A stretch of DNA of 64,000 bases from Psychrobacter sp. JB385. GTDB lineage: Bacteria > Pseudomonadota > Gammaproteobacteria > Pseudomonadales > Moraxellaceae. The notes beneath the pieces were generated by a model. It was not told the origin of the DNA, did not search any database, and saw only the letters and a list, made by a program, of their open reading frames with translations. The stretch covers positions 434,001-498,000 of the forward strand of contig NZ_FUKN01000014.1 in NCBI RefSeq assembly GCF_900163785.1. The letters run 5' to 3'. Shown here piece by piece: positions 1 to 64,000 of this stretch (position 1 is its first letter; every line of letters begins with the position of its first letter). A program made the position numbers and the translations under genes.

Positions 1-135
1 AAACTGGTGCAAAAAATATAATGAAACATCATGTATTACACATTGAGTGAGTTTAAGGCCATCGTAATTAGTAGGTAGGTGTTTGCTTATTTTTGATAAG
101 CTACTACTGACCTTGTACAATTGAGGAAGTGATTG

Positions 136-1068
136 ATGGACGCATTAAGTGTCTTGTTGCAAAACGTGCATTTGTTTGAAACCAAGTATTATCGTTTGAA
201 TGGTAATGGAAATTGGTCTTATTCTATTACTAGAAAGGATACCCTTTTATTTTATCTAGTCATGTCTGGAAGCTTTTGTATTGATGTTGGTAATGGCCTA
301 AGACAAGCGCATGCTGGCGATATCATCATGATTCCCAATGCCTATCAGCATGTCAGTTACGCCCTCAATCACAATGGTAATGATGCCAAACCGTTAGATG
401 AGATGCTGACGCACTGTAAAGAGCACACGCTTGAAATCGATGGTAATGGTGAGCCAAATTCGTCGTTGATATTGATAGAATGCAAATATGATAAAGAGAT
501 GATTCGTCCTTTATTGTCGATGTTGCCACCCATTTTGCCTGAAATTAATGAGAAATCAGGTAGGTTTGAAGTTATTGATGTCGAAATCAAGCTTTTGACG
601 TTGGAAGCAGAGAGCGAGCGCATGGGCAAAACGGCGATTATCAATCATTGGGCAAGTATCATGATGATTGAATGTTTGCGTGTGTACATTGAAAAATTGC
701 CAGAGGCGACAGAGAATTGGCTCAAAGCCATGAAGGATCCTTTTTTGACCAAAGCGCTGGCAGCGATGCATGAAGCGCCGAGTCAAAACTGGACCATCCA
801 TAGACTTGCTGAGACGGCAGGTATGTCGCGTTCAAGCTTTGCTCAGCGTTTTAAAGAGACGGTTGGGGTGCCACCGCTGACGTATTTGATTGATTACCGC
901 TTACGCCTTGCCGCGCGGTATCTGCGCTTACAACAAAACAGCATCAGTCGTATCAGTGAGCTGGTCGGCTACGCTTCTGACTCTACGTTCAGTCAAGCAT
1001 TCAAGCGTGTTTATGGCGTATCACCAAAAGCGTACCGTCAGCAATATCGTCAACAAAACATCGCTTAG
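136..1068 (+). CDS. AraC-family transcriptional regulator with cupin-type sensor domain
   Basis: A one-component transcription factor of about 310 residues. The N-terminal half (about residues 10-190) reads as an AraC-type cupin ligand-binding domain: it has the short beta-strand pattern and a GDIIMIPNAYQH-like segment. The C-terminal 100 residues carry two helix-turn-helix units, the first around IHRLAETAGMSRSSFAQRF and the second around ISELVGYASDSTFSQAFKR, ending in the usual GVSPKAYR. The ATG at 136 is preferred over the TTG at 133 because a GAGGAAG ribosome site lies about 7 nt upstream. It stands alone, with no divergent partner in the window, so its target genes and ligand are unknown. 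A terminator-like hairpin follows the stop codon. The family call is firm and the regulon is not predictable. Confidence 0.9.
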   Translation: MDALSVLLQNVHLFETKYYRLNGNGNWSYSITRKDTLLFYLVMSGSFCIDVGNGLRQAHAGDIIMIPNAYQHVSYALNHNGNDAKPLDEMLTHCKEHTLEIDGNGEPNSSLILIECKYDKEMIRPLLSMLPPILPEINEKSGRFEVIDVEIKLLTLEAESERMGKTAIINHWASIMMIECLRVYIEKLPEATENWLKAMKDPFLTKALAAMHEAPSQNWTIHRLAETAGMSRSSFAQRFKETVGVPPLTYLIDYRLRLAARYLRLQQNSISRISELVGYASDSTFSQAFKRVYGVSPKAYRQQYRQQNIA

Positions 1069-1095
1069 CCAAGCACAATCAGATATTTTTTGCTA

Positions 1096-1142
1096 TAGAC
1101 AGGCATTAAGGCAATTACTACGCCCTTAATGTCTGTTTTTGT
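1096..1142 (+). terminator. Rho-independent terminator after the AraC-type regulator
   Basis: The left arm AGACAGGCATTAAGG pairs imperfectly with CCTTAATGTCT and is followed directly by a run of five T. It lies 30 nt after the regulator stop codon. Confidence 0.6.
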
Positions 1143-1340
1143 ATATACGTATGACTTTCTAATGAGGTAAGCGTTCTGGTTCTGGCACGTGGTATTTTGA
1201 TGATGCAAAGCTGACAATGTGTGTGTGTTCAGGTACTATGGGAGGATGAATCATCTAGACGAGAAGTTTGTTAGTGCGCCCTATTACTGATAGTGCAGTA
1301 TGATCTAGATGATGTTTATTTTTGCTGCTGATGGTATGTT

Positions 1341-2417
1341 ATGACTGAACCGACCGCAAAGCCAAACGCACACCCCAATAATCAACAGGGCACTGCTGCG
1401 TCTACCAACGAATCAAGTAAGACGAGTGACAATCGTAATGTGACAAAAAGCAAAGGCAATCAAGGTTTGGTAGAGCCTTTGTCAAAGGGTCAAATGACTG
1501 ACGCACTCGATAAAGCGGCGTTACTGGCACTCTTTGTATTACCAGATGCGGCAGAACCCGTTGCTGGGCAAACCACTGCTGAAAATACTGCCGTCGGAGG
1601 CAGTGCAGAGTCGTCTACTGCGTTGTCTGAGAGCAGTATTGCTGAGCAGCGAGTAGCGCTTTATCACACTCAACATGAGCGTACGCGATTACTGTATCTT
1701 GCCTCAGCTGCCATACGTCCCACTTATTTGGTCCAAACACTCAAATCGCAATTTGCCGAATATCATCAATACCTACTCGCCCAGCAGCTCGATAAGCGTG
1801 GTTTGATGGATACAGATGGACTAGAGCGTTTGTGGCAGCAGCTACACGTGGTCGATGATATTATCGCTGATATTGTGCGCCATATGCCAGCGCAGCAGCC
1901 AGCAGGATGGCAACTCACCACGCAAGATGGACACAATCCATTGTGCTTTGCCACTGTTGGTAAGCTCAAACATGGCAAACCGATTCGAGATCAAAGCAGT
2001 TTAAATAGTTACGTCCTCGGTCATTTTGGTGTCAGCAGCTTTACCTATGATCGCGGCTACTATATCGGGCATGTGGTTGGGTATTTATTCAGTTGCTACT
2101 TTTGTGCGCATCTGTCGATCAGTTATGGTGTCTCAGCGCTTGGTCAGCAAGTGATCACAGACTATGATTATGCCAGCCTAGAAACTCCGCATATGGTGAG
2201 ATTGCTACAAGGATTGGATGGTTATTGTAAAAAACGCATTTATCAACTGGCGGTTATTTGTGCACGATTGAGTGTGTTTGCCAGTGACAAGCGTATCGAG
2301 AGAATGCTCATTGCAGAAGTCAATGATTTTGATAAAAAGTTGCAACAGCAGCATCTAGACGTCTTGTTATTACAAGGGTTGATGCCAGACAGTAATGATT
2401 CTACCCCACTTTTTTGA
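1341..2417 (+). CDS. Protein of unknown function, 358 aa
   Basis: I do not recognise this protein. The first 115 residues or so are low in complexity, rich in Thr, Ser, Ala, Asn and Gln, and probably disordered. The rest (about 115-350) is a mixed, mostly helical and probably globular domain with several aromatic-rich stretches, such as the YDRGYYIGHVVGYLFSCYFC segment, and several Cys residues. No signal peptide is visible, and no clear membrane helix beyond one moderately hydrophobic stretch near residue 240. The ATG at 1341 has only a weak ribosome site. It lies 85 nt before gspF on the same strand and could be co-transcribed with it, but nothing in the protein links it to secretion. No function is assigned. 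Confidence 0.6.
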   Translation: MTEPTAKPNAHPNNQQGTAASTNESSKTSDNRNVTKSKGNQGLVEPLSKGQMTDALDKAALLALFVLPDAAEPVAGQTTAENTAVGGSAESSTALSESSIAEQRVALYHTQHERTRLLYLASAAIRPTYLVQTLKSQFAEYHQYLLAQQLDKRGLMDTDGLERLWQQLHVVDDIIADIVRHMPAQQPAGWQLTTQDGHNPLCFATVGKLKHGKPIRDQSSLNSYVLGHFGVSSFTYDRGYYIGHVVGYLFSCYFCAHLSISYGVSALGQQVITDYDYASLETPHMVRLLQGLDGYCKKRIYQLAVICARLSVFASDKRIERMLIAEVNDFDKKLQQQHLDVLLLQGLMPDSNDSTPLF

Positions 2418-2502
2418 ACATGTTATACGCTAGGTAAAGACGCTCTTAAAGCAGGTGCTTAAACCTGTACCGTTGTTTGTTGACCTTAGGATATCTGCTG
2501 CT

Positions 2503-3705
2503 ATGCCCGCTTATCATTTTAAAGCGCTTGACGATCGCGGCGGTGTCCAAAAAGGCTTGCTTGAGGGCGACTCTGCACGGCAAGTACGTCAGCAATTGCG
2601 TGATAAGCAGTGGACGCCTGTTGAAATCAGTGCAGTCAATGATCGACAAAGTCAACATAAAAGCCGCTACAAAAAGCCCTCTGCTTATGAATTGGCGTTA
2701 CTCACACGCCAATTGTCTGTCTTATTGGCAGCTGGTATTCCGCTTGAAGAAACCTTGGCAGCCGTTGCCAAACAGTCGCCAAAAACCCATATCAAATCAT
2801 TAATGCTTGCCGTGCGCTCCCATGTGCTAGAAGGTCTGAGCCTAGCGCGGGCGCTACAGCAAGCGGCGAGCTTTCCACCTTTGTACATTGCCACCATTGC
2901 GGCTGGCGAAAAATCAGGACATTTGGATTTAATTCTCAACCAATTGGCAGATTACACCGAAAACCGCTTCGCCTTGCAAAAAAAGATTCAAGGCGCGATG
3001 GTGTATCCCATTGTACTGATGGTGATGGCAATTGGGGTCATCATGGGTTTGATGAGTTTTGTTGTGCCCAAAATCGTCAAAGTGTTTGAGCAATCTGAGC
3101 AAGCATTGCCGCTGATTACTCAGGTGGTGCTGACGCTTTCAAACATCATTACCCAGTGGTGGTGGTTGATGCTATTGGTGTTGGGCAGCATGGCGTTTTT
3201 ATTCTATCGCTTTGCCAAAACCAATGCTGGCAAGCTGACCATCGATAGCGTGGTGCTTAGATTGCCCATATTGGCACGACTGTCTAAAGGACTTAATGCT
3301 GCGCGCTTCGCCAGTACGCTTGCCATATTGGTGCGCTCAGGCGTGCCACTAATCGAAGCTTTACACATTGGGGCGGCAGTAACCACCAATTTGCATATCA
3401 AACAGACCATTATCGTCGCAGCCGATCGAGTGACTGAAGGTTCAAGCTTGTCGAGTCAACTTGAAAAATCACCATACTTTCCCCCAATGATGGTACAAAT
3501 GATCAAAAGTGGTGAAAACTCAGGTGAGCTTGAAAACATGCTCAGTCGCGCAGCCAATATGCAAGAAGCTGAGGCGACTAACTTTATCAGCACGTTATTG
3601 TCACTACTTGAGCCTCTGATGCTGGTACTGATGGGGGTTGTGGTGATGATTATCGTAATGGCAGTCATGCTACCAATCGTCAATATGAACGATTTGGCAG
3701 GTTAA
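2503..3705 (+). CDS. gspF: Type II secretion inner-membrane platform protein GspF
   Basis: GspF is the polytopic inner-membrane platform of the type II secretion system. It couples the cytoplasmic ATPase to pseudopilus assembly. The product begins MPAYHFKALDDRGGVQKG, the typical start of this family, and shows the two repeated GspF/PilC domains: about residues 55-180 with LARQLSVLLAAGIPLEETL-like text, and about 255-380 with FASTLAILVRSGVPLIEAL. Three hydrophobic segments lie near residues 155-185, 205-235 and 365-395. At 400 aa it is of normal length. The ATG at 2503 is chosen because the conserved N-terminus begins there; a GTG at 2455 would add 16 residues. The next gene is gspG, so this is a small type II secretion cluster. 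PilC is the close alternative, but the gspG neighbour and the sequence favour GspF. Confidence 0.88.
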   Translation: MPAYHFKALDDRGGVQKGLLEGDSARQVRQQLRDKQWTPVEISAVNDRQSQHKSRYKKPSAYELALLTRQLSVLLAAGIPLEETLAAVAKQSPKTHIKSLMLAVRSHVLEGLSLARALQQAASFPPLYIATIAAGEKSGHLDLILNQLADYTENRFALQKKIQGAMVYPIVLMVMAIGVIMGLMSFVVPKIVKVFEQSEQALPLITQVVLTLSNIITQWWWLMLLVLGSMAFLFYRFAKTNAGKLTIDSVVLRLPILARLSKGLNAARFASTLAILVRSGVPLIEALHIGAAVTTNLHIKQTIIVAADRVTEGSSLSSQLEKSPYFPPMMVQMIKSGENSGELENMLSRAANMQEAEATNFISTLLSLLEPLMLVLMGVVVMIIVMAVMLPIVNMNDLAG

Positions 3706-4119
3706 TAAATAGCCATTGCCATATCTTTTCATTGTCGCTTTGGCTTTATTAAAAAATAGATTCATCGCTTATCTGGTTTTTTACCTATCTTTTATTACCT
3801 CTATCTTACTAAATCTTGTGTTAGCTTTCTTAAGATTTGCTTACTGTAGTATATTTTTGATTCGCACATTTTTCTGCTATGTTAACGACAACCATACCGC
3901 TATAGTAAGCACGAATGAACACTCACTTTTATGACCTATATTTTAATAAAGTCATAACGCGTATTGCTGGTGACGGTTTATAACAATCCACCAGCAATGC
4001 TGGATAAAACCAAAATCATGGTTTATAGTGATAATGGTTTCAATGCTCATTATGATGATGCTAATGAGTGCGATTTGGACACTACATTTACTATGTATAT
4101 AACCGTGATGACAAAAGTT
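3706..4119. other. AT-rich spacer between gspF and the core of gspG
   Basis: This stretch has no convincing gene or terminator. It contains all the possible upstream start codons for the following gspG (TTG 3964, ATG 3997, ATG 4018, ATG 4093, ATG 4108), none with a clear ribosome site. The open frame at 3716-3934 is hydrophobic and AT-driven and was not accepted. Confidence 0.5.
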
Positions 4120-4653
4120 ATGACTGACACAAACCCTGTGAATACAACACTAAAGTACACCATAGATTCTGCCAATGTTCAGGCAAATGATACGCACGAT
4201 AATAAAACTGTTTTTCAGCAACGCAGTGTAATAAGCCGATCCAATCAGTCAGGTTTTACCCTTATTGAGATTATGGTGGTCATTGTTATTTTGGCCATTC
4301 TTGCGGGCTTAGTAGTACCAAAGGTAGTTGGGCAGAGTGATAAAGCTCGCGTTAAAACGACTGAGACTGCGCTGGCTACGGTATCAAATGCGCTCGATAT
4401 GTATAAGGTAGATAATTCACGTTATCCGACCACGGCACAAGGGCTAGAAGCGCTGACTACGCCACCCGCCGAGGCCAAAAATTATCCCGATGGTGGTTAT
4501 ATTAAAGGGGGCTATCCAACGGATGGCTGGGAGAATGAGCTGCAATATGTAGCACCAGGTAGTGAAGGCCGACCTTACGATTTATTTTCATTGGGGGCAG
4601 ATGGTCAGCAGGGCGGTGAAGGTCAAGATGCTGATATTTATGCCACGTTATAA
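4120..4653 (+). CDS. gspG: Type II secretion major pseudopilin GspG, with unusually long leader
   Basis: GspG is the major pseudopilin, polymerised in the periplasm by the type II secretion machine. The prepilin peptidase site is SG/FTLIEIMVV, followed by the hydrophobic helix VIVILAILAGLVVPKVVG. The mature domain has the family hallmarks YPTTAQGLEALTTPP, a GYPTDGW segment, and FSLGADGQQGGEGQDADI, which matches the calcium-binding loop of GspG. The start is uncertain. The ATG at 4120 gives 177 aa and a 44-residue leader, while further in-frame starts lie at 4108, 4093, 4018, 3997 and TTG 3964. No start lies closer to the cleavage site, whereas usual leaders are about 6-20 residues. A strong terminator follows at 4747-4779. 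The identity is secure and the N-terminus is not. Confidence 0.85.
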   Translation: MTDTNPVNTTLKYTIDSANVQANDTHDNKTVFQQRSVISRSNQSGFTLIEIMVVIVILAILAGLVVPKVVGQSDKARVKTTETALATVSNALDMYKVDNSRYPTTAQGLEALTTPPAEAKNYPDGGYIKGGYPTDGWENELQYVAPGSEGRPYDLFSLGADGQQGGEGQDADIYATL

Positions 4654-4746
4654 GTTTTAGACTCGTCAATGCAAAAACCTTGGCAGCAAGAAATTTTCTG
4701 ATATGTGGCTTGTTTACCGACTAAGTCATGTCCGACAATCGCTATA

Positions 4747-4779
4747 CATCAATCAATCCTATGATTGGTTGATGTTTTT
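4747..4779 (+). terminator. Rho-independent terminator after gspG
   Basis: A 12-bp stem (CATCAATCAATC paired with GATTGGTTGATG, one G-T pair) closes a four-base loop and is followed by TTTTT. Confidence 0.8.
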
Positions 4780-4822
4780 ATCAGTAGATAAAATAAGCGC
4801 CATTTCATATATATTCTTACGT

Positions 4823-4858
4823 TTTAAGACAGTTCTATTATTTAAGATAGTCCTATTA
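4823..4858 (+). repeat. Tandem 18-bp direct repeat
   Basis: TTTAAGACAGTTCTATTA is followed directly by TTTAAGATAGTCCTATTA, two copies with two differences. It lies about 97 nt before the start of the stand-alone DsbD-alpha gene. It could be a double operator or simple slippage, and the sequence does not decide. Confidence 0.6.
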
Positions 4859-4954
4859 TAGGATTTTAGACATTGATGGCAACGACTTCGCTGTTGTCAG
4901 AGTCGCTAGGTTTTAATCAACTGTCATCGTAAGTAGACATTAAGGTAATTACTC

Positions 4955-5518
4955 ATGTTAATTGAAATACCAACAACGACACCCATGACTACAGGCAAAT
5001 GTCATTCTAAACAGTCTGGTAAGTTTGCTATCGTGAGTGCCGCGCTGATCGCCGCTTTGTCGATGGTATCCATCAATGCTCAGGCAGCAGGGTTAAATGA
5101 GCTGTTTGGCAACAATAATGCTGCGCAGTCCAAGTTTTTGCCTGTAGAGCAAGCGTTCCAAGTAAGTACCATGACCAAAGCGACCGCCAAGGGTACGCAG
5201 TTATCCATCAATTTTGACATCACGCCTGGTCATTATGTGTACAAAAATCAGCTGACGTTGAACTTTCCTAAAGGGGTGAGTGCAGCGCCTTTTACCTTTA
5301 GCCAATCGCCTGTTTCTATCGATGATCCTACGTTTGGTAAAGTGCCTGTATTTACGCAAAAAAATATGGTGGCGACTACCACACTAACCACCAAGAATGG
5401 TAAAGCTGCAAAAAATGTCCCTGTGGTGATCGGTTGGCAAGGCTGCGCCAAAGCAGGATTGTGCTATCCACCAGAAAAACTTAAAACCACAGTCAATATT
5501 GCTGTAACACGCAAATAA
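4955..5518 (+). CDS. Stand-alone periplasmic DsbD alpha-domain protein (duplicate of the DsbD N-terminus)
   Basis: This is a 187-residue exported protein. A signal peptide (about residues 1-46, ending SINAQAA) is followed by a single DsbD alpha (DsbC_N/PF11412-type) immunoglobulin-like domain. The cysteine pair of that domain is present in GCAKAGLCYPPEK (Cys164 and Cys170). In full DsbD these cysteines receive electrons from the membrane domain and pass them to DsbC and similar partners. The protein closely resembles the first 200 residues or so of the dsbD product next door: LPVEQAFQVS, FDITPGHYVYK, IDDPTFG and the Cys motif are all shared. It therefore arose by tandem duplication. It has no membrane or thioredoxin part of its own. 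AAGG lies 9 nt before ATG 4955, and a later ATG at 4985 is possible. The gap to dsbD is 66 nt, which suggests co-expression. Its role as an extra reductant shuttle is inferred. Confidence 0.85.
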   Translation: MLIEIPTTTPMTTGKCHSKQSGKFAIVSAALIAALSMVSINAQAAGLNELFGNNNAAQSKFLPVEQAFQVSTMTKATAKGTQLSINFDITPGHYVYKNQLTLNFPKGVSAAPFTFSQSPVSIDDPTFGKVPVFTQKNMVATTTLTTKNGKAAKNVPVVIGWQGCAKAGLCYPPEKLKTTVNIAVTRK

Positions 5519-5584
5519 ACATTGTATAAATTGGCTCGAATATTAGTAGTGAATAGAATGTTAGCAATAAATAGGGAGCCTGCC

Positions 5585-7723
5585 ATGTCTACCAAATCAA
5601 TAGAAAAAACCGCATCGCTAACAGTAAGCAATTCTTCTAAAAGATCCTATCTACTGGCATTTGTTGTAAGCAGCAGCTCATTAGTGGCTGGGCTGTTACC
5701 AACAGCGTTTGTCGCAACAGGATTGACTGCGACATCGACCATGACGCAAGCGGCGGGATTAGGTGATTTATTTGGCAACGATCAAAGTGGTGCAAAGTCA
5801 GAGTTTTTGCCAGTAGAGCAAGCGTTTCAAGTCAGTAGCAGTAGCAGCGCTGCCAAGTCTGGTACGCGCTTGGCCATCAACTTTGATATCACACCCGGTC
5901 ATTACGTTTATAAAGACCAAATAAAGCTCACTTTGCCTGCTGGCGTGAGTGCAGCGCCTTTTAGCTTTAGTCAATCGCCCATTTCAATCGATGATCCAAC
6001 TTTTGGTCAAGTACCAGTATTTGATCAAGCCAACATGATTGCGACCACGCTTTTGACCAATACTAGTGGCAAAAGCTTAGACAATGCCGCTGTGGTGATT
6101 GGGTGGCAAGGCTGTGCCAAAGCAGGGCTTTGTTATCCACCAGAAAAAATCAAAACCACAGTCAACATTGCAACGACTGGCGAGACACCAGCGAACGGCG
6201 CAGTAGCAGCGAATACAGCAACGTCCAATTTGGTTGATGCCAGTAGTCTAGAGACTGAAGCAAGCAACACTGACGCAGATAGTGTGGCAGATGACGACGT
6301 TGTTGATTATGCGTTAATGGATGACGTGGCTTTAGAGGGCGAGCTTGCAGCAACCAATGCTATCTCTGGTGCTGATGGTAAGGTTACCAGTAGCAGCACG
6401 ATGAACAACGCTGCCACAAACGATGTAACCCTTGCTTCTCAAAATGCGGTCGATGGCGACCCCTTTGGTTTGGCGTCTCATCCTTGGTTGGCATTGGTAT
6501 TACTATTTTTGGCAGGGCTTGGCTTGGCTTTAACGCCATGCGTATTACCCATGCTACCTATCGTTGCCAATATCGTTGCCCGTGAAGAAAACCCAACGGT
6601 AAAACGCGGTGTCATCTTGACCACCAGCTACGCCATTGGGGTGGCTATCGCTTACGGTATTTTAGGTGCGCTGATTGCTGTGTTTGGTGAGTCGTTAGGG
6701 ATTATTGGTTGGTTACAAAACCCTATTATCCTTATTAGCTTTGCTATTATTTTTGTTCTACTGGCCTTATACATGCTGGGCGTGTTTAGCATTCGCTTAC
6801 CACGTGCTCTTAGTAATAAGATGCAAGGCTTGAGTCAAGCGGGCGATAGTAAGCTTGGTAGTGCAGGCGGCAGTTTACTTGCTGGATTTTTGTCAGCCTT
6901 GGTGGTGTCACCTTGTGTGTCCGCGCCGCTGTTTGGTGCGCTTTTAGCCGTGTCTACGATTGGTAATCCATTGCTGGGTTTTGCAGCGTTATTCATGCTT
7001 GGTTTTGGTTTATCAGCCCCGCTTATCTTAATCGGCGCGACCCAAGGCAAGATCATGCCAAAAGCTGGCGAATGGATGAATTGGGTTAAGATCGGTTTTG
7101 CTTTGTTACTCTTTGCCGTTGCCCTATTATTGATCGAACGGGTCTTTATTTCACCCGTCATGCTGATGGTGTGGGCATTGTGGTTTATGGTCGTTGCAAC
7201 ATGGGCGTGGAGCTGGCTTGGTAAAGGTCGTCTGCTCACTCAAGCGCTGGGCTTAGTGGTTGGTATCTGGGCGGTGTGTTTGATAATAGGCGCAGCATTG
7301 GGCAATGATGATAGCTTACATCCTCTGGCGTCATTAAGTGCAGCACCCATGATGCAATCGGCAAATGGTCAGCCAGTAATCAGCAGTGGTGCGGCGGACA
7401 AAAACATTACCACGCTTGCCGAGCTTGATTCAATCATTGCCGAAAATCCAAAAGTAATCGTTGATCTGACAGCAGACTGGTGCGTTGAATGTCGCATCAT
7501 GGACAAGAATTTATTTCACAATCGTCCAGCACAAATGCAAGATTGGCAGTTGGTCAAACTTGATATCACAGAAACGACTGCAGATTCTAAAGCGGTACTC
7601 GCTCGTTACAAGTTATTTGGGCCACCTGCTTTACTCTATTATAGAGATGGTCAATTTGTTCAGCAGCAAGTAGGCGAGATTGCCCGTGCTGATTTTGAGC
7701 AGACACTGACAAGTCTGAACTAA
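5585..7723 (+). CDS. dsbD: Thiol:disulfide interchange protein DsbD
   Basis: DsbD carries electrons from cytoplasmic thioredoxin across the inner membrane to periplasmic DsbC and cytochrome c maturation proteins. All three modules are visible. After a signal peptide comes the alpha domain with GCAKAGLCYPP (Cys177/183). An acidic, Ala/Thr-rich linker (about 210-295) leads to a membrane domain of about eight helices (300-600) with the paired catalytic cysteines in LTPCVLPM (Cys319) and VSPCVSAPL (Cys444). The C-terminal thioredoxin-like domain has DWCVEC (Cys633/636). The ATG at 5585 is preferred to an upstream in-frame TTG at 5522 because AGGGAG lies about 7 nt before it. At 712 aa it is longer than E. 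coli DsbD (565), mainly because of the linker. A terminator follows. Confidence 0.95.
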   Translation: MSTKSIEKTASLTVSNSSKRSYLLAFVVSSSSLVAGLLPTAFVATGLTATSTMTQAAGLGDLFGNDQSGAKSEFLPVEQAFQVSSSSSAAKSGTRLAINFDITPGHYVYKDQIKLTLPAGVSAAPFSFSQSPISIDDPTFGQVPVFDQANMIATTLLTNTSGKSLDNAAVVIGWQGCAKAGLCYPPEKIKTTVNIATTGETPANGAVAANTATSNLVDASSLETEASNTDADSVADDDVVDYALMDDVALEGELAATNAISGADGKVTSSSTMNNAATNDVTLASQNAVDGDPFGLASHPWLALVLLFLAGLGLALTPCVLPMLPIVANIVAREENPTVKRGVILTTSYAIGVAIAYGILGALIAVFGESLGIIGWLQNPIILISFAIIFVLLALYMLGVFSIRLPRALSNKMQGLSQAGDSKLGSAGGSLLAGFLSALVVSPCVSAPLFGALLAVSTIGNPLLGFAALFMLGFGLSAPLILIGATQGKIMPKAGEWMNWVKIGFALLLFAVALLLIERVFISPVMLMVWALWFMVVATWAWSWLGKGRLLTQALGLVVGIWAVCLIIGAALGNDDSLHPLASLSAAPMMQSANGQPVISSGAADKNITTLAELDSIIAENPKVIVDLTADWCVECRIMDKNLFHNRPAQMQDWQLVKLDITETTADSKAVLARYKLFGPPALLYYRDGQFVQQQVGEIARADFEQTLTSLN

Positions 7724-7765
7724 TACTTAACAAAACTTGTTCAGCTGTATTTAAATCTAAAGAAT

Positions 7766-7810
7766 AAAAAAAGCCAATACACCATTGAGATCGTGTATTG
7801 GCTTTTTTGA
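7766..7810 (+). terminator. Rho-independent terminator after dsbD
   Basis: AAAAAAAGCCAATACA pairs with TGTATTGGCTTTTTT around a short loop. The A-run and T-run could make it work in both directions. Confidence 0.85.
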
Positions 7811-7940
7811 TGTACTTAAAAATTTATAACCAAACCGCTGGTTTAGATACGATTTTATCCATTTACATTTGTATTATATAGCGATAACGCTAGTATAGTG
7901 TCTATCTTTTCACTACAATAAAGCAACAATACTGAAGGAG

Positions 7941-7957
7941 CATTACATATTGTAATG
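7941..7957. promoter_or_regulatory. Perfect 7-bp inverted repeat, possible operator
   Basis: CATTACA TAT TGTAATG is a perfect 17-bp dyad about 115 nt before the pldA start. The arms resemble a dimeric-repressor site, but no regulator can be named. Confidence 0.35.
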
Positions 7958-8072
7958 ACCACCTTTGATGTCCATATATCATTGATTTTTAGCTCTAGCA
8001 ATGCTATCGATGGCCATATTCATTATCTTATATACTCTGCTGCCGATACGGTCAGTTAGATAAAGGACACTT

Positions 8073-9503
8073 ATGTTTTCCCATACTACTCCGCAGCGTC
8101 CGTCTATGGATATTATCAAAACACGCAAAAATAGCTTACCTCAGATGAATAAACATCATTTGAGCATTGCTGTTGGGATTGCCCTCAGTTGTTTTGCTGT
8201 ACAAGCACAAGCTGCTCAAACTTATAATGAGTTGCCAATACCAGAAACGGCACTTAAATATGATAATGGCAGTTTGGCACAAGGTGCTGTGCAGCCAGCA
8301 ATGACTGCTAAGCCGGTAACGACTACTCAGAATCGCCAAATGCTTGTTGATCAGCAAGCTAAGTTATTTTTTGATTGTACTCAAGTGCAGACCAGTGCTG
8401 CGCGTCTGGCTTGCTTTGACAAAGTGGCGGCAGAAGGTGCCACGCCGAGCTATGTCAACAACAAACAAGCAGTCGATTTGGCAAAAACCTTTAAAACGAC
8501 GATTTCAGGCAATCCGCAATTCGTTTTTAGTGAAGAAAATGCCAAAGCTGTTGCCGCAGATACTACAGCGACTGATCTCAGTGCCAATGACGAAACTACG
8601 GACGGCCTAGATACGGTTGGGCTGACGCAAAGAGAAGCCGAAGTATTAGAAGACGTGGGTGTGAGCCAGACAGATATAGAAAAATATACACCGCTTAGCC
8701 TATCCTATGATCTTGATAAAAATAGTGAGCGCGGCACTTGGACCGTTCGACCATACCGCCCGACCTATATATTGCCCTTATTTTATACCTTTGATCCGAA
8801 CTTAGGGCCGAGTACGCCATCACAGCCCGAAGAGCCTTATACCTCTAACGATGTACGCAATACTGAGCTAAAATTCCAGTTGTCTTTGAAGAGCAAAGTG
8901 GCTGAAGACTTATTTGATACCAATGCGGATTTATGGTTTGGTTATACGCAAGAGTCGCATTGGCAGGTCTATAATGAAGACAACTCTCGACCTTTCCGTG
9001 CCACGGACTATCAGCCTGAGATATTTTTGACGCAACCAGTGACGGCTGATTTACCATTTGGCGGGCGTTTACGTATGTTAGGCGCGGGTGCAGTTCACCA
9101 TTCGAATGGTCAAGACGATCCATTATCACGCTCATGGAACCGTGCTTATTTGATGGCAGGTGCTGAGTGGGGCAAATTGTCAGTAATACCGCGTCTATGG
9201 ACTCGAATCAGCAATGAAAGAGCCAATGAAGATGACAATCCAGATATCGAAGATTTCATGGGTTATGGTGATGTTAAATTCCTATATGATTTAGCGAATC
9301 AGCAGAGCATCAGCGGTACTTTACGCTACAATCCAAGTACCAGTAAAGGGGCTGCACAAATTGATTATGTGTATCCGTTGACCAAAAACGTCAATGGTTT
9401 TGTGCAGGTATTCCAAGGTTATGGCGAATCTCTCATAGATTACAATCATGAAAACACGTCTATTGGCTTTGGTATCGTACTCAATGATTGGAAAGGTTTT
9501 TAA
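8073..9503 (+). CDS. pldA: Outer-membrane phospholipase A (PldA/OMPLA)
   Basis: PldA is a calcium-dependent, dimerising beta-barrel phospholipase that hydrolyses phospholipids misplaced in the outer leaflet of the outer membrane. The active site is visible as VHHSNGQDD (about residues 341-349), the His-x-Ser-x-Gly motif, with the supporting Asn in RSWNRAY shortly after. The barrel part starts around residue 225 (WTVRPYRPTYILP) and runs to the C-terminus, with alternating strands and NTELKFQLSLK-like text. The protein is 476 aa against about 290 in E. coli. The extra length is an N-terminal region after the signal peptide (cleavage near AQAA) that contains a LFFDCTQVQTSAARLACFDKVA segment with two Cys. 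AAGGA precedes ATG 8073, and 8106 and 8145 are later possible starts. comF follows after 21 nt. Confidence 0.9.
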   Translation: MFSHTTPQRPSMDIIKTRKNSLPQMNKHHLSIAVGIALSCFAVQAQAAQTYNELPIPETALKYDNGSLAQGAVQPAMTAKPVTTTQNRQMLVDQQAKLFFDCTQVQTSAARLACFDKVAAEGATPSYVNNKQAVDLAKTFKTTISGNPQFVFSEENAKAVAADTTATDLSANDETTDGLDTVGLTQREAEVLEDVGVSQTDIEKYTPLSLSYDLDKNSERGTWTVRPYRPTYILPLFYTFDPNLGPSTPSQPEEPYTSNDVRNTELKFQLSLKSKVAEDLFDTNADLWFGYTQESHWQVYNEDNSRPFRATDYQPEIFLTQPVTADLPFGGRLRMLGAGAVHHSNGQDDPLSRSWNRAYLMAGAEWGKLSVIPRLWTRISNERANEDDNPDIEDFMGYGDVKFLYDLANQQSISGTLRYNPSTSKGAAQIDYVYPLTKNVNGFVQVFQGYGESLIDYNHENTSIGFGIVLNDWKGF

Positions 9504-9524
9504 TCGCATCAACGTGTAGAGTGA

Positions 9525-10352
9525 ATGATGCGTTATTTGGCTCCTTATCAAACAGGATTATGGCTGGCAGAGTATTTCGACATACGCTGCCAGCTTTGTC
9601 GTACCTATCGTAGCGTACCGCAAGCTCAGCTTGCACACGCTAATTCATCACAGGATGTAGAAAGTAGGGGTGATGCGGCTACCCAATTTTTACCAAGCCG
9701 TCCTTCTTTGATTGCCAAATATCGCCAACGCTTTAATAATGGTCTGCTTTGTAAACACTGTCATCATAGTATCACTTGGTTACCTAAGCCTTTTACGGTA
9801 GATATCGCTGCAGGCACTATCTTACCGATTCAAGCTGCTACCTATTACGACTACCCGATACGGCAAGCGATTAGAGCGTTCAAATACCATGAGAATATGA
9901 CCAAGCTGCCATTATTGCTACATATCTTACGTCAGCTGCCACGTCCTCACGGCTGTCACAAAAACAATAGTGTGATTGTTGCGATGCCAACGACTGAGCA
10001 ACGATTGATCAAGCGCGGCTTTGACCCTGTGCTTGTTTTGGCCACCCAATTGTCTAAACACTGGCAAATACCACTATGGCAAGGCGTCGCACGTATTGAC
10101 AATACGGTCAGTCAGCAAGGCTTGACACGAGCGGAGCGCTTAAGCAATTTGGACAATGCTTTTGCTTTGATTGAGAAGCCCCCTGTTAAGCGTCTCTTAT
10201 TGTTCGATGATGTAGCAACGACAGGTGCCAGTTTGCAGGCGTTGGGGCAAGCCATATGCAGTCAAACAATGCCTTTAACCAGCGATGAATCACATACTAC
10301 AGACTACTATCATATTCGTGCCTATGCGTTAGCTCATGGTAGCCAATCCTAA
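9525..10352 (+). CDS. comF: ComF-family phosphoribosyltransferase-like competence protein
   Basis: ComF proteins are cytoplasmic phosphoribosyltransferase-fold proteins needed for processing incoming DNA in natural transformation; the E. coli relative is GntX. Near the N-terminus lie two Cys pairs, CQLC (about residue 23) and CKHC (about residue 78), which match the zinc-binding double-zinc-ribbon part. The C-terminal half has the PRTase nucleotide site LLLFDDVATTGASL and the AMPTTEQRLIKRGFDPVLVLA segment typical of the family. Length 275 aa is slightly above usual because of a spacer between the Cys pairs. Two ATG codons in tandem (9525 and 9528) are both possible. It lies 21 nt after pldA and just before the pilus operon, which fits a competence role. 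Confidence 0.88.
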   Translation: MMRYLAPYQTGLWLAEYFDIRCQLCRTYRSVPQAQLAHANSSQDVESRGDAATQFLPSRPSLIAKYRQRFNNGLLCKHCHHSITWLPKPFTVDIAAGTILPIQAATYYDYPIRQAIRAFKYHENMTKLPLLLHILRQLPRPHGCHKNNSVIVAMPTTEQRLIKRGFDPVLVLATQLSKHWQIPLWQGVARIDNTVSQQGLTRAERLSNLDNAFALIEKPPVKRLLLFDDVATTGASLQALGQAICSQTMPLTSDESHTTDYYHIRAYALAHGSQS

Positions 10353-10698
10353 TATCGACCTATCCTTCTCATACCTACTATTTTATTGCTAAAGCATACC
10401 CTAAACGCTATATTATAAAAGTTAAATATATCAATCTGTTATCTATTAGCGTCAAGTTTTTCGTGCTTACTGAACAACATTCGCATATAAACGGTAAAGT
10501 TTAAACTTTCTAAAATATTTATTTTATTCCTTAAATTTATATAAAGTATTTTCTGAATATTATGGAATAAATATTGCATGGTATATGTTAGATATATATA
10601 TAGAAGTAATGGACCTACAAGACGTAGCATTACTACAATCTTTCACAAAAAGATATTGACAATAAAAAGCCCATGTCAGCTACCAATAGGAATACGAT
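10353..10698. other. AT-rich promoter region of the minor-pilin operon
   Basis: A very AT-rich spacer with no gene. It contains a -24/-12-like element at 10563-10578. An A/T-rich stretch upstream of it could serve as enhancer or bending DNA, which is speculation. Confidence 0.45.
10563..10578 (+). promoter_or_regulatory. Candidate sigma-54 (-24/-12) promoter of the minor-pilin operon
   Basis: TGGAATAAATATTGCA has GG and GC separated by exactly 10 nt, as RpoN requires. The TTGCA half is perfect, while the -24 half departs from TGGCAC. It lies about 120 nt before the fimT-like gene. Confidence 0.4.
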
Positions 10699-11184
10699 GT
10701 GAACGCATCTGCGAACAACTTACCATTGAAGCAAAAAATGACCAGCTCAGGATTCACCCTGATTGAGCTGATGGTAACGATCGCTGTGCTTGCTATTATC
10801 GTCAGTATTGCCGCGCCGAGTATCAGTACTCAATTGGCCAATCAGCGTGTGAAGTCGACAGCTGCCATATTTGAAAATGCGCTGAAAGAAGCGAAAGTTG
10901 AGAGTGTAGTTCGTCGGCAGCCTTTGGAATTTAGCTTTGATAATAGTAAACAAAGCATATTGATAAAGAGTAAGAACGCAGGAGGTTCAAGTCCGATAGA
11001 AAGCTACACATATAATTCCAAAAGTATAATAAAAGCAAGTAAAACGTCTATTACATTTTTTCCAAGTAAGCGTGCTGAGGCAGTAACATATACAATTTGT
11101 GATAGCGAAAAGTCGTCTATCGCAACCCAAGTTATCGTTACGGCAGTTGCTAACATAACTACTGTAGCAGGAGGTAGTTGTTAA
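10699..11184 (+). CDS. fimT: GspH/FimT-type minor pilin
   Basis: This is a minor pilin of the FimT/FimU/GspH type, thought to sit near the pilus tip and help prime assembly. The leader of 17 residues ends in [19 protein letters not shown] with Glu at mature position 5, followed by the IAAPSISTQLANQRVKS segment typical of FimT. The C-terminal domain (about 60-160) is a small beta-rich GspH-like fold with a Cys pair (one in TICDSE, one at the C-terminus). The start is GTG 10699 with AGGA 8 nt upstream. The stop codon shares one base with the start of pilV. It opens an operon that runs at least to position 18920. FimU is an equally acceptable name. Confidence 0.87.
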   Translation: MNASANNLPLKQKMTSSGFTLIELMVTIAVLAIIVSIAAPSISTQLANQRVKSTAAIFENALKEAKVESVVRRQPLEFSFDNSKQSILIKSKNAGGSSPIESYTYNSKSIIKASKTSITFFPSKRAEAVTYTICDSEKSSIATQVIVTAVANITTVAGGSC

Positions 11185-11747
11185 TGAACTTATCAAACAA
11201 TCAGCGGGGAGTGGGCCTGATTGAAGTAATGGTAGCTTTACTATTATTAGCAATTGCTGTTTTAGGCTTTAGCGCATTACAGATGAACGCTTTGAACGCT
11301 ACGGATGAGAGTTTGATACGCAGTCGTGCAATGAGTATATCAAAAAAACTATCAGAAAATATGCGTGTAAATAATTTGCCTACTAATGATTTCACTGTAG
11401 AGTTAAAAAAGCTCAATCAAGGTGTTAATAATATTACTGAATATTGTAATAAAGTCACGCAAGCAAATAGTGATTTTAGCCAAGATAGCTGTAAATCAGC
11501 AGCTTGTACGACAAAGCAGATAGCTGCGCTGAATACATTGCAAGCTGCTAAATTATCCTGTGAGCAAGATATTATGCTCAATATGACAGCATGTCCAGAA
11601 ATGTCTGGCATCAACGCTAGACAATGTATTATCACCTCATGGAATAATACTTTGCCAGTACTAGACAGTGATAATAAAGAGGCCTGTGGTAATAGTGATG
11701 GTTCTTACCAGATCGGCTCACATTGTTTAGTGATGGAGACCTATTAA
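11184..11747 (+). CDS. pilV: Type IV pilus minor pilin PilV
   Basis: PilV is a minor pilin of the tip priming complex in type IVa pili. The cleavage site is RG/VGLIEVMVALLLLAIAVLGFSALQMNALNAT, the classic PilV N-terminus with Glu5. The periplasmic part has six or more Cys (for example EYCNK, DSCKSAACTTK, LSCEQD, MTACPEM), in keeping with disulfide-rich PilV proteins. The start is ATG 11184, which overlaps the upstream stop codon (TAATG) and has CAGGAGG 8-14 nt upstream. The next gene overlaps in the same way, so translation is coupled. Position second in the operon matches Pseudomonas and Acinetobacter. Confidence 0.9.
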   Translation: MNLSNNQRGVGLIEVMVALLLLAIAVLGFSALQMNALNATDESLIRSRAMSISKKLSENMRVNNLPTNDFTVELKKLNQGVNNITEYCNKVTQANSDFSQDSCKSAACTTKQIAALNTLQAAKLSCEQDIMLNMTACPEMSGINARQCIITSWNNTLPVLDSDNKEACGNSDGSYQIGSHCLVMETY

Positions 11748-12850
11748 TGAATATATCCGCTTTCCATCCTTACAACAAGGAGCAAACAGGGTTTACTTTA
11801 ATAGAACTCATGGTATCGCTATTTTTAGGACTTCTCGTATCTGCTGCAGCGGTACAAGTTTATATGATCAATGCGAAAACAGCAGGGATACAGTCTAGCG
11901 CTTCAGAATTGGTAGAAAATTCTACCTTCAATCTACCTGTTATTGAGCGAAAGATTCGTCTTGCAAACTTAGGGCTTTCAGATAAAGTCGCTGCTGACCA
12001 ACCTGGCGCTGGTATTGTATTAACCAGTGCTAATAATGCACCAAAAGATGGGAGTAACAAGCCACAACTCGATAATTTGCGTAACCCTCAAGATATCGAT
12101 GGTACAACCAAGTTACCTAAAAATATTACATTAGATGGTTCTGCTGTGAAGGTATCTTTACTGAGCAACACAGGCGACCAAACAGCAGGTACGCAGAAGA
12201 ATGAATGGACAGGGGCTAGCAATTTTAATTCAAAAAGTGGGCAATTGACTATTCAATATAGAGCACCTCAAGATATGTATGATTGTGAAGGCAAATTAGC
12301 TTTAGGGCCTAGAAGAGTCAACATAGGAGGCGTAAAAGAAGCCATTGATGGACAAATTATCATAGAACGCTTTTACCTAAAAGCACCTAATGCCTCAAAA
12401 CCAACAGAGCTTTCTCTTTATTGTGATGCAGGCAAGTACATTACTGAAATCATGGATAGTTATACTGAGCAAAGTAAGCCAGATAAGAGTTTACCTCAGT
12501 CTGTCGTATTTGAGACTAATAATACAATAAGAGATTTTGGAGATGCAGGCCAAGAGATTGTAACCAATGTGGATTATTTCGATATCTTACTATCTACCAG
12601 TGTCGGTGGAAAAATACAATACTATACTGTAAAAGATTATTTGGCTTTAGATCTCAATAAACAGCCACCTATAGTAGGTTTAAAATATGGTTTGATTCTA
12701 CGTTCTAACAATGCAGTATTAACTGACGAGGGTTTATCTGAGTTTACTGTATTGGGTAAAAAGTTGACTTTAAATACTGGATTGAATAAAAAATACCTAC
12801 GTACGGTGACCGAGTCTTATGTTGCACTTAGAAATACCAGTTTGGAATAG
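11747..12850 (+). CDS. pilW: Type IV pilus minor pilin PilW
   Basis: PilW is a large minor pilin and a GspJ analogue in the pilus tip complex. The N-terminus has [27 protein letters not shown], with the SLFLGLLV text characteristic of PilW. The globular region of about 330 residues includes the segments QLTIQYRAPQDMYDCEG and VDYFDILLSTS, which match PilW proteins. The start is ATG 11747, sharing a base with the pilV stop, and GGAG lies about 10 nt upstream. At 367 aa it is normal for the family. Confidence 0.88.
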   Translation: MNISAFHPYNKEQTGFTLIELMVSLFLGLLVSAAAVQVYMINAKTAGIQSSASELVENSTFNLPVIERKIRLANLGLSDKVAADQPGAGIVLTSANNAPKDGSNKPQLDNLRNPQDIDGTTKLPKNITLDGSAVKVSLLSNTGDQTAGTQKNEWTGASNFNSKSGQLTIQYRAPQDMYDCEGKLALGPRRVNIGGVKEAIDGQIIIERFYLKAPNASKPTELSLYCDAGKYITEIMDSYTEQSKPDKSLPQSVVFETNNTIRDFGDAGQEIVTNVDYFDILLSTSVGGKIQYYTVKDYLALDLNKQPPIVGLKYGLILRSNNAVLTDEGLSEFTVLGKKLTLNTGLNKKYLRTVTESYVALRNTSLE

Positions 12851-12899
12851 CTAGTGGATATCAAATTTTATAACCTTGTCTTACATAGGTAGTCATATT

Positions 12900-13820
12900 A
12901 TGAATCAGCATCCTAAAAAACAACTGATGAGATCTCAAAATGGGGCTACTTTGATTGTGGTTTTGATGTTCTTGTTATTAATCATTATTGTGGGTGTTAT
13001 TGCTGTACGAAATAGTATGACGAGTCTACGTTTGGCGACCAGTGACCAAGTTGATACGCTACTATTGACAACATCAGATACTACCAATAAAAACATTGAA
13101 AACATCATCAACGATTCAAGCAATAGTAGTGAAAAAGCCATAATTTTAGGCCCACTGGGGTTTTTTGGCCATTTCCTAGATACTGGTGCTACAACTAATC
13201 GTGGAGATCAAATTGTATTTTGTTATCGTCCGCGAAAAGACTATTTTTTCAGAATGTCTGAAGCCACTATTACTACAACATCTGGAAAAAGCAAATTGAT
13301 TGGAGGCGCAGGTTCAGGGGGGTTCTGTCGGCCTGGTAAAGCTGATGATTTTGTTAATGCTCGACAAAATGTGATGACTCAAGTTTCTGTGACTAGGCCT
13401 AATACCCAGTCTCTACCAGTAACGCCGTTTGGAAATGTCCCTCTTGGCAAATCAATAACCACAGAGGATCCTACTAGTAGCTCACCAAATTTTCGTATAA
13501 ATTCAACGTCATTTTTGCCGGCCTTGTCTAATGTTTCAGATGCAGCTATTACAGAATGTCTTAAGAAACCTAGTGAAAATGCAGATACTTTTGTATCAGG
13601 CGTAGAGGAAGCGGACCCTAATCAAAATACTTATTATGGAGAAACGCGTAATCAGTGTCTGTCTAGAATAGGTGTACCAGCCAAAGTATTAGTTAGAGAA
13701 GTGAAGCTAGAAAATGAAATAAATACGCAAAAGTGCGTCGACTATGGTAAAGGTAATGGTCAGATAAGTAAAGAGTGTCAAGAGCTTCTCAATTTATCAG
13801 CTAGTGGTATGCCTAAATAA
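12900..13820 (+). CDS. pilX: Type IV pilus minor pilin PilX
   Basis: PilX is the GspK-like minor pilin thought to occupy the extreme tip together with PilY1. The N-terminus is QNG/ATLIVVLMFLLLIIIVGVIAVRNSMTSLRLA. Mature position 5 is Val instead of Glu, which is a known property of GspK/PilX proteins that have no neighbour ahead of them in the fibre. The rest of the protein is hydrophilic, with several Cys. The ATG at 12900 is chosen because AGGTAG lies about 8 nt upstream; an in-frame upstream start at 12876 would add eight residues. It lies 49 nt after pilW and 60 nt before pilY1. Confidence 0.85.
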   Translation: MNQHPKKQLMRSQNGATLIVVLMFLLLIIIVGVIAVRNSMTSLRLATSDQVDTLLLTTSDTTNKNIENIINDSSNSSEKAIILGPLGFFGHFLDTGATTNRGDQIVFCYRPRKDYFFRMSEATITTTSGKSKLIGGAGSGGFCRPGKADDFVNARQNVMTQVSVTRPNTQSLPVTPFGNVPLGKSITTEDPTSSSPNFRINSTSFLPALSNVSDAAITECLKKPSENADTFVSGVEEADPNQNTYYGETRNQCLSRIGVPAKVLVREVKLENEINTQKCVDYGKGNGQISKECQELLNLSASGMPK

Positions 13821-13880
13821 TTTAGATAACAGTCAATGACTAAGCTGCATTTACAACCGATTATATAGCAGGAACTCAAT

Positions 13881-16800
13881 ATGAAACTTATCCGATCTAC
13901 CCCGCCGTTATCAAAACAGTTTCGTCCTACTGCTGTAGTCATAGCGGTAGCGACTTTAATGGCTTCATCAGCAATGACCCAAGCAGGGACAAGCTATAAC
14001 GGATTTGGTGATGTAAGCTATAACAAACTTGGTGATTTGACGATCTATCAGGCAAGTACTGAATCCAATAAACCTACCTTGACGCTTATGCTCGATAAAT
14101 CAGGCAGTATGGGTGGTAGCGTTAGTTTTCAAGAAGATGAAACATATAGAAGCAGCCGTGTACACCGAGCCTACACTCGAGATTGTACTCGATATTGGGG
14201 TAATGGTAGTTGCAGAGAGTACGGAAATTATAAGTACTTTCACTATCATAGTTCTAACGATGTGCCCTCCAATCAGACATATGAAGGATATTTTACTCAA
14301 GATCCATATACAGCACCTGAGTTAAAAGGTGAAGGCAATCAAGTCTGTATTATGAGTTATAATTCGAACTCAGTGTATTCAGATTTCTATAATCCCATAG
14401 CTGAGTACCGTAATAATGTTCGATTGGAGTACTGCTTAAAAGGCAACGAAAGAGTCTATGATCGGATGTCTAAGCTTAAATTGGCTATCATAGAACTATT
14501 AAATTTCAAGAATGTCAACGAAGACATTATCATGGGTGTTGGAGCATTTGGTTACACTAATTCTCTTGGGAAGGTAACGGTAGCAGCTAAACCTTTGGAT
14601 GCTGACCAGAAAGAAAGAATCTATGCGTTTTTAAGGGGCTTGAGTCCCAGTGGTGGTACACCTATGGCACCAGCATTTACAGATGCTGGGGCGTATATGC
14701 TAGGTACGACAACTTATTCAGGTGGTAGTACATATAGTGGTATGCGCTCAACAGCTGATCAATCTATTGCTAAAAACAACAAGTACATCGCACCAGAAAC
14801 GCAGGAGTGTGGAGCAAAAGGGGTTTACTTGTTAACAGATGGTTTTCCCAACGGGGTCTCTAGTCAAAGTTCATTAACGAACATGATGGGAGATGCATTG
14901 GGTACGTCAAGCTTATCTTGCCCTGCTTCAGGCGGCTTATTACAAGGGAGTGATGGAGAAAGTCGATGGCAATGTATGGGCGAGTTTGCAAAACAGTTAA
15001 GAACAAAACGACAAGTTACCACAGCGATGGTGGGTTTTGGTAGCTCGTTTAACGTGGTTGATAACCCTGCCAACTACACCTCAGTAGAGCGTACTATCGA
15101 CAGATTTAAAGACGCCAATGGCAATTCCTATAAATATAATAAAAAATATTACGATTGTTCTCAAATTCCTACCTCCAATCCTGACGCACGCAATGCGTGT
15201 AACTTAGGTATGGAATCTGGTAAATACGATGATGTTGGTGGTTATGGACAGGGCGGTTTTTATTTTGCTAAAGATACCAAAGATATCGTTGGTAGTGTTT
15301 TATCTGTGATACAAGAGTTAAAAATGGATCTCCCAAGCACACCTGCAGGAACTATTACAGTGCCACAAGATCCTTTAAACAGCCTTGGCGTCAAGCCCTA
15401 TGCTTATTTGCCGATGTTAGAACCCAAGGTCGGTAGTGATGCGGCAATATGGGCTGGGAACTTAAAAAAATACAATGTCAAGCAAGGGACATTATACGGG
15501 CAAGGAAATAAAAGACTTTATATAGATGAAGATGGTGACGGCTTCCCAGATGATCTAAATCCTGATGCTCAAGATATTTGGAGCAAACGTAATGAAACGG
15601 CGCTTAATGCAGCAGGTGCTAGCGTCAATATAAACAATAGGATTACAGCGGGTGGCTTTTATGCCCAACTAAAAACACCAAAGAAATCAGATAATACATC
15701 GCGTAATGTATATGTCGAAAGCAATAATACACTAGTAAAAGTAGGTGTTTCTGCTGGGAAATTAGTTGGATTTGACACATTAGACAATTCTTACACAACG
15801 CTGAAAAAGCTATATCTACTAAGTTTCTTAGGTTATGACGCAAGTCCAACCCAAGCCGAGGCTGATCGTATCGGTACTAGCGCTGCGAAAGTGAAAACTG
15901 AGTTTGAAAAAATAATAGCCAACCCCCCAGGGGATATCAAAGTACTAGGCGGTGTCATACATTCAAGACCTACACTAATTACTTACGGTGCCAATATCAA
16001 TGCAGCAGATAAAGACAGCAATAACGATGGTAAGGTTGATGCTGATGCAGGTATGGTCGCCACAGATGAAAGCAGTCGCGATGATTATGTAATGTTTGGC
16101 TCAATGGAGGGTGCGCTTCATATCGCATCAGCAGAAACTGGTCAAGAAAGTTTTGCCTTTATTCCAAAAACTATTCTTGATGGGCAGATACAAGCGCTAC
16201 AGCCTGCTAGTACTATCTCAAATGCACCTACTTTTGGTGTCGATGCTCCATGGTCAGTGCAAGGAAGCTACAAGTATGACTTTAGTGCACCTACCTCTCA
16301 ATCCTCTGGAAAAATTACAGCTGACCAAGTATATGTATACGGTGGTTTACGTCAGGGGGGTAAAGGACTTTACGGATTAGATGTGAGTAATCTGAATGCG
16401 CCAAGAATGCTATTTAGCTTAAATGAAAGAACAGAAGGATATCAAGCATTAGGCAAAGCATGGAGCGAACCTGTCACAGGTAGAATTAGAGTCGGTACAG
16501 GCAGAAATAGTATTAGAGACGTTATTATCTTTGGTGGTGGCTATGATGAATGCTATGAAGACCCCACGTTCCGCTTAGGAGTTTCGGATAACAAATTTAG
16601 CGAATGTAATGCTAAATCTATGGCAGATGGCAATGCCGTGTATATTGCTGATGCCAGAACTGGTGCTGTACTATGGTCAATTTCAGGTCGCGACTCAGGC
16701 GCTTCTGGTAGGCATATCAAAGTACCAGAAATGAAGCATAGTGTGGTGGGCAAAATTACCACGCTAGATCGTGATGACGACGGTATGATAGACCATCTAT

Positions 16801-17870
16801 ATTTTGCTGACTTAGGCGGACAGGCATTCCGTGTAGATTTGCGCAATGGACAAAATATTAGTGGTAGTGCTGGAAGTAATAATTTTACTCGCCGTATCGT
16901 AAGAGTGCTCAATGCAAGTGGTGATGACAAAAGTGATGCTAATTCAAAAACACTTCTTAAGCAAGGGTTACAGCCGCGTTTCTATGGTCAGCCTTCAGTG
17001 AGTTTTTATAAAGATAGTGGGGTTTTATTTGCCTTAATAAATATTGCCTCTGGTGATAGAAGCAATCCAATATCTCGTTTACGCAATACCATACCAAGTC
17101 AGTCTGATAAGTTGTTCGGTATTATAGATAGAGACGTTGCTAGTCAAGGATTATATGCAGAAGACGCCTCGGTATCTTTAATAACTAAAGATTTGACGAT
17201 AAGTAATTTAACAGAAATGCCTTTCAATAAAGTGGCTGGGGCGACCAAAACGAGCGTACAAGCAAGCATGCGTCCAAATGTTGCGACCAAGCAAGGCTGG
17301 TACTATCCGCTGAATTTATTTGATGGATATAACCAAGTTAAAAATGTTAAATCTATGGGTGATGGTCTAGCGCTAGGTGGGCTTTACTACATGACAGCTT
17401 ATAGCCCAGAGATGAAATATGAAGAGACGAGTGGCTGCGCGGCACAAATTGTCGGTGGTTCAGAGCGCCAGATATACTGTCTACCTTATGGGGTCTGTGA
17501 ACAAAGTGATACTACAAAAACTGATAACTCATTAAATGGGACAGGTGGATTTATACGTGCAGGCAAAGGCATTCAAGAACTCGCGTTTGGTGCTTTTGAT
17601 GAAAGAAACCCTACTAGCCGCATCATGTTAGGCCCACAATCATTCAATGAGCTTGTATCTTATAACGATCGTATTGGTTTTGATGTGGGGATGACGACAG
17701 GTGTGTCTGGAATTGATACCAGATGCCCTGGTGGTAACTGTAGTGGCTCAAGTGTTGATAAGAATAAAAAAAATGGCAATGGTTCAGGAAATATTGACGT
17801 TAATACGATGAGTTATCGCCTGTTTAATACAAGATGGTATGAGCAGCTAGCGGAGTCTATAGATGAATAG
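13881..17870 (+). CDS. pilY1: Type IV pilus tip adhesin PilY1 (PilC family)
   Basis: PilY1 is the large secreted tip adhesin of type IVa pili, and it also controls retraction and surface sensing. After a signal peptide (cleavage near TQAG, residue 36) a von Willebrand A-type domain is marked by LMLDKSGSMGGS (Asp72, a MIDAS-like motif) and reaches about residue 480. The C-terminal half is the PilY1/Neisseria PilC beta-propeller (about 620-1250), with VLGGVIHSRPTLI, FGSMEGALH and YVYGGLRQGGKGLYGLDVS. Calcium-loop motifs occur three times: DEDGDGFPDD, DSNNDGKVDAD and DRDDDGMIDHLYFADLGG (about residue 963), the last matching the retraction-control site of Pseudomonas PilY1. Length is 1329 aa and many Cys are present. 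AGGAA precedes the ATG. The stop overlaps the next pilin gene. Confidence 0.93.
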   Translation: MKLIRSTPPLSKQFRPTAVVIAVATLMASSAMTQAGTSYNGFGDVSYNKLGDLTIYQASTESNKPTLTLMLDKSGSMGGSVSFQEDETYRSSRVHRAYTRDCTRYWGNGSCREYGNYKYFHYHSSNDVPSNQTYEGYFTQDPYTAPELKGEGNQVCIMSYNSNSVYSDFYNPIAEYRNNVRLEYCLKGNERVYDRMSKLKLAIIELLNFKNVNEDIIMGVGAFGYTNSLGKVTVAAKPLDADQKERIYAFLRGLSPSGGTPMAPAFTDAGAYMLGTTTYSGGSTYSGMRSTADQSIAKNNKYIAPETQECGAKGVYLLTDGFPNGVSSQSSLTNMMGDALGTSSLSCPASGGLLQGSDGESRWQCMGEFAKQLRTKRQVTTAMVGFGSSFNVVDNPANYTSVERTIDRFKDANGNSYKYNKKYYDCSQIPTSNPDARNACNLGMESGKYDDVGGYGQGGFYFAKDTKDIVGSVLSVIQELKMDLPSTPAGTITVPQDPLNSLGVKPYAYLPMLEPKVGSDAAIWAGNLKKYNVKQGTLYGQGNKRLYIDEDGDGFPDDLNPDAQDIWSKRNETALNAAGASVNINNRITAGGFYAQLKTPKKSDNTSRNVYVESNNTLVKVGVSAGKLVGFDTLDNSYTTLKKLYLLSFLGYDASPTQAEADRIGTSAAKVKTEFEKIIANPPGDIKVLGGVIHSRPTLITYGANINAADKDSNNDGKVDADAGMVATDESSRDDYVMFGSMEGALHIASAETGQESFAFIPKTILDGQIQALQPASTISNAPTFGVDAPWSVQGSYKYDFSAPTSQSSGKITADQVYVYGGLRQGGKGLYGLDVSNLNAPRMLFSLNERTEGYQALGKAWSEPVTGRIRVGTGRNSIRDVIIFGGGYDECYEDPTFRLGVSDNKFSECNAKSMADGNAVYIADARTGAVLWSISGRDSGASGRHIKVPEMKHSVVGKITTLDRDDDGMIDHLYFADLGGQAFRVDLRNGQNISGSAGSNNFTRRIVRVLNASGDDKSDANSKTLLKQGLQPRFYGQPSVSFYKDSGVLFALINIASGDRSNPISRLRNTIPSQSDKLFGIIDRDVASQGLYAEDASVSLITKDLTISNLTEMPFNKVAGATKTSVQASMRPNVATKQGWYYPLNLFDGYNQVKNVKSMGDGLALGGLYYMTAYSPEMKYEETSGCAAQIVGGSERQIYCLPYGVCEQSDTTKTDNSLNGTGGFIRAGKGIQELAFGAFDERNPTSRIMLGPQSFNELVSYNDRIGFDVGMTTGVSGIDTRCPGGNCSGSSVDKNKKNGNGSGNIDVNTMSYRLFNTRWYEQLAESIDE

Positions 17871-18480
17871 GCAAGGCTTTACATCAAAGCATGCATTAAT
17901 GGCGAATAAGGAAGACCATTATTCAAATTCAATATTTGGCTTGAATGACACAAAAATGCAGAAAGGCTTTACGCTCATTGAAGTGATGATAGTAGTTTTT
18001 ATCTTAGCTATTTTGGCTGCTATAGCTGTCCCAAGCTATCGACACTACATTGTTGTAAATGCTGAACGAGACACACAAGCGAAGATGTTACAACTACAGT
18101 TGGAACTTGAGCGTTGGCGTGCAAGTGCATTGACATATAAGAACTTCAAGCCAAAAAGGATTGATGCTAATGGTAATGCCAATTATGATTATGCAGATGT
18201 AGGCACTAACACTATTGTAAATATCCCTGCCAGTAGTGGAGATAATTATACTTATCGCATCACCCTGGTGGATGGGGGTACGTCTAAAAGCTTAGTTGCA
18301 GGGGCAGGTGTTGATAATGTGACAGGTCGAACGTGGAAAATGTTGGCAGTGCCTAATCCTACAAAGTATGTCAAAAATGGTCATAATATGATGCTGACCA
18401 GTTCTGGCGTCAGATGTATGACGACAAGCGCGCTGACGGTGGGACTAAAAGATTGTGGTAACGATTCTCAAGTCTGGTGA
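17863..18480 (+). CDS. pilE: PilE-like minor pilin
   Basis: A type IV pilin of the PilE class, the last component in Pseudomonas-like minor-pilin operons, where PilE connects the tip complex to the shaft. The cleavage site is [32 protein letters not shown]. The pattern ERDTQAKMLQLQLELERWRAS after the helix is typical of PilE/ComP-type minor pilins. Two Cys lie near the C-terminus. ATG 17863 overlaps the pilY1 stop and has a GGAG 8-11 nt upstream, giving a 35-residue leader. An ATG at 17956 would give the usual four-residue leader but has no ribosome site, so the start is unsettled. At 205 aa it is longer than the next pilin. Confidence 0.82.
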   Translation: MNRQGFTSKHALMANKEDHYSNSIFGLNDTKMQKGFTLIEVMIVVFILAILAAIAVPSYRHYIVVNAERDTQAKMLQLQLELERWRASALTYKNFKPKRIDANGNANYDYADVGTNTIVNIPASSGDNYTYRITLVDGGTSKSLVAGAGVDNVTGRTWKMLAVPNPTKYVKNGHNMMLTSSGVRCMTTSALTVGLKDCGNDSQVW

Positions 18481-18920
18481 TGATGATGACTAGTATAGAC
18501 AAAAATATGAACCAAGGTTTTACCTTGATAGAGCTGCTTATTGTAGTGGCTATTATTGGGATTTTAGCTGCGATTGCTTATCCCAGCTATCTGGGCTATA
18601 TCGAAAAAGGTATGCGTACTGATATGATGGGGGAGATGCATAGCATTGCCAGCACTATCGAGAGTCGAAAACTGGCACAAGGCAAGTATAACAGCATTGT
18701 TACTACAGATTTAAGTGGTGCTTATCCCAAACAAGGAGAGGCGCAATATACCGTGAGTATCCGTCCTAATCCTCTGACATCTCAGTGGACAATTGAGGCC
18801 AAACCCAAATCGAATACAAGAATGAAAAATGACGGTACGCTGACATTAGATTATCAAGGTATTAAATGTCGAAATAAAAACACCGATAAAAAATGTGGCA
18901 GTGGCGATGAGTGGAAATGA
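18480..18920 (+). CDS. PilE/ComP-like type IV pilin, second copy
   Basis: A second PilE-class pilin with cleavage at [35 protein letters not shown]. The remainder (SIASTIESRKLAQGKY, YTVSIRPNPLTSQWTIEAKP) matches the PilE_1/ComP family, whose members include the DNA-uptake receptor of Neisseria. A disulfide pair is likely between the two C-terminal Cys (IKCRN and KKCGS). Three consecutive ATG codons (18480, 18483, 18486) follow directly on the upstream gene's stop (TGATG), so translation is coupled; an ATG at 18507 would give a minimal leader. Whether it binds DNA cannot be told from the sequence. It ends the operon, and no terminator is obvious after it. Confidence 0.82.
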   Translation: MMMTSIDKNMNQGFTLIELLIVVAIIGILAAIAYPSYLGYIEKGMRTDMMGEMHSIASTIESRKLAQGKYNSIVTTDLSGAYPKQGEAQYTVSIRPNPLTSQWTIEAKPKSNTRMKNDGTLTLDYQGIKCRNKNTDKKCGSGDEWK

Positions 18921-19229
18921 GTCGTTAGCAGTTAAAACCATAGACTGACAAAAAACGTCAAACACAGCATAAAATTGCCATCGATAATTTTGTTCACTGA
19001 CAATTTTAAGTAACTAAAGTGTAACGAAGGTAATTCATTGTAATTAAAAGTTCGATAAAAAGTCTATTTATGAGTAAATTGACGATATCTACTAAGATTT
19101 TTCATGAAAGAATACGATTGGTTATAATGTGGCATACTAACTGCAACAATTATAATAAGAGAAACATTAAATTTATAGCTGGTGAGTAGATAAGCCTTCT
19201 ACTGCCATATTATCCAAAAGGACATGTCT
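18921..19229. other. Promoter region of the first small pilin
   Basis: This AT-rich region separates the minor-pilin operon from the small pilin gene. It contains the best -24/-12 element of the window (19130-19146). No gene is seen. Confidence 0.5.
19130..19146 (+). promoter_or_regulatory. Candidate sigma-54 (-24/-12) promoter of the first small pilin
   Basis: TGGCATACTAACTGCAA matches the RpoN consensus TGGCAC-N5-TTGC well, with GG and GC 10 nt apart. Transcription would begin near 19156, leaving a leader of about 75 nt. Major pilins in Pseudomonas are RpoN/PilR-dependent, which supports the reading. Confidence 0.6.
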
Positions 19230-19577
19230 ATGAACGCTCAAAAAGGTTTTACCTTAATCGAACTAATGATCGTTGTTGCTATTATCGGTATCCTAGCGGC
19301 GATCGCTATTCCTGCTTATCAGAACTATACTAAACGTGCAGTTGATAATCAGTGCTTAGCCTCTACTAATAACTATACTAATCAGTTGAACTTATTCAGA
19401 AACGATCCTAATGGTGATACTCCTGAACCTGATGCTGCAGATTTTACAACTGAACATTGTACAGTAACTGCGCCAGCAGATGATGCAGAAACAGTAGTAG
19501 GTGCAATTGCTGCTAATAAAGGTCAGAGTTCGACAGCAACATGTACAATTGCTACAGGTAAATGTGTTCTAGCCTAA
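19230..19577 (+). CDS. Small type IV pilin (major-pilin-like N-terminus)
   Basis: A 115-residue prepilin with the minimal leader MNAQKG and a textbook major-pilin helix, [27 protein letters not shown]. The head domain is short (about 80 residues) and acidic, with three Cys ([22 protein letters not shown] region gives further ones near the end). ATG 19230 is preferred over ATG 19224 because AAAAGGA ends only one base before 19224 and sits 7 nt from 19230. It is monocistronic: its own -24/-12 promoter upstream and a strong terminator after it. It resembles the next gene in layout (short head, NDP near the middle, paired Cys). It could be the major pilin, but classical PilA is nearer 140-160 aa. 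Confidence 0.85.
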
Positions 19578-19614
19578 ATATAAGCTAGCCTTGCTATTTA
19601 AACGTGATTAATGT

Positions 19615-19650
19615 AAAAAAAGCTAAACAGAAATGTTTAGCTTTTTTATA
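19615..19650 (+). terminator. Rho-independent terminator after the first small pilin
   Basis: AAAAAAGCTAAACA and TGTTTAGCTTTTTT form a perfect stem with a short loop and a T-run. Confidence 0.9.
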
Positions 19651-19818
19651 TTAGTTTTTAAAGTAAACGCGTATACAACATATTATAGTGATAGATACGA
19701 ATATTTTTCTTAAATATTTAGTAATAAATATGATATATCTATTGATGCAATTATTAGATAGTAAGTATGAAGTTTTATATTTGTAAGTTTTGATAAGCTA
19801 TAGTTAATATATGCTAAG

Positions 19819-19834
19819 TGGCATACTATGTAAC
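19819..19834 (+). promoter_or_regulatory. Degenerate -24/-12-like element before the second small pilin
   Basis: TGGCATACTATGTAAC repeats the first ten bases of the element at 19130 exactly, but the essential GC of the -12 half is replaced by AA. It could be a decayed or atypical RpoN site. Confidence 0.3.
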
Positions 19835-19859
19835 TATATAGAAAACTAGAGCTATTATT

Positions 19860-20237
19860 ATGAAAGTAACTCTTAACCGTTATCACATTTGGCAATCAGG
19901 ATTTACTTTAATAGAGTTGATGATTGTGTTAGTTATCATTGGTATATTAGCAGCCATCGCTATACCAGCCTACAACTCATATGTTGCAAGAGCACAAGGT
20001 AATGCTTGTGTATCAGAGGCAAGAAACTATAGTAGTCAGGTCTATCTATTAATTAATGATCCAGATATAGTCGTATTACCAATAGCGCCAGTAGTGAGTG
20101 CTTGCAAATCTATCACTGATGCGACAGGCTGGACGTTAGAGACACAGCAAAAAATCATCGCTATCGCAAAACCGCCTTCGAACGCACGTATTGAATGTGA
20201 TATTCCTAAAGGCACGCCTTGTATAATAAAACCTTAG
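19860..20237 (+). CDS. Small type IV pilin, second copy
   Basis: A 125-residue prepilin, cleaved at [36 protein letters not shown], with a 14-residue leader. The head carries four Cys ([22 protein letters not shown]), arranged like two disulfides. It shares with the preceding pilin the C-x(6-7)-NY(S/T)xQ pattern and an NDP motif, so the two are probably paralogues that diverged after tandem duplication. No clear ribosome site precedes the ATG. The upstream -24/-12-like sequence lacks the GC of the -12 half. A terminator follows. Whether it makes a separate fibre, modifies the main pilus or is poorly expressed cannot be read from the DNA. Confidence 0.83.
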
Positions 20238-20262
20238 TCTTCTATTTTAAGTTCACATGTAT

Positions 20263-20306
20263 AAAAAAACCACCTAAACGCATAGCGCCATTAGGTGGCT
20301 TTTTTA
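20263..20306. terminator. Bidirectional terminator between the second small pilin and fdxA
   Basis: AAAAAACCACCTAA pairs with TTAGGTGGCTTTTTT. The A-run and T-run on opposite sides suit both converging genes. Confidence 0.85.
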
Positions 20307-20342
20307 TTGTCTCAATATAGAATATTAAACCGTTCTAACCTG

Positions 20343-20666
20343 CTACTTCTCTAAATACTGAATCTTACCTTCCACACCATCCCACTTTTCAGCTTCTGGC
20401 ATTTGACCTTTCATCTCAGTGATGTTCGGCCATTTTTGTGCCAGCTCTTCGTTCAGCTGAGTGAACATCTCTTGTCCTTTTGGTACTTCGTCTTCTGAGA
20501 AGATGGCATTGGCCGGACATTCAGGCTCACATAGTGCGCAGTCGATACACTCATCAGGATCGATAACAAGGAAGTTTGGGCCTTCATAAAAGCAGTCCAC
20601 AGGACAGACTTCTACACAGTCGGTGTATTTGCAAAGAATGCAGTTATCTGTAACGACAAAGGTCAT
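20343..20666 (-). CDS. fdxA: Seven-iron ferredoxin FdxA
   Basis: A cytoplasmic [3Fe-4S][4Fe-4S] ferredoxin of 107 aa. The N-terminus [31 protein letters not shown] has the CxxxxxxCxxxCP set, with the deviation from CxxC that gives a 3Fe cluster. The second set is [16 protein letters not shown]. The C-terminal tail of about 45 residues ([13 protein letters not shown]) is characteristic of the Azotobacter FdI-like FdxA family. The gene begins only 35 nt from the inverted-repeat element at 20702-20969, so its promoter must lie in that short stretch, inside the element, or be read-through from mutS. Redox partners are not evident here. Confidence 0.95.
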
Positions 20667-20701
20667 AGTAATGTCTACCTGTTATTGATTTGGCTTTTGG
20701 C

Positions 20702-20969
20702 TAGGGCGTATTGAATATTCACAAATGGGCATTGCTGATTCTAAAATGGTTACAGACAAGGCGCAAAACGATGATAATGCAGGTGCCTTAGCGAGATTTG
20801 CAACACAGTATGAAACCATTTTAGCATCAGCCCACAGGGACAGGACTCTTTTTTGCCGCTTCATTGTTAAAAATAGACGTATAGAATGACTATACTCACT
20901 ATTTTTAACGTCGAATCGACTAAAAAATAGTCTCTGTCAATGCCATGGTCGAATGTTTAATACGCCCTA
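20702..20969. mobile_element. MITE-like non-coding element with about 32-bp terminal inverted repeats
   Basis: The left end TAGGGCGTATTGAATATTC and the inverted right end TAGGGCGTATTAAACATTC match at 17 of 19 bases. With gaps the similarity continues into ATGG-CATTG, about 32 bp in all. Both ends border on TA, as expected of a TA target duplication of the IS630/Tc1 type. Inside are two more dyads: GCTGATTCTAAAATGGTT (20734) with its inverse at 20814-20831, one mismatch, and GTTAAAAATAG (20866) with CTATTTTTAAC (20899-20909), which encloses a smaller GTATAG/CTATAC dyad. A third, GACTA-AAAAA-TAGTC, lies near 20918. No transposase is encoded. Copy number elsewhere is unknown. Confidence 0.65.
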
Positions 20970-21028
20970 ATAGAATAGTCGAAAATAAAGCGTATTTTAG
21001 CGCCTTTACCACTATTTGACAATTCCCT

Positions 21029-24000
21029 TTAATGACTAATGATTTTTTTAAGATGATACAGAAAATCATGCGCTTGCTTGGGTGTTAGGCTATCAGGATC
21101 AATCGCATTTAGCTCATCCTGCAAGCTAAACATCTGATTTTGTTCTGAAATATCAATCATCGCCTGATTTTGCTCAATAGACTTTAGATTTAATTTATCT
21201 GCTTCATTATGATGTACCTGTCCGCTTTTATCCGTTACTGACTTAACTAAGTCATTTTCGTCATCAAGAGGTTTTGTGCTATCTGCTTTTGATGCATGAT
21301 GATACACGTGATCGATACTTAGATTGTCGGCCAAATAGCGTTTGGCATCCTCTAATACCTGAGCTGGAATACCTGCCATTTTGGCGACGTGCAGCCCAAA
21401 GCTAGAGCTGGCAGCACCTTCCTTTATTTGATGGAGTAGTAGCAACTGACCATCAATTTCACTGGCAGCCACATGCACATTACGAATCTTGGCAGGTTTA
21501 TTTTCACTCATCTCTGCCAATTGTGTCAGCTCAAAATAATGGGTGGCAAATAATGTCAGGCAACCAATCTCTACCAATCGGTTGACACACGCATGAGCGA
21601 TAGCCAGACCGTCAGTAGTGGCCGTACCACGTCCGACTTCATCCATTAATACCAGTGATTTATTCGTTGCTTGATTTAAGATATTGGCTGTCTCTATCAT
21701 CTCAACCATAAAGGTAGACTTGCCACCAGCCAGATCGTCCGCTGAGCCAATACGCGTAAAGATACGATCGATATCACCGATATGAGCCTGCTCTGCTGGG
21801 ACAAAGCTGCCGCAATGCGCAAGTAAGACAATCAATGCCGTTTGGCGCATATAGGTCGATTTGCCGCCCATATTGGGGCCTGTAATCATCAGCAGTCGTT
21901 CAGGGTGTTTGCCATCAGCATTGGTGCTACCCAGCACACAATCATTGGCGACAAACTGACTGGTCGTTTGAGCAGGAGTATGTCTATTACTTGCATTTGC
22001 AGGATTCAAGGCTGCTTCGACGACGACATGACGACCTTGTTTGATAGCGATACTGGTTTGATTATTGGTGTTAAAAAAGCTATTAGAAATGAGGTTTGAC
22101 GGCTGGTGTAAATGCTCGCTTTTTGAGTTATTACTCATGACCGGACGCTGCCATTGATAATCGACAGCCAATTTTGCCCAATTGCTGAGCACATCTATTT
22201 GGGCAATAGCCGTACTCAGCTGTTGTAGCTCAGATAAGTGACCACTAAGCATGGTCAGTAGGGTTTGATATAATTGCTTTTCTCGAGTCAGCGCTAAGGT
22301 TTGCGCGCTTAAATACTCAGTCTCAACGTCTTTTAGCTCATCGGTAATAAAGCGCTCGCTGCTCTTTAATGTTTGCCGACGGATAAAGTGGGCAGGCGCG
22401 TTTTTTGCTTGCATCTTTGGCAATTCAAAATAAAAGCCACTGACTTTGTTAAAGCCAACTTTTAGGCTAGGCAACTGATTGTCTTGCCGCGCACGCTCTA
22501 CCATGTCATCCAAGGTGACTTGGATATTGTCATGCAGATGGGTCAAACGATCAAACTCTTCGTCAAAACCTGCCGCTATCATGCCGCCGTCACGAATATG
22601 CGCGGGCGGCTCTATGACAATGGCGCGCTCAATCAAGTCAGCGACAGATTGTATCGCTGGCAGCTTAGCAGGTAGGTACTGCATCAGCATGGACAATAAG
22701 CCCGTCTGATCATGATTAATGCCAGAGTTAATTAATAAACGAGTAAGATGGTTGCTACTAGCAATGCCGTCAGCAAGCTTGCGTAAGTCGCGCGGCTTGG
22801 CGCTCATCAGACCGATACGACTGCTGATACGCTCTATGTCACCGATGGCATGGAGTGCCTCTCGTAAACTCACGACCAATGAATTATCTGCATTTAGTAA
22901 GCTGTCTATCGCGTCCAAACGTAGGTTGATGCGGTCATGCTGTCGTAGCGGACGTTTCATTTGCTGTACGAGTAGACGTCGTCCCATTGGCGTTTGACAA
23001 TGATTGAGTACCGATATCAATGAGGTACCATTACTACTGACAGGGGTAAATAGTTCAAGGTTTTGTTGACTATTGGCATCGATAATCAAGTAATCATCGC
23101 TGTGCTCGACGATCAGCTGATTGACTTGTGGTACATGACGCTGCTGAGTTTGCCGTGCATAATGAATAAGCGCCGCGCAGCTAGATTGAGCAAGTGGATT
23201 ATCAGCAATACCTAGACCATCGAGACGTTGTACCTCAAACTGCTGACAAAGGGTATCGCTTGCATGCTCACGATGAAAGTCATTGGCAGCCACTTCTATG
23301 ATAGGGCAATCAAGGTGCTGACGTAACCACAGCATCCAGTGGTCACCGATAGTCTCATTAAGGTTCTCACTGATGATACATTCACTGGGAGCAAAGCGTG
23401 TGAGCACCGTCAGCATCTGGGTTTGAAGCTCATCAATGTCGTCACTAGCAGCATGCAACGTTTGTGTGGTCAGCGTGCCAGCCGCCAAATCCATCTGACT
23501 GATGGCAGCTTGCAACGGCTGTTTGCCATTGGCTCTTGTAGGTGGAATAACGATGTCAATGGCGACCACCGTTGGGGTATGATTGGGCGCAATCAATGCA
23601 TCATCCGTAATTGTCCCTGCGGTCAGGGTCTTGACCACCTCGCGGCGCATGATACTACCTGCTGCCGATTTGCTTTTGTCTTTCTTTTGTTTGTTGCCCA
23701 TATTTGGCAGGTCAGCTGTATTATCAGCGTTATCTGTTGCCGATTCGTCGATTTGCTCACACACCACAACGGTCTGTCCAGCGGCAATTAGACGTGCCAT
23801 ATAACTGTCAGCCGCATGAAAAGGAACGCCTGCCATCGCAATGGTATTGCCAGCCTTATCCGTACCACGGCGGGTCAACGTAATGTCTAGTATCTGGGCA
23901 GCACGTTTGGCATCATCAAAAAACAACTCATAAAAATCCCCCATTCGGTACAGCAGCAATGCTTGAGGATAGTTGGCTTTCATGGTCAGGTATTGCACCA

Positions 24001-24166
24001 TCATGGGTGTGTGATCGGCTAAATTATAGGTAGCATCACCGATGATCAACCGCTCAGAAAGTGATGGCTCAGTGTTCAGTTGTTTAGATAACGCATATTT
24101 TGATGGGGCAAGTTTTGAGACTTTTTTTGAGCAAGCAGGGTTTTGAGTCAATGGCGTATCGGTCAT
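21029..24166 (-). CDS. mutS: DNA mismatch repair protein MutS
   Basis: MutS recognises base mismatches and starts repair with MutL. The mismatch-binding Phe-x-Glu motif is in [16 protein letters not shown] (Phe78), about 40 residues further in than in E. coli because of an N-terminal extension. The ATPase domain has the P-loop [13 protein letters not shown], then [12 protein letters not shown] and the ATHYFEL segment. At 1045 aa it is much longer than usual (about 850-870). The extra residues are low-complexity insertions: one after VVCEQIDES (rich in Asn, Asp and Lys), one just before the ATPase core (Ser/Asn-rich, containing SFFNTNNQ), and one near the C-terminus. The insertions sit between domains, so activity is probably kept. 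It is read toward fdxA and is separated from it by the MITE-like element. Confidence 0.95.
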
Positions 24167-24228
24167 GCAGGATCTCTTATGATATGTAGATGGGTTTTTT
24201 ATAGATATAGTTAGAGCTGTAGAAAAAA

Positions 24229-24316
24229 GTCAGCGTGACTGGTATACATTTTACGAAGGCTATTTAATAAAGCTATGTCTGCTAATGCTTAGTAAGGAAA
24301 ATTTATACCAGTCACG
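24229..24316 (+). repeat. Imperfect palindromic repeat, copy 1 of a two-copy family
   Basis: It starts GTCAGCGTGACTGGTATA and ends TATACCAGTCAC, so the ends are an inverted repeat of about 12 bp. A related, inverted copy lies at 60650-60727: GTCAGCGTGACTGG is identical in both, and each has an internal GTCTGC and an A-rich GAAAAATT-like stretch before the closing CCAGT. Confidence 0.65.
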
Positions 24317-24543
24317 GATTAGTAAACGCTTACAAGGCATCGTTTGAGTACATCTCAGTTGAGTGCTACCAAGTAGATTTGAGTAAAGACGCATCATAGT
24401 GCGCAAATCAAACAATAGAAAAAGTGAGTAAATTTAATAGAGTAAGGACTATTTTAACACGTCACGCTGCGTTTTTATGTCGCCAAATATCTGATTGCTG
24501 CCCTTGTATCCATCAGCGTCATAACCATATATAATGACGTCAC

Positions 24544-24588
24544 ACTTAATTGGGCGATACTTAATTAGGTAGTACTTAGTCAGATGAT
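24544..24588 (+). repeat. Three degenerate 15-bp tandem repeats
   Basis: ACTTAATTGGGCGAT, ACTTAATTAGGTAGT and ACTTAGTCAGATGAT follow head to tail about 70-115 nt before secA. Confidence 0.45.
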
Positions 24589-24657
24589 GACAAGGCGGCA
24601 AGCCGAGCGTTGGCTAATGCGCACTAATTATCGAATATTTCCATAGGTCAAAAAATT

Positions 24658-27438
24658 ATGTTATCAAAGATTATAGGCGGTGTCGTTGGCACCAAAAACG
24701 AGCGCGAATTAAAGCGCATGCGTAAAGTGGTCAGCAAGATCAACGCCCAAGAGGCTACCATACAAGCCCTGTCTGATGAGCAATTACAGCAAAAAACCGA
24801 AGAGTTTAAGGCACGTCATCAAAATGGCGAAAGCCTAGATGCATTATTGCCAGAGGCGTTTGCGGTTTGCCGTGAAGCCTCTTTGCGTATCAATGGCATG
24901 CGCCATTATGATGTGCAGCTAATTGGTGGTATCACCTTGCACGAAGGCAAAATCGCTGAGATGAAAACGGGTGAAGGTAAAACCCTGATGGGTACCTTGG
25001 CCATGTATCTCAACGCCATTAGTGGCAAAGGTGTACATCTGGTTACCGTCAATGATTACCTAGCTGCGCGTGATGCTGAGTTAAACCGTCCATTATTTAG
25101 CTTTTTGGGCATGACCGTTGGGGTGATCTATTCACAACAGCCGCCACAAGAAAAAATCAATGCTTACCAAGCTGATATTACGTATGGTACCAACAACGAA
25201 TACGGTTTTGACTACCTACGCGACAACATGGTTTTTAGTCTGGCTGAAAAAAAGCAGCGTCCGCTAAATTTTTGTATCATTGATGAGATTGACTCAATCT
25301 TGATTGATGAGGCTCGTACGCCACTGATTATTTCGGGTCAAGCCGAAGACTCTTCACGTATGTATGCATTGATTAATACGATTATTCCGTTATTGATCCG
25401 CTCAAAAGATGAAGAAGCTAACAAGAATAATGAAGAAGAAGATTTCTGGATTGATGAAAAAAATCGCCAAATCGAAATCAGTGAAAAAGGCTACGAAAAA
25501 ATCGAGCGCTTCTTAATCGAAGTGGGCGAGCTTGGCGAAAACGAAAGCTTATACAGTCCAAGCCGTTTGCCATTATTGGCTCACGTCCAAGCCGCCATTC
25601 GTGCTCACCATGTATTTGTCAAAAACGTTCACTATATCGTTGATGATGGCGAAGTAATTATCGTTGATGAAAACACAGGTCGTACCATGCCTGGTCGCCG
25701 CTGGTCAGAAGGCTTACACCAAGCGGTTGAAGCCAAAGAAAACGTTGAGATTCAAGCGGAAAACCAAACGCTTGCAACCACGACATTCCAGAATTACTTC
25801 CGTTTATATGACAAATTATCTGGTATGACCGGTACGGCTGATACCGAAGCAGCTGAATTCAAATCGACTTATGACTTAGATGTCATTGTGATTCCAACGC
25901 ATGAACCGATCGCTCGTATTGACATGGATGACCAAATTTTCTTAACCAAGTTAGGTAAATATAAAGGGATCATCCGCGAGATCAAAGACATTCAGGCCAA
26001 AGGTGCGCCCGTCTTGGTTGGTACAGCAACCATTGAAGCCAGTGAAGAATTGTCGTATTTGCTCGATCAAGAAGGTGTTAAGCACAATGTTCTAAACGCT
26101 AAGCAACATGAGCGTGAAGCAGAAATCATCGCGCAAGCAGGTAGCCCAAAATCAGTCACAATCGCTACTAACATGGCAGGTCGTGGTACCGATATTATCT
26201 TGGGTGGTAACTGGCAGTCCTTTATCGAAGACATTGATGCTGTGAGTCCAGAAGAGATGCAACGCCTAAAAGCGCAGTGGCAAGTAAAACATGACCAAGT
26301 GGTCGCGGCGGGCGGTTTGCATATCATTGGTTCAGAGCGTCACGAATCACGTCGTATTGATAATCAGCTGCGTGGTCGTGCGGGTCGTCAAGGTGACCCT
26401 GGTATGTCTCGCTTTTTCTTATCGCTCGAAGATGACTTGATGCGTATTTTCGCAGGTGATCGCGTGGTCAACATGATGCGTGCGATGGGTCTAAAAGAAG
26501 ATGAAGCCATTGAGCACAAAATGGTGTCCAAATCGATTGAAAACGCACAAGGTAAAGTTGAGAGCCGCGATTTTGATGCGCGTAAAAACTTGCTCAAATA
26601 TGATGATGTGGCCAATGAGCAGCGTAAAGTTATCTATGGTCAGCGCGATGATTTGTTGGCAGAAATGGATTTGCTTGAAGCCATTAATGTGATGCATCGT
26701 GACGTCTATAATGCCATGATCAGTCAGTTCATCCCGCCAGGGTCTGTCGATGACCAATGGAACGTGGACGGTCTAGAAGATGAGCTAGAAGACGAGTTCA
26801 AGATAACCATGCCGATTAATGATTGGTTGGATGAAGATCGCCGCTTGGATGAAGAAGGGTTGCGCGAAAAAATTATTCAAACCGCGTTAGATCGTTATCA
26901 TGGTCGCCGTGAGCAAATGGGCGAAAAAGATGCCGCGCAGCTTGAGCGTCATTTTATGCTACAAAGCCTAGATAAGCACTGGAAAGAGCATTTGACCCAA
27001 ATGGATCAGTTGCGTAAAGGGATTCATTTGCGCGGTTATGCGCAAAAAAACCCAGAGCAAGAATATAAGCGTGAATCGTTTGAATTGTTCCAAATGATGC
27101 TGGGTGCTATTAAGTCTGAGACGGTACAAGATTTATCACGTGTACATATCCCGACCAAAGAAGAGCTAGAAGCGTTAGAGATTCAGCAACGTGAAAATGC
27201 CGCTCATATGCAAATGCAGTTTGAGCACGATGATGTGGATAACTTGGACAGTGGGGCTAACAAACCTGCGCCGCAGCCACAAAATCGTAGCATGGGCGGC
27301 GCTATAGCTGCTGCTGGTGCTGTAGCGGGCAATGGAGCGACTGAGGCAAACCCATATGCTGGCATGAATATCAGTCGTAACGCACCGTGCCCTTGTGGTT
27401 CAGGCCTGAAATACAAACAGTGCCATGGCAAAATTTGA
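24658..27438 (+). CDS. secA: Preprotein translocase ATPase SecA
   Basis: SecA is the ATP-driven motor that pushes unfolded preproteins through SecYEG. The N-terminus [21 protein letters not shown] is typical. Motor motifs are [14 protein letters not shown] (Walker A, about residue 105), [60 protein letters not shown] and [10 protein letters not shown]. The C-terminal zinc-binding SecB/lipid-interacting tail ends [19 protein letters not shown], after an Ala/Gly-rich linker. At 926 aa it is slightly longer than E. coli SecA (901), with a small insertion after [16 protein letters not shown] terminator follows, so the gene is probably transcribed alone. No secM-type arrest peptide was found upstream. 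Confidence 0.97.
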
Positions 27439-27526
27439 TAGCAATCACTATTTAAGTTTTTGAGATCAGTTAAGTTTTCAAAACCAGTATAAACATTGCG
27501 AAGCAAAAATGGTTACGCTATGATGA

Positions 27527-27561
27527 AAAGCCCTTATCAATAAGAGATAGGGGCTTTTTTA
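27527..27561 (+). terminator. Rho-independent terminator after secA
   Basis: AAGCCCTTATC pairs with GATAGGGGCTT (one wobble) around AATAA-GA and is followed by a T-run. Confidence 0.8.
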
Positions 27562-27711
27562 TGACTTACTGAAATTAGGGAGCAATTGATAATAAATAAG
27601 AAAGCATGGCTTTAAAATCATGGATGGCTTTTAGCGATTGCTTACAAATTCAACATAGGCGTGCATTTAGGGACACGCTATAGTGTTTAACATATTATTC
27701 GGGAGAGTGTT

Positions 27712-28257
27712 ATGAACGCAAAATTATTAAAACAGTGGCGTACCTCTGTTGCACTAACAGGTTTGTTGGCTGGTGCATTGACCATCAGTGCTTGTCAAAA
27801 AGAACAAGAAACTGAGCCAAGTTTGGAGGACAGTATCAGTGCTGAGCAATCAGTACCTATGTCTGCCGAGCCTGCCGAGCCCAATGACGTGGTGGTGGAT
27901 ACGCAAGACCCCTCTCTCAACGCAGTACAAGATGATACCGCAGCTTCTGTCAATACGGGTGTGAGCCAGATTAATTACTCATGCTCACCTGAATTACAGG
28001 TTGAAGCGACTTATAAAGACACGGACAACCAAGTGGTCATCGCTACCGCAAATGGCACCATAACGTTGACAAAAACCAATGATGCTACCAATCCTGAAGT
28101 GTTCGGGGTCGAAAATGCTATCGACGGCGGTGAAGGCTTTGTGCAATGGCGTGTGGCGCATCAAGATCGCGAAACAGGTGTGATGCGTACCGCTGGTGCC
28201 AATGCTGAAACCGTCAGTACTTACGAGTGTAAGAAAACAGATGAAGGCGCGGTATAA
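27712..28257 (+). CDS. Predicted lipoprotein with possible MliC-like lysozyme-inhibitor domain
   Basis: A 181-residue lipoprotein. The signal peptide ends in LTISAC, a lipobox with Cys at residue 28, after a hydrophobic LTGLLAGAL stretch. Residues 30-85 form an acidic, Glu/Asp/Pro-rich linker. The last 95 residues look like a compact beta domain with two Cys (INYSCSPELQVEATYKD and STYECKK). The pattern Tyr-x-Cys, a short-strand region TATANGTITL-like, and a closing Cys resembles the MliC family of C-type lysozyme inhibitors, but the match is by eye and weak. A ribosome site CGGGAGAG precedes the ATG. A terminator follows. I am confident it is a lipoprotein, not of its function. Confidence 0.7.
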   Translation: MNAKLLKQWRTSVALTGLLAGALTISACQKEQETEPSLEDSISAEQSVPMSAEPAEPNDVVVDTQDPSLNAVQDDTAASVNTGVSQINYSCSPELQVEATYKDTDNQVVIATANGTITLTKTNDATNPEVFGVENAIDGGEGFVQWRVAHQDRETGVMRTAGANAETVSTYECKKTDEGAV

Positions 28258-28298
28258 ACAAGCGGTGTAAACAAACTATAGACCACATTATGACACCC

Positions 28299-28329
28299 AA
28301 AAAAAGCAACGTGAACGTTGCTTTTTTAT
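28299..28329. terminator. Bidirectional terminator between the lipoprotein and DUF2382 genes
   Basis: AAAAAAAGCAACGT and ACGTTGCTTTTTT form a perfect stem around a tiny loop, placed between two converging genes. Confidence 0.9.
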
Positions 28330-28352
28330 TGAGTAGCTAAAATGCCAAAAGA

Positions 28353-28961
28353 TTACTTGTTGTAAGTAGAATCATTGTCATGATCTAAAAACCCTTCTTC
28401 TTTGACATCAAGCTCTTCATGTTTTAATGCGACTTGAATGGTATCGGTATGCGTATGCACCGTTTTACTAATATCAATTTCTTGTACGGCATAAGTCTCT
28501 TTAGTGACGGTGGCTACTTGGCGTGATAGCACAATCTCAACAGGGGTGTCACCAATCTCAACCTGCTTGTCATTGATAGTAATAACGGCTTTACTATCCA
28601 GCGATGGTTCGACATGACGCAATACGTCCTTTTCATCATAGTTGCCAGAAAGCAAGTCTTGGCTTTCAGCATCCTGAAACTCAGTACGAACGGTGATATA
28701 TTCTTCAACCAGCTCAATAGGTACTTCAATCGTTTTGGTGCGTGTGTGTTTAGTGACGGTCACTTTACCGACATCTAAGCGTTCTTTATTGACAACAGGG
28801 CGCTCTTCTAACAGTTCTAAATAACCAACTTGTCCGCTTTTATTTGCACCACTTTCTTGATTGGACAATACTTGATCTTCTCTCAAGATATCTTGAGCCG
28901 TTAATGACTCATTTTGTGGCGGAGTATTTAAATTAGGAGTAGTGAAATTATCAGTAGTCAT
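28353..28961 (-). CDS. DUF2382 (YsnF/AvaK) domain protein
   Basis: A 202-residue hydrophilic protein carrying a DUF2382 domain, a family often linked to stress responses but without a known biochemical activity. The hallmark LELLEERPVVNKERLDVGKVTVTKHTRTKTIEVPIELVEE lies at about residues 49-88, and the mirrored half, TVTKETYAVQEIDISKTVHTHTDTIQVALKHEELDV, near the end. The region between is Asp/Glu-rich. No signal peptide or membrane helix is present. The ATG at 28961 is chosen because AAGGA lies about 8 nt upstream; an upstream in-frame start at 29009 lacks one. It is a paralogue of the next gene upstream, from which a terminator separates it. Confidence 0.85.
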   Translation of the reverse strand: MTTDNFTTPNLNTPPQNESLTAQDILREDQVLSNQESGANKSGQVGYLELLEERPVVNKERLDVGKVTVTKHTRTKTIEVPIELVEEYITVRTEFQDAESQDLLSGNYDEKDVLRHVEPSLDSKAVITINDKQVEIGDTPVEIVLSRQVATVTKETYAVQEIDISKTVHTHTDTIQVALKHEELDVKEEGFLDHDNDSTYNK

Positions 28962-29057
28962 CGTGATTTCCTTATTATTATTTATTAAATGAGAGGTTTG
29001 CCAAAACACATGTAATCACTGTAGAGACATAAGTACCAGCAGCTATAAGCTAAGACA

Positions 29058-29086
29058 TAAAAAAGACCAGAGACAAGCTCTGGTCT
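29058..29086 (-). terminator. Rho-independent terminator after the PRC-barrel/DUF2382 gene
   Basis: Read on the minus strand, GACCAGAG-CTTGT-CTCTGGTC is followed by TTTTTT. It separates the two DUF2382 genes, so the second needs its own promoter or read-through. Confidence 0.85.
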
Positions 29087-29172
29087 TAATCACTGAGTCA
29101 AAAACTCAGCTGCTTAGTGAAGTCATAATATCTTATGTATTTAATTCATAAGACACACAACTTATTAGCCAA

Positions 29173-30021
29173 TTACATACCACGAGCGCGGCGTACGTCT
29201 TCAGCAGTAATGCCATCACGGTCTACGATATTGCCTTCACGGTCAACCACATTACCATCATTATCGATATCCAATTCTTCACGCTGAATGGTTTCGACGA
29301 TTGTCTCAGTATGACGTTCGGTAGTTTTACCTACGTTTACTTCTTCAGAGACATAAGTTTCTTTACCAACGCGAGCGCGCTCAGCTTCTAGTTGTACTTC
29401 AACCGTCTCATTGTCAGCCATGTCACCAATGCGGCGATCTGTTGGACGATCTACATTAGTACGTTGAATATTAGCACGCTCTTCTTCTAGCTCTACATCG
29501 ACGTTACGCTCTTCGGTAACCACGTGCTTACCAACTTTTACCAGACCAGCGACGATACGGTCTTTATTAACTGTCAAACGCTCTTCTAGTAGCTCTAGTG
29601 TGTTTGGTGCTTCGTAGTTATGATCTGCAACTTCCATACGATCTTCTACTGGAATAGTGTCTGCTGTAAATGCTTGACGATCTCTTTCGTACTGCTCTTT
29701 GTAGCTGTACTGATAGTCATGGTCATATACTTCCATGGCTTCTACTTGATCTTTGGTTAAGCTGTCAAAGAATACGTCATCTCCCACAATACGAGCCAAA
29801 CCTGCTGGTACTAGAACTTCTTTAGAGCTGAACCAGCCACCTGCGTCAACGATTAGGTAGCGAATACGACCAGTTGTGTCTTCTACTAATGCACCTTCGA
29901 TTTTACCGATTTTTTCTTCATTAATACCATAAGCAGTTTTGCTTGTTGGGTCATAATAGTCATCACCGATAAGGTCACGATGAGTGGCTTGAATATCTTT
30001 TAAACGAATTAGTTGGCTCAT
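29173..30021 (-). CDS. PRC-barrel and DUF2382 domain protein
   Basis: A 282-residue soluble protein with two domains. Residues 1-110 are a PRC-barrel (IGKIEGALVEDTTGRIRYLIVDAG and VLVPAGLARIVGDDVFFDSLTKDQVEAM). Residues 140-265 are a DUF2382 domain (LELLEERLTVNKDRIVAGLVKVGKHVVTEERNVDVELEEE and ETYVSEEVNVGKTTERHTETI). The tail has short Asp-rich repeats (DNDGNVVDREGNIVDRDG). This architecture is common in stress-induced proteins of bacteria such as Deinococcus and Acinetobacter, but no reaction is known. AAAGGAAG lies about 8 nt before the ATG. With the neighbouring DUF2382 gene it forms a two-gene paralogous pair read in the same direction. Confidence 0.88.
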   Translation of the reverse strand: MSQLIRLKDIQATHRDLIGDDYYDPTSKTAYGINEEKIGKIEGALVEDTTGRIRYLIVDAGGWFSSKEVLVPAGLARIVGDDVFFDSLTKDQVEAMEVYDHDYQYSYKEQYERDRQAFTADTIPVEDRMEVADHNYEAPNTLELLEERLTVNKDRIVAGLVKVGKHVVTEERNVDVELEEERANIQRTNVDRPTDRRIGDMADNETVEVQLEAERARVGKETYVSEEVNVGKTTERHTETIVETIQREELDIDNDGNVVDREGNIVDRDGITAEDVRRARGM

Positions 30022-30462
30022 TATTGTCTTCCTTTTTTATGAGTTATAAATAATAGTTATTGTATAAATATTAAATTTTTAGTGGCTTGTTTTTCATCAA
30101 ACAATTTTTTATAAAAATCAAACTCTATCTAAATTCATGCTGGTAAACGTAGCACTACTAGGTAGCCGCTACCTCAACTTGTGATTATCGTAACACTGAG
30201 GTTTTGGATGAGATATATGAGCAAGGTAGCAAAGTGTGGGCTTGCCGTAATTGCGTGTAATAGGCTGTAAGTGCTATAACATAGCGAGGGGTATAAGTTA
30301 ACGCGATTTTACACAGTGAAATGTTTGACGGTTAAAAAGGGCTAGCAGACACAAAAAAACCGCAATGTAATTTTCCACTGCGGTTTTTCAAAAGAACAAT
30401 TTAAGTATGAGAATTAGAATAATATGTATTTTTATACTATTGAAGCATAAAATAATTTTTAC
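30022..30462. other. Spacer upstream of the PRC-barrel gene
   Basis: Contains the thiolase terminator at 30353-30388 and the PRC gene promoter region. I see no gene. Confidence 0.5.
30353..30388 (-). terminator. Terminator after the thiolase gene
   Basis: AAAAAAACCGCA and TGCGGTTTTT form the stem; on the minus strand a T-run follows it. Confidence 0.75.
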
Positions 30463-31644
30463 TTAAGGCAATTCGATAGCCACCGCAACTGCTTCACCGC
30501 CACCAATACATAAAGTCGCCACGCCTTTTTTGCCGCCAGTACGTTTTAAAGAGTTAATCAGCGTGACTAAGATACGTGCGCCTGAACAGCCCACTGGATG
30601 ACCCAATGCACAAGCGCCGCCTTCGATATTTACTTTAGCATGCTCAATGTTTAGCTCATCCATCGCTGCCATTGTGACCATAGCAAAGGCTTCATTGATT
30701 TCCCACAGATCAACATCAGCCACTGACCAACCTGCACCCGCTAAAACTTTTTCGATAGCGCCAATAGGGGCGATGGTAAATTCGCCTGGGTGACGCGAAT
30801 TTGAGGCAGTCGCAATGATACGCGCTTGATAATCAAGCCCTTCTGATTTTGCTTGAGATTCTTTCATCAATACGACTGCTGCGCCACCATCGGAGATAGA
30901 GCTTGCGTTTGCGGCAGTGATGGTACCATCTTTGGCAAAAGCTGGACGCAAAGTAGGAATGCGCTCAGCGTTGGCTAGGGCAGGTTGTTCATCGGTATCA
31001 ACCGTTTGCTCGCCTTTACGAGTGCTAAAGGTGACGGGCTCAATCTCGTCTTTGAAATGGTCGTCTTTGATAGCCGTTAACGCACGATTGAGCGATTCGA
31101 TAGCAAACGCATCCATTTGCTCACGGGTATACCCTTTCTCATCGGCCATTTCTTGAGCAAACTTACCCATCAACTTACCTGTTTCGGCATCTTCTAAACC
31201 GTCTAAAAACATATGGTCTTTGACTTCTTGATGGCCCATACGGTAACCACCGCGCGCGCCTGGCATCAGATATGGTGCATTGGTCATTGATTCCATACCA
31301 CCAGCAACGGCCACATTGAAGCTACCTGCTTTGATACCATCATGCGCTTGCATGACGGCTTTTAGACCAGAACCACAAAGCTTGTTAATGGTCACAGCGC
31401 CAGTGGCATCGGGCAAACCCGCTTTACGCATGGCCTGACGCGCAGGACCTTGACCCAAACCTGCGGTCAATATACAGCCCATGATGACCTCATCGATTGT
31501 ATCAACACTAACGCCTGAACGCTCAACAGCCGCTTTGATAGCAGCAGCACCAAGATCGGTGGCGCTCATATCTTTTAATGAGCCTTGAAAGCCGCCCATT
31601 GGCGTACGTGCGCCGTTTACAATTACAATTGCATCATTTGACAT
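30463..31644 (-). CDS. Acetyl-CoA C-acetyltransferase (thiolase)
   Basis: A thiolase that joins or splits acetyl-CoA and acetoacetyl-CoA. The N-terminus is VIVNGARTPMGGFQGSL. The active-site nucleophile is in NKLCGSGLKAVMQAHD (Cys about residue 90), with the thiolase signature NIEGGACALGHPVGCSGARI, the catalytic His in NEAFAM (about 322-327 region) and CIGGGEAVAVAIE at the end. At 393 aa it has the usual length. It has no fadB-type partner or PHA genes next to it here, so beta-oxidation, ketone-body and biosynthetic roles are not distinguished. It lies downstream of hom, but an 11-bp stem hairpin separates them. Expression from its own promoter is likely. Confidence 0.93.
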   Translation of the reverse strand: MSNDAIVIVNGARTPMGGFQGSLKDMSATDLGAAAIKAAVERSGVSVDTIDEVIMGCILTAGLGQGPARQAMRKAGLPDATGAVTINKLCGSGLKAVMQAHDGIKAGSFNVAVAGGMESMTNAPYLMPGARGGYRMGHQEVKDHMFLDGLEDAETGKLMGKFAQEMADEKGYTREQMDAFAIESLNRALTAIKDDHFKDEIEPVTFSTRKGEQTVDTDEQPALANAERIPTLRPAFAKDGTITAANASSISDGGAAVVLMKESQAKSEGLDYQARIIATASNSRHPGEFTIAPIGAIEKVLAGAGWSVADVDLWEINEAFAMVTMAAMDELNIEHAKVNIEGGACALGHPVGCSGARILVTLINSLKRTGGKKGVATLCIGGGEAVAVAIELP

Positions 31645-31716
31645 CGTTATTCCTTTTTACGTATTTAAATGAAAGTATTTTACTTATAGTAAAGGCAAGT
31701 GCTGATAAATCAACGT

Positions 31717-31757
31717 CTGGTGGTTAGAAAGCGTTTGCCTAGCTTACTAACCACCAG
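31717..31757. terminator. Perfect 11-bp stem-loop between hom and thiolase
   Basis: CTGGTGGTTAG and CTAACCACCAG are exact inverses around a 19-nt loop. There is no clear T-run on the minus strand, so it could be a weak terminator, an mRNA-stabilising hairpin or a protein site. Confidence 0.5.
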
Positions 31758-31774
31758 TTTGCTAAAAGTCTGGC

Positions 31775-33133
31775 TTATGCCAGCTCATCTAAGCGAATAC
31801 GTACCACTTTATCAGTAATCGTATCCAATTTTTCGATTTTTTCAATGGCCAGATTCATCTGGCTCTCTACCACGGGCAAGGTCAAGATAATGACAGGTAC
31901 TTGACCGACTTTGTGCGCAGGCTTTTGTAAAATTGCATCAATATTGATACCCGCATCGCTTAGGATGCGAGTGATATCGGCCAGTACGCCTGGGCTGTCA
32001 TAAGCATGTACACGCAGATAATAACCTGTGATCATTTGTTCTGCACGCAGTATTGGTGTGTCTGACAACTGCTCAGGTATAAATGCCAAATGCGGAACAT
32101 GATGACCATGGTTTTTTTGATCACTATGGCTTTGGTTGTTATTGTCTTTGCTGCCTAAAACACGAACCAGATCCATGACATCAGCCATCACAGCAGAGGC
32201 CGTTGCACCAGCGCCCGCGCCATCACCGCAATACAATGTCTGTCCTAGCGGGTGTGAGTTGACCAGTACCGCATTTTTTACGCCATTGACATTGGCAAGC
32301 AAAGCATCTTGCGGAATCAACGTTGGATGGACGCGTAACTCGATACCAGCTGCATCTGAATCGCCATTGCCATCACGGCGCACGGCGAAGCCTAAGTGCT
32401 TGATACGGTAGCCAAGCTCTTCAGCATAGCTGACATCTTGTAATGTGATGCCTGTGATTCCTTCACAATAAACACTATCAAACTGTAAGGGAACACCAAA
32501 GGCGATAGAGGCAAGAAGGGCCAGTTTGTGTGCGGCATCAATACCTTCAACATCAAATGTTGGATCGGCCTCGGCATAACCCAGCTCTTGTGCTTCGACC
32601 AATACGTCTGCAAACGGACGACCCTTATCACGCATTTCAGTCATGATAAAGTTGCCAGTGCCGTTGATGATACCAGCCAGCCAATCAATTTTGTTGGCAG
32701 CCAATGCTTCACGCATCACTTTAATAATAGGAATGCCACCTGCAACCGCTGCTTCATAAGCGACGTGGACATTGTTTGCTTCAGCATATGCAAAAATCTC
32801 ATTGCCGTGTTCAGCCAATAGCGCCTTGTTTGCTGTAACCACATGCTTGCCATGTTGGATGGCTTGCATAATGACGTCTTTCGCTAGGGTAGTCCCGCCA
32901 ATCACCTCAATAACGATGTCAACGTTATCGCTTGCTGCAATTGCCATCAAGTCGCTGTTTTGCATAATATTGGTGTCGATATCATCACGCTGACGACGTG
33001 TGCCGACTTCGGTAATAATAATATCGCGTCCACAACGGCGCTTTAGCTCGTCTAAGTTATCATTAATGAGATGGATTACGCCTGTTCCGACGGTGCCCAG
33101 ACCAAGTATCGCTAGTTTGATGGAGTTACTCAC
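31775..33133 (-). CDS. hom: Homoserine dehydrogenase
   Basis: It reduces aspartate semialdehyde to homoserine with NAD(P)H, on the way to threonine and methionine. The Rossmann motif is LAILGLGTVGTGVIHLI at the N-terminus. The catalytic domain has VVTANKALLAEHG, AAVAGGIPIIKVMREAL, GIINGTGNFIM and AEADPTFDVEGIDAAHK. A C-terminal ACT domain (about residues 370-440, YYLRVHAYDSPGVLADITRILSDAGI) suggests feedback control by threonine. A short Asn/His/Gln-rich insertion precedes it. At 452 aa it is a mono-functional enzyme without an aspartokinase domain. It follows dsbC on the same strand after 274 nt, an arrangement seen in Pseudomonas and Acinetobacter relatives. Confidence 0.95.
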   Translation of the reverse strand: MSNSIKLAILGLGTVGTGVIHLINDNLDELKRRCGRDIIITEVGTRRQRDDIDTNIMQNSDLMAIAASDNVDIVIEVIGGTTLAKDVIMQAIQHGKHVVTANKALLAEHGNEIFAYAEANNVHVAYEAAVAGGIPIIKVMREALAANKIDWLAGIINGTGNFIMTEMRDKGRPFADVLVEAQELGYAEADPTFDVEGIDAAHKLALLASIAFGVPLQFDSVYCEGITGITLQDVSYAEELGYRIKHLGFAVRRDGNGDSDAAGIELRVHPTLIPQDALLANVNGVKNAVLVNSHPLGQTLYCGDGAGAGATASAVMADVMDLVRVLGSKDNNNQSHSDQKNHGHHVPHLAFIPEQLSDTPILRAEQMITGYYLRVHAYDSPGVLADITRILSDAGINIDAILQKPAHKVGQVPVIILTLPVVESQMNLAIEKIEKLDTITDKVVRIRLDELA

Positions 33134-33407
33134 AGTATCCTCAGAAGGTTAGATATAATGGCGCACTTCTAAAACTGTGACAGCGTCAAACCCACTTTGG
33201 GTATATACGATTTGCAGGTGTGTTGACGGTCGCAGTGTTTACCTATGCTCCATTATCGTTGAATAGAAAATCGTTGAATAAAAGATATTCAAACAAAAGC
33301 GTGCTGATTTTACATCGTACTTCATCGTATCATACCGACAAGCAGGGATGACGTCTACACAATGTCGCTTAGTGAATGGATAACAAAAAGTATCCAATCA
33401 TTACCTA

Positions 33408-34262
33408 TTAATTAGCGCCCACTGCTTCTGCCAGTTGAGCCGCAGGTAGATATCCGCCCACTTGCTCTCCAGTTTCTGTAAAGACAGCTGGCGTACCGCG
33501 CACACCCAATCTTGCGCCCAATGCCATATGCTCTTGAACTGGATTGGCACAGCTAGGCGCTTGTACGTCGGCCCCCATTTTTGCTTGGTTCATGGCTGCA
33601 TTACGATCTTGACTACACCAGATCGCTTCCATTTTTGGTACCGACTCTTGGCTACGTGGCCATGCCAAATAACGCACTTCTATACCGCGTGCATTGATAT
33701 CATCCATCTCTTCATGTAGCTTGCGGCAATAACCACAATCAGCATCGGTAAAGGCATAAATGACAGATTTGGTTTCGCCTTTTGCTGGATAAATAATCAT
33801 CTCTTTTTTATCTACGGCTTTTAGTGCTTCTTGTGCCGTCTTAGCGGCCAAGGCAGCACTGATATTTACTGGCTGAGCCTCGCCAACGGCAATGATTTGA
33901 CCTTGAATAATGTGTTTGCCAGACTTATCGGTAAAGAAAGACGGTAAACCTTCCGCCGTTACCCAATAAATACCCTCCATATCGGTCGGTACAGCAGACA
34001 CAATGCGCTCTTCGATACCAGATGCTGTCAAATTTGTTTGTAAGGCTTCTACCACGGCTGGATCATTATCCGCGGCTACTTTAGCAGCACTGACTTTGGT
34101 GGCTGCTGCATTGACCACACTGCTATTGCTAGTGGCATCTGCCGCATTATTTGAGCAGCCAGCGGCAACAACGACCAACAAAGCGCTCATCATAAAGCGA
34201 GATAGAGTGGTGCGAGAAAAACGATCAGCAAAAACAGCATTTTTGGTAGTGGGAGAGGGCAT
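33408..34262 (-). CDS. dsbC: DsbC-type disulfide isomerase, probably lipid-anchored
   Basis: DsbC corrects wrong disulfides in the periplasm and is kept reduced by DsbD. The N-terminal dimerisation domain (GIEERIVSAVPTDMEGIYWVTAEGLPSFFTDKSGKHIIQGQII) is followed by a linker helix and a thioredoxin fold with the active site DADCGYCRKLHEEM and the cis-Pro segment VRGTPAVF. A second Cys pair (WCSQD and APSCAN) lies between them. E. coli DsbC is soluble and about 236 aa; this one is 284 aa. Its signal sequence ends MMSALLVVVAAGCSNN, which looks like a lipobox with an Ala at -3, followed by an Ala/Ser/Asn linker. A membrane-tethered form is inferred. The alternative is ordinary cleavage. Confidence 0.9.
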   Translation of the reverse strand: MPSPTTKNAVFADRFSRTTLSRFMMSALLVVVAAGCSNNAADATSNSSVVNAAATKVSAAKVAADNDPAVVEALQTNLTASGIEERIVSAVPTDMEGIYWVTAEGLPSFFTDKSGKHIIQGQIIAVGEAQPVNISAALAAKTAQEALKAVDKKEMIIYPAKGETKSVIYAFTDADCGYCRKLHEEMDDINARGIEVRYLAWPRSQESVPKMEAIWCSQDRNAAMNQAKMGADVQAPSCANPVQEHMALGARLGVRGTPAVFTETGEQVGGYLPAAQLAEAVGAN

Positions 34263-34681
34263 ATAGGTTTCCTATAGACACTATGTCTAATTATGTCTAA
34301 TCATAAATGCGCTCTAAAAAAAGAGCGATAAATTGTGAATAGTCGTGCGTATCAACGAGAGGTTAAACACGAACTACAAAGGTATTTTTATAACTTATTG
34401 ATAGTAAAAGGTAGGTGACAATATCGTCTATCTTACCATATTTATAATAAATAATAGCCAATCGCGATTAGAGCGCTTGAGTGAATCTTAAGGAGGTTGT
34501 CAAGGATAACGATGCATGTAAATTGGAAAATAAGATACATTTATACTATGTCATATTGTTGCTGGTCTATGTAGGCTACTGCTAATAAGACATGTTTGTA
34601 AATATGTATAAAAACCTTTTATTTTATACACTTGCAGACTGCCTATTTTATTTTAAAAATTGCGCTAAGGAGCACATACAT
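34263..34681. other. Divergent spacer between dsbC and the DUF808 gene
   Basis: AT-rich promoter DNA for both genes; no other structure found. Confidence 0.45.
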
Positions 34682-35611
34682 ATGGCAGGTGCCAGTCTAC
34701 TAACCTTACTTGATGATATCAGTGTGATATTGGATGACGTTTCTGTCATGACAAAAGTCGCTGCCAAAAAAACCGCTGGTGTACTGGGTGACGATTTGGC
34801 ACTGAATGCTGAGCAAGTCTCTGGTGTCAAAGCCAATCGCGAGTTGCCCGTGATTTGGGCAGTCGCCAAAGGCTCACTGGTTAACAAACTGATTTTAGTA
34901 CCCGCAGCGCTATTGATCAGTGCTGTTTATCCTCCTCTGATTACCTTTTTATTGATGTGTGGCGGCTTATTTTTGGTATATGAAGGCGCAGAAAAAGTTA
35001 TTCATCGATTTTGGCCTCATGCATTGCCGCATGATGAAGAACAAAACGCACGCCGAAAAGCCAATGCTGATGAGACGGTAGATTTGGTTGCTTTTGAAAA
35101 ACAAAAAATCAAAGGCGCAATACGGACAGATTTTATTTTATCCGCTGAGATTATCGTCATTGCACTGGGTTCAATGGTAAGCGCCACCTTGCTAGAGAGA
35201 AGCTTGTCTTTGTCTATTTTGGCGATAGGTATCACCATTGGTATTTATGGCTTAGTGGCGGGTATTGTCAAGATCGACGATGCAGGTTTGCATCTGATGG
35301 AGCAAGAAGGTAGCTTTAAACAAAAACTGGGTAAGCTGATGTTTGCTGCGGCACCCAAATTGATGAAGTTTTTGTCCATCGCGGGTACTTTAGCGATGTT
35401 CCTAGTTGGAGGAGGTATCTTGGTACATGGTATTAGCTTCTTGCATCATGGAGTAGAAGACATCGCGCATCTGACGGGTATTTTTGAAAGCTTGACCGCC
35501 GCCATTTTAAATGGGGTTATTGGTTTTATCATTGGTGCGGTGGTTGTCGCTATTTTTACGGTCATTGGTAAAATGCGTGGTAAAGATGATCATGCCTCAT
35601 CGGCCCATTAA
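34682..35611 (+). CDS. DUF808 inner-membrane protein (YedI-like)
   Basis: An integral membrane protein of about 309 aa from the DUF808 family (E. coli YedI), whose function is unknown. The N-terminus MAGASLLTLLDDISVILDDVSVMTKVAAKKTAGVLGDDLALNA is nearly invariant in the family. Hydrophobic segments lie at about residues 72-110, 160-215 and 240-300. A charged loop (HDEEQNARRKANADE) is in the middle. The ATG at 34682 is chosen because AAGGAG lies about 9 nt upstream and the family N-terminus begins there; the upstream frame to 34592 has no support. A terminator follows. It stands alone between dsbC and rne, giving no clue to its job. Confidence 0.9.
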   Translation: MAGASLLTLLDDISVILDDVSVMTKVAAKKTAGVLGDDLALNAEQVSGVKANRELPVIWAVAKGSLVNKLILVPAALLISAVYPPLITFLLMCGGLFLVYEGAEKVIHRFWPHALPHDEEQNARRKANADETVDLVAFEKQKIKGAIRTDFILSAEIIVIALGSMVSATLLERSLSLSILAIGITIGIYGLVAGIVKIDDAGLHLMEQEGSFKQKLGKLMFAAAPKLMKFLSIAGTLAMFLVGGGILVHGISFLHHGVEDIAHLTGIFESLTAAILNGVIGFIIGAVVVAIFTVIGKMRGKDDHASSAH

Positions 35612-35634
35612 TCATAATTAATCGACCTAATAAT

Positions 35635-35674
35635 AAAAAAGCCCCAAAGTTGTTATCAACTTTGGGGCTTTTTT
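35635..35674. terminator. Bidirectional terminator between the DUF808 gene and rne
   Basis: AAAAAAGCCCCAAAGTTG and CAACTTTGGGGCTTTTTT form a 12-bp GC-rich stem, placed between converging genes. Confidence 0.93.
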
Positions 35675-35696
35675 GTTTTACCCTGTGCAGCTAGGG

Positions 35697-38600
35697 TTAG
35701 CTTTCATTGTTGGTATCGTCAGCTTCTAGCTTTTCAGCTTGCGTTGGCTTTTTGTGGTCAACTTTTGGCTTACGACTGCGGGCTTTTGGCACTTTTGGCG
35801 TGGTTAGATTGAACATGCCTGTTTGTGGTAACAATTGCTCTGCTACATTTTCAATCATGTTTTTATAACTGGCAATCGTGGTTTTTGATTTGGCCGCCTG
35901 GCTGTCTTCTTTGGTCGGTTGTTCGACCTCAGAGGCAGCTGCTTGCTCAGTGCTCGAAGCGCTAGCAGTTTGTACATGATCAGCGTCGATGTCTGTACGT
36001 TCTGTTTCTGCGTTTTGAATACCCATACCGTCATTATCAGCTTGCACGTTATCTGTCTTAGATAGCGTTTGATCAGCTTCCAATAACTGCTCACTCTCCA
36101 TACTGACATTGTCTGTCTGAGCTTGAGTGGTCAGAGCTGTTGCTTCGACATTCTGAGCTTCCACATCATGGACAGCTTCTTCATAGGCCGCTTGTTGAGG
36201 CTCAACCACTGGTTCATCAGCGGTCTTTGCTGCTGTCTCAGCATCTTTTTCTGACACAGTACCTTGATTCGCTGATTCTTGACTCGCTAATTCTTGATAG
36301 TCAGGATGCTGACCGCGCGGATCATTGCTTGCACGCTTACCAATAGCACGTGGTTTGACGTCTGTTTTACCTTGCGCGGTGGCAAACTGACTGACGGCTT
36401 GTGTCATTACCTCAAAACGCGCTAAGTAATCCACGGTCAAGGGCTGATAGCCATAGTTGCTAAAGTCAAAGCTGTTACCAGTAAGATCAGTAGAGTGCTG
36501 ATTATCGCTTATCGTACTTTCAACATCGGCGCCACTATCAGCCTCTTGCGCTTGCTTAGTAAGCATGGCGATGGTTTCGATAAAGCAATGAATCACGCCT
36601 TCTTCTGCCAAGCGAGTTTGCGCTTCTGGTAGCGTGGCTCGGATGAACTCTCCAACCGTACCGCGAATGGTAGGCGCACTTACCACAGCTTTTGGTTTTT
36701 GAGACACGGGTGCTTGCACCTGCTGGCGGCGTACCACACGTGGGTCGTTACTGGCTTGACCAAACTTCTCAGCCGTTACGTAGCGTGTGGCAAATAGAGC
36801 GTCATGAGTTAGCTGAAGGGCAGAGTTACTTGCCGCATGAGCGTCATCAGAGCTAGCGCTTTCTTGAGCCTTAGGCGCTATCTTTGCACTGGCGTCTACC
36901 TTTGCATCAGTAGCAACATCTGCTTTCTGCTGGGTTTCTTGATGCTTCGATGACGTTTGACCATCATCAGTTTTGGCATCAGCTGACTTTAAGTTCTCAG
37001 CTTGATGCTCTGCAACGTGGTTATCAGACGTTGGCTGTTTCTCTGTAGCAGAGGCTTTTTTAGTATCATCATTGCCAGATTTAGATGCACTCTTTTGAGC
37101 CTTATCGTCAGTCGCTTTTATCTCAGCGTCGTCAGATTTAGGCGTATCTTTTGCAGTCCCTTTATCTGTCGCTTTTGGCTCAGTACTTTTCTCAGTAGAA
37201 TGCTTTGCATCATTCTGTTGGTCAGTATGTGCTTTTGTTGCATCGTCTTTCGACACATCCTTGGCTTCGCTTTGGTTTTTCACAGACTGCGGCTTTGCCT
37301 GAGTAGACTTACTGTCATCTAGCGAAAGATGGACGACTTCTGGCGTTTTGAGCGCAACGGGTGCTTCATTGACCTGTAGTACCACTTCATTAGGGTCTTG
37401 ATTGCGGCGCCCGTTTGTCGAGTGTTTGTTGCCGTTAGACTCTTTACTCGTCTGCTGGACGTTATCAGCTGTTAACGTCTCACCGCGCTCAAGCTTGCCA
37501 CGCGAGCCACGTTGACTGTGCGATTTACGTTTAGCACGGGTTTGCTCAGCAGCATTATCGCTTTTGTCTTCAGCGTCATGACGCTCATTGGTATTGCGCT
37601 TGTTGTTCTGCTGATTGTTGTCTTGGTGATTACTGTCTTGACGGTTATTGCGATTACGGTCATTAGGACGTTTATTATCCTGCTGACGCTTATCTTGATT
37701 GTCAGAAGATTTGTCATCGCCGTTATTTGATGTTTGGCCACCAGTGTTGGCATCTACTTCAGTATTGGTGTCATCTGTCTGCTCTTTTCTTTGACGCGGC
37801 TTAGACGATCTGGACTTACGTGACTTACGTCTTCTTCTGTCTTCGTTATTACTGTCGTCTGTATCACTATCCGAATGGCGGCGAGCTTGCTGACGATTGG
37901 CATTGCTCTCTGATGACTCGGCATCTTTCTTTTGCGAGTCGTTTTGCTGAGTGGCTGGTGTACTGTTTGAGGCAGTGTTTAATGCATTGCTATCCACTTG
38001 TCCAAACGAACCCAAGCTTTGCGCGCCGGTATTGACCAATGCTTCAATCGCTTCTGCGGCATCGCTGCTACTGACACTAGGCGTCGTAGTAGCTTGCGGG
38101 GCTTGAGCAAACAGATTGGATAACCAAGCAACCGCTTGCGGCTGGGCGTTTGCAGGCGTACTAACAGGCTGCGATGCTGCGGGCGCAGGTGCAACACTTT
38201 GGCTGGGCTGCGGTGCCCGCGTAGCAGGAGCGTTGTTAGCATTTTTTTGGTTGCGATGATCGTTGCTATGATTGGTGCTATGCTCAACGGTATCGCTTTG
38301 CTTACTAGCAGCTTTATTGTCTGCTACCTGACGTGGCTGACGCGTTGGCTGCTGTTCTGGACGCTCTTTTTCAGCCGTTTGCCAATCCACATTGTAGCCA
38401 AGATCGCTGTGTTCTTGTTGCTGAGTATCCGTGATACGCTCATAGCTCGATGGGGCAAAACCATCACGGTTGAAGTGCAGCTTAAAGTTAGGCGATTCTA
38501 AATGTGCGTGTGGCAAAATCGTGATACGAGTCCCGCTATCTTGTTCAAGATAAACCAAACTATCGCGCTTTTCATTCAATAAAAATGCAGCGATGTCAGT

Positions 38601-39920
38601 GGGTACTTCTGCCTGTACTTCACCTTGACGCTCTTTTAATGCAATTTGTTCAATTTGACGCATGATGGATAGCGACAATGAACGCAGGTCACGAATCATG
38701 CCATTACCATGGCAGCGTGGACAGATATAACCTGTTGACTCTTCTAATGATGGACGCAGGCGCTGACGGCTCATCTCCATTAGACCAAATTTAGAGATAT
38801 CACCGAATTGGACGCGCGCGCGATCATATTTGGTGGCATCGACAAGGCGTTTTTCGACTTCTTTTTGATGTTTGTTGTCATTCATATCAATAAAATCAAT
38901 GACAATCAAACCACCCATGTCACGCAGACGTAGCTGGCGAGCAATCTCGTCAGCGGCTTCTAGGTTGGTATGATAGGCGGTTTCAGCAACGTCTGAGCCT
39001 TTGGTAGATTTGGCCGAGTTGATATCGATAGACACCAACGCTTCCGTTTGATCGATAACAATTGAGCCGCCTGATGGCAGACGTACTTCACGCTGATAAG
39101 CGGTTTCGATTTGTTTTTCGATGTTAAAGCGCGAAAACATCGGCTCATAATCGGTATATTTGCGCAGTTTTTCTGCTTGCTTTGGCATGACGGCATCAAT
39201 GAAACCTGCCGCTTCGATATAAGCGTTTTCATTATCGATCCAAATTTCAGCAATATCATCACGCAGATAATCACGGACAGCACGTGTGACCACACCTGCT
39301 TCTTGGTGAACCAAGCGCGGTGATGGGTATTTTTGGTTTTGTTCTTGGATGGCTTGCCAGATATTGAGTAGATGGTTCAAATCGTGCTGTAAGTCTTCTT
39401 GGGTTTTGCCAATCCCAGCGGTACGAATGATGACGCTCATGCCTTTTGGCAAATCAAGGTTGCTCAACATACGCTTCATGTCTTCACGCAGTTTGCCTGA
39501 GATTTGACGTGAGATACCACCGCCGCGAGGGTTGTTTGGCATTAATACCAGATAGCGTCCCGCCAATGACACATAAGTCGATAAAGCAGCGCCCTTGTTG
39601 CCGCGCTCTTCTTTTTCGACTTGGACGATCAGCTCATCGCCTTCTTTAATCAGTTTTTTGATGTTTTCGTCGCGTGGATTGCCGCTTAAGTATTCAGCAG
39701 AGATTTCACGAATCGGCAAGAAGCCTTGGCGCTGTGAGCCATATTCGACAAACACAGCCTCAAGTGACGGTTCGACACGAGTCACATGGCCTTTATAGAT
39801 ATTGGATTTTTTTTGTTCACGAGTACGGTTTTCTAAGTCAAAATCGTACAGATGATTGCCTTTGCACAAGGCAACACGAATTTCTTCGTTTTGAGTAGCG
39901 TTGATCAAGATGCGTTTCAT
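35697..39920 (-). CDS. rne: Ribonuclease E
   Basis: RNase E is the main endonuclease for mRNA decay and rRNA/tRNA maturation. The N-terminus MKRILINATQNEEIRVALCKGNHLYDFDLE is typical. The S1 domain (about 35-120) follows, then the DNase-I-like catalytic core with the magnesium-binding Asp in VSIDINSAKST and LIVIDFIDMND, and the zinc-link TGYICPRCHGNGMIRDL, all within the first 420 residues or so. The remainder, nearly 900 residues, is low in complexity: first Gln/Pro/Ala-rich, then a long Arg/Asn/Asp/Lys-rich tract (about 690-1050), then Glu/Ala/Thr-rich to a basic end (KVPKARSRKPKVDHKK). This tail would be the degradosome scaffold, but no E. coli binding motifs are recognisable. At 1407 aa it exceeds E. 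coli Rne (1061). Confidence 0.95.
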   Translation of the reverse strand: MKRILINATQNEEIRVALCKGNHLYDFDLENRTREQKKSNIYKGHVTRVEPSLEAVFVEYGSQRQGFLPIREISAEYLSGNPRDENIKKLIKEGDELIVQVEKEERGNKGAALSTYVSLAGRYLVLMPNNPRGGGISRQISGKLREDMKRMLSNLDLPKGMSVIIRTAGIGKTQEDLQHDLNHLLNIWQAIQEQNQKYPSPRLVHQEAGVVTRAVRDYLRDDIAEIWIDNENAYIEAAGFIDAVMPKQAEKLRKYTDYEPMFSRFNIEKQIETAYQREVRLPSGGSIVIDQTEALVSIDINSAKSTKGSDVAETAYHTNLEAADEIARQLRLRDMGGLIVIDFIDMNDNKHQKEVEKRLVDATKYDRARVQFGDISKFGLMEMSRQRLRPSLEESTGYICPRCHGNGMIRDLRSLSLSIMRQIEQIALKERQGEVQAEVPTDIAAFLLNEKRDSLVYLEQDSGTRITILPHAHLESPNFKLHFNRDGFAPSSYERITDTQQQEHSDLGYNVDWQTAEKERPEQQPTRQPRQVADNKAASKQSDTVEHSTNHSNDHRNQKNANNAPATRAPQPSQSVAPAPAASQPVSTPANAQPQAVAWLSNLFAQAPQATTTPSVSSSDAAEAIEALVNTGAQSLGSFGQVDSNALNTASNSTPATQQNDSQKKDAESSESNANRQQARRHSDSDTDDSNNEDRRRRKSRKSRSSKPRQRKEQTDDTNTEVDANTGGQTSNNGDDKSSDNQDKRQQDNKRPNDRNRNNRQDSNHQDNNQQNNKRNTNERHDAEDKSDNAAEQTRAKRKSHSQRGSRGKLERGETLTADNVQQTSKESNGNKHSTNGRRNQDPNEVVLQVNEAPVALKTPEVVHLSLDDSKSTQAKPQSVKNQSEAKDVSKDDATKAHTDQQNDAKHSTEKSTEPKATDKGTAKDTPKSDDAEIKATDDKAQKSASKSGNDDTKKASATEKQPTSDNHVAEHQAENLKSADAKTDDGQTSSKHQETQQKADVATDAKVDASAKIAPKAQESASSDDAHAASNSALQLTHDALFATRYVTAEKFGQASNDPRVVRRQQVQAPVSQKPKAVVSAPTIRGTVGEFIRATLPEAQTRLAEEGVIHCFIETIAMLTKQAQEADSGADVESTISDNQHSTDLTGNSFDFSNYGYQPLTVDYLARFEVMTQAVSQFATAQGKTDVKPRAIGKRASNDPRGQHPDYQELASQESANQGTVSEKDAETAAKTADEPVVEPQQAAYEEAVHDVEAQNVEATALTTQAQTDNVSMESEQLLEADQTLSKTDNVQADNDGMGIQNAETERTDIDADHVQTASASSTEQAAASEVEQPTKEDSQAAKSKTTIASYKNMIENVAEQLLPQTGMFNLTTPKVPKARSRKPKVDHKKPTQAEKLEADDTNNES

Positions 39921-41146
39921 ATTGGTATCCTATGAGTACGCATAACAACGATTTGACGGGCTTCTTAGCGGGTTGACAAGTATGGCTAACGGCTAAATTA
40001 GCGTTGACGGATTTTCATTAACAGTAGAACGTAAATGATGGGTTTCATAAAACACATTGGTTTTTCAATGGCTCGTTGTTACCTAAACCTATTAGCACTG
40101 CTAATATTGTCGATGTGAATATAAATTCTATAGGGTGTAAGGCTATACATTCATACTCTGTTATTGGTAGTCTTAGTCCAAATTTTAGTGCGTAAGCATA
40201 CTTAAACTATCAGTGAGTTAAATCATCAGTAAGTTCTGTCGCTAAGCGTGCACACTTTGTAAGAGTGAGAGGCCCAAGTACTGACTTAAAAATACTGATA
40301 CTGAAGCAGTATCGTGCTGTTGCAATCCATCCATCAAAGTCTAGCAATAATATCGCTGTGAGCAGAGCTGCTGTTAGAAAATCAATTATATAAAATAGTC
40401 GTATCAGCAGTTATTCATTTAGGTAAAGCAATTGGTTACACTTTATTTATCGTTCTGTCATACATTACGTCAATAATATTTGGGGTGTTTTAACATTAAG
40501 TATCGCAGCTCCAGTAATCAGCGGGGCGTACTTGGCAAACAGAATACACAACCAAACTGTCGGCATGGTGTCGTATTTACATCTTATTCATCGTTATCTG
40601 TTTGACCACCAATACTTAGGCAGCTATCGATATACTTCTCGATCCTAACGTTAAACCATCCATACTTGCTCAGCTTTGCTCGCGTAAGAAACCATCAGAT
40701 AAGTAGTTATTAAATAATAAATAGTTATCGAATAAAGTCGTTGTCATGCGGGTTGTGAGTCAATGTCGTGTCATTATCAGTCAATAAATAGGCATTTTGC
40801 CAAATTCCATCACACTGATTTTATGAACACAAAGGTATGTAGTGTCACTATTTATTTTATGGCACTGACGATCTCGTGTAATTGATTACAATCAGTGCGG
40901 TTTCCTCAATTTATGGGGGCTTATCTATGAATATCTATCTTTGATATCTGCAAATAGATAATGCGCCCTAAAATCAGATGAAACGTCCAATCTCTACAGG
41001 GTATATAGCGTATGCCACTCTACTAACAAGTAGTAAAAATAGTCATAAACTATCTGAAACAACAATGATTATTGCTACAGCTTCTGCTTAATTGTCGCTC
41101 AACATGCTAAACTATAACAAATCTTTGTGTAAATGCCTAACTAAAA
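39921..41146. other. 1.2 kb gap between divergent rne and rluC
   Basis: No frame with coding character is present. The gap is AT-rich with many stops in all frames. The rne-proximal part could be a long 5' untranslated leader for autoregulation, as in E. coli, but no rne-leader hairpin is recognisable. It could also hold a small RNA, for which I see no terminator. Confidence 0.4.
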
Positions 41147-42172
41147 ATGACGAACTCAAAAATGACTGATGAAGCCCCAGCTCACGAAGCTCCTGCTATT
41201 TTCAATAGCAAAACACGTCCACAAAGCGCTGACGATGAGATCAGCAACTTTGGCAAGGTGAACTACCTTGAAGTCACACGCCATCAGCACGATCAGCGTT
41301 TGGATAATTTTTTGCTCAATCGCTTAAAAGGGCTGCCAAAATCACATATCTATAAAATGATTCGCTCTGATGAAGTGCGCGTCAATAATAAGCGTTGTAA
41401 AGCGCATGATAGAGTGCAGCGTGAAGACGTGGTTCGTATTGCTCCTGTAGAGCTGGCAACGCGTGACAAGCCGATTATCAGCACCGAATTTGCCAACAGC
41501 TTACTGGCGCGTGTGGTTTATGAAGATGAAGGGATGATGGTTCTCAACAAACCTTCTGGTATTGCGGTTCATGGCGGTAGTGGTTTGGATTTTGGTGTTA
41601 TCGAAGCCATGCGTGAGGTAACAGGCAAAAAATACCTAGAGCTGGTACATCGTATCGATAAAGACACATCAGGGCTGCTCATGATCTCCAAAAAACGCTC
41701 AGCGCTCAAAACGTTGCAGCAGCATTTGGTGGACAAAACCATTCAGAAGCACTATCTGTGTCTAGCAAAAGGTCAACCTGTAATGGGTGAGCAGCGTATT
41801 GATGCGCCATTACTACGTTATACCCTTGCTAGTGGTGAGCGCCGTGTCAAAATTGACGCTCAAGATCCACAAGCCAAAGAAAGCCAGACGGATATCATCG
41901 TCCATAGCCGCTTTATGCTGGCAGATCAACCCGTGAGCTTAATTGAAGCCAAGCCACTGACAGGTCGTACCCATCAAATCCGCGTACATTTGGCCCATAT
42001 TGGTCATGCCATCTTAGGGGATGATAAGTACAACGTACATGACAAATCAGGTGTCCATCGTCTGTGTCTCCACGCGTGGCGCTTAGATATTCCAGGCTAC
42101 GAAACCATCATAGCGCCTTTGCCAGATGACATGGCAGACTGGTTGCCAGAGCAAACCAAATTGCCTGAGTAG
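41147..42172 (+). CDS. rluC: 23S rRNA pseudouridine synthase RluC
   Basis: RluC converts uridines 955, 2504 and 2580 (E. coli numbering) of 23S rRNA to pseudouridine. The protein has an S4 RNA-binding domain (about residues 45-105, QRLDNFLLNRLKGLPKSHIYKMIRSDEVRVNNKR) and a catalytic domain with the conserved Asp in LVHRIDKDTSGLLMISK (Asp about 168-170), then the family ends with RTHQIRVHLAHIGHAILGDDKY. No ribosome site marks the start: ATG 41147 or ATG 41162 are both possible. It is divergent to rne, as in many gammaproteobacteria. A long hairpin terminator follows before the HAD gene. RluD is excluded because of the RluC-like rne neighbour, but the distinction is by context. Confidence 0.9.
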   Translation: MTNSKMTDEAPAHEAPAIFNSKTRPQSADDEISNFGKVNYLEVTRHQHDQRLDNFLLNRLKGLPKSHIYKMIRSDEVRVNNKRCKAHDRVQREDVVRIAPVELATRDKPIISTEFANSLLARVVYEDEGMMVLNKPSGIAVHGGSGLDFGVIEAMREVTGKKYLELVHRIDKDTSGLLMISKKRSALKTLQQHLVDKTIQKHYLCLAKGQPVMGEQRIDAPLLRYTLASGERRVKIDAQDPQAKESQTDIIVHSRFMLADQPVSLIEAKPLTGRTHQIRVHLAHIGHAILGDDKYNVHDKSGVHRLCLHAWRLDIPGYETIIAPLPDDMADWLPEQTKLPE

Positions 42173-42229
42173 GGCTTAAGCATAGAAGTCATTATCCAAA
42201 GACGGCTTCTATTGAAACCTATCTTTTTA

Positions 42230-42280
42230 AACGTCACGATACCTTATTATTAATGCTTAATAATTTGCCGTGACGTTTTT
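42230..42280 (+). terminator. Terminator after rluC
   Basis: AACGTCACG pairs with CGTGACGTT; inside, ATTATTAA-TGC-TTAATAAT extends the structure. TTTTTG follows. Confidence 0.75.
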
Positions 42281-42320
42281 GTATCTCCTATTTATTACTG
42301 CTATTCGCTAAGGCCAATTT

Positions 42321-43034
42321 ATGAGTAAATCATCCGTCGTCCCCAATCGAGTACCGACTGAGACTGGCCTGTTATCAGACCATCATCTTTTGGCAGATAA
42401 AACGCTGATTATTTTTGATTGGGATGGCACCTTGATGGATTCTATTGGCTTGATTGTCGAGTCTATGCATGTGGCAGGAGAAGCTCATGGGTTTCAGACG
42501 ACGGACAAAGAGGTACAAGACATCATTGGACTGAGCTTAATGAAGGGCATTGAGATTCTATACCCTCAAGCAAATGATGCGCAAAAGCTGGCCATTCAAC
42601 AAAGTTATGCAGAATACTATATTGCGCATAGTCATCGCACGCCATTTTTTGCGCCAATAGAAGATATGCTCCAGACCCTACAACATCAAGGTAAAAGCCT
42701 TGCGGTCGCCACTGGTAAAAAGAGAAAAGGGCTGGATCGAGTATTGGACGCCTCTGACAGTCATCAGTACTTTATTATGACACGCTGTGCTGATGAAGCA
42801 GGGTCAAAGCCTGATCCGCAAATGCTAACCGACATTTTGAATGAAACACAGCAGCCAATCTCTAATGCCGTTTTTATTGGCGATAGCATTTATGATATTC
42901 AAATGGCCACGCAGTTAGGAATGACCAGTATCGCAGTAAATTATGGCACGGCAACAAGTGCAGAGCTTGCCGCTCAGCAGCCGACTTATCAAGTGGATAC
43001 GCCGCAGGCCTTAGTGGATCTATTATGTGGATAG
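42321..43034 (+). CDS. HAD-superfamily phosphatase (phosphoglycolate phosphatase-like)
   Basis: A soluble haloacid-dehalogenase phosphatase of 237 aa. Motif I is LIIFDWDGTLMDS (nucleophile Asp about residue 31), motif II lies in LAVATGKKRKGLD, and motif IV is VFIGDSIYDIQMA. The cap is a C1 helical insert after motif I, as in phosphoglycolate phosphatase and pyrophosphatase relatives. Substrate cannot be named from these motifs. It follows rluC on the same strand, a pairing common in Moraxellaceae and pseudomonads, though a terminator intervenes. AAGG lies about 10 nt upstream of the ATG. Confidence 0.88.
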   Translation: MSKSSVVPNRVPTETGLLSDHHLLADKTLIIFDWDGTLMDSIGLIVESMHVAGEAHGFQTTDKEVQDIIGLSLMKGIEILYPQANDAQKLAIQQSYAEYYIAHSHRTPFFAPIEDMLQTLQHQGKSLAVATGKKRKGLDRVLDASDSHQYFIMTRCADEAGSKPDPQMLTDILNETQQPISNAVFIGDSIYDIQMATQLGMTSIAVNYGTATSAELAAQQPTYQVDTPQALVDLLCG

Positions 43035-43070
43035 TGCAAAAGCTCTAACTATCTAATAAATACATCAATC

Positions 43071-43108
43071 AAAAAGGGTTTATCGTTATTTGCGATAAAC
43101 CCTTTTTT
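43071..43108. terminator. Bidirectional terminator between the HAD gene and engB
   Basis: AAAAAGGGTTTATCG and CGATAAACCCTTTTTT are exact inverses with a short loop. Confidence 0.92.
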
Positions 43109-43137
43109 GATACAGAAATTGCTTATTGAGCATCTTT

Positions 43138-43890
43138 TTATTTATCAGTGTCTTGTGCTGTATCTAATGATTCATCACTATTTTCAGTATCGTCTGACGC
43201 ACTAAGGTCGGTCTCAATGAGCTTGTCATCGTTAAGCTGATATTCGTACCAGTTACCCATTACGCCAGCCAATTCATCCAAACCTTCTTTTCTTAATGCT
43301 GAAAATAACTGAATCGTACATTTTAAGCCTAACTTTTTCAGTCTTTTACGAGTATTAAGAAGCGCGTTTTTAGACGCGCCATACTTTAGCTTGTCCGCTT
43401 TCGTCAACAAGATATGTACAGGCAGATCACCATCTTTTGCCCAGTGCAGCATTTGCTCGTCAAAGAACTTGAGAGGATGACGAATATCAGTCATCAATAC
43501 CAAACCTGCAAGGCTTGAGCGTGATACCAAATATTCTTCTAGTTCCACCTGCCACTCTTTTTTCATCTCAAGCGGCACCGCAGCATATCCATAACCTGGT
43601 AAATCAACCAATCTTCTATCTGTATTGCCAATACTAAAGAAGTTAATCATCTGCGTACGCCCAGGTGTTTTAGATGAGCGTGCCAGCTGGCGCTGATTGG
43701 TTAAGGCATTAATAGCCGAAGATTTGCCTGCGTTCGAGCGTCCTGCAAAAGCAACCTCTAGTCCCACGTCAGGAGGACAAAGGCGAAAGGTAGGCGCTGA
43801 AGTCATAAACTCAGTTTGCTGAATTTTTTGACGAGATTTGGTGTTGAACAACGCATGTTCTGCGGCAACATCTGTAAACGGGGTACTCAT
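43138..43890 (-). CDS. engB: Ribosome-biogenesis GTPase EngB (YihA/YsxC)
   Basis: EngB is an essential GTPase that aids assembly of the 50S ribosomal subunit. G1 is FAGRSNAGKSSAINAL, a switch-I Thr lies in SKTPGRTQMINFF, G3 is DLPGYGYA, G4 is LTKADKL and G5 is near LFSALRKEG. The core is about 210 aa. The extra C-terminal 35 residues are acidic (DLSASDDTENSDESLDTAQDTDK), with no known role. It is divergent to the cytochrome c5 gene; the engB/cytochrome c neighbourhood is shared with Pseudomonas and Acinetobacter. Confidence 0.95.
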   Translation of the reverse strand: MSTPFTDVAAEHALFNTKSRQKIQQTEFMTSAPTFRLCPPDVGLEVAFAGRSNAGKSSAINALTNQRQLARSSKTPGRTQMINFFSIGNTDRRLVDLPGYGYAAVPLEMKKEWQVELEEYLVSRSSLAGLVLMTDIRHPLKFFDEQMLHWAKDGDLPVHILLTKADKLKYGASKNALLNTRKRLKKLGLKCTIQLFSALRKEGLDELAGVMGNWYEYQLNDDKLIETDLSASDDTENSDESLDTAQDTDK

Positions 43891-44312
43891 AAATGGCTCA
43901 TTAATCTTTAAAAATGGATACAGTCGTGAAATTTAGTCCGCTGGCTATTTTGATGAAACATGAGACAGAAGAACGGTATAAAGTGATGAGAAGTTATTCA
44001 AAAAGTCTATGGTTTTACCAATAAAAAGATAGTCATCTCAATGACTGACTATTCTATACTATTACTGAGCTTACTGATTGAAATAACGATGATTAACATC
44101 ATATAAATACCATCGTAACAATAGATTGCATCAGTCATTTTATCGTTTATCACTGACTAAAACGCGTTACCAAAGCCAAACTATATTTATCTGGGTTTGT
44201 GTGACATACATTGTTACAATGTTTAATAAGATAAGTTCAGTACAATATATGAACGAACGCCGTTTAATAAAATGATTGATTAAACGAATGACGCATCAAC
44301 TGGAGGTGTTCT
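43891..44312. other. Divergent spacer between engB and cytochrome c5
   Basis: Promoter DNA for two genes. It includes a loose dyad ATAGTCA-N10-TGACTAT (about 44027-44050). Nothing else is apparent. Confidence 0.4.
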
Positions 44313-44648
44313 ATGTTCTCAATCACCACGCTTCTAAATCAAACGCACCGTCTTTTAATTGGTAGCGGTGCTGCCTTACTGTTAGGAGGCGCGATGATGA
44401 CCAGCGCTAGTGCGGCTGACATCGCTACTACCTATGATAACTCATGTGCTGCTTGTCATGATAGTGGTGCGCTAAATGCCATTAAAAAAGGGGACAGTGC
44501 TAAGTGGCAGCAACTTATGAAACAAAAGAGTATGCCCGCCCTGATCAGTTCAGTGAAAAATGGAATGACTCAAATGCCTGCTGGCGGTCTCTGTAACAAT
44601 TGTAGCGATGATGATTATCGCAAATTGATTGAATATATGAGCAAGTAA
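44313..44648 (+). CDS. Periplasmic cytochrome c5-type monohaem protein
   Basis: A small exported c-type cytochrome of 111 aa. A signal peptide ends near SASA-AD (residue 35). The haem-binding CAACH is at about residues 45-49, and the axial Met is in TQMPAGG. The end LCNNCSDDDYRKLIEYMSK carries the extra Cys pair typical of cytochrome c5 (CxxCS-D-E). It is a soluble periplasmic electron carrier. A strong GGAGGT ribosome site lies 7 nt before the ATG. It is followed after 316 nt by the dihaem cytochrome c4, its frequent partner in terminal-oxidase electron delivery. Confidence 0.92.
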   Translation: MFSITTLLNQTHRLLIGSGAALLLGGAMMTSASAADIATTYDNSCAACHDSGALNAIKKGDSAKWQQLMKQKSMPALISSVKNGMTQMPAGGLCNNCSDDDYRKLIEYMSK

Positions 44649-44964
44649 TTGGCGTATTGGCACCATTAAACCTTATCAAGTAGGGGCCTAAAACTACAAA
44701 CCATAAATGCGCCTTATGTATGGCTCTCGCTTTGATACGTCGTTGAAAAACTGACGAATGTAACGATTAAGTAGGCAAATGCTACAAAGTCTTGCTATAA
44801 TAATTAAAAATAAACCCTGATGTTAGTAAGTACTTTCAGACTGCTTGTGTCCAAGACCTTAAAATACATGTCTGCCTATTCAGAAAGGGGTAGCTTATAC
44901 TAGGTATCTTATCTGTACAATCACTCTAAATAATGCTTACGCCGAGCTAGTAGGATTTGTATCA
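44649..44964. other. Spacer between the two cytochrome genes
   Basis: Contains no gene and no clear terminator; the second cytochrome probably has its own promoter here. Confidence 0.4.
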
Positions 44965-45633
44965 ATGAAAAAGTTAATCGCTGCTGCCAGCTTATGCGTT
45001 GCAAGTTTCAGCGTACAAGCTGCTATTATTGTTCCTGAGTATGATGTCAATGCTGGTAAGCAAGTTGCAGAAGCTGTTTGCGCCGCTTGCCATGGAGTCG
45101 ACGGTGTCAGTGTGGTTCCTGCGCAGCCTAATTTAGGTGGTCAAAACGTAAAGTATCTTTATAAACAGCTGGTCAACTTTAAAGCAGGTTACCGTAAAAA
45201 TGGTATCATGCAATCTCAAGTAGCCAACTTGTCTCAACAGGACTTGGCCAATGTTGCAGGTTACTATGCCAGTCAAGCACCTTGGGGTGTGGGTTTTGGC
45301 AATCCTGCAACCAACCAAGAAGCAACCAAGCTTTTCTTAGGTGGTGATAAGACACGCGGTGTCATCGGATGTGCAGGGTGTCATGGGCCAGATGCTGCTG
45401 GTAATGAGTGGGCGGCATTTCCAAAGCTAGGTGGTCAGCATGCTCAGTACATCGCCACGCAGCTAAAGCTATTCCGTGCCGCAGGCCGTGTGGATGACAT
45501 TGACAGCGATGAGCAAAAACGTGTCAATGATGCGGCAAAAGAAGGCGAGATGGGCATGATGCAGACAGTGGCATCAAAATTGTCAGATCGTGACATTCGT
45601 GTTTTGTCAGACTACATCAGTGCTATACACTAA
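44965..45633 (+). CDS. Dihaem cytochrome c4
   Basis: A periplasmic dihaem protein of 222 aa, an electron donor to oxidases. After a signal peptide (cleavage near SVQA-AI) two homologous halves each have a haem site, CAACHG (about residue 38) and CAGCHG (about residue 138). Repeated features are LGGQNVKYLYKQLVNFKAG in the first half and LGGQHAQYIATQLKLFRAAG in the second; axial Met candidates are KNGIMQ and EMGMMQ. TAGGA precedes the ATG. A terminator with a GC-rich stem follows. Either cytochrome could act in respiration or nitrogen oxide metabolism, and no oxidase is nearby. Confidence 0.93.
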   Translation: MKKLIAAASLCVASFSVQAAIIVPEYDVNAGKQVAEAVCAACHGVDGVSVVPAQPNLGGQNVKYLYKQLVNFKAGYRKNGIMQSQVANLSQQDLANVAGYYASQAPWGVGFGNPATNQEATKLFLGGDKTRGVIGCAGCHGPDAAGNEWAAFPKLGGQHAQYIATQLKLFRAAGRVDDIDSDEQKRVNDAAKEGEMGMMQTVASKLSDRDIRVLSDYISAIH

Positions 45634-45722
45634 TTCATTGGTATCACTTACACTGTGTTGTGCAAACTTTTGATATAAGTTGCGCGCCACTCAAGCATAC
45701 ATTGGTTATTATTTAATTATTA

Positions 45723-45747
45723 AACCCCGATTTCGGGGTTTTTTTAT
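45723..45747 (+). terminator. Rho-independent terminator after cytochrome c4
   Basis: AAACCCCGA-TT-TCGGGGTTTTTTT is a compact perfect hairpin with a T-run. Confidence 0.92.
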
Positions 45748-45867
45748 AACTGTCTGCCCCCTATATTATAGAGACAATATAAAAGTGAAATCATAGAGAG
45801 GCATTTGTTATTGCTTTGTGTGATTATACATTGTCGTTATTTTCTTTAGATCGTTTGGATTTATATT

Positions 45868-46989
45868 ATGATGATCCGTTATGCTTCTTACTTTATCGCA
45901 GCATTACTACCGTTACTGCTCTTTCGCTGGTTTGTGCCTGCTTCAGTTGGCGAAATTGATTTTTGGTTGCTCTGGCTATTAGCCATGATAGTGGTATCAC
46001 TGCCGGTCGTTTATGCTGAAGTAGCGCTGGCTTATCGAAGTGTCGATGCGCCATTGGCAGGTATGCAAAAGCTGACTCGCGAAGCGGATGCCAGCCCAGT
46101 ATGGCGCAGTTTTGGCTGGTTGGCAGCGCTTGTATCTATTGTTATTGCGGCCTTGGTAATATCTGGTGCTAGCACTGGTATATTATCGGCGCTGACAGAA
46201 CTCAATAGTGTGCCTGATGTGCCAAGCTTTGCGCTAGCAGCAGGTTTGATCGTTATCACTGTGCTGCTCAGTCTACTAGGCGTTGCACCTTTACCCATTG
46301 GGCTTGGGTTGATGGTGGTAGGACTATTAATGGGTCTGACAAATGGTTTGCCCACGATTGACTTTGCCATGACTGGTATTAATTTAAGCGAATGGGCACG
46401 TGCTGTCGCATTGGCATTGGTCAGTGTAGGCGCAGGTACTGGTTTATATTGGTTTGGTCAAAATCTGGTCACCAAACAAGTCATCACAGCCAATACCCAT
46501 GATGAGCAAAAGCGTGACACTCGCGAGTACCGTGCCACCAAATCGGTATTACCCATTTGGATACTGCAATTGTGTGTTGGGGTAGTGGTGCTACTACTTA
46601 GTGGCATGGCAGTGCCGCCGATTGGGCAGCTTTTGTATTGGGGCGGTGTATTGTTTGTGGCAAGTTACCTGCTGCATTATAGTACCCAGCAACTAGCGCA
46701 TAAGTTTGGCCTAATGATCAGCTTGATTGCTACTTTTGTATTGGCATTGGTATTAGTAGTCGCTGTTCCGACCACATGGCTAGTCGGTCTTTTGGTTATT
46801 GTGAGTACTGTGGCAGTCTTATTGCTATCCATCTTTGCAGGTTGGCAAATGAAAATCAGTCATTTGCGTAAGTCATTGAACTTTGGCAACGAAGCATTTT
46901 ATAACTTATGGCGGGTGGCGATACGTTTGGTCGTGCCATTGGCGCTTTTGTTGGCGCTAATAGGTTGGGTAATGCAGTGGTTGAGCTAA
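45868..46989 (+). CDS. Integral membrane protein resembling a degenerate NSS-type sodium symporter
   Basis: A very hydrophobic protein of 373 aa with about ten predicted membrane helices. Residues 35-105 (VVSLPVVYAEVALAYRS, then PLAGMQKLTREA and VWRSFGWLAALVSIVIAALVISG) follow the pattern of transmembrane helices 2-3 and the loop between them in neurotransmitter:sodium symporters. The N-terminal helix is shorter and lacks the family's GNxWRFP-like sodium site, and the protein is shorter than usual (450-500). It is therefore either a diverged transporter or a paralogue with another role. It is followed closely by rnfH, with a 3-nt gap to the proposed GTG. Function unknown beyond membrane location. 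Confidence 0.6.
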   Translation: MMIRYASYFIAALLPLLLFRWFVPASVGEIDFWLLWLLAMIVVSLPVVYAEVALAYRSVDAPLAGMQKLTREADASPVWRSFGWLAALVSIVIAALVISGASTGILSALTELNSVPDVPSFALAAGLIVITVLLSLLGVAPLPIGLGLMVVGLLMGLTNGLPTIDFAMTGINLSEWARAVALALVSVGAGTGLYWFGQNLVTKQVITANTHDEQKRDTREYRATKSVLPIWILQLCVGVVVLLLSGMAVPPIGQLLYWGGVLFVASYLLHYSTQQLAHKFGLMISLIATFVLALVLVVAVPTTWLVGLLVIVSTVAVLLLSIFAGWQMKISHLRKSLNFGNEAFYNLWRVAIRLVVPLALLLALIGWVMQWLS

Positions 46990-46991
46990 CG

Positions 46992-47360
46992 GTGGACAGT
47001 GGTAAAAAAGACAGTCATGAGGCGACAATAGTGTCTGAGCAGCCCATAGTCATAACCGTATATTTGGCATATGCCGAAGATGCACAGCGTCAGCATTATC
47101 TGACTTTACCGGTGAATGAAGGCAGTAGTTTGTACGATGCGCTTGAGCAGGCGGGTTGGCTCGCGAAGTTTCCAAAGCTTGCAAGCTGGTGCCAAGAGGT
47201 AATAGATAATACCACGCCAACGGCCAAGCGATGGCATGTTGGCGTCTATGCGAAAAAACAGCCGCTTAGCTATATCTTACAGCCACTTGATCGTATTGAG
47301 GTTTATCGTAGCTTAAGCGCTGACCCAATGTCTCAGCGCAAAAGCAAATCTCGTGGTTAG
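46992..47360 (+). CDS. rnfH: RnfH-family ubiquitin-like protein
   Basis: RnfH proteins are small beta-grasp proteins (PF03658) of unknown biochemical role, often next to bamE and smpB. The domain runs from VITVYLAYAEDAQRQHYLTLPVNEGSSLYDALEQAGWLAKFP to LQPLDRIEVYRSLSADPM, and the family's closing pattern PLDRIEVYRPL is recognisable. The start is uncertain: GTG 46992, three bases after the upstream stop, gives about 122 aa; GTG 46977 and ATG 46908 lie inside the preceding gene. The C-terminus is basic (QRKSKSRG). It converges on bamE with no terminator between. The classic order ratA-rnfH-bamE is missing its ratA gene. Confidence 0.82.
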   Translation: MDSGKKDSHEATIVSEQPIVITVYLAYAEDAQRQHYLTLPVNEGSSLYDALEQAGWLAKFPKLASWCQEVIDNTTPTAKRWHVGVYAKKQPLSYILQPLDRIEVYRSLSADPMSQRKSKSRG

Positions 47361-47408
47361 TAGATCAATCGACAGAGCCAGTTTCTATTATTAAAAAATC
47401 GGTAGCAA

Positions 47409-47813
47409 TTAAGAAGCTGGCAGACTGTCAATACCTTCGATACGATTCACCAAACCGTTGTCATCGAAGTAAATAATCAAATGCTGGCTGGCATTTTTGA
47501 CATCAGCAATACCTTTACGGCGCCCTTCTGTACCAGCTTGATAGTCGTAAATATAATCCCAGCGCTTAGGTTCAAGCGTGTCTCTGATGGCTGGACTACC
47601 AAGAATATAGAGCACTTGGTTTTGGTTCATACCCACTTGTATTTTTTGTGCTTGGGTTTGCGTAATCGCCGTGCCTTGTGGCAAATCAATCTTATAAACA
47701 CTCAATAATGAGCAGCCAGACATCGCAACAGCAGCGCTAAGCATACTGGTGATAGCAATCTTGCGTAATGCGCTGGTACGGCTTAATGGACGAAAATTTA
47801 ATGTCTTTATCAT
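47409..47813 (-). CDS. bamE: Outer-membrane assembly lipoprotein BamE
   Basis: BamE is a small lipoprotein of the beta-barrel assembly machine. The lipobox is AVAMSGCS, followed by the SmpA/OmlA domain: YKIDLPQGTAITQTQAQKIQVGMNQNQVLYILGSPAIRDTLEPKRWDYIYDYQ, with the family's GMTxxQVxxxLGxP pattern. The ATG at 47813 gives a normal signal peptide; ATG 47828 would add five residues, while the more upstream codons to 47942 would add an unlikely extra stretch. No ribosome site separates the choices. It is divergent to fur, an arrangement conserved in Pseudomonas and Acinetobacter. Confidence 0.9.
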   Translation of the reverse strand: MIKTLNFRPLSRTSALRKIAITSMLSAAVAMSGCSLLSVYKIDLPQGTAITQTQAQKIQVGMNQNQVLYILGSPAIRDTLEPKRWDYIYDYQAGTEGRRKGIADVKNASQHLIIYFDDNGLVNRIEGIDSLPAS

Positions 47814-48152
47814 GGTAAGATGACTCATAAGAAATGAATTAGGCGCGGCCAAAGTTGATTGATGCTGATCTGACCGATAATCTTGGACAAATGATACGTC
47901 ATTTACTTGCAATTTCCTACCACTTACGACATTATTTACCAAACACTACCTGAGTCACTTTATTATTTATATTTTAAATTCATGGACTTGCATTCATATT
48001 TCAAAAAATAATAGCGCAGCCATTCATTTAGAAAAACTCAGTTTGCCCTTATTAAAAAACTTTATATTGAATAGAAAATACTCATTAGCGATTGTTTATT
48101 TTATATTTTTGGATTCTTATTTGCTAAGACTGTCACAGTCAGAAGGAATATT

Positions 48153-48587
48153 ATGGCTTCTTTTACCAATCAAGATTTACGTAAAGCCGGATTAAAGGTT
48201 ACGTTACCTCGTATCAAGATTTTAGAGCTGCTTGAAAGTGCTGAATTGCATCACATGAGTGCAGAAGAAATTTATAAGGCGCTGATTGATCAGGGCGAGG
48301 ATGTGGGTCTGGCGACTGTTTACAGAGTGTTGACACAGTTTGAGCAAGCAGGAATCGTCGAACGCCACAACTTTGAAAACAATTTATCTGTGTTCGAGAT
48401 CACTCAAGAAGGGCATCACGACCATCTGGTGTGCGATGTTTGTGGCAAGATTATAGAGTTTCATAACGAAGTAATCGAAGAAGAACAACTCAAAGTAGCA
48501 GAAAAACATGGCTTTAAACTGTCAGGCCATTCATTGGTGTTATATGGTATTTGTAATAACCAAGAATGTCGAGATAGTGCCAAATAA
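48153..48587 (+). CDS. fur: Ferric uptake regulator Fur
   Basis: Fur is an iron-dependent repressor of iron-uptake genes. The DNA-binding winged helix is visible as LRKAGLKVTLPRIKILELLESAELHHMSAEEIYKALIDQGEDVGLATVYRVLTQFEQAGIV. The metal sites follow: HHDHLVCDVCGKIIEFHNEVIEE, and CNNQEC at the end, which is the structural zinc pair. Length is 144 aa. An AAGGA lies about 6 nt before the ATG. I looked for a Fur box in the 200-bp bamE-fur gap and found none convincing, so autoregulation is not shown. Confidence 0.96.
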   Translation: MASFTNQDLRKAGLKVTLPRIKILELLESAELHHMSAEEIYKALIDQGEDVGLATVYRVLTQFEQAGIVERHNFENNLSVFEITQEGHHDHLVCDVCGKIIEFHNEVIEEEQLKVAEKHGFKLSGHSLVLYGICNNQECRDSAK

Positions 48588-48638
48588 TCAGGCTTAGCTT
48601 GATTTGCTCAAGCCAAACGTGAGTATTATTCTCAACCT

Positions 48639-48678
48639 AAAAAAAGCCTTTATTAGTGATAATAAAGGCTTTTTTTTT
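48639..48678. terminator. Bidirectional terminator between fur and pilU
   Basis: AAAAAAAGCCTTTATTA and TAATAAAGGCTTTTTTTT form an 11-bp stem between converging genes. Confidence 0.93.
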
Positions 48679-48722
48679 GATAGAGGGTTTTGCTCGCTAT
48701 AAGGGAAACGGGGTTAAAAATA

Positions 48723-49844
48723 TTAAGTGATGTCTAGCGATAAGCTATCAGCGCCTTCGTCCAGATTCGCCATACCATTTTTACTACTCAGTTTAATTTT
48801 TAAGCGTAAGTCGTTGGGAGAGTCCGCATGAAGAATCGCTTCTTTGTATGTGATTTCTCCTTGCTCATACAAGTCAAACAAAGCTTGATCGAAGGTCTGC
48901 ATGCCGCTCTCGCGCGAGCGCGTCATGACATCCTTGATTTCATGAACCTCACCTTTACGAATATAGTCACTAATCAGCTGGGAGTTTAATAAAATCTCGA
49001 TAGCAGCGCGTCGCCCTTTACCGTCTGGAGTGGGAATGAGCTGCTGAGCGATAATGGCTTGTAGGTTTAGGGACAAATCCATGAATAACTGATTGTGACG
49101 ACTGGTTTCAAAAAAGTGAATAATACGGTCAATGGCTTGGTTGGCATTGTTTGCGTGTAGCGTTGCAAATACCAAGTGGCCTGTTTCGGCATATTGAATG
49201 GCATAGCTCATGACTTCTCGGTTACGAATCTCGCCAATTAAGATGACATCAGGCGCTTGGCGCAAAGTGTTTTTTAGACCCGCTTCAAATGAGTGGGTGT
49301 CGAGACCGACTTCACGTTGGGTAATGATACAGCCACGATGTTTGTGAACAAACTCAATCGGATCTTCAATGGTGATGATATGACCATGAGAGTTGTGATT
49401 GCGATGTCCGATCATGGCGGCAAGCGTGGTAGATTTACCTGTACCAGTCGCGCCAACCAATAAAATGATGCCCCTTTTTTTCATTGCCAAATCTTTTAGG
49501 GCAGGTGGTAGGCGTAGCTCTTCGACAGTCGGGATTTTATTTTCAATTTTTCGTAAAATCATTCCTGCCATATCACGCTGTATAAACGCACTGACCCGAA
49601 AACGGGCTTGTTGAGCCTCATCAGAGATAGCAAACTGACACTCATTGGTCTCTTCAAATTCCTTTTGCTGAGAAGGTGTCATGACGCCTTTAACCAGTCT
49701 CATGGTTTGATCGGCGCTCAACGGCGTCTTACCGACCGGTAGGATTTTTCCATTTATTTTCATGGAAGGGGCCACATCAGCGGTAATAAAAAGGTCAGAG
49801 CCATTTTTATTGATCATTAGCTGCAATAGTTTATCAATATCCAT
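48723..49844 (-). CDS. pilU: Type IV pilus retraction ATPase accessory PilU
   Basis: PilU is a paralogue of PilT that supports forceful pilus retraction. The protein has a PAS-like N-domain (residues 1-100), then the GspE/PilT ATPase: Walker A LVGATGTGKSTTLAAMI, the Asp box IITIEDPIEF, Walker B DVILIGEIRNREVM, and the His box TGHLVFATLHANN. PilU text such as LLQLMINKNGSDLFITADVAPSMKINGK and the longer C-terminus (373 aa) separates it from PilT. The ATG has AGGT about 6 nt upstream. It follows pilT by 147 nt on the same strand, the usual order. Confidence 0.93.
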   Translation of the reverse strand: MDIDKLLQLMINKNGSDLFITADVAPSMKINGKILPVGKTPLSADQTMRLVKGVMTPSQQKEFEETNECQFAISDEAQQARFRVSAFIQRDMAGMILRKIENKIPTVEELRLPPALKDLAMKKRGIILLVGATGTGKSTTLAAMIGHRNHNSHGHIITIEDPIEFVHKHRGCIITQREVGLDTHSFEAGLKNTLRQAPDVILIGEIRNREVMSYAIQYAETGHLVFATLHANNANQAIDRIIHFFETSRHNQLFMDLSLNLQAIIAQQLIPTPDGKGRRAAIEILLNSQLISDYIRKGEVHEIKDVMTRSRESGMQTFDQALFDLYEQGEITYKEAILHADSPNDLRLKIKLSSKNGMANLDEGADSLSLDIT

Positions 49845-49990
49845 ATCGTACCTGCACTCGATGTAAATTGATTAAAGAAAAGTCTAAAATCATGTGTTCA
49901 AAATTGCTAATGATGATCAGTGAAAATAAATATCCTATATTGCCAATATTTTTACTATAACAAAGGACTGACAATATACGATTAATGATA

Positions 49991-51046
49991 CTACAAAAAT
50001 GCTTCAGGCTGTTTGGCATAAGGGCGAGCCACATCTTTACTGATGGTGCCTTTTCCTACTAAGTTCTTCAATGTTTGATCAAGCGTAATCATGCCGTCAC
50101 CTGCGCCCGTCTGAATCGCTGAATACATCTGAGCGATTTTATTTTCTCGTATCAAGTTACGAATAGCGGATGTGCCCAGCATGATTTCGTGTGCAGCAAC
50201 ACGCCCGCCTGTTTGGCGACGTAGCAGCGTTTGTGAAATCACTGCTTGTAGTGATTCAGACAACATGGCACGAATCATGTCTTTTTCTGCGGCGGGAAAT
50301 ACATCGATAACACGGTCAATCGTCTTAGCGGCTGAGCTTGTGTGTAGCGTACCGAATACTAAGTGACCAGTTTCTGCGGCTGTCAATGCCAAACGAATGG
50401 TCTCAAGGTCACGTAGCTCACCGACCAAAATAACATCTGGATCCTCACGGAGGGCAGAGCGGAGTGCCGGCTCAAAGCCCAACGTATCGCGGTGAACCTC
50501 ACGCTGGTTGATAAGGCTTTTCTTAGATTCGTGGACAAACTCAATGGGATCTTCGATGGTTAAAATATGCTCTTTACGAGTTTCATTGATATAGTCAATC
50601 ATGGCCGCCAGTGTGGTTGATTTGCCTGAACCTGTAGGGCCTGTCACCAATACCACGCCACGCTTAAAGTCTGAGACGCGTTTGAACACATCGCCCATCC
50701 CCAAATCTTCCATGGTAAGCACTTTAGAGGGAATGGTCCGAAAAACAGCACCAGCACCGCGATTTTGATTAAAAGCGTTTACTCGAAAACGGGCTAAATT
50801 AGGAATCTCAAAAGAAAAATCTGTCTCAAAAAACTCTTCAAAATCGGCACGCTGCTTATCATTCATGATGTCATAAATAAGCTGATGCACCACTTGATGC
50901 GTCATCGAAGGCATGTTGATTCGAGTCATCTCACCATCGGCGCGAATCATAGCCGGCATACCAGCTGAAATATGTAAATCTGATGCTTTATGCTTGACGG
51001 TGAATCGAAGCAAATCTTCAATACTTAAGGGGTTTTTTTCAGCCAT
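49991..51046 (-). CDS. pilT: Type IV pilus retraction ATPase PilT
   Basis: PilT hydrolyses ATP to disassemble pilin subunits, which drives twitching and DNA uptake. The N-terminal IEDLLRFTVKHKASDLHISAGMPAMIRADGEM is typical. The ATPase motifs are LVTGPTGSGKSTTLAAMIDY, ILTIEDPIEFVHE, DVILVGELRDLETI and TGHLVFGTLHTSSAAKTIDR. AIRNLIRENKIAQM is the AIRNLIRE signature that distinguishes PilT. Length 351 aa is normal. AGGAA lies about 11 nt upstream. It is divergent to yggS, which matches the pilT-yggS neighbourhood of Pseudomonas and other gammaproteobacteria. Acts with the minor-pilin operon at 10.7-18.9 kb. Confidence 0.96.
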   Translation of the reverse strand: MAEKNPLSIEDLLRFTVKHKASDLHISAGMPAMIRADGEMTRINMPSMTHQVVHQLIYDIMNDKQRADFEEFFETDFSFEIPNLARFRVNAFNQNRGAGAVFRTIPSKVLTMEDLGMGDVFKRVSDFKRGVVLVTGPTGSGKSTTLAAMIDYINETRKEHILTIEDPIEFVHESKKSLINQREVHRDTLGFEPALRSALREDPDVILVGELRDLETIRLALTAAETGHLVFGTLHTSSAAKTIDRVIDVFPAAEKDMIRAMLSESLQAVISQTLLRRQTGGRVAAHEIMLGTSAIRNLIRENKIAQMYSAIQTGAGDGMITLDQTLKNLVGKGTISKDVARPYAKQPEAFL

Positions 51047-51321
51047 AATCAGATATTCCTATCAATGAGAGTGGGGCAAAAGAGCATAAAATAGACGGTT
51101 GCCAATCGATAGATGCGCTTTTAGAGCAAGAATATCGATGAAGAGTAAGCGAGGAAATGAACGCTGGTAGTTGGTTGTATTTGTTACTCCATGTAACAAT
51201 ATAATAACAAGACTATTGGCATTTAACCATCTACTACATCAACAAAATGCAAAATTAGTTATGCTTATAATCAAAGCGCTTTTTGTTAAATATTCGATCA
51301 AATTATTCTTGCGAGCTGTAT

Positions 51322-52038
51322 ATGAAAAACGATGAAAATAATATAGATAGTCAAAGCCTCATTAATCATTGGCAGCAGGTCACCGAACAGATGGCTCAAT
51401 CTTGTGATAATGTTGAGAGAGAAGTTAACGATGTTGTTTTATTGGCTGTTTCCAAAACCAAACCTGCTGAGATGATTGCAACGTTGGCGCAGCAAGGACA
51501 AGCACATTTTGGCGAAAACTACCTACAAGAAGCGGTAGAAAAAATCACTCGCCTAAAAGCGCAGCAGGACAGTACCACTATTATTTGGCATTATATTGGC
51601 AGTATCCAGCGTAATAAAACTCGTGATATCGCTGAGCATTTTGATTGGGTACAAACGGTCGAACGTGACATCATTGCCAAGCGCTTAAACGATCAGCGCC
51701 CCGCTGAGATGTCGCCATTGAATGTATTGATTCAGCTAAACATTGACAATGAAACAAGTAAGTCAGGCTGTTTGCCAGAGCAGCTACCTGATTTGGTCAA
51801 GGCGATTAAAGGCTATGAGCGACTACAGCTTCGCGGTTTAATGATTATTCCTGCTAAAGCAGACACTAATGCCTTTGCTCGAACCAAGCAGTTGTTTGAT
51901 GAGATTAAACAGCATCACCCAGAGCTGAGTGACTGGGATACTTTGAGTATGGGCATGAGTGGGGACATGACAGAGGCAATTGCCAACGGCTCTACAATGG
52001 TACGTGTTGGGACCGCCATCTTTGGGGCAAGAAGTTAG
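51322..52038 (+). CDS. yggS: Pyridoxal-phosphate homeostasis protein YggS
   Basis: YggS/PipY is a single-domain alanine-racemase-fold protein that binds pyridoxal phosphate and buffers its pool; it has no known catalytic activity. The PLP lysine is in LLAVSKTKPAEMI. Further family text is FGENYLQEAVEKI, WHYIGSIQRNKTRDIAEHFDWVQTV, QLNIDNETSKSGC, RGLMIIPA, LSMGMSGDMTEAIANGSTMVRVGTAIFGAR. The ATG at 51322 is chosen over a TTG at 51283 because the conserved region begins there. Length is 238 aa. A terminator follows. It is divergent to pilT. Confidence 0.94.
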   Translation: MKNDENNIDSQSLINHWQQVTEQMAQSCDNVEREVNDVVLLAVSKTKPAEMIATLAQQGQAHFGENYLQEAVEKITRLKAQQDSTTIIWHYIGSIQRNKTRDIAEHFDWVQTVERDIIAKRLNDQRPAEMSPLNVLIQLNIDNETSKSGCLPEQLPDLVKAIKGYERLQLRGLMIIPAKADTNAFARTKQLFDEIKQHHPELSDWDTLSMGMSGDMTEAIANGSTMVRVGTAIFGARS

Positions 52039-52075
52039 CGGCAAATCAAAACAGGCCCATATAATCTATAAATAT

Positions 52076-52111
52076 AAAAAGGCGTTTGCTTTTTCTTGCA
52101 AACGCCTTTTT
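52076..52111. terminator. Bidirectional terminator between yggS and the PAP2 gene
   Basis: AAAAAGGCGTTTGC and GCAAACGCCTTTTT are exact inverses around a T-rich loop. Confidence 0.93.
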
Positions 52112-52125
52112 ATACCCATGATTTA

Positions 52126-52881
52126 TCAAGGCTCATGTATTGCCTTATCGTCTTGGTGCCTGAATAGCCCATAACTTGAGAAAAAGATGTTTTGTAGGGC
52201 ATGACCAAGGTGTATTTGGCTTGAGCGCTGCCATCGTATCCATTCAAGTACCAATATACAAAGTGTCAACCAAATGGTGCCTGCAATATAACCGGCAATA
52301 ATATCACTGGGAAAGTGAGCACCCAAGTAAATTCGGCTCGTACCGATCAGTAAAACAAGTAGACCCAATACAATAGACAAGCTTATTTTTATCACCTTGT
52401 TTTGACGGCTTCTTATGACTAAATAAATGAGAAATCCGTAAAAAACCAGCGAGCCCATCGAGTGACCGCTCGGAAAACTAAAACCAATCGCGTCAATGGC
52501 TTCATTAATAGAAGGTCGTCCTCGCTCATAGATTTGTTTTAACAACCAAGTCAGCGCGCCAGTACCGCCGACGGCAATGATAAAAAAAAGCGTTGCCCAC
52601 TTATCTCTGGCTTTGAACCAAAGGAACAAAATCACAGCCGCAGATAAGCAAGCTACAAACCAGACAGAACCCATGTGAGTGACCGAAGTATACATAACAT
52701 CAAGGGTAGAAGTTTGCAGCGTTTCAAAAAACCCAATGGCGCTACTGTCAAACCTCTCAAGCCTATCTTCTAACACGTTTTCTGCCAGCTGAGAGAATAG
52801 CCAAATAAGTAACAAAGCTATTCTCAAGCCTATGATCAAAACAATAGACAAAAAGCCTGCTTTTTTAATGTCTGCTTCCAT
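52126..52881 (-). CDS. PAP2-superfamily membrane phosphatase
   Basis: An inner-membrane phosphatase of the PAP2 (phosphatidic acid phosphatase type 2) family, with six predicted helices. The three catalytic motifs are complete: KQIYERGRP (C1, Lys-x6-Arg-Pro), SFPSGHSMGS (C2, PSGH) and SRIYLGAHFPSD (C3, SR-x5-H-x3-D). The ATG at 52881 is chosen because AAGG lies about 10 nt upstream; an in-frame codon at 52926 is possible. Members dephosphorylate phosphatidic acid, phosphatidylglycerol phosphate or undecaprenyl pyrophosphate, and the substrate is not decided by these motifs. It lies 175 nt downstream of the CNNM-type gene on the same strand. Confidence 0.92.
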   Translation of the reverse strand: MEADIKKAGFLSIVLIIGLRIALLLIWLFSQLAENVLEDRLERFDSSAIGFFETLQTSTLDVMYTSVTHMGSVWFVACLSAAVILFLWFKARDKWATLFFIIAVGGTGALTWLLKQIYERGRPSINEAIDAIGFSFPSGHSMGSLVFYGFLIYLVIRSRQNKVIKISLSIVLGLLVLLIGTSRIYLGAHFPSDIIAGYIAGTIWLTLCILVLEWIRWQRSSQIHLGHALQNIFFSSYGLFRHQDDKAIHEP

Positions 52882-53057
52882 AATATACACGCCTTTTAAT
52901 CCACCTATTTTTATGACAATGAACAAAAAAAGCGCTTACCTTAACATTTTTAGAGAGTGTCTCGCGTTATTCAATTATTATCAAATGTTGAAAAGATGGT
53001 ATGTAGTGGTGAATAATTGATGGAGGGACAAATTCTATGTAGCGTTAGACACTTATT

Positions 53058-54332
53058 TTATTCAGGGTCTTCAAACTTGGTCACCAGCATCTGAGTGATT
53101 TTGAGGTTATCAGTGGCGATGATTTCAAACCGATAATTGGCATACTCAATCGTGTCAGTTTTCTTTGGGATTTTACGTAGCATGTACATCATAAACCCGC
53201 TAATGGTTTCATAGTTTTGACTACGCGGTAAGCTGACAATATCCAAGGCACGAACCACATCTTCAATCGGTGTCATACCATCAATCAACCAAGAGTTATC
53301 GGTACGCTGGACAATTGGCTGCTCCTCCGTAGTCACAAGCTCGCCCATCACGATGCTCATGACATCTTTTAGGGTAATGACGCCCACCACCAAGCCATAT
53401 TCATTGACGATAACGGCAAAGTCTGCCCCAGTAGACTTAAACATCTCTAGAACTTCAAATAAAGATAAAGTATCAGGGACAAACAGCGCGGGCTTGAGGA
53501 GCGCTTTGTCGGTCAAGCTGACCTGTTGTTGGTTTAAAACCAGCGCCAAAAAACTGCGTGACTCGACATAACCCAAGATTTGCTCTAAGTCATCTTCATA
53601 GCACACCAAAAATTTATTGTGTGGCTGCTCAATCATCACTTCGACAACGTCTTCGGTAGTGGTCTTGGTATCGAAATACACGATGTTTTCGCGTGGATTC
53701 ATGACTGAGGTGACGGTGCGCTCTTGCATATCAAAGATGTTTTCTATCAGATGATGTTCTTGCTTCTTAATAACGCCGGCTTCTGCACCCGCATCCATCA
53801 CAGCGTAGATGTCCTCTGGTGTCATATCATCTTGACGTATGGTTGAGATACCCAGTAGCTTAAAGACGATATTTGCCGCACCGTCAAATACCCAAATGAC
53901 AGGCTTGAAGAAAAATATCAAGAGCATCATGGGCCGTACAAGACGTACCGCGATGATTTCACCATTGGACATCGCAAACCGTCTGGGCATCAAGTCAGCA
54001 AGCAAGGAGAACAAACTGGTAATCACAATAAACGAGATGACCGATGCTACAGCTTCATTATCCAATAATTGCTGTAGATAAGGGCTGATAGCAGATTCTC
54101 CGACTGCCCCTGCTGAAATCGCGACAGCATTGAGCACCACTTGGACGACAGTAATAAAACTGCCAGGATGCTCTTGCATCTTAAGCACATCAAAGGCACG
54201 AACATCGCCTTCTTTTGCCATGATTTGTAGCTTAATCTTACGAGCCGCCGCAATGGCAATCTCAGCAGCAGAAACAAAAGCACTTAAGGCTAGCAGTAAA
54301 ATAAGAAAGATACTGGCAGTTAGCAGACTCAT
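53058..54332 (-). CDS. CNNM/CBS-domain membrane protein (hemolysin-family, CorB-like)
   Basis: A 424-residue inner-membrane protein with three domains: an N-terminal CNNM (DUF21) membrane domain of three or four helices (about residues 1-180), a pair of CBS domains (about 205-330, with AVIVNEYGLVVGVITLKDVM in the second) and a C-terminal CorC_HlyC domain (about 340-420, SWLIDGMTPIEDVVRALDI). Related proteins such as CorB are linked to magnesium or cobalt efflux, and the name hemolysin is historical. Conserved helix-turn text ISAGAVGESAISPYLQQLL is present. No regulatory signal was seen. It lies downstream of nadE on the same strand but is separated from it by a terminator. Confidence 0.9.
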   Translation of the reverse strand: MSLLTASIFLILLLALSAFVSAAEIAIAAARKIKLQIMAKEGDVRAFDVLKMQEHPGSFITVVQVVLNAVAISAGAVGESAISPYLQQLLDNEAVASVISFIVITSLFSLLADLMPRRFAMSNGEIIAVRLVRPMMLLIFFFKPVIWVFDGAANIVFKLLGISTIRQDDMTPEDIYAVMDAGAEAGVIKKQEHHLIENIFDMQERTVTSVMNPRENIVYFDTKTTTEDVVEVMIEQPHNKFLVCYEDDLEQILGYVESRSFLALVLNQQQVSLTDKALLKPALFVPDTLSLFEVLEMFKSTGADFAVIVNEYGLVVGVITLKDVMSIVMGELVTTEEQPIVQRTDNSWLIDGMTPIEDVVRALDIVSLPRSQNYETISGFMMYMLRKIPKKTDTIEYANYRFEIIATDNLKITQMLVTKFEDPE

Positions 54333-54571
54333 GACATACTCGGTAAAAAATGTGAAGTTTAAAAATAATAGTAAGAGGGTTGATTAGAAGAAGAGGTGAA
54401 GCCTTGTTTATAATAAATTTGAAAGCATAAAAACGGGAAAAATAAGTGTATAGAAACCAAAAAAGCTGGGAAAGCTCCCAGCCAATGGTGAAAATCCAAT
54501 TTTCTGTAAAATGGCGATGCCATCAGCACCGCGCAGCTTTTAAGAGATAAAAGTTGCGTGAGCAGAAGCGG
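54333..54571. other. Spacer with nadE terminator
   Basis: Contains the nadE terminator (54459-54483) and the promoter region of the CNNM gene; nothing else visible. Confidence 0.45.
54459..54483 (-). terminator. Rho-independent terminator after nadE
   Basis: On the minus strand, GCTGGGA-GCTT-TCCCAGC is followed by TTTTTT. Confidence 0.92.
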
Positions 54572-56248
54572 TTAGCCTTTTATAGACCATTTGTTGACCA
54601 GAGGATAGCGGCGCTCACGGCCAAAGGCTTTGTGGCTAATCTTGGTACCAATCGGCGATTGCAAACGTTTGTATTCGTTGTGATCAACCATCTTAATGAC
54701 TTTTGCGACCAGCTCTGCATCAAAACCTTTATCGACGATGTCTTGATAACCCATATCTTCATCGATATAAGACGCCAAAATACCATCCAATACATCATAG
54801 TCAGGCAAGCTGTCTTGATCTTTTTGGTCTGGGCGTAGCTCGGCTGATGGTGGGCGGGTGATGACACGCTCAGGAATCACAGGCGTGTCTTCTAAACGGT
54901 TGCGATAGCTTGCCAACTTATAAACTTGGGTTTTGTACACGTCTTTTAAGACATCAAAACCGCCTGCCATATCACCATATAGCGTCGAATATCCAACCGC
55001 CAATTCTGACTTATTACCAGTTGTGATGACCAGATGACCGAACTTATTGGACAATGCCATTAGCACAACACCGCGCGCACGGGCTTGGATATTTTCTTCG
55101 GTGGTATCGGCAGGCGACTTATTAAATAAAGGTGCTAACGTATGACGAATGCCTTCAACCGCATCAAAGATAGGACAAACCGTATAAGACACATTCAAAC
55201 GGCGGGCTTGCGCCTGCGCATCTTCTAAGCTGATTTGAGAGGTATATTCATATGGCATCATGACGGCATATACTTTGTCAGCGCCCAAGGCGTCGACAGC
55301 GATACATAGCGTTAATGCCGAATCAATACCGCCTGATAACCCAACGATAATGCCAGAGAATCCTGAGTGATTGACATAGTCGCGCAGACCAACCACCAAC
55401 GCCTGATACATCTCTGACTCACGGCTCAAGGTCAAGGGTGCTTTCGGTTGACTGTTGAACTTGGCTGTCTTGACATCCAAAGTCGCCAACAATAACTGAT
55501 TCATAAAGCGCGGTGCTTCATGGGCAACGCTGCCATCAGCTTGTACAGCCATAGAGCCACCATCGAATACCAAGTCATCTTGGCCGCCAACGGCGTTGAC
55601 ATACACAATAGGTAAGTTGTTTTCGCGGCTACGTTTAGCCAGCATGGTTTTGCGGTTTTCTTGTTTTTCAATCTCAAAAGGTGAGGCGTTTAAGCTAACA
55701 ATCAGATCAGCGCCTTGTTTTTTCAGCTCAGAGATAGGGCCTTTTTCCCATAAGTCTTCACAAATAAGAAGACCAATGGTGATACCTTTATAATCAAATA
55801 AAACTTGATTGCGACCTTTATCAAAGTAGCGGCGCTCATCAAACACGCCATAATTTGGCAAAATCTGCTTGTGATAAAAGCCCTTTTGATGACCATTGTG
55901 TAAGATGGCGGCAGAGTTAAAAGTACCATGATGGTCAACATGAGGATACCCAACAATCATGACGATATCGTCGATATCACTTAAGTTTGATAAGGCGTTT
56001 TTGACACGACCTGACAAGCTTGGGCGTAGCAATAAGTCTTGAGGAGGGTAGCCTAACAGCGCAAGCTCTGGGAAAACGATAACATCTGCGCCTTGTTCGC
56101 GGGCTTGCAACGCAAGGGTACGCATTTTTTCGGTATTGGCCGCGATATCGCCAACTAAAAAGTGCGATTGTGCCAATGCAAAGGTAACAGTCTCTTGGGG
56201 CCTGCTGGTCTCGTTTGAAGTATTGGTATTATCAGTGTCTTTTGACAT
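54572..56248 (-). CDS. nadE: Glutamine-dependent NAD synthetase
   Basis: It amidates nicotinic acid adenine dinucleotide to NAD, using ammonia from glutamine. The N-terminal nitrilase-type glutaminase domain (about 20-280) has the Glu in VFPELALLGYPP, the Lys region LPNYGVFDERRYF and the nucleophile Cys in LLICEDLWE. The C-terminal synthetase domain (about 290-550) has the pyrophosphate loop IVGLSGGIDSALTL, then TTGNKSELAVGYSTLYGDMAGGF and RPPSAELRPDQKDQDSLPDYDVLD. The order and length (558 aa) match the two-domain form. A terminator follows. No other NAD genes are adjacent. Confidence 0.96.
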   Translation of the reverse strand: MSKDTDNTNTSNETSRPQETVTFALAQSHFLVGDIAANTEKMRTLALQAREQGADVIVFPELALLGYPPQDLLLRPSLSGRVKNALSNLSDIDDIVMIVGYPHVDHHGTFNSAAILHNGHQKGFYHKQILPNYGVFDERRYFDKGRNQVLFDYKGITIGLLICEDLWEKGPISELKKQGADLIVSLNASPFEIEKQENRKTMLAKRSRENNLPIVYVNAVGGQDDLVFDGGSMAVQADGSVAHEAPRFMNQLLLATLDVKTAKFNSQPKAPLTLSRESEMYQALVVGLRDYVNHSGFSGIIVGLSGGIDSALTLCIAVDALGADKVYAVMMPYEYTSQISLEDAQAQARRLNVSYTVCPIFDAVEGIRHTLAPLFNKSPADTTEENIQARARGVVLMALSNKFGHLVITTGNKSELAVGYSTLYGDMAGGFDVLKDVYKTQVYKLASYRNRLEDTPVIPERVITRPPSAELRPDQKDQDSLPDYDVLDGILASYIDEDMGYQDIVDKGFDAELVAKVIKMVDHNEYKRLQSPIGTKISHKAFGRERRYPLVNKWSIKG

Positions 56249-57073
56249 CGTTATTTTTCCTATCGATATAGTATTTAAAAACAGTATTTAAAATTTGGTC
56301 GGTTAATTTGATCTACAATAAAATCAAAGTCGCTCCGAAACTCACTCAAAATAACACTCTTTCATATTTAGTTCTAATATAGAACCCGTATGACGAGTCT
56401 CAATCTTACTGAAACCGCTACACAAGGCTGATGCATAATATTTAAAATTATGGCATGACTCTAAAAGTCAGATACGACGCTCTAGAGAAAGGCATTGAAT
56501 AGGATTCTGGTTTTTGGTTTAAAAAATGCTATGTCTGTATCACCATCAAAATAAATGCGTTCAAATGAACGTAACTATGTTGAAAAGCTCAAGATAATAC
56601 TCTTAGTATAACATCAATTGCCCTGACAAATAGAACGCGCCAGTGAATTACCTTGCAAGATATCTGTTGCATGCGTAAAGACAACAGCGGTTTGAGATGC
56701 TTTGTTTTTGTGGACTAAAAGTATGTATAGCGTTTTAGATACAGTTGTCATGGTCTAGTAAGTTGAGATAGAGAAAGTTGTAAGTAAAAATTACAACATA
56801 GCGTTATAAAATGGCCTTTTTTTGCTGCATAATAAAACATCTTAATAGCAATATTTTCGCTTTGTTTTAATAGCATTTGTAGACGGTGGTAGCGTAGGGT
56901 ATGCTGTTATTGAATGCTGATAAAACAGCGGTTTGCCACTATATTACAACCCATAACCTTCGTTAATGGACACAGTTTATGGATAAGCTCTGTAAATTGG
57001 CGTTCATCATATATTTATAAACTTGCCAGCAAGGCTGTGACACGCTTTGCTACCTGCTCTTGGCTTATACGCT
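56249..57073. other. 0.8 kb AT-rich gap with a perfect inverted repeat
   Basis: No gene is convincing. A perfect 15-bp dyad GTTCTA-ATA-TAGAAC lies at 56371-56385, about 120 nt upstream of nadE on the minus strand. The remainder is AT-rich with scattered stops, and I see no other ordered structure. Confidence 0.45.
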
Positions 57074-58201
57074 ATGATTGAAAATTGGACAAAAGAGTTT
57101 ATTATTCAGCGCTTGCTGGCTATTACTTTATTGGTTGTATTATTCGTATTGTGTTTTCAGGTCGTGCAATTTTTTATTGTACCGGCACTTTGGGCAGCCA
57201 TTTTGGCATACGTGACTTTTCCGGTTTATAACTTTTTTTATGAAAAAGTGAAGCTCAGCCCCAATTTTAGTGCTGCCATTATGACGGTGAGCATATCTTT
57301 GATAATAGGTGTACCACTTGTGATTGGGGTGTTTATCCTACAACAAGAAGCCTTAAGCTTGATTAGTAATCTTGTGTATCGTGTCAAAGTCGGCTATTTG
57401 GATGTACCCAATTCTATTAAAGATTTGCCAGTTATTGGTCAACAAGTCAAAGATGTGCTGTGGCGAATCAATAAAAACCCTGAAGGAACACTCGAAGCTT
57501 TTCGAATGTGGGTGCAGTCGCATTTGTATTATGGCAAAGTCGCTCTAGATGTGGCGTTCAGTAGTCTTGCTAAGCTTGGTATGGCGCTGATGACTTTGTT
57601 TTTTTTCTATCGTGATGGGACCAGTTTGATCCGCCAAATTCGCCAAGCGTTGCGCAATATCATCGGTAATCGCATCGATGGTTATATTGATTCAGTAGGG
57701 ACGACCACACGTGCTGTGGTATATGGTATTGGTTTGACTGCCTTAGCACAGGCACTGCTGGCGGGTGTCGGTTATTACTTCGCTGGCGCGCCAAGTCCTA
57801 TTTTATTGACTATTGTTACTTTTATTATAGCCTTAATTCCTTTTGGCACACCATTTGTGTGGGGCGGGGTATCGGTTTGGCTGTTGAGCAAAGGGTACAC
57901 GGTAGAGGGCATTGGCTTGGCGCTGTGGGGCACCTTGGTGATTAGCTGGGTTGATAACTTGATCCGTCCTATTGTCATCAGTGGCGCAACCAAAATTCCT
58001 TTTATTATTATTTTTATTGGCGTATTGGGCGGTCTAACGGCCTTTGGCTTCGTTGGTTTATTTATCGGCCCTGTGGTCTTAGCCATTGGGCTTGCGGTAT
58101 GGCGCGAATGGATCTCGAACCACAAAAATGAGCTGTTTGCGGCGCAAGAGATGGTTTTGGCCGATAGTCACCCTTTACCACCAGAAGAGAAAACGGAGTA
58201 A
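57074..58201 (+). CDS. AI-2E-family (PerM-type) membrane transporter
   Basis: A 375-residue inner-membrane protein of the AI-2E/PerM family, with about eight helices. It begins MIENWTKEFIIQRLLAITLLV, and the helix pair with PALWAAILAYVTFPVYNFFYEK plus FGTPFVWGGVSVWLLSKGYTVEGIGLALWGTLVISWVDNLIRPIVISGATKIPFIIIFIGVLGGLTAFGFVGLFIGPVVLAI matches the family's C-terminal region. ATG 57074 is preferred to a TTG at 57047. Substrates of the family vary (autoinducer-2 export, sodium/proton exchange, unknown), so none is assigned. pdxB follows at 150 nt. Confidence 0.9.
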   Translation: MIENWTKEFIIQRLLAITLLVVLFVLCFQVVQFFIVPALWAAILAYVTFPVYNFFYEKVKLSPNFSAAIMTVSISLIIGVPLVIGVFILQQEALSLISNLVYRVKVGYLDVPNSIKDLPVIGQQVKDVLWRINKNPEGTLEAFRMWVQSHLYYGKVALDVAFSSLAKLGMALMTLFFFYRDGTSLIRQIRQALRNIIGNRIDGYIDSVGTTTRAVVYGIGLTALAQALLAGVGYYFAGAPSPILLTIVTFIIALIPFGTPFVWGGVSVWLLSKGYTVEGIGLALWGTLVISWVDNLIRPIVISGATKIPFIIIFIGVLGGLTAFGFVGLFIGPVVLAIGLAVWREWISNHKNELFAAQEMVLADSHPLPPEEKTE

Positions 58202-58351
58202 ACGTTTCCGTCATTAATAAAAGACTGTAAAAACGTGACTCAGCAATCTTATAAGTGACTTCTGGCTGCGCGACTGTAGATAAAAACTTTAAATTAAAGC
58301 AGCCACGGTACAAATAACCACAATGATGCTGCAACTATTATGAAGGGTAAC

Positions 58352-59473
58352 ATGGATACAACCACACCTATTATGATCATTGCCGATAGCAATATCGCAA
58401 GCCTAGATGCATTTTTTAATGCGTCAACGCTCGGACAAGCAACTGGTCAACCTGTCAATATCATCACGGTGGCTGGACGAGATATCAATGCGGCTCTTTT
58501 AGCAGAGTGGCAGCCTGAGATTTTATTGATACGCTCCGTGACACCAGTAGATGCAGCTTTATTGGCTGATAATAAAAGTGTGCAATTTGTCGGTTCTGCC
58601 ACTATCGGTACTGATCATGTCGATCAAGAGTATTTGATGGCGCGTCAGATAACCTTTGCCAATGCGGCTGGTTGTAGCAAACATTCTGTGGCGCAATATG
58701 TACTGACAGCTATCTTGACCCTACGATCGAAGTATTGGCAACAGTCAGTGACGCTTGGGATTATTGGACTGGGTAATATTGGTAGTACTTTGGCTGATTA
58801 TGCCCATGACTTAGGCTGGCAGATATTAGGTTATGATCCACTGCTACCAGCCTCTAATATAAACAATGCCAGCCTAGAACAAGTTCTGAGTCAGAGTGAT
58901 GTCGTCAGTTTGCATGTACCATTGACCAGTCAAAAAAATACAAATACTCAGCATGCTAGCAACGGCAGCGACTATCCAACGCGTCATTTAATCGATGCAG
59001 AGGCATTAGCGATGATGCCTGCTCATACGATGTTGATTAACAGTGCGCGTGGCGCTGTCATTAATGCAAGTGACCTTGAAGCAGATATCGAACGTACTAA
59101 CCGACAAGTGGTATTAGATGTGTTTGAGCATGAACCACAAATTGCAGAGCCATTACTCTCTCGGCTTGCTATTGCTACGCCGCATATTGCGGGTTATACC
59201 GTAGAAGGCAAGCTGCGTGGTACACAAATTATTTATGATGCGCTATGTGAGCAATTATCGGTCGCACCTACTCAGTCTATGCAGACGCTATTGCCGCTAA
59301 ATATGTTCTTGTGGTCGGAGTTACAGACGTATCCAGATAGATTGATTAAGTTTTACGATATTAAGCAAGATGATGCGGCATTAAGAGAAAAGATAGTCGA
59401 TGGCCAAGTGAACGGTGCTGACTTTGACCAGCTAAGACGGGATTATCATTTGCGCCGTGAATGGCAGTCTTAA
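58352..59473 (+). CDS. pdxB: 4-phosphoerythronate dehydrogenase PdxB
   Basis: PdxB oxidises 4-phosphoerythronate in pyridoxal phosphate synthesis. The D-2-hydroxyacid dehydrogenase fold is clear: SVTPVDAALLADNKSVQFVGSATIGTDHVD, NAAGCSKHSVAQYVLTAILTL, the NAD-binding LGIIGLGNIGSTLADYA, and NSARGAVINASDLE plus LDVFEHEPQIAEPLLSRLAIATPHIAGYTVEGKLRGTQIIYDAL. The last text and the C-terminal extension (to YHLRREWQS) are specific to PdxB. ATG 58352 is chosen because AAGGG lies about 6 nt upstream; ATG 58340 would add four residues. Its product pathway connects loosely with yggS elsewhere in the window (PLP buffering), but the genes are far apart. Confidence 0.95.
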   Translation: MDTTTPIMIIADSNIASLDAFFNASTLGQATGQPVNIITVAGRDINAALLAEWQPEILLIRSVTPVDAALLADNKSVQFVGSATIGTDHVDQEYLMARQITFANAAGCSKHSVAQYVLTAILTLRSKYWQQSVTLGIIGLGNIGSTLADYAHDLGWQILGYDPLLPASNINNASLEQVLSQSDVVSLHVPLTSQKNTNTQHASNGSDYPTRHLIDAEALAMMPAHTMLINSARGAVINASDLEADIERTNRQVVLDVFEHEPQIAEPLLSRLAIATPHIAGYTVEGKLRGTQIIYDALCEQLSVAPTQSMQTLLPLNMFLWSELQTYPDRLIKFYDIKQDDAALREKIVDGQVNGADFDQLRRDYHLRREWQS

Positions 59474-59551
59474 ATATGCCATTACCATGTATACGCTCAG
59501 TCTAGAAACCATCAATCAAAAACGATTATTCATCCATTGCAGTAGATAATA

Positions 59552-60571
59552 ATGAATCAAGCCCGCCATCATTTACACAGATCCAGCTACGCACCCACGA
59601 TGTCACTTGCGATGGCACAGCAGCGCGCGCAGTTTATGAGTAGCATTCGTCAGTTTTTTCTAAAGCAGCAAGTGCTAGAAGTACAGACGCCGCTGCTTTC
59701 TCAAGCGGGTAATACGGATACGTTTTTACAATCAGTGGCGGCGCAAGTGACGTATCAAGATAAGCCTAGAATGTACTATCTGCACACGTCACCTGAATTT
59801 GCCATGAAGCGTTTGCTAGCGAGTTGGCAAGTACCTATTTATCAGATTTGTCCTGTATTTCGAGACAATGAAATTGGCACAAGACATAATATAGAATTCA
59901 CCATGCTCGAATGGTATCAGCCAAATTATAGCTTGGCAGACATGGCGGCTGAGGTTGGCGAGTTGTTAGAGATGCTATACAGCTACCCTGTGGTGATGAA
60001 TCACTATCGTTATGTTGATGCGTTTATGGACTTTGTTGGCATACATCCACTGACTGCAAGTCTGGATGCATTGCAAGCAGTTGCTGAAGACAAGGGGCTA
60101 ATGGGATTCGATTTCAATAATGAAGAGAGTTGTGATAGTGAGGCAGACCGTCGTCAAAGCTGGCTGGATCTGTTGTTCAGTCATGCGGTCGAACCACATT
60201 TGGGACATGATTTACCCACTTTGATTATAGAATATCCCCCTGCGACAGCGGCATTGGCCAAGACGTCATTGGATAAAGACGGTAATGAAGTGGCCAAACG
60301 TTTTGAGCTATACATCAATGGAATTGAAATTGCCAACGCGTATGATGAGCTGGCAGATGGTCAAGCACTAAGAGCGCGTTTCGAAAAAGACAATCAATTG
60401 CGCGCGCGCCACAATTTGCCCATCATGCCAATCGATGAACATCTCATCGCTGCCTCTGACGATCTGATGCCTTGTAGCGGTATTGCGGTTGGGCTAGATA
60501 GATTACTAATGGTGATTACAGGTGCCAGTAGTTTAGAAGAAGTGATTCCTTTTCCGAGTAGATTGGCCTAA
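59552..60571 (+). CDS. epmA: Elongation factor P lysine lysyltransferase EpmA
   Basis: EpmA (PoxA/GenX) adds beta-lysine to a lysine of elongation factor P, which helps ribosomes through proline runs. It is a short class II lysyl-tRNA-synthetase-like catalytic domain of 339 aa without an anticodon domain. Motif 2 is PVFRDNEIGTRHNIEFTMLEWYQ; motif 3 is CSGIAVGLDRLLMVITG. Other typical text is YLHTSPEFAMKRLLA. Neither epmB nor efp is nearby. It lies 78 nt after pdxB on the same strand, which could mean co-transcription. A bidirectional terminator lies further on. Confidence 0.95.
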   Translation: MNQARHHLHRSSYAPTMSLAMAQQRAQFMSSIRQFFLKQQVLEVQTPLLSQAGNTDTFLQSVAAQVTYQDKPRMYYLHTSPEFAMKRLLASWQVPIYQICPVFRDNEIGTRHNIEFTMLEWYQPNYSLADMAAEVGELLEMLYSYPVVMNHYRYVDAFMDFVGIHPLTASLDALQAVAEDKGLMGFDFNNEESCDSEADRRQSWLDLLFSHAVEPHLGHDLPTLIIEYPPATAALAKTSLDKDGNEVAKRFELYINGIEIANAYDELADGQALRARFEKDNQLRARHNLPIMPIDEHLIAASDDLMPCSGIAVGLDRLLMVITGASSLEEVIPFPSRLA

Positions 60572-60649
60572 TCTTATGACTGAGTCTCACTCTATTAATA
60601 AATACTATGGTCGATTCTAAATAAAACAGACATGTTGTATATCAATGTT

Positions 60650-60727
60650 GAACTGGAATGAATTTTTCTTGCTTGCTGTGCCTTCGCAGACAGAGGGTGC
60701 AAAAAACCAACTCCAGTCACGCTGACG
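60650..60727 (-). repeat. Imperfect palindromic repeat, copy 2
   Basis: Read on the minus strand it begins GTCAGCGTGACTGGAGTTGG and ends ATTCATTCCAGTTC. It shares the 14-bp start with the copy at 24229-24316, in opposite orientation, and includes GTCTGCGAAGG in the interior. Confidence 0.65.
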
Positions 60728-60767
60728 CATTTTTATATTGGACTCACTATATATAAAACTTTGAACA

Positions 60768-60824
60768 AAAAAAGGTCGCTTGCCATTCAGGATAGCTATT
60801 GCTGAATGACAAACGACCATTTTT
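60768..60824. terminator. Bidirectional terminator between epmA and the NAD(P)-binding gene
   Basis: AAAAAAAGGTCG-(TTG-CATTCAG)...(CTGAATG-CAA)-CGACC-TTTTT forms a long hairpin with small bulges. Confidence 0.75.
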
Positions 60825-60873
60825 ATGAGCCATTGGCGCTCATTCATTTTTGAGAATTCTGTTCACATCGGAT

Positions 60874-61509
60874 TTACACCGTCGCAATGGCTTCATTGAT
60901 ATCAATATCACCATTATGCATGTTAAACGCTTGTTTGATGGTATTATCTGCGGTTAATACAGCAGCCAATGTTGTGGCAACATCTTCAATCGAGTTTTCG
61001 CCAGCACTTTCATCAATGGCAATTTTACCTGTGCCTGCGCGTTCTTTTAGCGCTCCTGGCTGCACAATAGTGTAGTCAAGTGAGCTGTTATTGACTAGCC
61101 ACTGATCTGCATAATGTTTGCAAATATAGTAGTCTTTTAGATTGGCAATGCCGGGGCTATCCCATTTGCTGGTATCTAAAGAAAACGCTGCGCTAAGCAT
61201 AATATAGCGTTTGATACCTTTGTCTTGCGTCGCCTGAATGGTTTTGATTGCCCCATGCAAGTCGACTTCTAACACATCCTTGCCACCAGAGCCTGCCACA
61301 AAATATACCGCATCGATATCTTTATCCATTTGGTCTTGAATCGCGTCTTTTTCAGCCGTAATATCCAAATCAAGCTGGCTATAATTGGCATCATTAAATA
61401 AGGTTTCTTTTTGACGCGTGGTACCGATTACTTGATGGTCATCAGCCAATAGTTGTTTTACCAACTCAGTACCCACACGTCCACTTGCACCAATTACTAA
61501 AAGTTTCAT
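60874..61509 (-). CDS. NAD(P)-binding atypical short-chain reductase (NmrA/YwnB-like)
   Basis: A soluble protein of about 211 aa, with the glycine-rich GASGRVGTELVKQLL at the N-terminus, then TRQKETLFNDANYSQLDLD and AVYFVAGSGGKDVLEVDLHGAIKTIQA, which match the atypical SDR group often named NAD(P)H-binding or NAD-dependent epimerase. No catalytic Tyr-Lys pair typical of classical SDRs is clear beyond YYICKHYAD. Three consecutive ATG codons are present; AGGA touches the first, so the third at 61509 has the best spacing. No substrate can be named. The gene stands alone. Confidence 0.8.
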   Translation of the reverse strand: MKLLVIGASGRVGTELVKQLLADDHQVIGTTRQKETLFNDANYSQLDLDITAEKDAIQDQMDKDIDAVYFVAGSGGKDVLEVDLHGAIKTIQATQDKGIKRYIMLSAAFSLDTSKWDSPGIANLKDYYICKHYADQWLVNNSSLDYTIVQPGALKERAGTGKIAIDESAGENSIEDVATTLAAVLTADNTIKQAFNMHNGDIDINEAIATV

Positions 61510-61685
61510 CATCATTCCTATTCTTATATATGTGTTGTTTAAAAACTATGACCAGCATAGCAAAAAAATTGGCACGCTTCGTTATGATGCGTGCCAATTG
61601 GATTGCGTTTGGTTAGAGAATGTATATGGTTTGCAAGAAAGTACCGTGTTGAAAAGAGTAGAGCAAAAATGAATAAGAAGAAATA

Positions 61686-62135
61686 TTAACGAACCAAACG
61701 ATTCAAACCATCGGCAAAGGCTTTTTTGTCACGGTCACCATAAGGCTTTTGCCCGCTCATTTCTTGCAACTCTAGGACACCAGTACCGCGCATGGTGTCC
61801 ATAAAATCGCGCATATTGAGCTTTTGCTTGATATTGTTTTTGTCGTAGACCACACCGCGCGTGGTCAATACCATACCGCCTTTGTCCAAAATATCATTAG
61901 CCAAAGGAATATCGCTGGTAATGGCAAGATCGCCTGGTTGAATTTGTTCGACGATATAGTCGTCTGCTTTATCAAATCCTGATGGCACCACTGTCATAAT
62001 AAGTAGGGGTGACTTACGTAGCTTGATTGGTTGATTGGCAACAAATATCGCTGTGGTCTTGGTACGCTCAGCGGTTTTGATAATCAAGTCTTTGGCAATC
62101 AAAGGTACAGAATCTGCATCTACCCAAATCTGCAT
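61686..62135 (-). CDS. YaiI/YqxD-family protein (DUF188)
   Basis: A 149-residue protein of the YaiI/YqxD (DUF188) family. It begins MQIWVDADSVPLIAKDLIIKTAERTKTTAIFVANQPI and continues IVEQIQPGDLAITSDIPLANDILDKGG and the family text VVYDKNNIKQKLNMRDFMDTMR. The three acidic residues of the first and middle segments fit a PIN-like nuclease fold, but no activity has been shown for the family. Its start codon overlaps the purK stop (TAATG), so the two are translationally coupled. Confidence 0.9.
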   Translation of the reverse strand: MQIWVDADSVPLIAKDLIIKTAERTKTTAIFVANQPIKLRKSPLLIMTVVPSGFDKADDYIVEQIQPGDLAITSDIPLANDILDKGGMVLTTRGVVYDKNNIKQKLNMRDFMDTMRGTGVLELQEMSGQKPYGDRDKKAFADGLNRLVR

Positions 62136-63457
62136 TATTTTTGAGCCTCATCTGATTGAGAGTCTTCGCTCTGGGTATTAGTTTTGTCCAAAGTGTCATC
62201 AGTGTCAGAAATGCTCAGCTCATCTGTCATCTTTGGCTGGTCGTCAACGGCAACGATTTTTTTATCCAAACCCACTTTATTGGGCAATATGGCGACAAGC
62301 TTGGCTAAAGCAGGTTCTAAATCGGCCACGTCATTGGGCATCAACGTGATATGGGCAATTTTTCGATCTTCACGCTCAGCTTTTTGATAACTGTGATAAT
62401 GAGCGCCATCAATTTTGAGAACTTCGCTGATATCAGGATATTGTCCCAATACATTGAGCATGATTGCTGGGTGCACATTGTCTGTATCGCCCAGCGGTAG
62501 GTTGACCACCGCGCGAATGTGATTTTCAAATTGGCTGGTGATAGCGCCTTCGATACTCCAATGCCCAGAATTGTGCACACGCGGCGCAATCTCGTTAGCG
62601 AGGACGGTGTCGTTGCCACGTGCATCTTTAACCACGAATAGCTCAAGCGCCATCACGCCAACATAATCCAAATGATTCATGACGGTCGTGATCGCATCAG
62701 TGGCCTGCTTGAGCAAATGACTGGTGCCCACGGCAGGCGCCTGAGTCTTGGCTAAAATCCCTTGATGATGATGGTTTTCGACCAAATCATAACCACGCAC
62801 CTGACCGTTTTGTCCTCGCACCGCAATGATAGAAACCTCACGGCTAAAATTAATGAAACCTTCTGCTATCAGTGGGGCAGGCGTTGGTGTTAACGCGCCT
62901 TTACCACTGACTGCATCTTTAAGATCCTGCCAAGCGGCTTTAATGTCATTGTCTTCTTTGATGACAGACTGACCTTTACCGTCATAACCGCCACGGCTGG
63001 TTTTTAGAACGATAGGTAGACCCAGTGTTTGACAAGCTTGCTGCAACTCAGATTCAGAATTGACCGCCATAAACGGGACAGTCGCAATATCGAGCGTCTG
63101 GAACATCTGCTTTTCTTTTAAGCGATCTTGGGCGATATCAAGCGCAATCAATGGAGGAAACATGCCTTGCTTGCTACCCGCTATTGATAAGTTGGTCAGA
63201 TGCTCAACAGTAGAAGTGGGTGTGTTTTCAAACTCTAGTGTGAAAACGTCTGTGGCTTCAATAAATGCGTCTAATTGGTCGCTGTGAAAAACGCGTCCAT
63301 ATAGGCTGGCAGGGCAATCGGCATTGTCTTCTAAAAACACGCACTGATACCCTAGAGGGATGGCAGCTTCGGCAAGCATCATACCAAGCTGACCACCGCC
63401 TAAAATACCGATGGTACGAATGGTTTGGGTAGTAGGGTAAGCGTTCGCTGTAGTCAT
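62135..63457 (-). CDS. purK: N5-carboxyaminoimidazole ribonucleotide synthase PurK
   Basis: PurK uses ATP and bicarbonate to carboxylate aminoimidazole ribonucleotide in purine synthesis; PurE then rearranges the product. The ATP-grasp protein starts TIGILGGGQLGMMLAEAAIPLGYQ, then PIVLKTSRGGYDGKGQSV, FSREVSIIAVRGQNGQVRGYDLVENHH and LANEIAPRVHNSGHWSIEGAITSQFENH. The C-terminal 45 residues or so are an acidic, Thr/Ser-rich extension (SISDTDDTLDKTNTQSEDSQSDEAQK), unusual for the family. It lies downstream of purE, from which a hairpin separates it. Confidence 0.95.
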   Translation of the reverse strand: MTTANAYPTTQTIRTIGILGGGQLGMMLAEAAIPLGYQCVFLEDNADCPASLYGRVFHSDQLDAFIEATDVFTLEFENTPTSTVEHLTNLSIAGSKQGMFPPLIALDIAQDRLKEKQMFQTLDIATVPFMAVNSESELQQACQTLGLPIVLKTSRGGYDGKGQSVIKEDNDIKAAWQDLKDAVSGKGALTPTPAPLIAEGFINFSREVSIIAVRGQNGQVRGYDLVENHHHQGILAKTQAPAVGTSHLLKQATDAITTVMNHLDYVGVMALELFVVKDARGNDTVLANEIAPRVHNSGHWSIEGAITSQFENHIRAVVNLPLGDTDNVHPAIMLNVLGQYPDISEVLKIDGAHYHSYQKAEREDRKIAHITLMPNDVADLEPALAKLVAILPNKVGLDKKIVAVDDQPKMTDELSISDTDDTLDKTNTQSEDSQSDEAQK

Positions 63458-63532
63458 GGCAGGCTCTTTAAATTAAAAATGAAAGATGTTTTGGTGTGGC
63501 GCAATTTAAAAATTTATCTAGTAAAATAGGAA

Positions 63533-63553
63533 AAGGTGCACTGTATGCACCTT
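63533..63553 (-). terminator. Perfect 8-bp stem-loop between purE and purK
   Basis: On the minus strand AAGGTGCA-TACAG-TGCACCTT is followed by TTCCTATTTT. It could be a weak terminator, an attenuator or a processing hairpin that sets the purE:purK ratio. Confidence 0.4.
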
Positions 63554-63687
63554 ATATTCAGTCAAGCTTCATTAAGACTCATCTAATCATACGTATACTA
63601 TCAAAATTATTTTCTATCAAAATGATTTAAGGTGATAGGACACGTATCAATAAGGTCTGACAACCATTAATCATTTCATAGCGATGA

Positions 63688-64000
63688 TCAATGATTGATA
63701 ATACCCGGTGTTGGGCTAGCAAGAATGGTATCAGTTTGCGTCGTACGCAATGTATCTAGCTGAGTCGCTACCGATTCATCATGTAGTGCAAGCACTTGGA
63801 TGGCAAGCAAAGCGGCATTGTAAGCGCCAGCGGCGCCAATGGCTAATGTGCCAACGGCAACGCCTTTAGGCATCTGTACAATTGATAACAAGCTATCCCA
63901 GCCGCTAAGCATAGAGGATTTTACCGGAACGCCAAATACAGGTAGTGGCGTTTGGCTGGCACACATACCAGGCAGATGAGCGGCGCCACCTGCACCAGCA
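63688..64000 (-). CDS. purE: N5-carboxyaminoimidazole ribonucleotide mutase PurE, 3' part
   Basis: The C-terminal 103 residues or so of PurE, whose start lies beyond the window. Text visible includes [74 protein letters not shown], which is the conserved core of PurE with the loop AHLPG. The frame runs unbroken to position 64000, so the true end is not the Met at 63966. It is followed by purK on the same strand after 230 nt, the standard purE-purK order, both steps of purine synthesis. Confidence 0.93.

Follow-up and report, generated by a model that had tools for sequence, protein, structure and literature searches.

How the two small pilins that lie in tandem beyond a minor-pilin operon of Psychrobacter are related to each other, and whether the second of them is in use, is the question raised by this locus. 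We followed it in a window of 64,000 nucleotides (the whole stretch of DNA analysed) and in the corresponding regions of related genomes.

The pilin pair and its promoters

The preliminary description placed two small pilins, of 115 and 125 residues, in tandem after the minor-pilin operon and noted a shared Cys/NYxxQ/NDP layout, all of which was borne out (Table 1). Each of the two predicted proteins, P1 and P2, contains four cysteines, with NNYTNQ...NDPNG in P1 and RNYSSQ...NDPDI in P2, and in an alignment of 11 small pilins these cysteines fall in register with four invariant cysteine columns. Both proteins pass the PF07963 cut-off and show the type IVa prepilin signal, with Gly-1, Phe1, Glu5, and a hydrophobic N-terminal helix. 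An alternative P1 start at ATG 19224 would yield 117 residues; an AGGA ribosome site favours the start at 19230. The P2 coding sequence is intact, and all of the residues that are invariant in its head type are kept. Pfam gives only N_methyl for P1 and P2, with no curated head-domain or full-length major-pilin model matched, and their NCBIfam matches are all below the cut-offs of the respective models except for the N-terminal TIGR02532. Single-sequence structure models, with mean pLDDT values of 63.8 and 63.0, were too poor to use. The genome holds 12 N_methyl matches, including P1 and P2, and the other ten were assigned by eye to four type II secretion pseudopilins, one fimT-like protein encoded elsewhere, and the five minor pilins of the operon. 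P1 and P2 are thus the sole major-pilin candidates found by the N_methyl model, and by this elimination P1 is likely the major pilin. The operon, with pilY1, runs from what we take to be fimT to pilE (names presumed except where a family is cited), and the genes on the right are presumably those of a ferredoxin and MutS, judged by their protein sequences. Both border genes, the minor pilin and the ferredoxin, served as anchors for locating the slot in congeners. The two pilin genes had been described as monocistronic, and the terminator hairpin predicted behind each of them agrees with this.

Table 1. Features of the pilin locus, in window coordinates.
Feature	Position	Strand	Description
Left border, last minor pilin gene of the presumed fimT-to-pilE operon	18477..18920	+	matches PF16732 ComP_DUS
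Intact RpoN (sigma-54) site of P1, TGGCATACTAACTGCA	19130..19145	+	84 bp before start codon
Hairpin in P1 mRNA leader, just upstream of ribosome site	19180..19207	+	z only -1.6 in the window
P1	19230..19577	+	115-aa prepilin, ATG at 19230 to stop at 19577; 6-aa leader, four cysteines, likely major pilin
Terminator hairpin after P1	19616..19647	+	z -8.1
Degenerate RpoN site of P2, TGGCATACTATGTAAC	19819..19834	+	25 bp before start codon, -12 GC missing
P2	19860..20237	+	125-aa prepilin, 14-aa leader, T111 head, coding sequence intact
Terminator hairpin after P2	about 20261..20307	+	z -5.1
Right border, presumed ferredoxin gene, then mutS	20343..20666	-	named from protein sequence

The strict RpoN pattern was defined as a GG-N10-GC element with TGGCAY and YGCW context. 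The good element attributed to the first pilin is a perfect site, TGGCATACTAACTGCA. The second pilin was said to repeat TGGCATACTA exactly with AA in place of the GC, and this is what TGGCATACTATGTAAC contains at the -12 position; no strict site was found within 230 bp upstream of P2. The pattern had 2 matches in the window versus 3.3 expected on both strands, so a match alone proves nothing. The 10-bp TGGCATACTA common to the two promoters occurs twice in the window, with 0.17 occurrences expected, and because TGGCAT is the constrained part of any RpoN site the freely shared sequence is ACTA only. One rpoN gene and six matches to the sigma-54-activator domain, three of them strong, are present in the genome. 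A sigma-70 scan gave 10 sites versus 7.4 expected, none of them convincing; a weak sigma-70-like site between P1 and P2, at 19657-19686, is at chance level.

The hairpin of the P1 leader was also observed in congeners. Aligned globally as RNA, 53 P1 leaders showed almost no common structure. When leaders were folded individually, 86 of 89 had, directly 5' of the ribosome site, a stem run of 7 or more pairs (with small bulges permitted), with a median z of -2.6 and 67% of the values below -2. The stems differ between species (TAAAGATAA/TTATCTTTA, TGGCAGTAGA/TCTACTGCCA, and TAAAGCCAT/ATGGCTTTA), which looks like covariation.

RpoN sites of the two slots across the genus

The same slot was fetched from 98 of 104 congeners, leaving out two without a match and four without a listed place. 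The fetched loci are designated by L numbers, and the second-slot head types T111, T134, T152, and T131 are named by mature length. A strict RpoN site was found in the 230 bp that precede 89 of the 97 first-slot pilins, window included, compared to a chance expectation of 0.046 per 230 bp. The eight pilins without such a site are those of six loci with the most divergent mutS (L051, L060, L068, L070, L074, and L095; 55-58% amino-acid identity), that of L129, where the first pilin is a minor pilin, and that of L056, which has GT for GC. At the second slot the strict site was found for 37 of 48 intact T111, T134, and T152 genes (window included), or 8 of 12 (window counted), 13 of 18, and 16 of 18, respectively, so that an own RpoN promoter is the usual state of P2 in the genus. 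Among the 11 genes without it, L126 has GGGCAT for TGGCAT, in which case the promoter may still be functional, and L083 has lost the -24 GG. The count of 48 excludes the T131 genes, two of five of which show the strict pattern about 160 bp away, as well as the relic in L086 and the P2 genes found by tblastn in L046, L089, L091, L113, L129, L133, and L138; a strict site lies upstream in L046, L089, and L091, and the other tblastn-found genes have none within 300 bp. The frequencies at the first and second slots differ with p values of 0.019 when all 97 first-slot pilins are used and 3e-5 when the six divergent-clade pilins and L129 are dropped (89/90). Losses of the RpoN site at P2 recur in the genus.

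Promoter decay at the second pilin, as had been proposed, is supported by the strict sites of the T111 congeners together with the window remnant that lacks the -12 GC. In T111 genes the strict site is located 34-41 bp before the start codon, closer to which the remnant lies. On this comparison of sites, P2 of the window most likely lost its RpoN promoter. The T111 genes examined in other genera have no own RpoN site close by, so the window P2 might never have had a full site.

A separate observation concerns L067 (G016), in which six pilin genes stand in a row within the slot at oriented positions 6351-10290. All but one of them are preceded by a strict RpoN site, which in four cases lies at the same distance of 131 bp.

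The small P1 and T111 P2 as a possible pair

The P2 of the window is of a type that accompanies small four-cysteine P1 pilins. All eight genomes with a small P1 and a typed P2 carry a T111 P2, compared to 3 of 44 genomes with another P1 (p 2e-7, uncorrected for descent). The mutS pairwise identities are 0.74-0.85 among six of the ten small-P1 genomes, namely those with mutS data. Other genera of the family also have a small P1 together with a T111-like gene, at other chromosomal places. In G130 and G255 the one RpoN site precedes P1 and a TfpZ-like gene follows (the name was tested for G130 only), the arrangement in G264 is similar, its second pilin being more distant (38%), G186 has a 620-aa gene between the small P1 and the T111-like gene, and G216 is cut by contig ends; apart from the cases just given, L255-L259 have one pilin each, with no T111 partner in the stretch. 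The P1 head itself is rare. Its best matches in 348 family genomes (G264, G216, and G241) are 57%, 52%, and 44% identical, respectively, and belong to another genus, whereas matches within the genus reach at most 39%; a sample of 390 genomes from the order gave no match other than G130 (38%) and the window's own. A T111 profile scan of named genomes gave 80 loci among the matches listed, mostly helix matches and none titled Psychrobacter.

This distribution favours co-transfer or co-adaptation of the small P1 and the T111 P2. We tentatively consider a co-selected pair that moved together between genera of the family, to different positions on the chromosome, and forms a two-pilin fibre, the second member being repeatedly switched on and off by gain or loss of its own RpoN site, with the window in the off state. 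A related reading has P2 active even here, by read-through or sigma-70 transcription, with the small pilins as a co-adapted pair. The intact P2 coding sequence, the 8/8 association, and the small-pilin pairs of G130, G255, and G264, each placed elsewhere with one RpoN site before P1, agree with an active P2, but a strong terminator separates the genes in the window, no convincing sigma-70 site precedes P2, T111 is also found with other P1 types, and the association takes no account of descent. We consider activity of P2 in this genome unlikely and favour a second pilin that is little expressed.

The preliminary description interpreted the two genes as a duplicated promoter-gene unit in which one promoter had decayed. 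The tandem order, the same four-cysteine layout, the identical TGGCATACTA, and the joint presence of small P1 and T111 P2 in 8/8 genomes having both are compatible with a recent tandem duplication, but the DNA shared by P1 and P2 extends over 80 nt only, mostly helix code, at 73% identity, and the helix third positions agree at 0.36, which is background. The P2 head is 45-61% identical to the T111 heads of 11 congeners and 41% identical over 29 aa to P1 of the window, and the leaders are unlike, that of P1 (84 bp) having a hairpin and that of P2 (25 bp) none. In 47 genomes the third positions of the P1 and P2 helices agreed at 0.381 within the same genome versus 0.376 between different genomes, and 693 of 2000 permutations reached the observed value. 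Head kinship, the helix-limited repeat, and the background third positions argue that P2 is not a recent copy of P1, and we regard a decaying duplicate of P1 and its promoter as very improbable; the interpretation as a duplicated unit is not supported.

Probable exchange of pilin heads between species

Comparisons with mutS cover 66 of 100 loci. For the 83 species pairs that reach 90% identity or more in mutS DNA, the P1 heads have a median identity of 24% and the promoter-leader-helix block of P1 one of 84%, with the head kept in some close pairs (98% in L080/L085 and 96% in L133/L138). Residue identity along P1 stands at 0.83-1.0 as far as mature residue 24, falls to 0.6 in residues 25-30, and is about 0.3 beyond. 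In consecutive six-codon blocks from the first mature codon on, P1 third positions agree at 0.89, 0.68, 0.68, and 0.63 for pairs with mutS below 0.80, versus 0.50 in mutS, and at 0.94, 0.76, 0.70, and 0.76 for close pairs, versus 0.84 in mutS. As the close-pair values lie mostly below that of mutS, the helix arm of P1 is not simply inherited; codon bias could contribute to the third-position conservation. At the second slot, the two members of a close pair share a head type in 8 of 28 cases, with 7.9 expected on permutation (16 genomes), and because the P2 helix is also poorly conserved in close pairs whole-gene replacement is suggested. The clearest candidate for a swap of the head only is L058 versus L075, with 93% identity in the P2 promoter-leader-helix block, 17% in the heads (T134 versus T111), and identity that returns at the terminator. 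Conserved flanks and helix combined with head divergence that does not follow descent, the pattern of allele exchange, were thus found between species. Head exchange between species is strongly indicated by these sequence comparisons, and we infer homologous recombination with conserved arms as the mechanism.

Exchange within one genome is another matter. In Neisseria, the pilE head varies while the N-terminal part is conserved, and the pilS copies are partial, promoterless donors that share head blocks with pilE. P2, unlike pilS, is complete and has a head family of its own, and among the 96 first-slot heads with any match none is more than 39% identical to a T111, T134, or T152 head; five first-slot heads match T131 heads at 43-51%, these being the P1 genes of the five T131-P2 genomes. 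No donor sharing head blocks with the expressed pilin, as in the Neisseria cassettes, was found in this comparison. A P2 that acts as a silent donor and alters P1 by gene conversion, in the manner of Neisseria antigenic variation, could make use of the shared helix code as one arm and would suit the lack of a working promoter here, but the head comparison, the promoters present at most second-slot genes, and the same-genome helices that are no closer than those of different genomes make it hardly credible. The variable pilin system that had been suggested therefore stands in part: the sequence pattern points to heads exchanged between species, and an antigenic reservoir inside the genome is not supported. 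An invertible segment of the Moraxella type, in which inverted repeats would enclose a switchable stretch spanning both genes, is not supported within 18900-20350, where only one 16-nt 88% pair (coding DNA), the terminator, and a palindrome were found.

P2 is often damaged in congeners. The helix is out of frame in L046, the gene is broken in L089, a relic in L086, and truncated in L129, and Glu5 is changed to Asp in L113. In L129 (G014, 4263-5945), the minor-pilin operon and P1 were not found, and a T111 pilin lacking its signal sequence comes immediately after a truncated minor pilin, which suggests a large deletion of type IV pilus genes.

We conclude that the region is probably a two-slot major-pilin locus, with P1 as the sigma-54-driven major pilin, P2 as a second pilin with its promoter lost and little expression here, and heads exchanged between species. 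Between the minor-pilin operon and ferredoxin-mutS, slot 1 would hold a major type IVa pilin that is conserved from species to species in its promoter, in its leader, and up to about mature residue 24, and that differs even between close species in its exposed head, most likely via homologous recombination with the DNA of other species. The second pilin, in slot 2, would belong to one of a small number of head types and would in most cases have a sigma-54 promoter of its own near the start codon. Close species appear to differ in this whole gene or, in one clear instance, in nothing but its head, and the gene is frequently damaged or was not found. The -12 element of the window P2 is gone, through a small deletion or through substitutions, and given the missing element the gene is probably either silent or expressed at a low level. 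The fibre would be built from P1, and any P2 that is expressed would serve as a minor component of the shaft or as an alternative fibre subunit. The P2 of the window is most likely a dispensable second pilin, probably little expressed.

In P. aeruginosa, pilin alleles are exchanged at one locus. As here, pilin groups I-V of that species, with the accessory genes TfpO/TfpW/TfpX/TfpY/TfpZ, have divergent heads at one locus (PMC11841053), and models of TfpX/TfpZ (NF041437) and of Wzy_C ligases are matched by genes linked to pilins in congeners and in other genera. The present locus is a two-slot variant of known pilin-allele loci; it differs from that of P. aeruginosa in that it has a second pilin slot, with an RpoN promoter of its own and few discrete head types, and in that the window holds no accessory gene. 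Tandem major-type pilin genes are also found in Legionella pneumophila, where monocistronic pilA2 and pilA1 lie 196 bp apart and PilA2 alone behaves as a major pilin. The Legionella pilins, however, are ~72% identical to each other, and likewise in all 55 other strains examined there, whereas the heads here are largely unrelated and variable between species (PMC13170364). As in Kingella kingae pilA1-pilA2, a second pilin of similar size adjoins the major pilin. The Kingella genes are co-transcribed from one promoter, whereas a terminator separates the genes here and P2 of congeners usually has its own RpoN site; Kingella PilA2 is present in purified pili and dispensable for biogenesis, adherence, and twitching (PMC12607826). 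Thermus thermophilus makes two pilins in one cell, PilA4 and PilA5, with wide and narrow pili (PMC7203116). Positions 15-106 of the T111 profile match the 111-aa PilA5 (6xxe and 8qqj; E about 1e-8), a distant likeness driven largely by the helix; two fibres are not indicated here. Among the titles listed by literature searches on Psychrobacter type IV pili and pilin none was on its pilin locus, and among those listed for pilin diversity, tandem pilins, and pilin exchange none described this locus; subscription journals were scarcely covered in either, and such absence is weak evidence of novelty.

The genus offers a natural experiment on pilin evolution, with heads exchanged on a conserved promoter, leader, and helix and with a second slot that has a few discrete families and its own switch. 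Comparison of close species could thus test selection on pilin heads by phages, surfaces, or DNA uptake, as well as the purpose of the second pilin; for the window alone, the second pilin is probably off.

Genes neighbouring the pilins vary as well. From P1 to the ferredoxin gene, the window contains no accessory gene. The P1-P2 gaps of congeners hold a TfpX/TfpZ-family gene (L059, which matched TfpZ on scanning the gap proteins), Wzy_C ligase-like genes (L073 and L043, which matched Wzy_C), and the gene for a beta-lactamase-fold protein (L108), an unexpected pilin neighbour of which similar genes were seen by eye in several other gaps. The pilY1 gene (window 13881-17870) is also variable in type among loci, being 69-78% identical to those of L044, L058, L072, L083, L088, and L139 and 27-48% identical to those of the remaining loci having pilY1 (best tblastn piece in each case).
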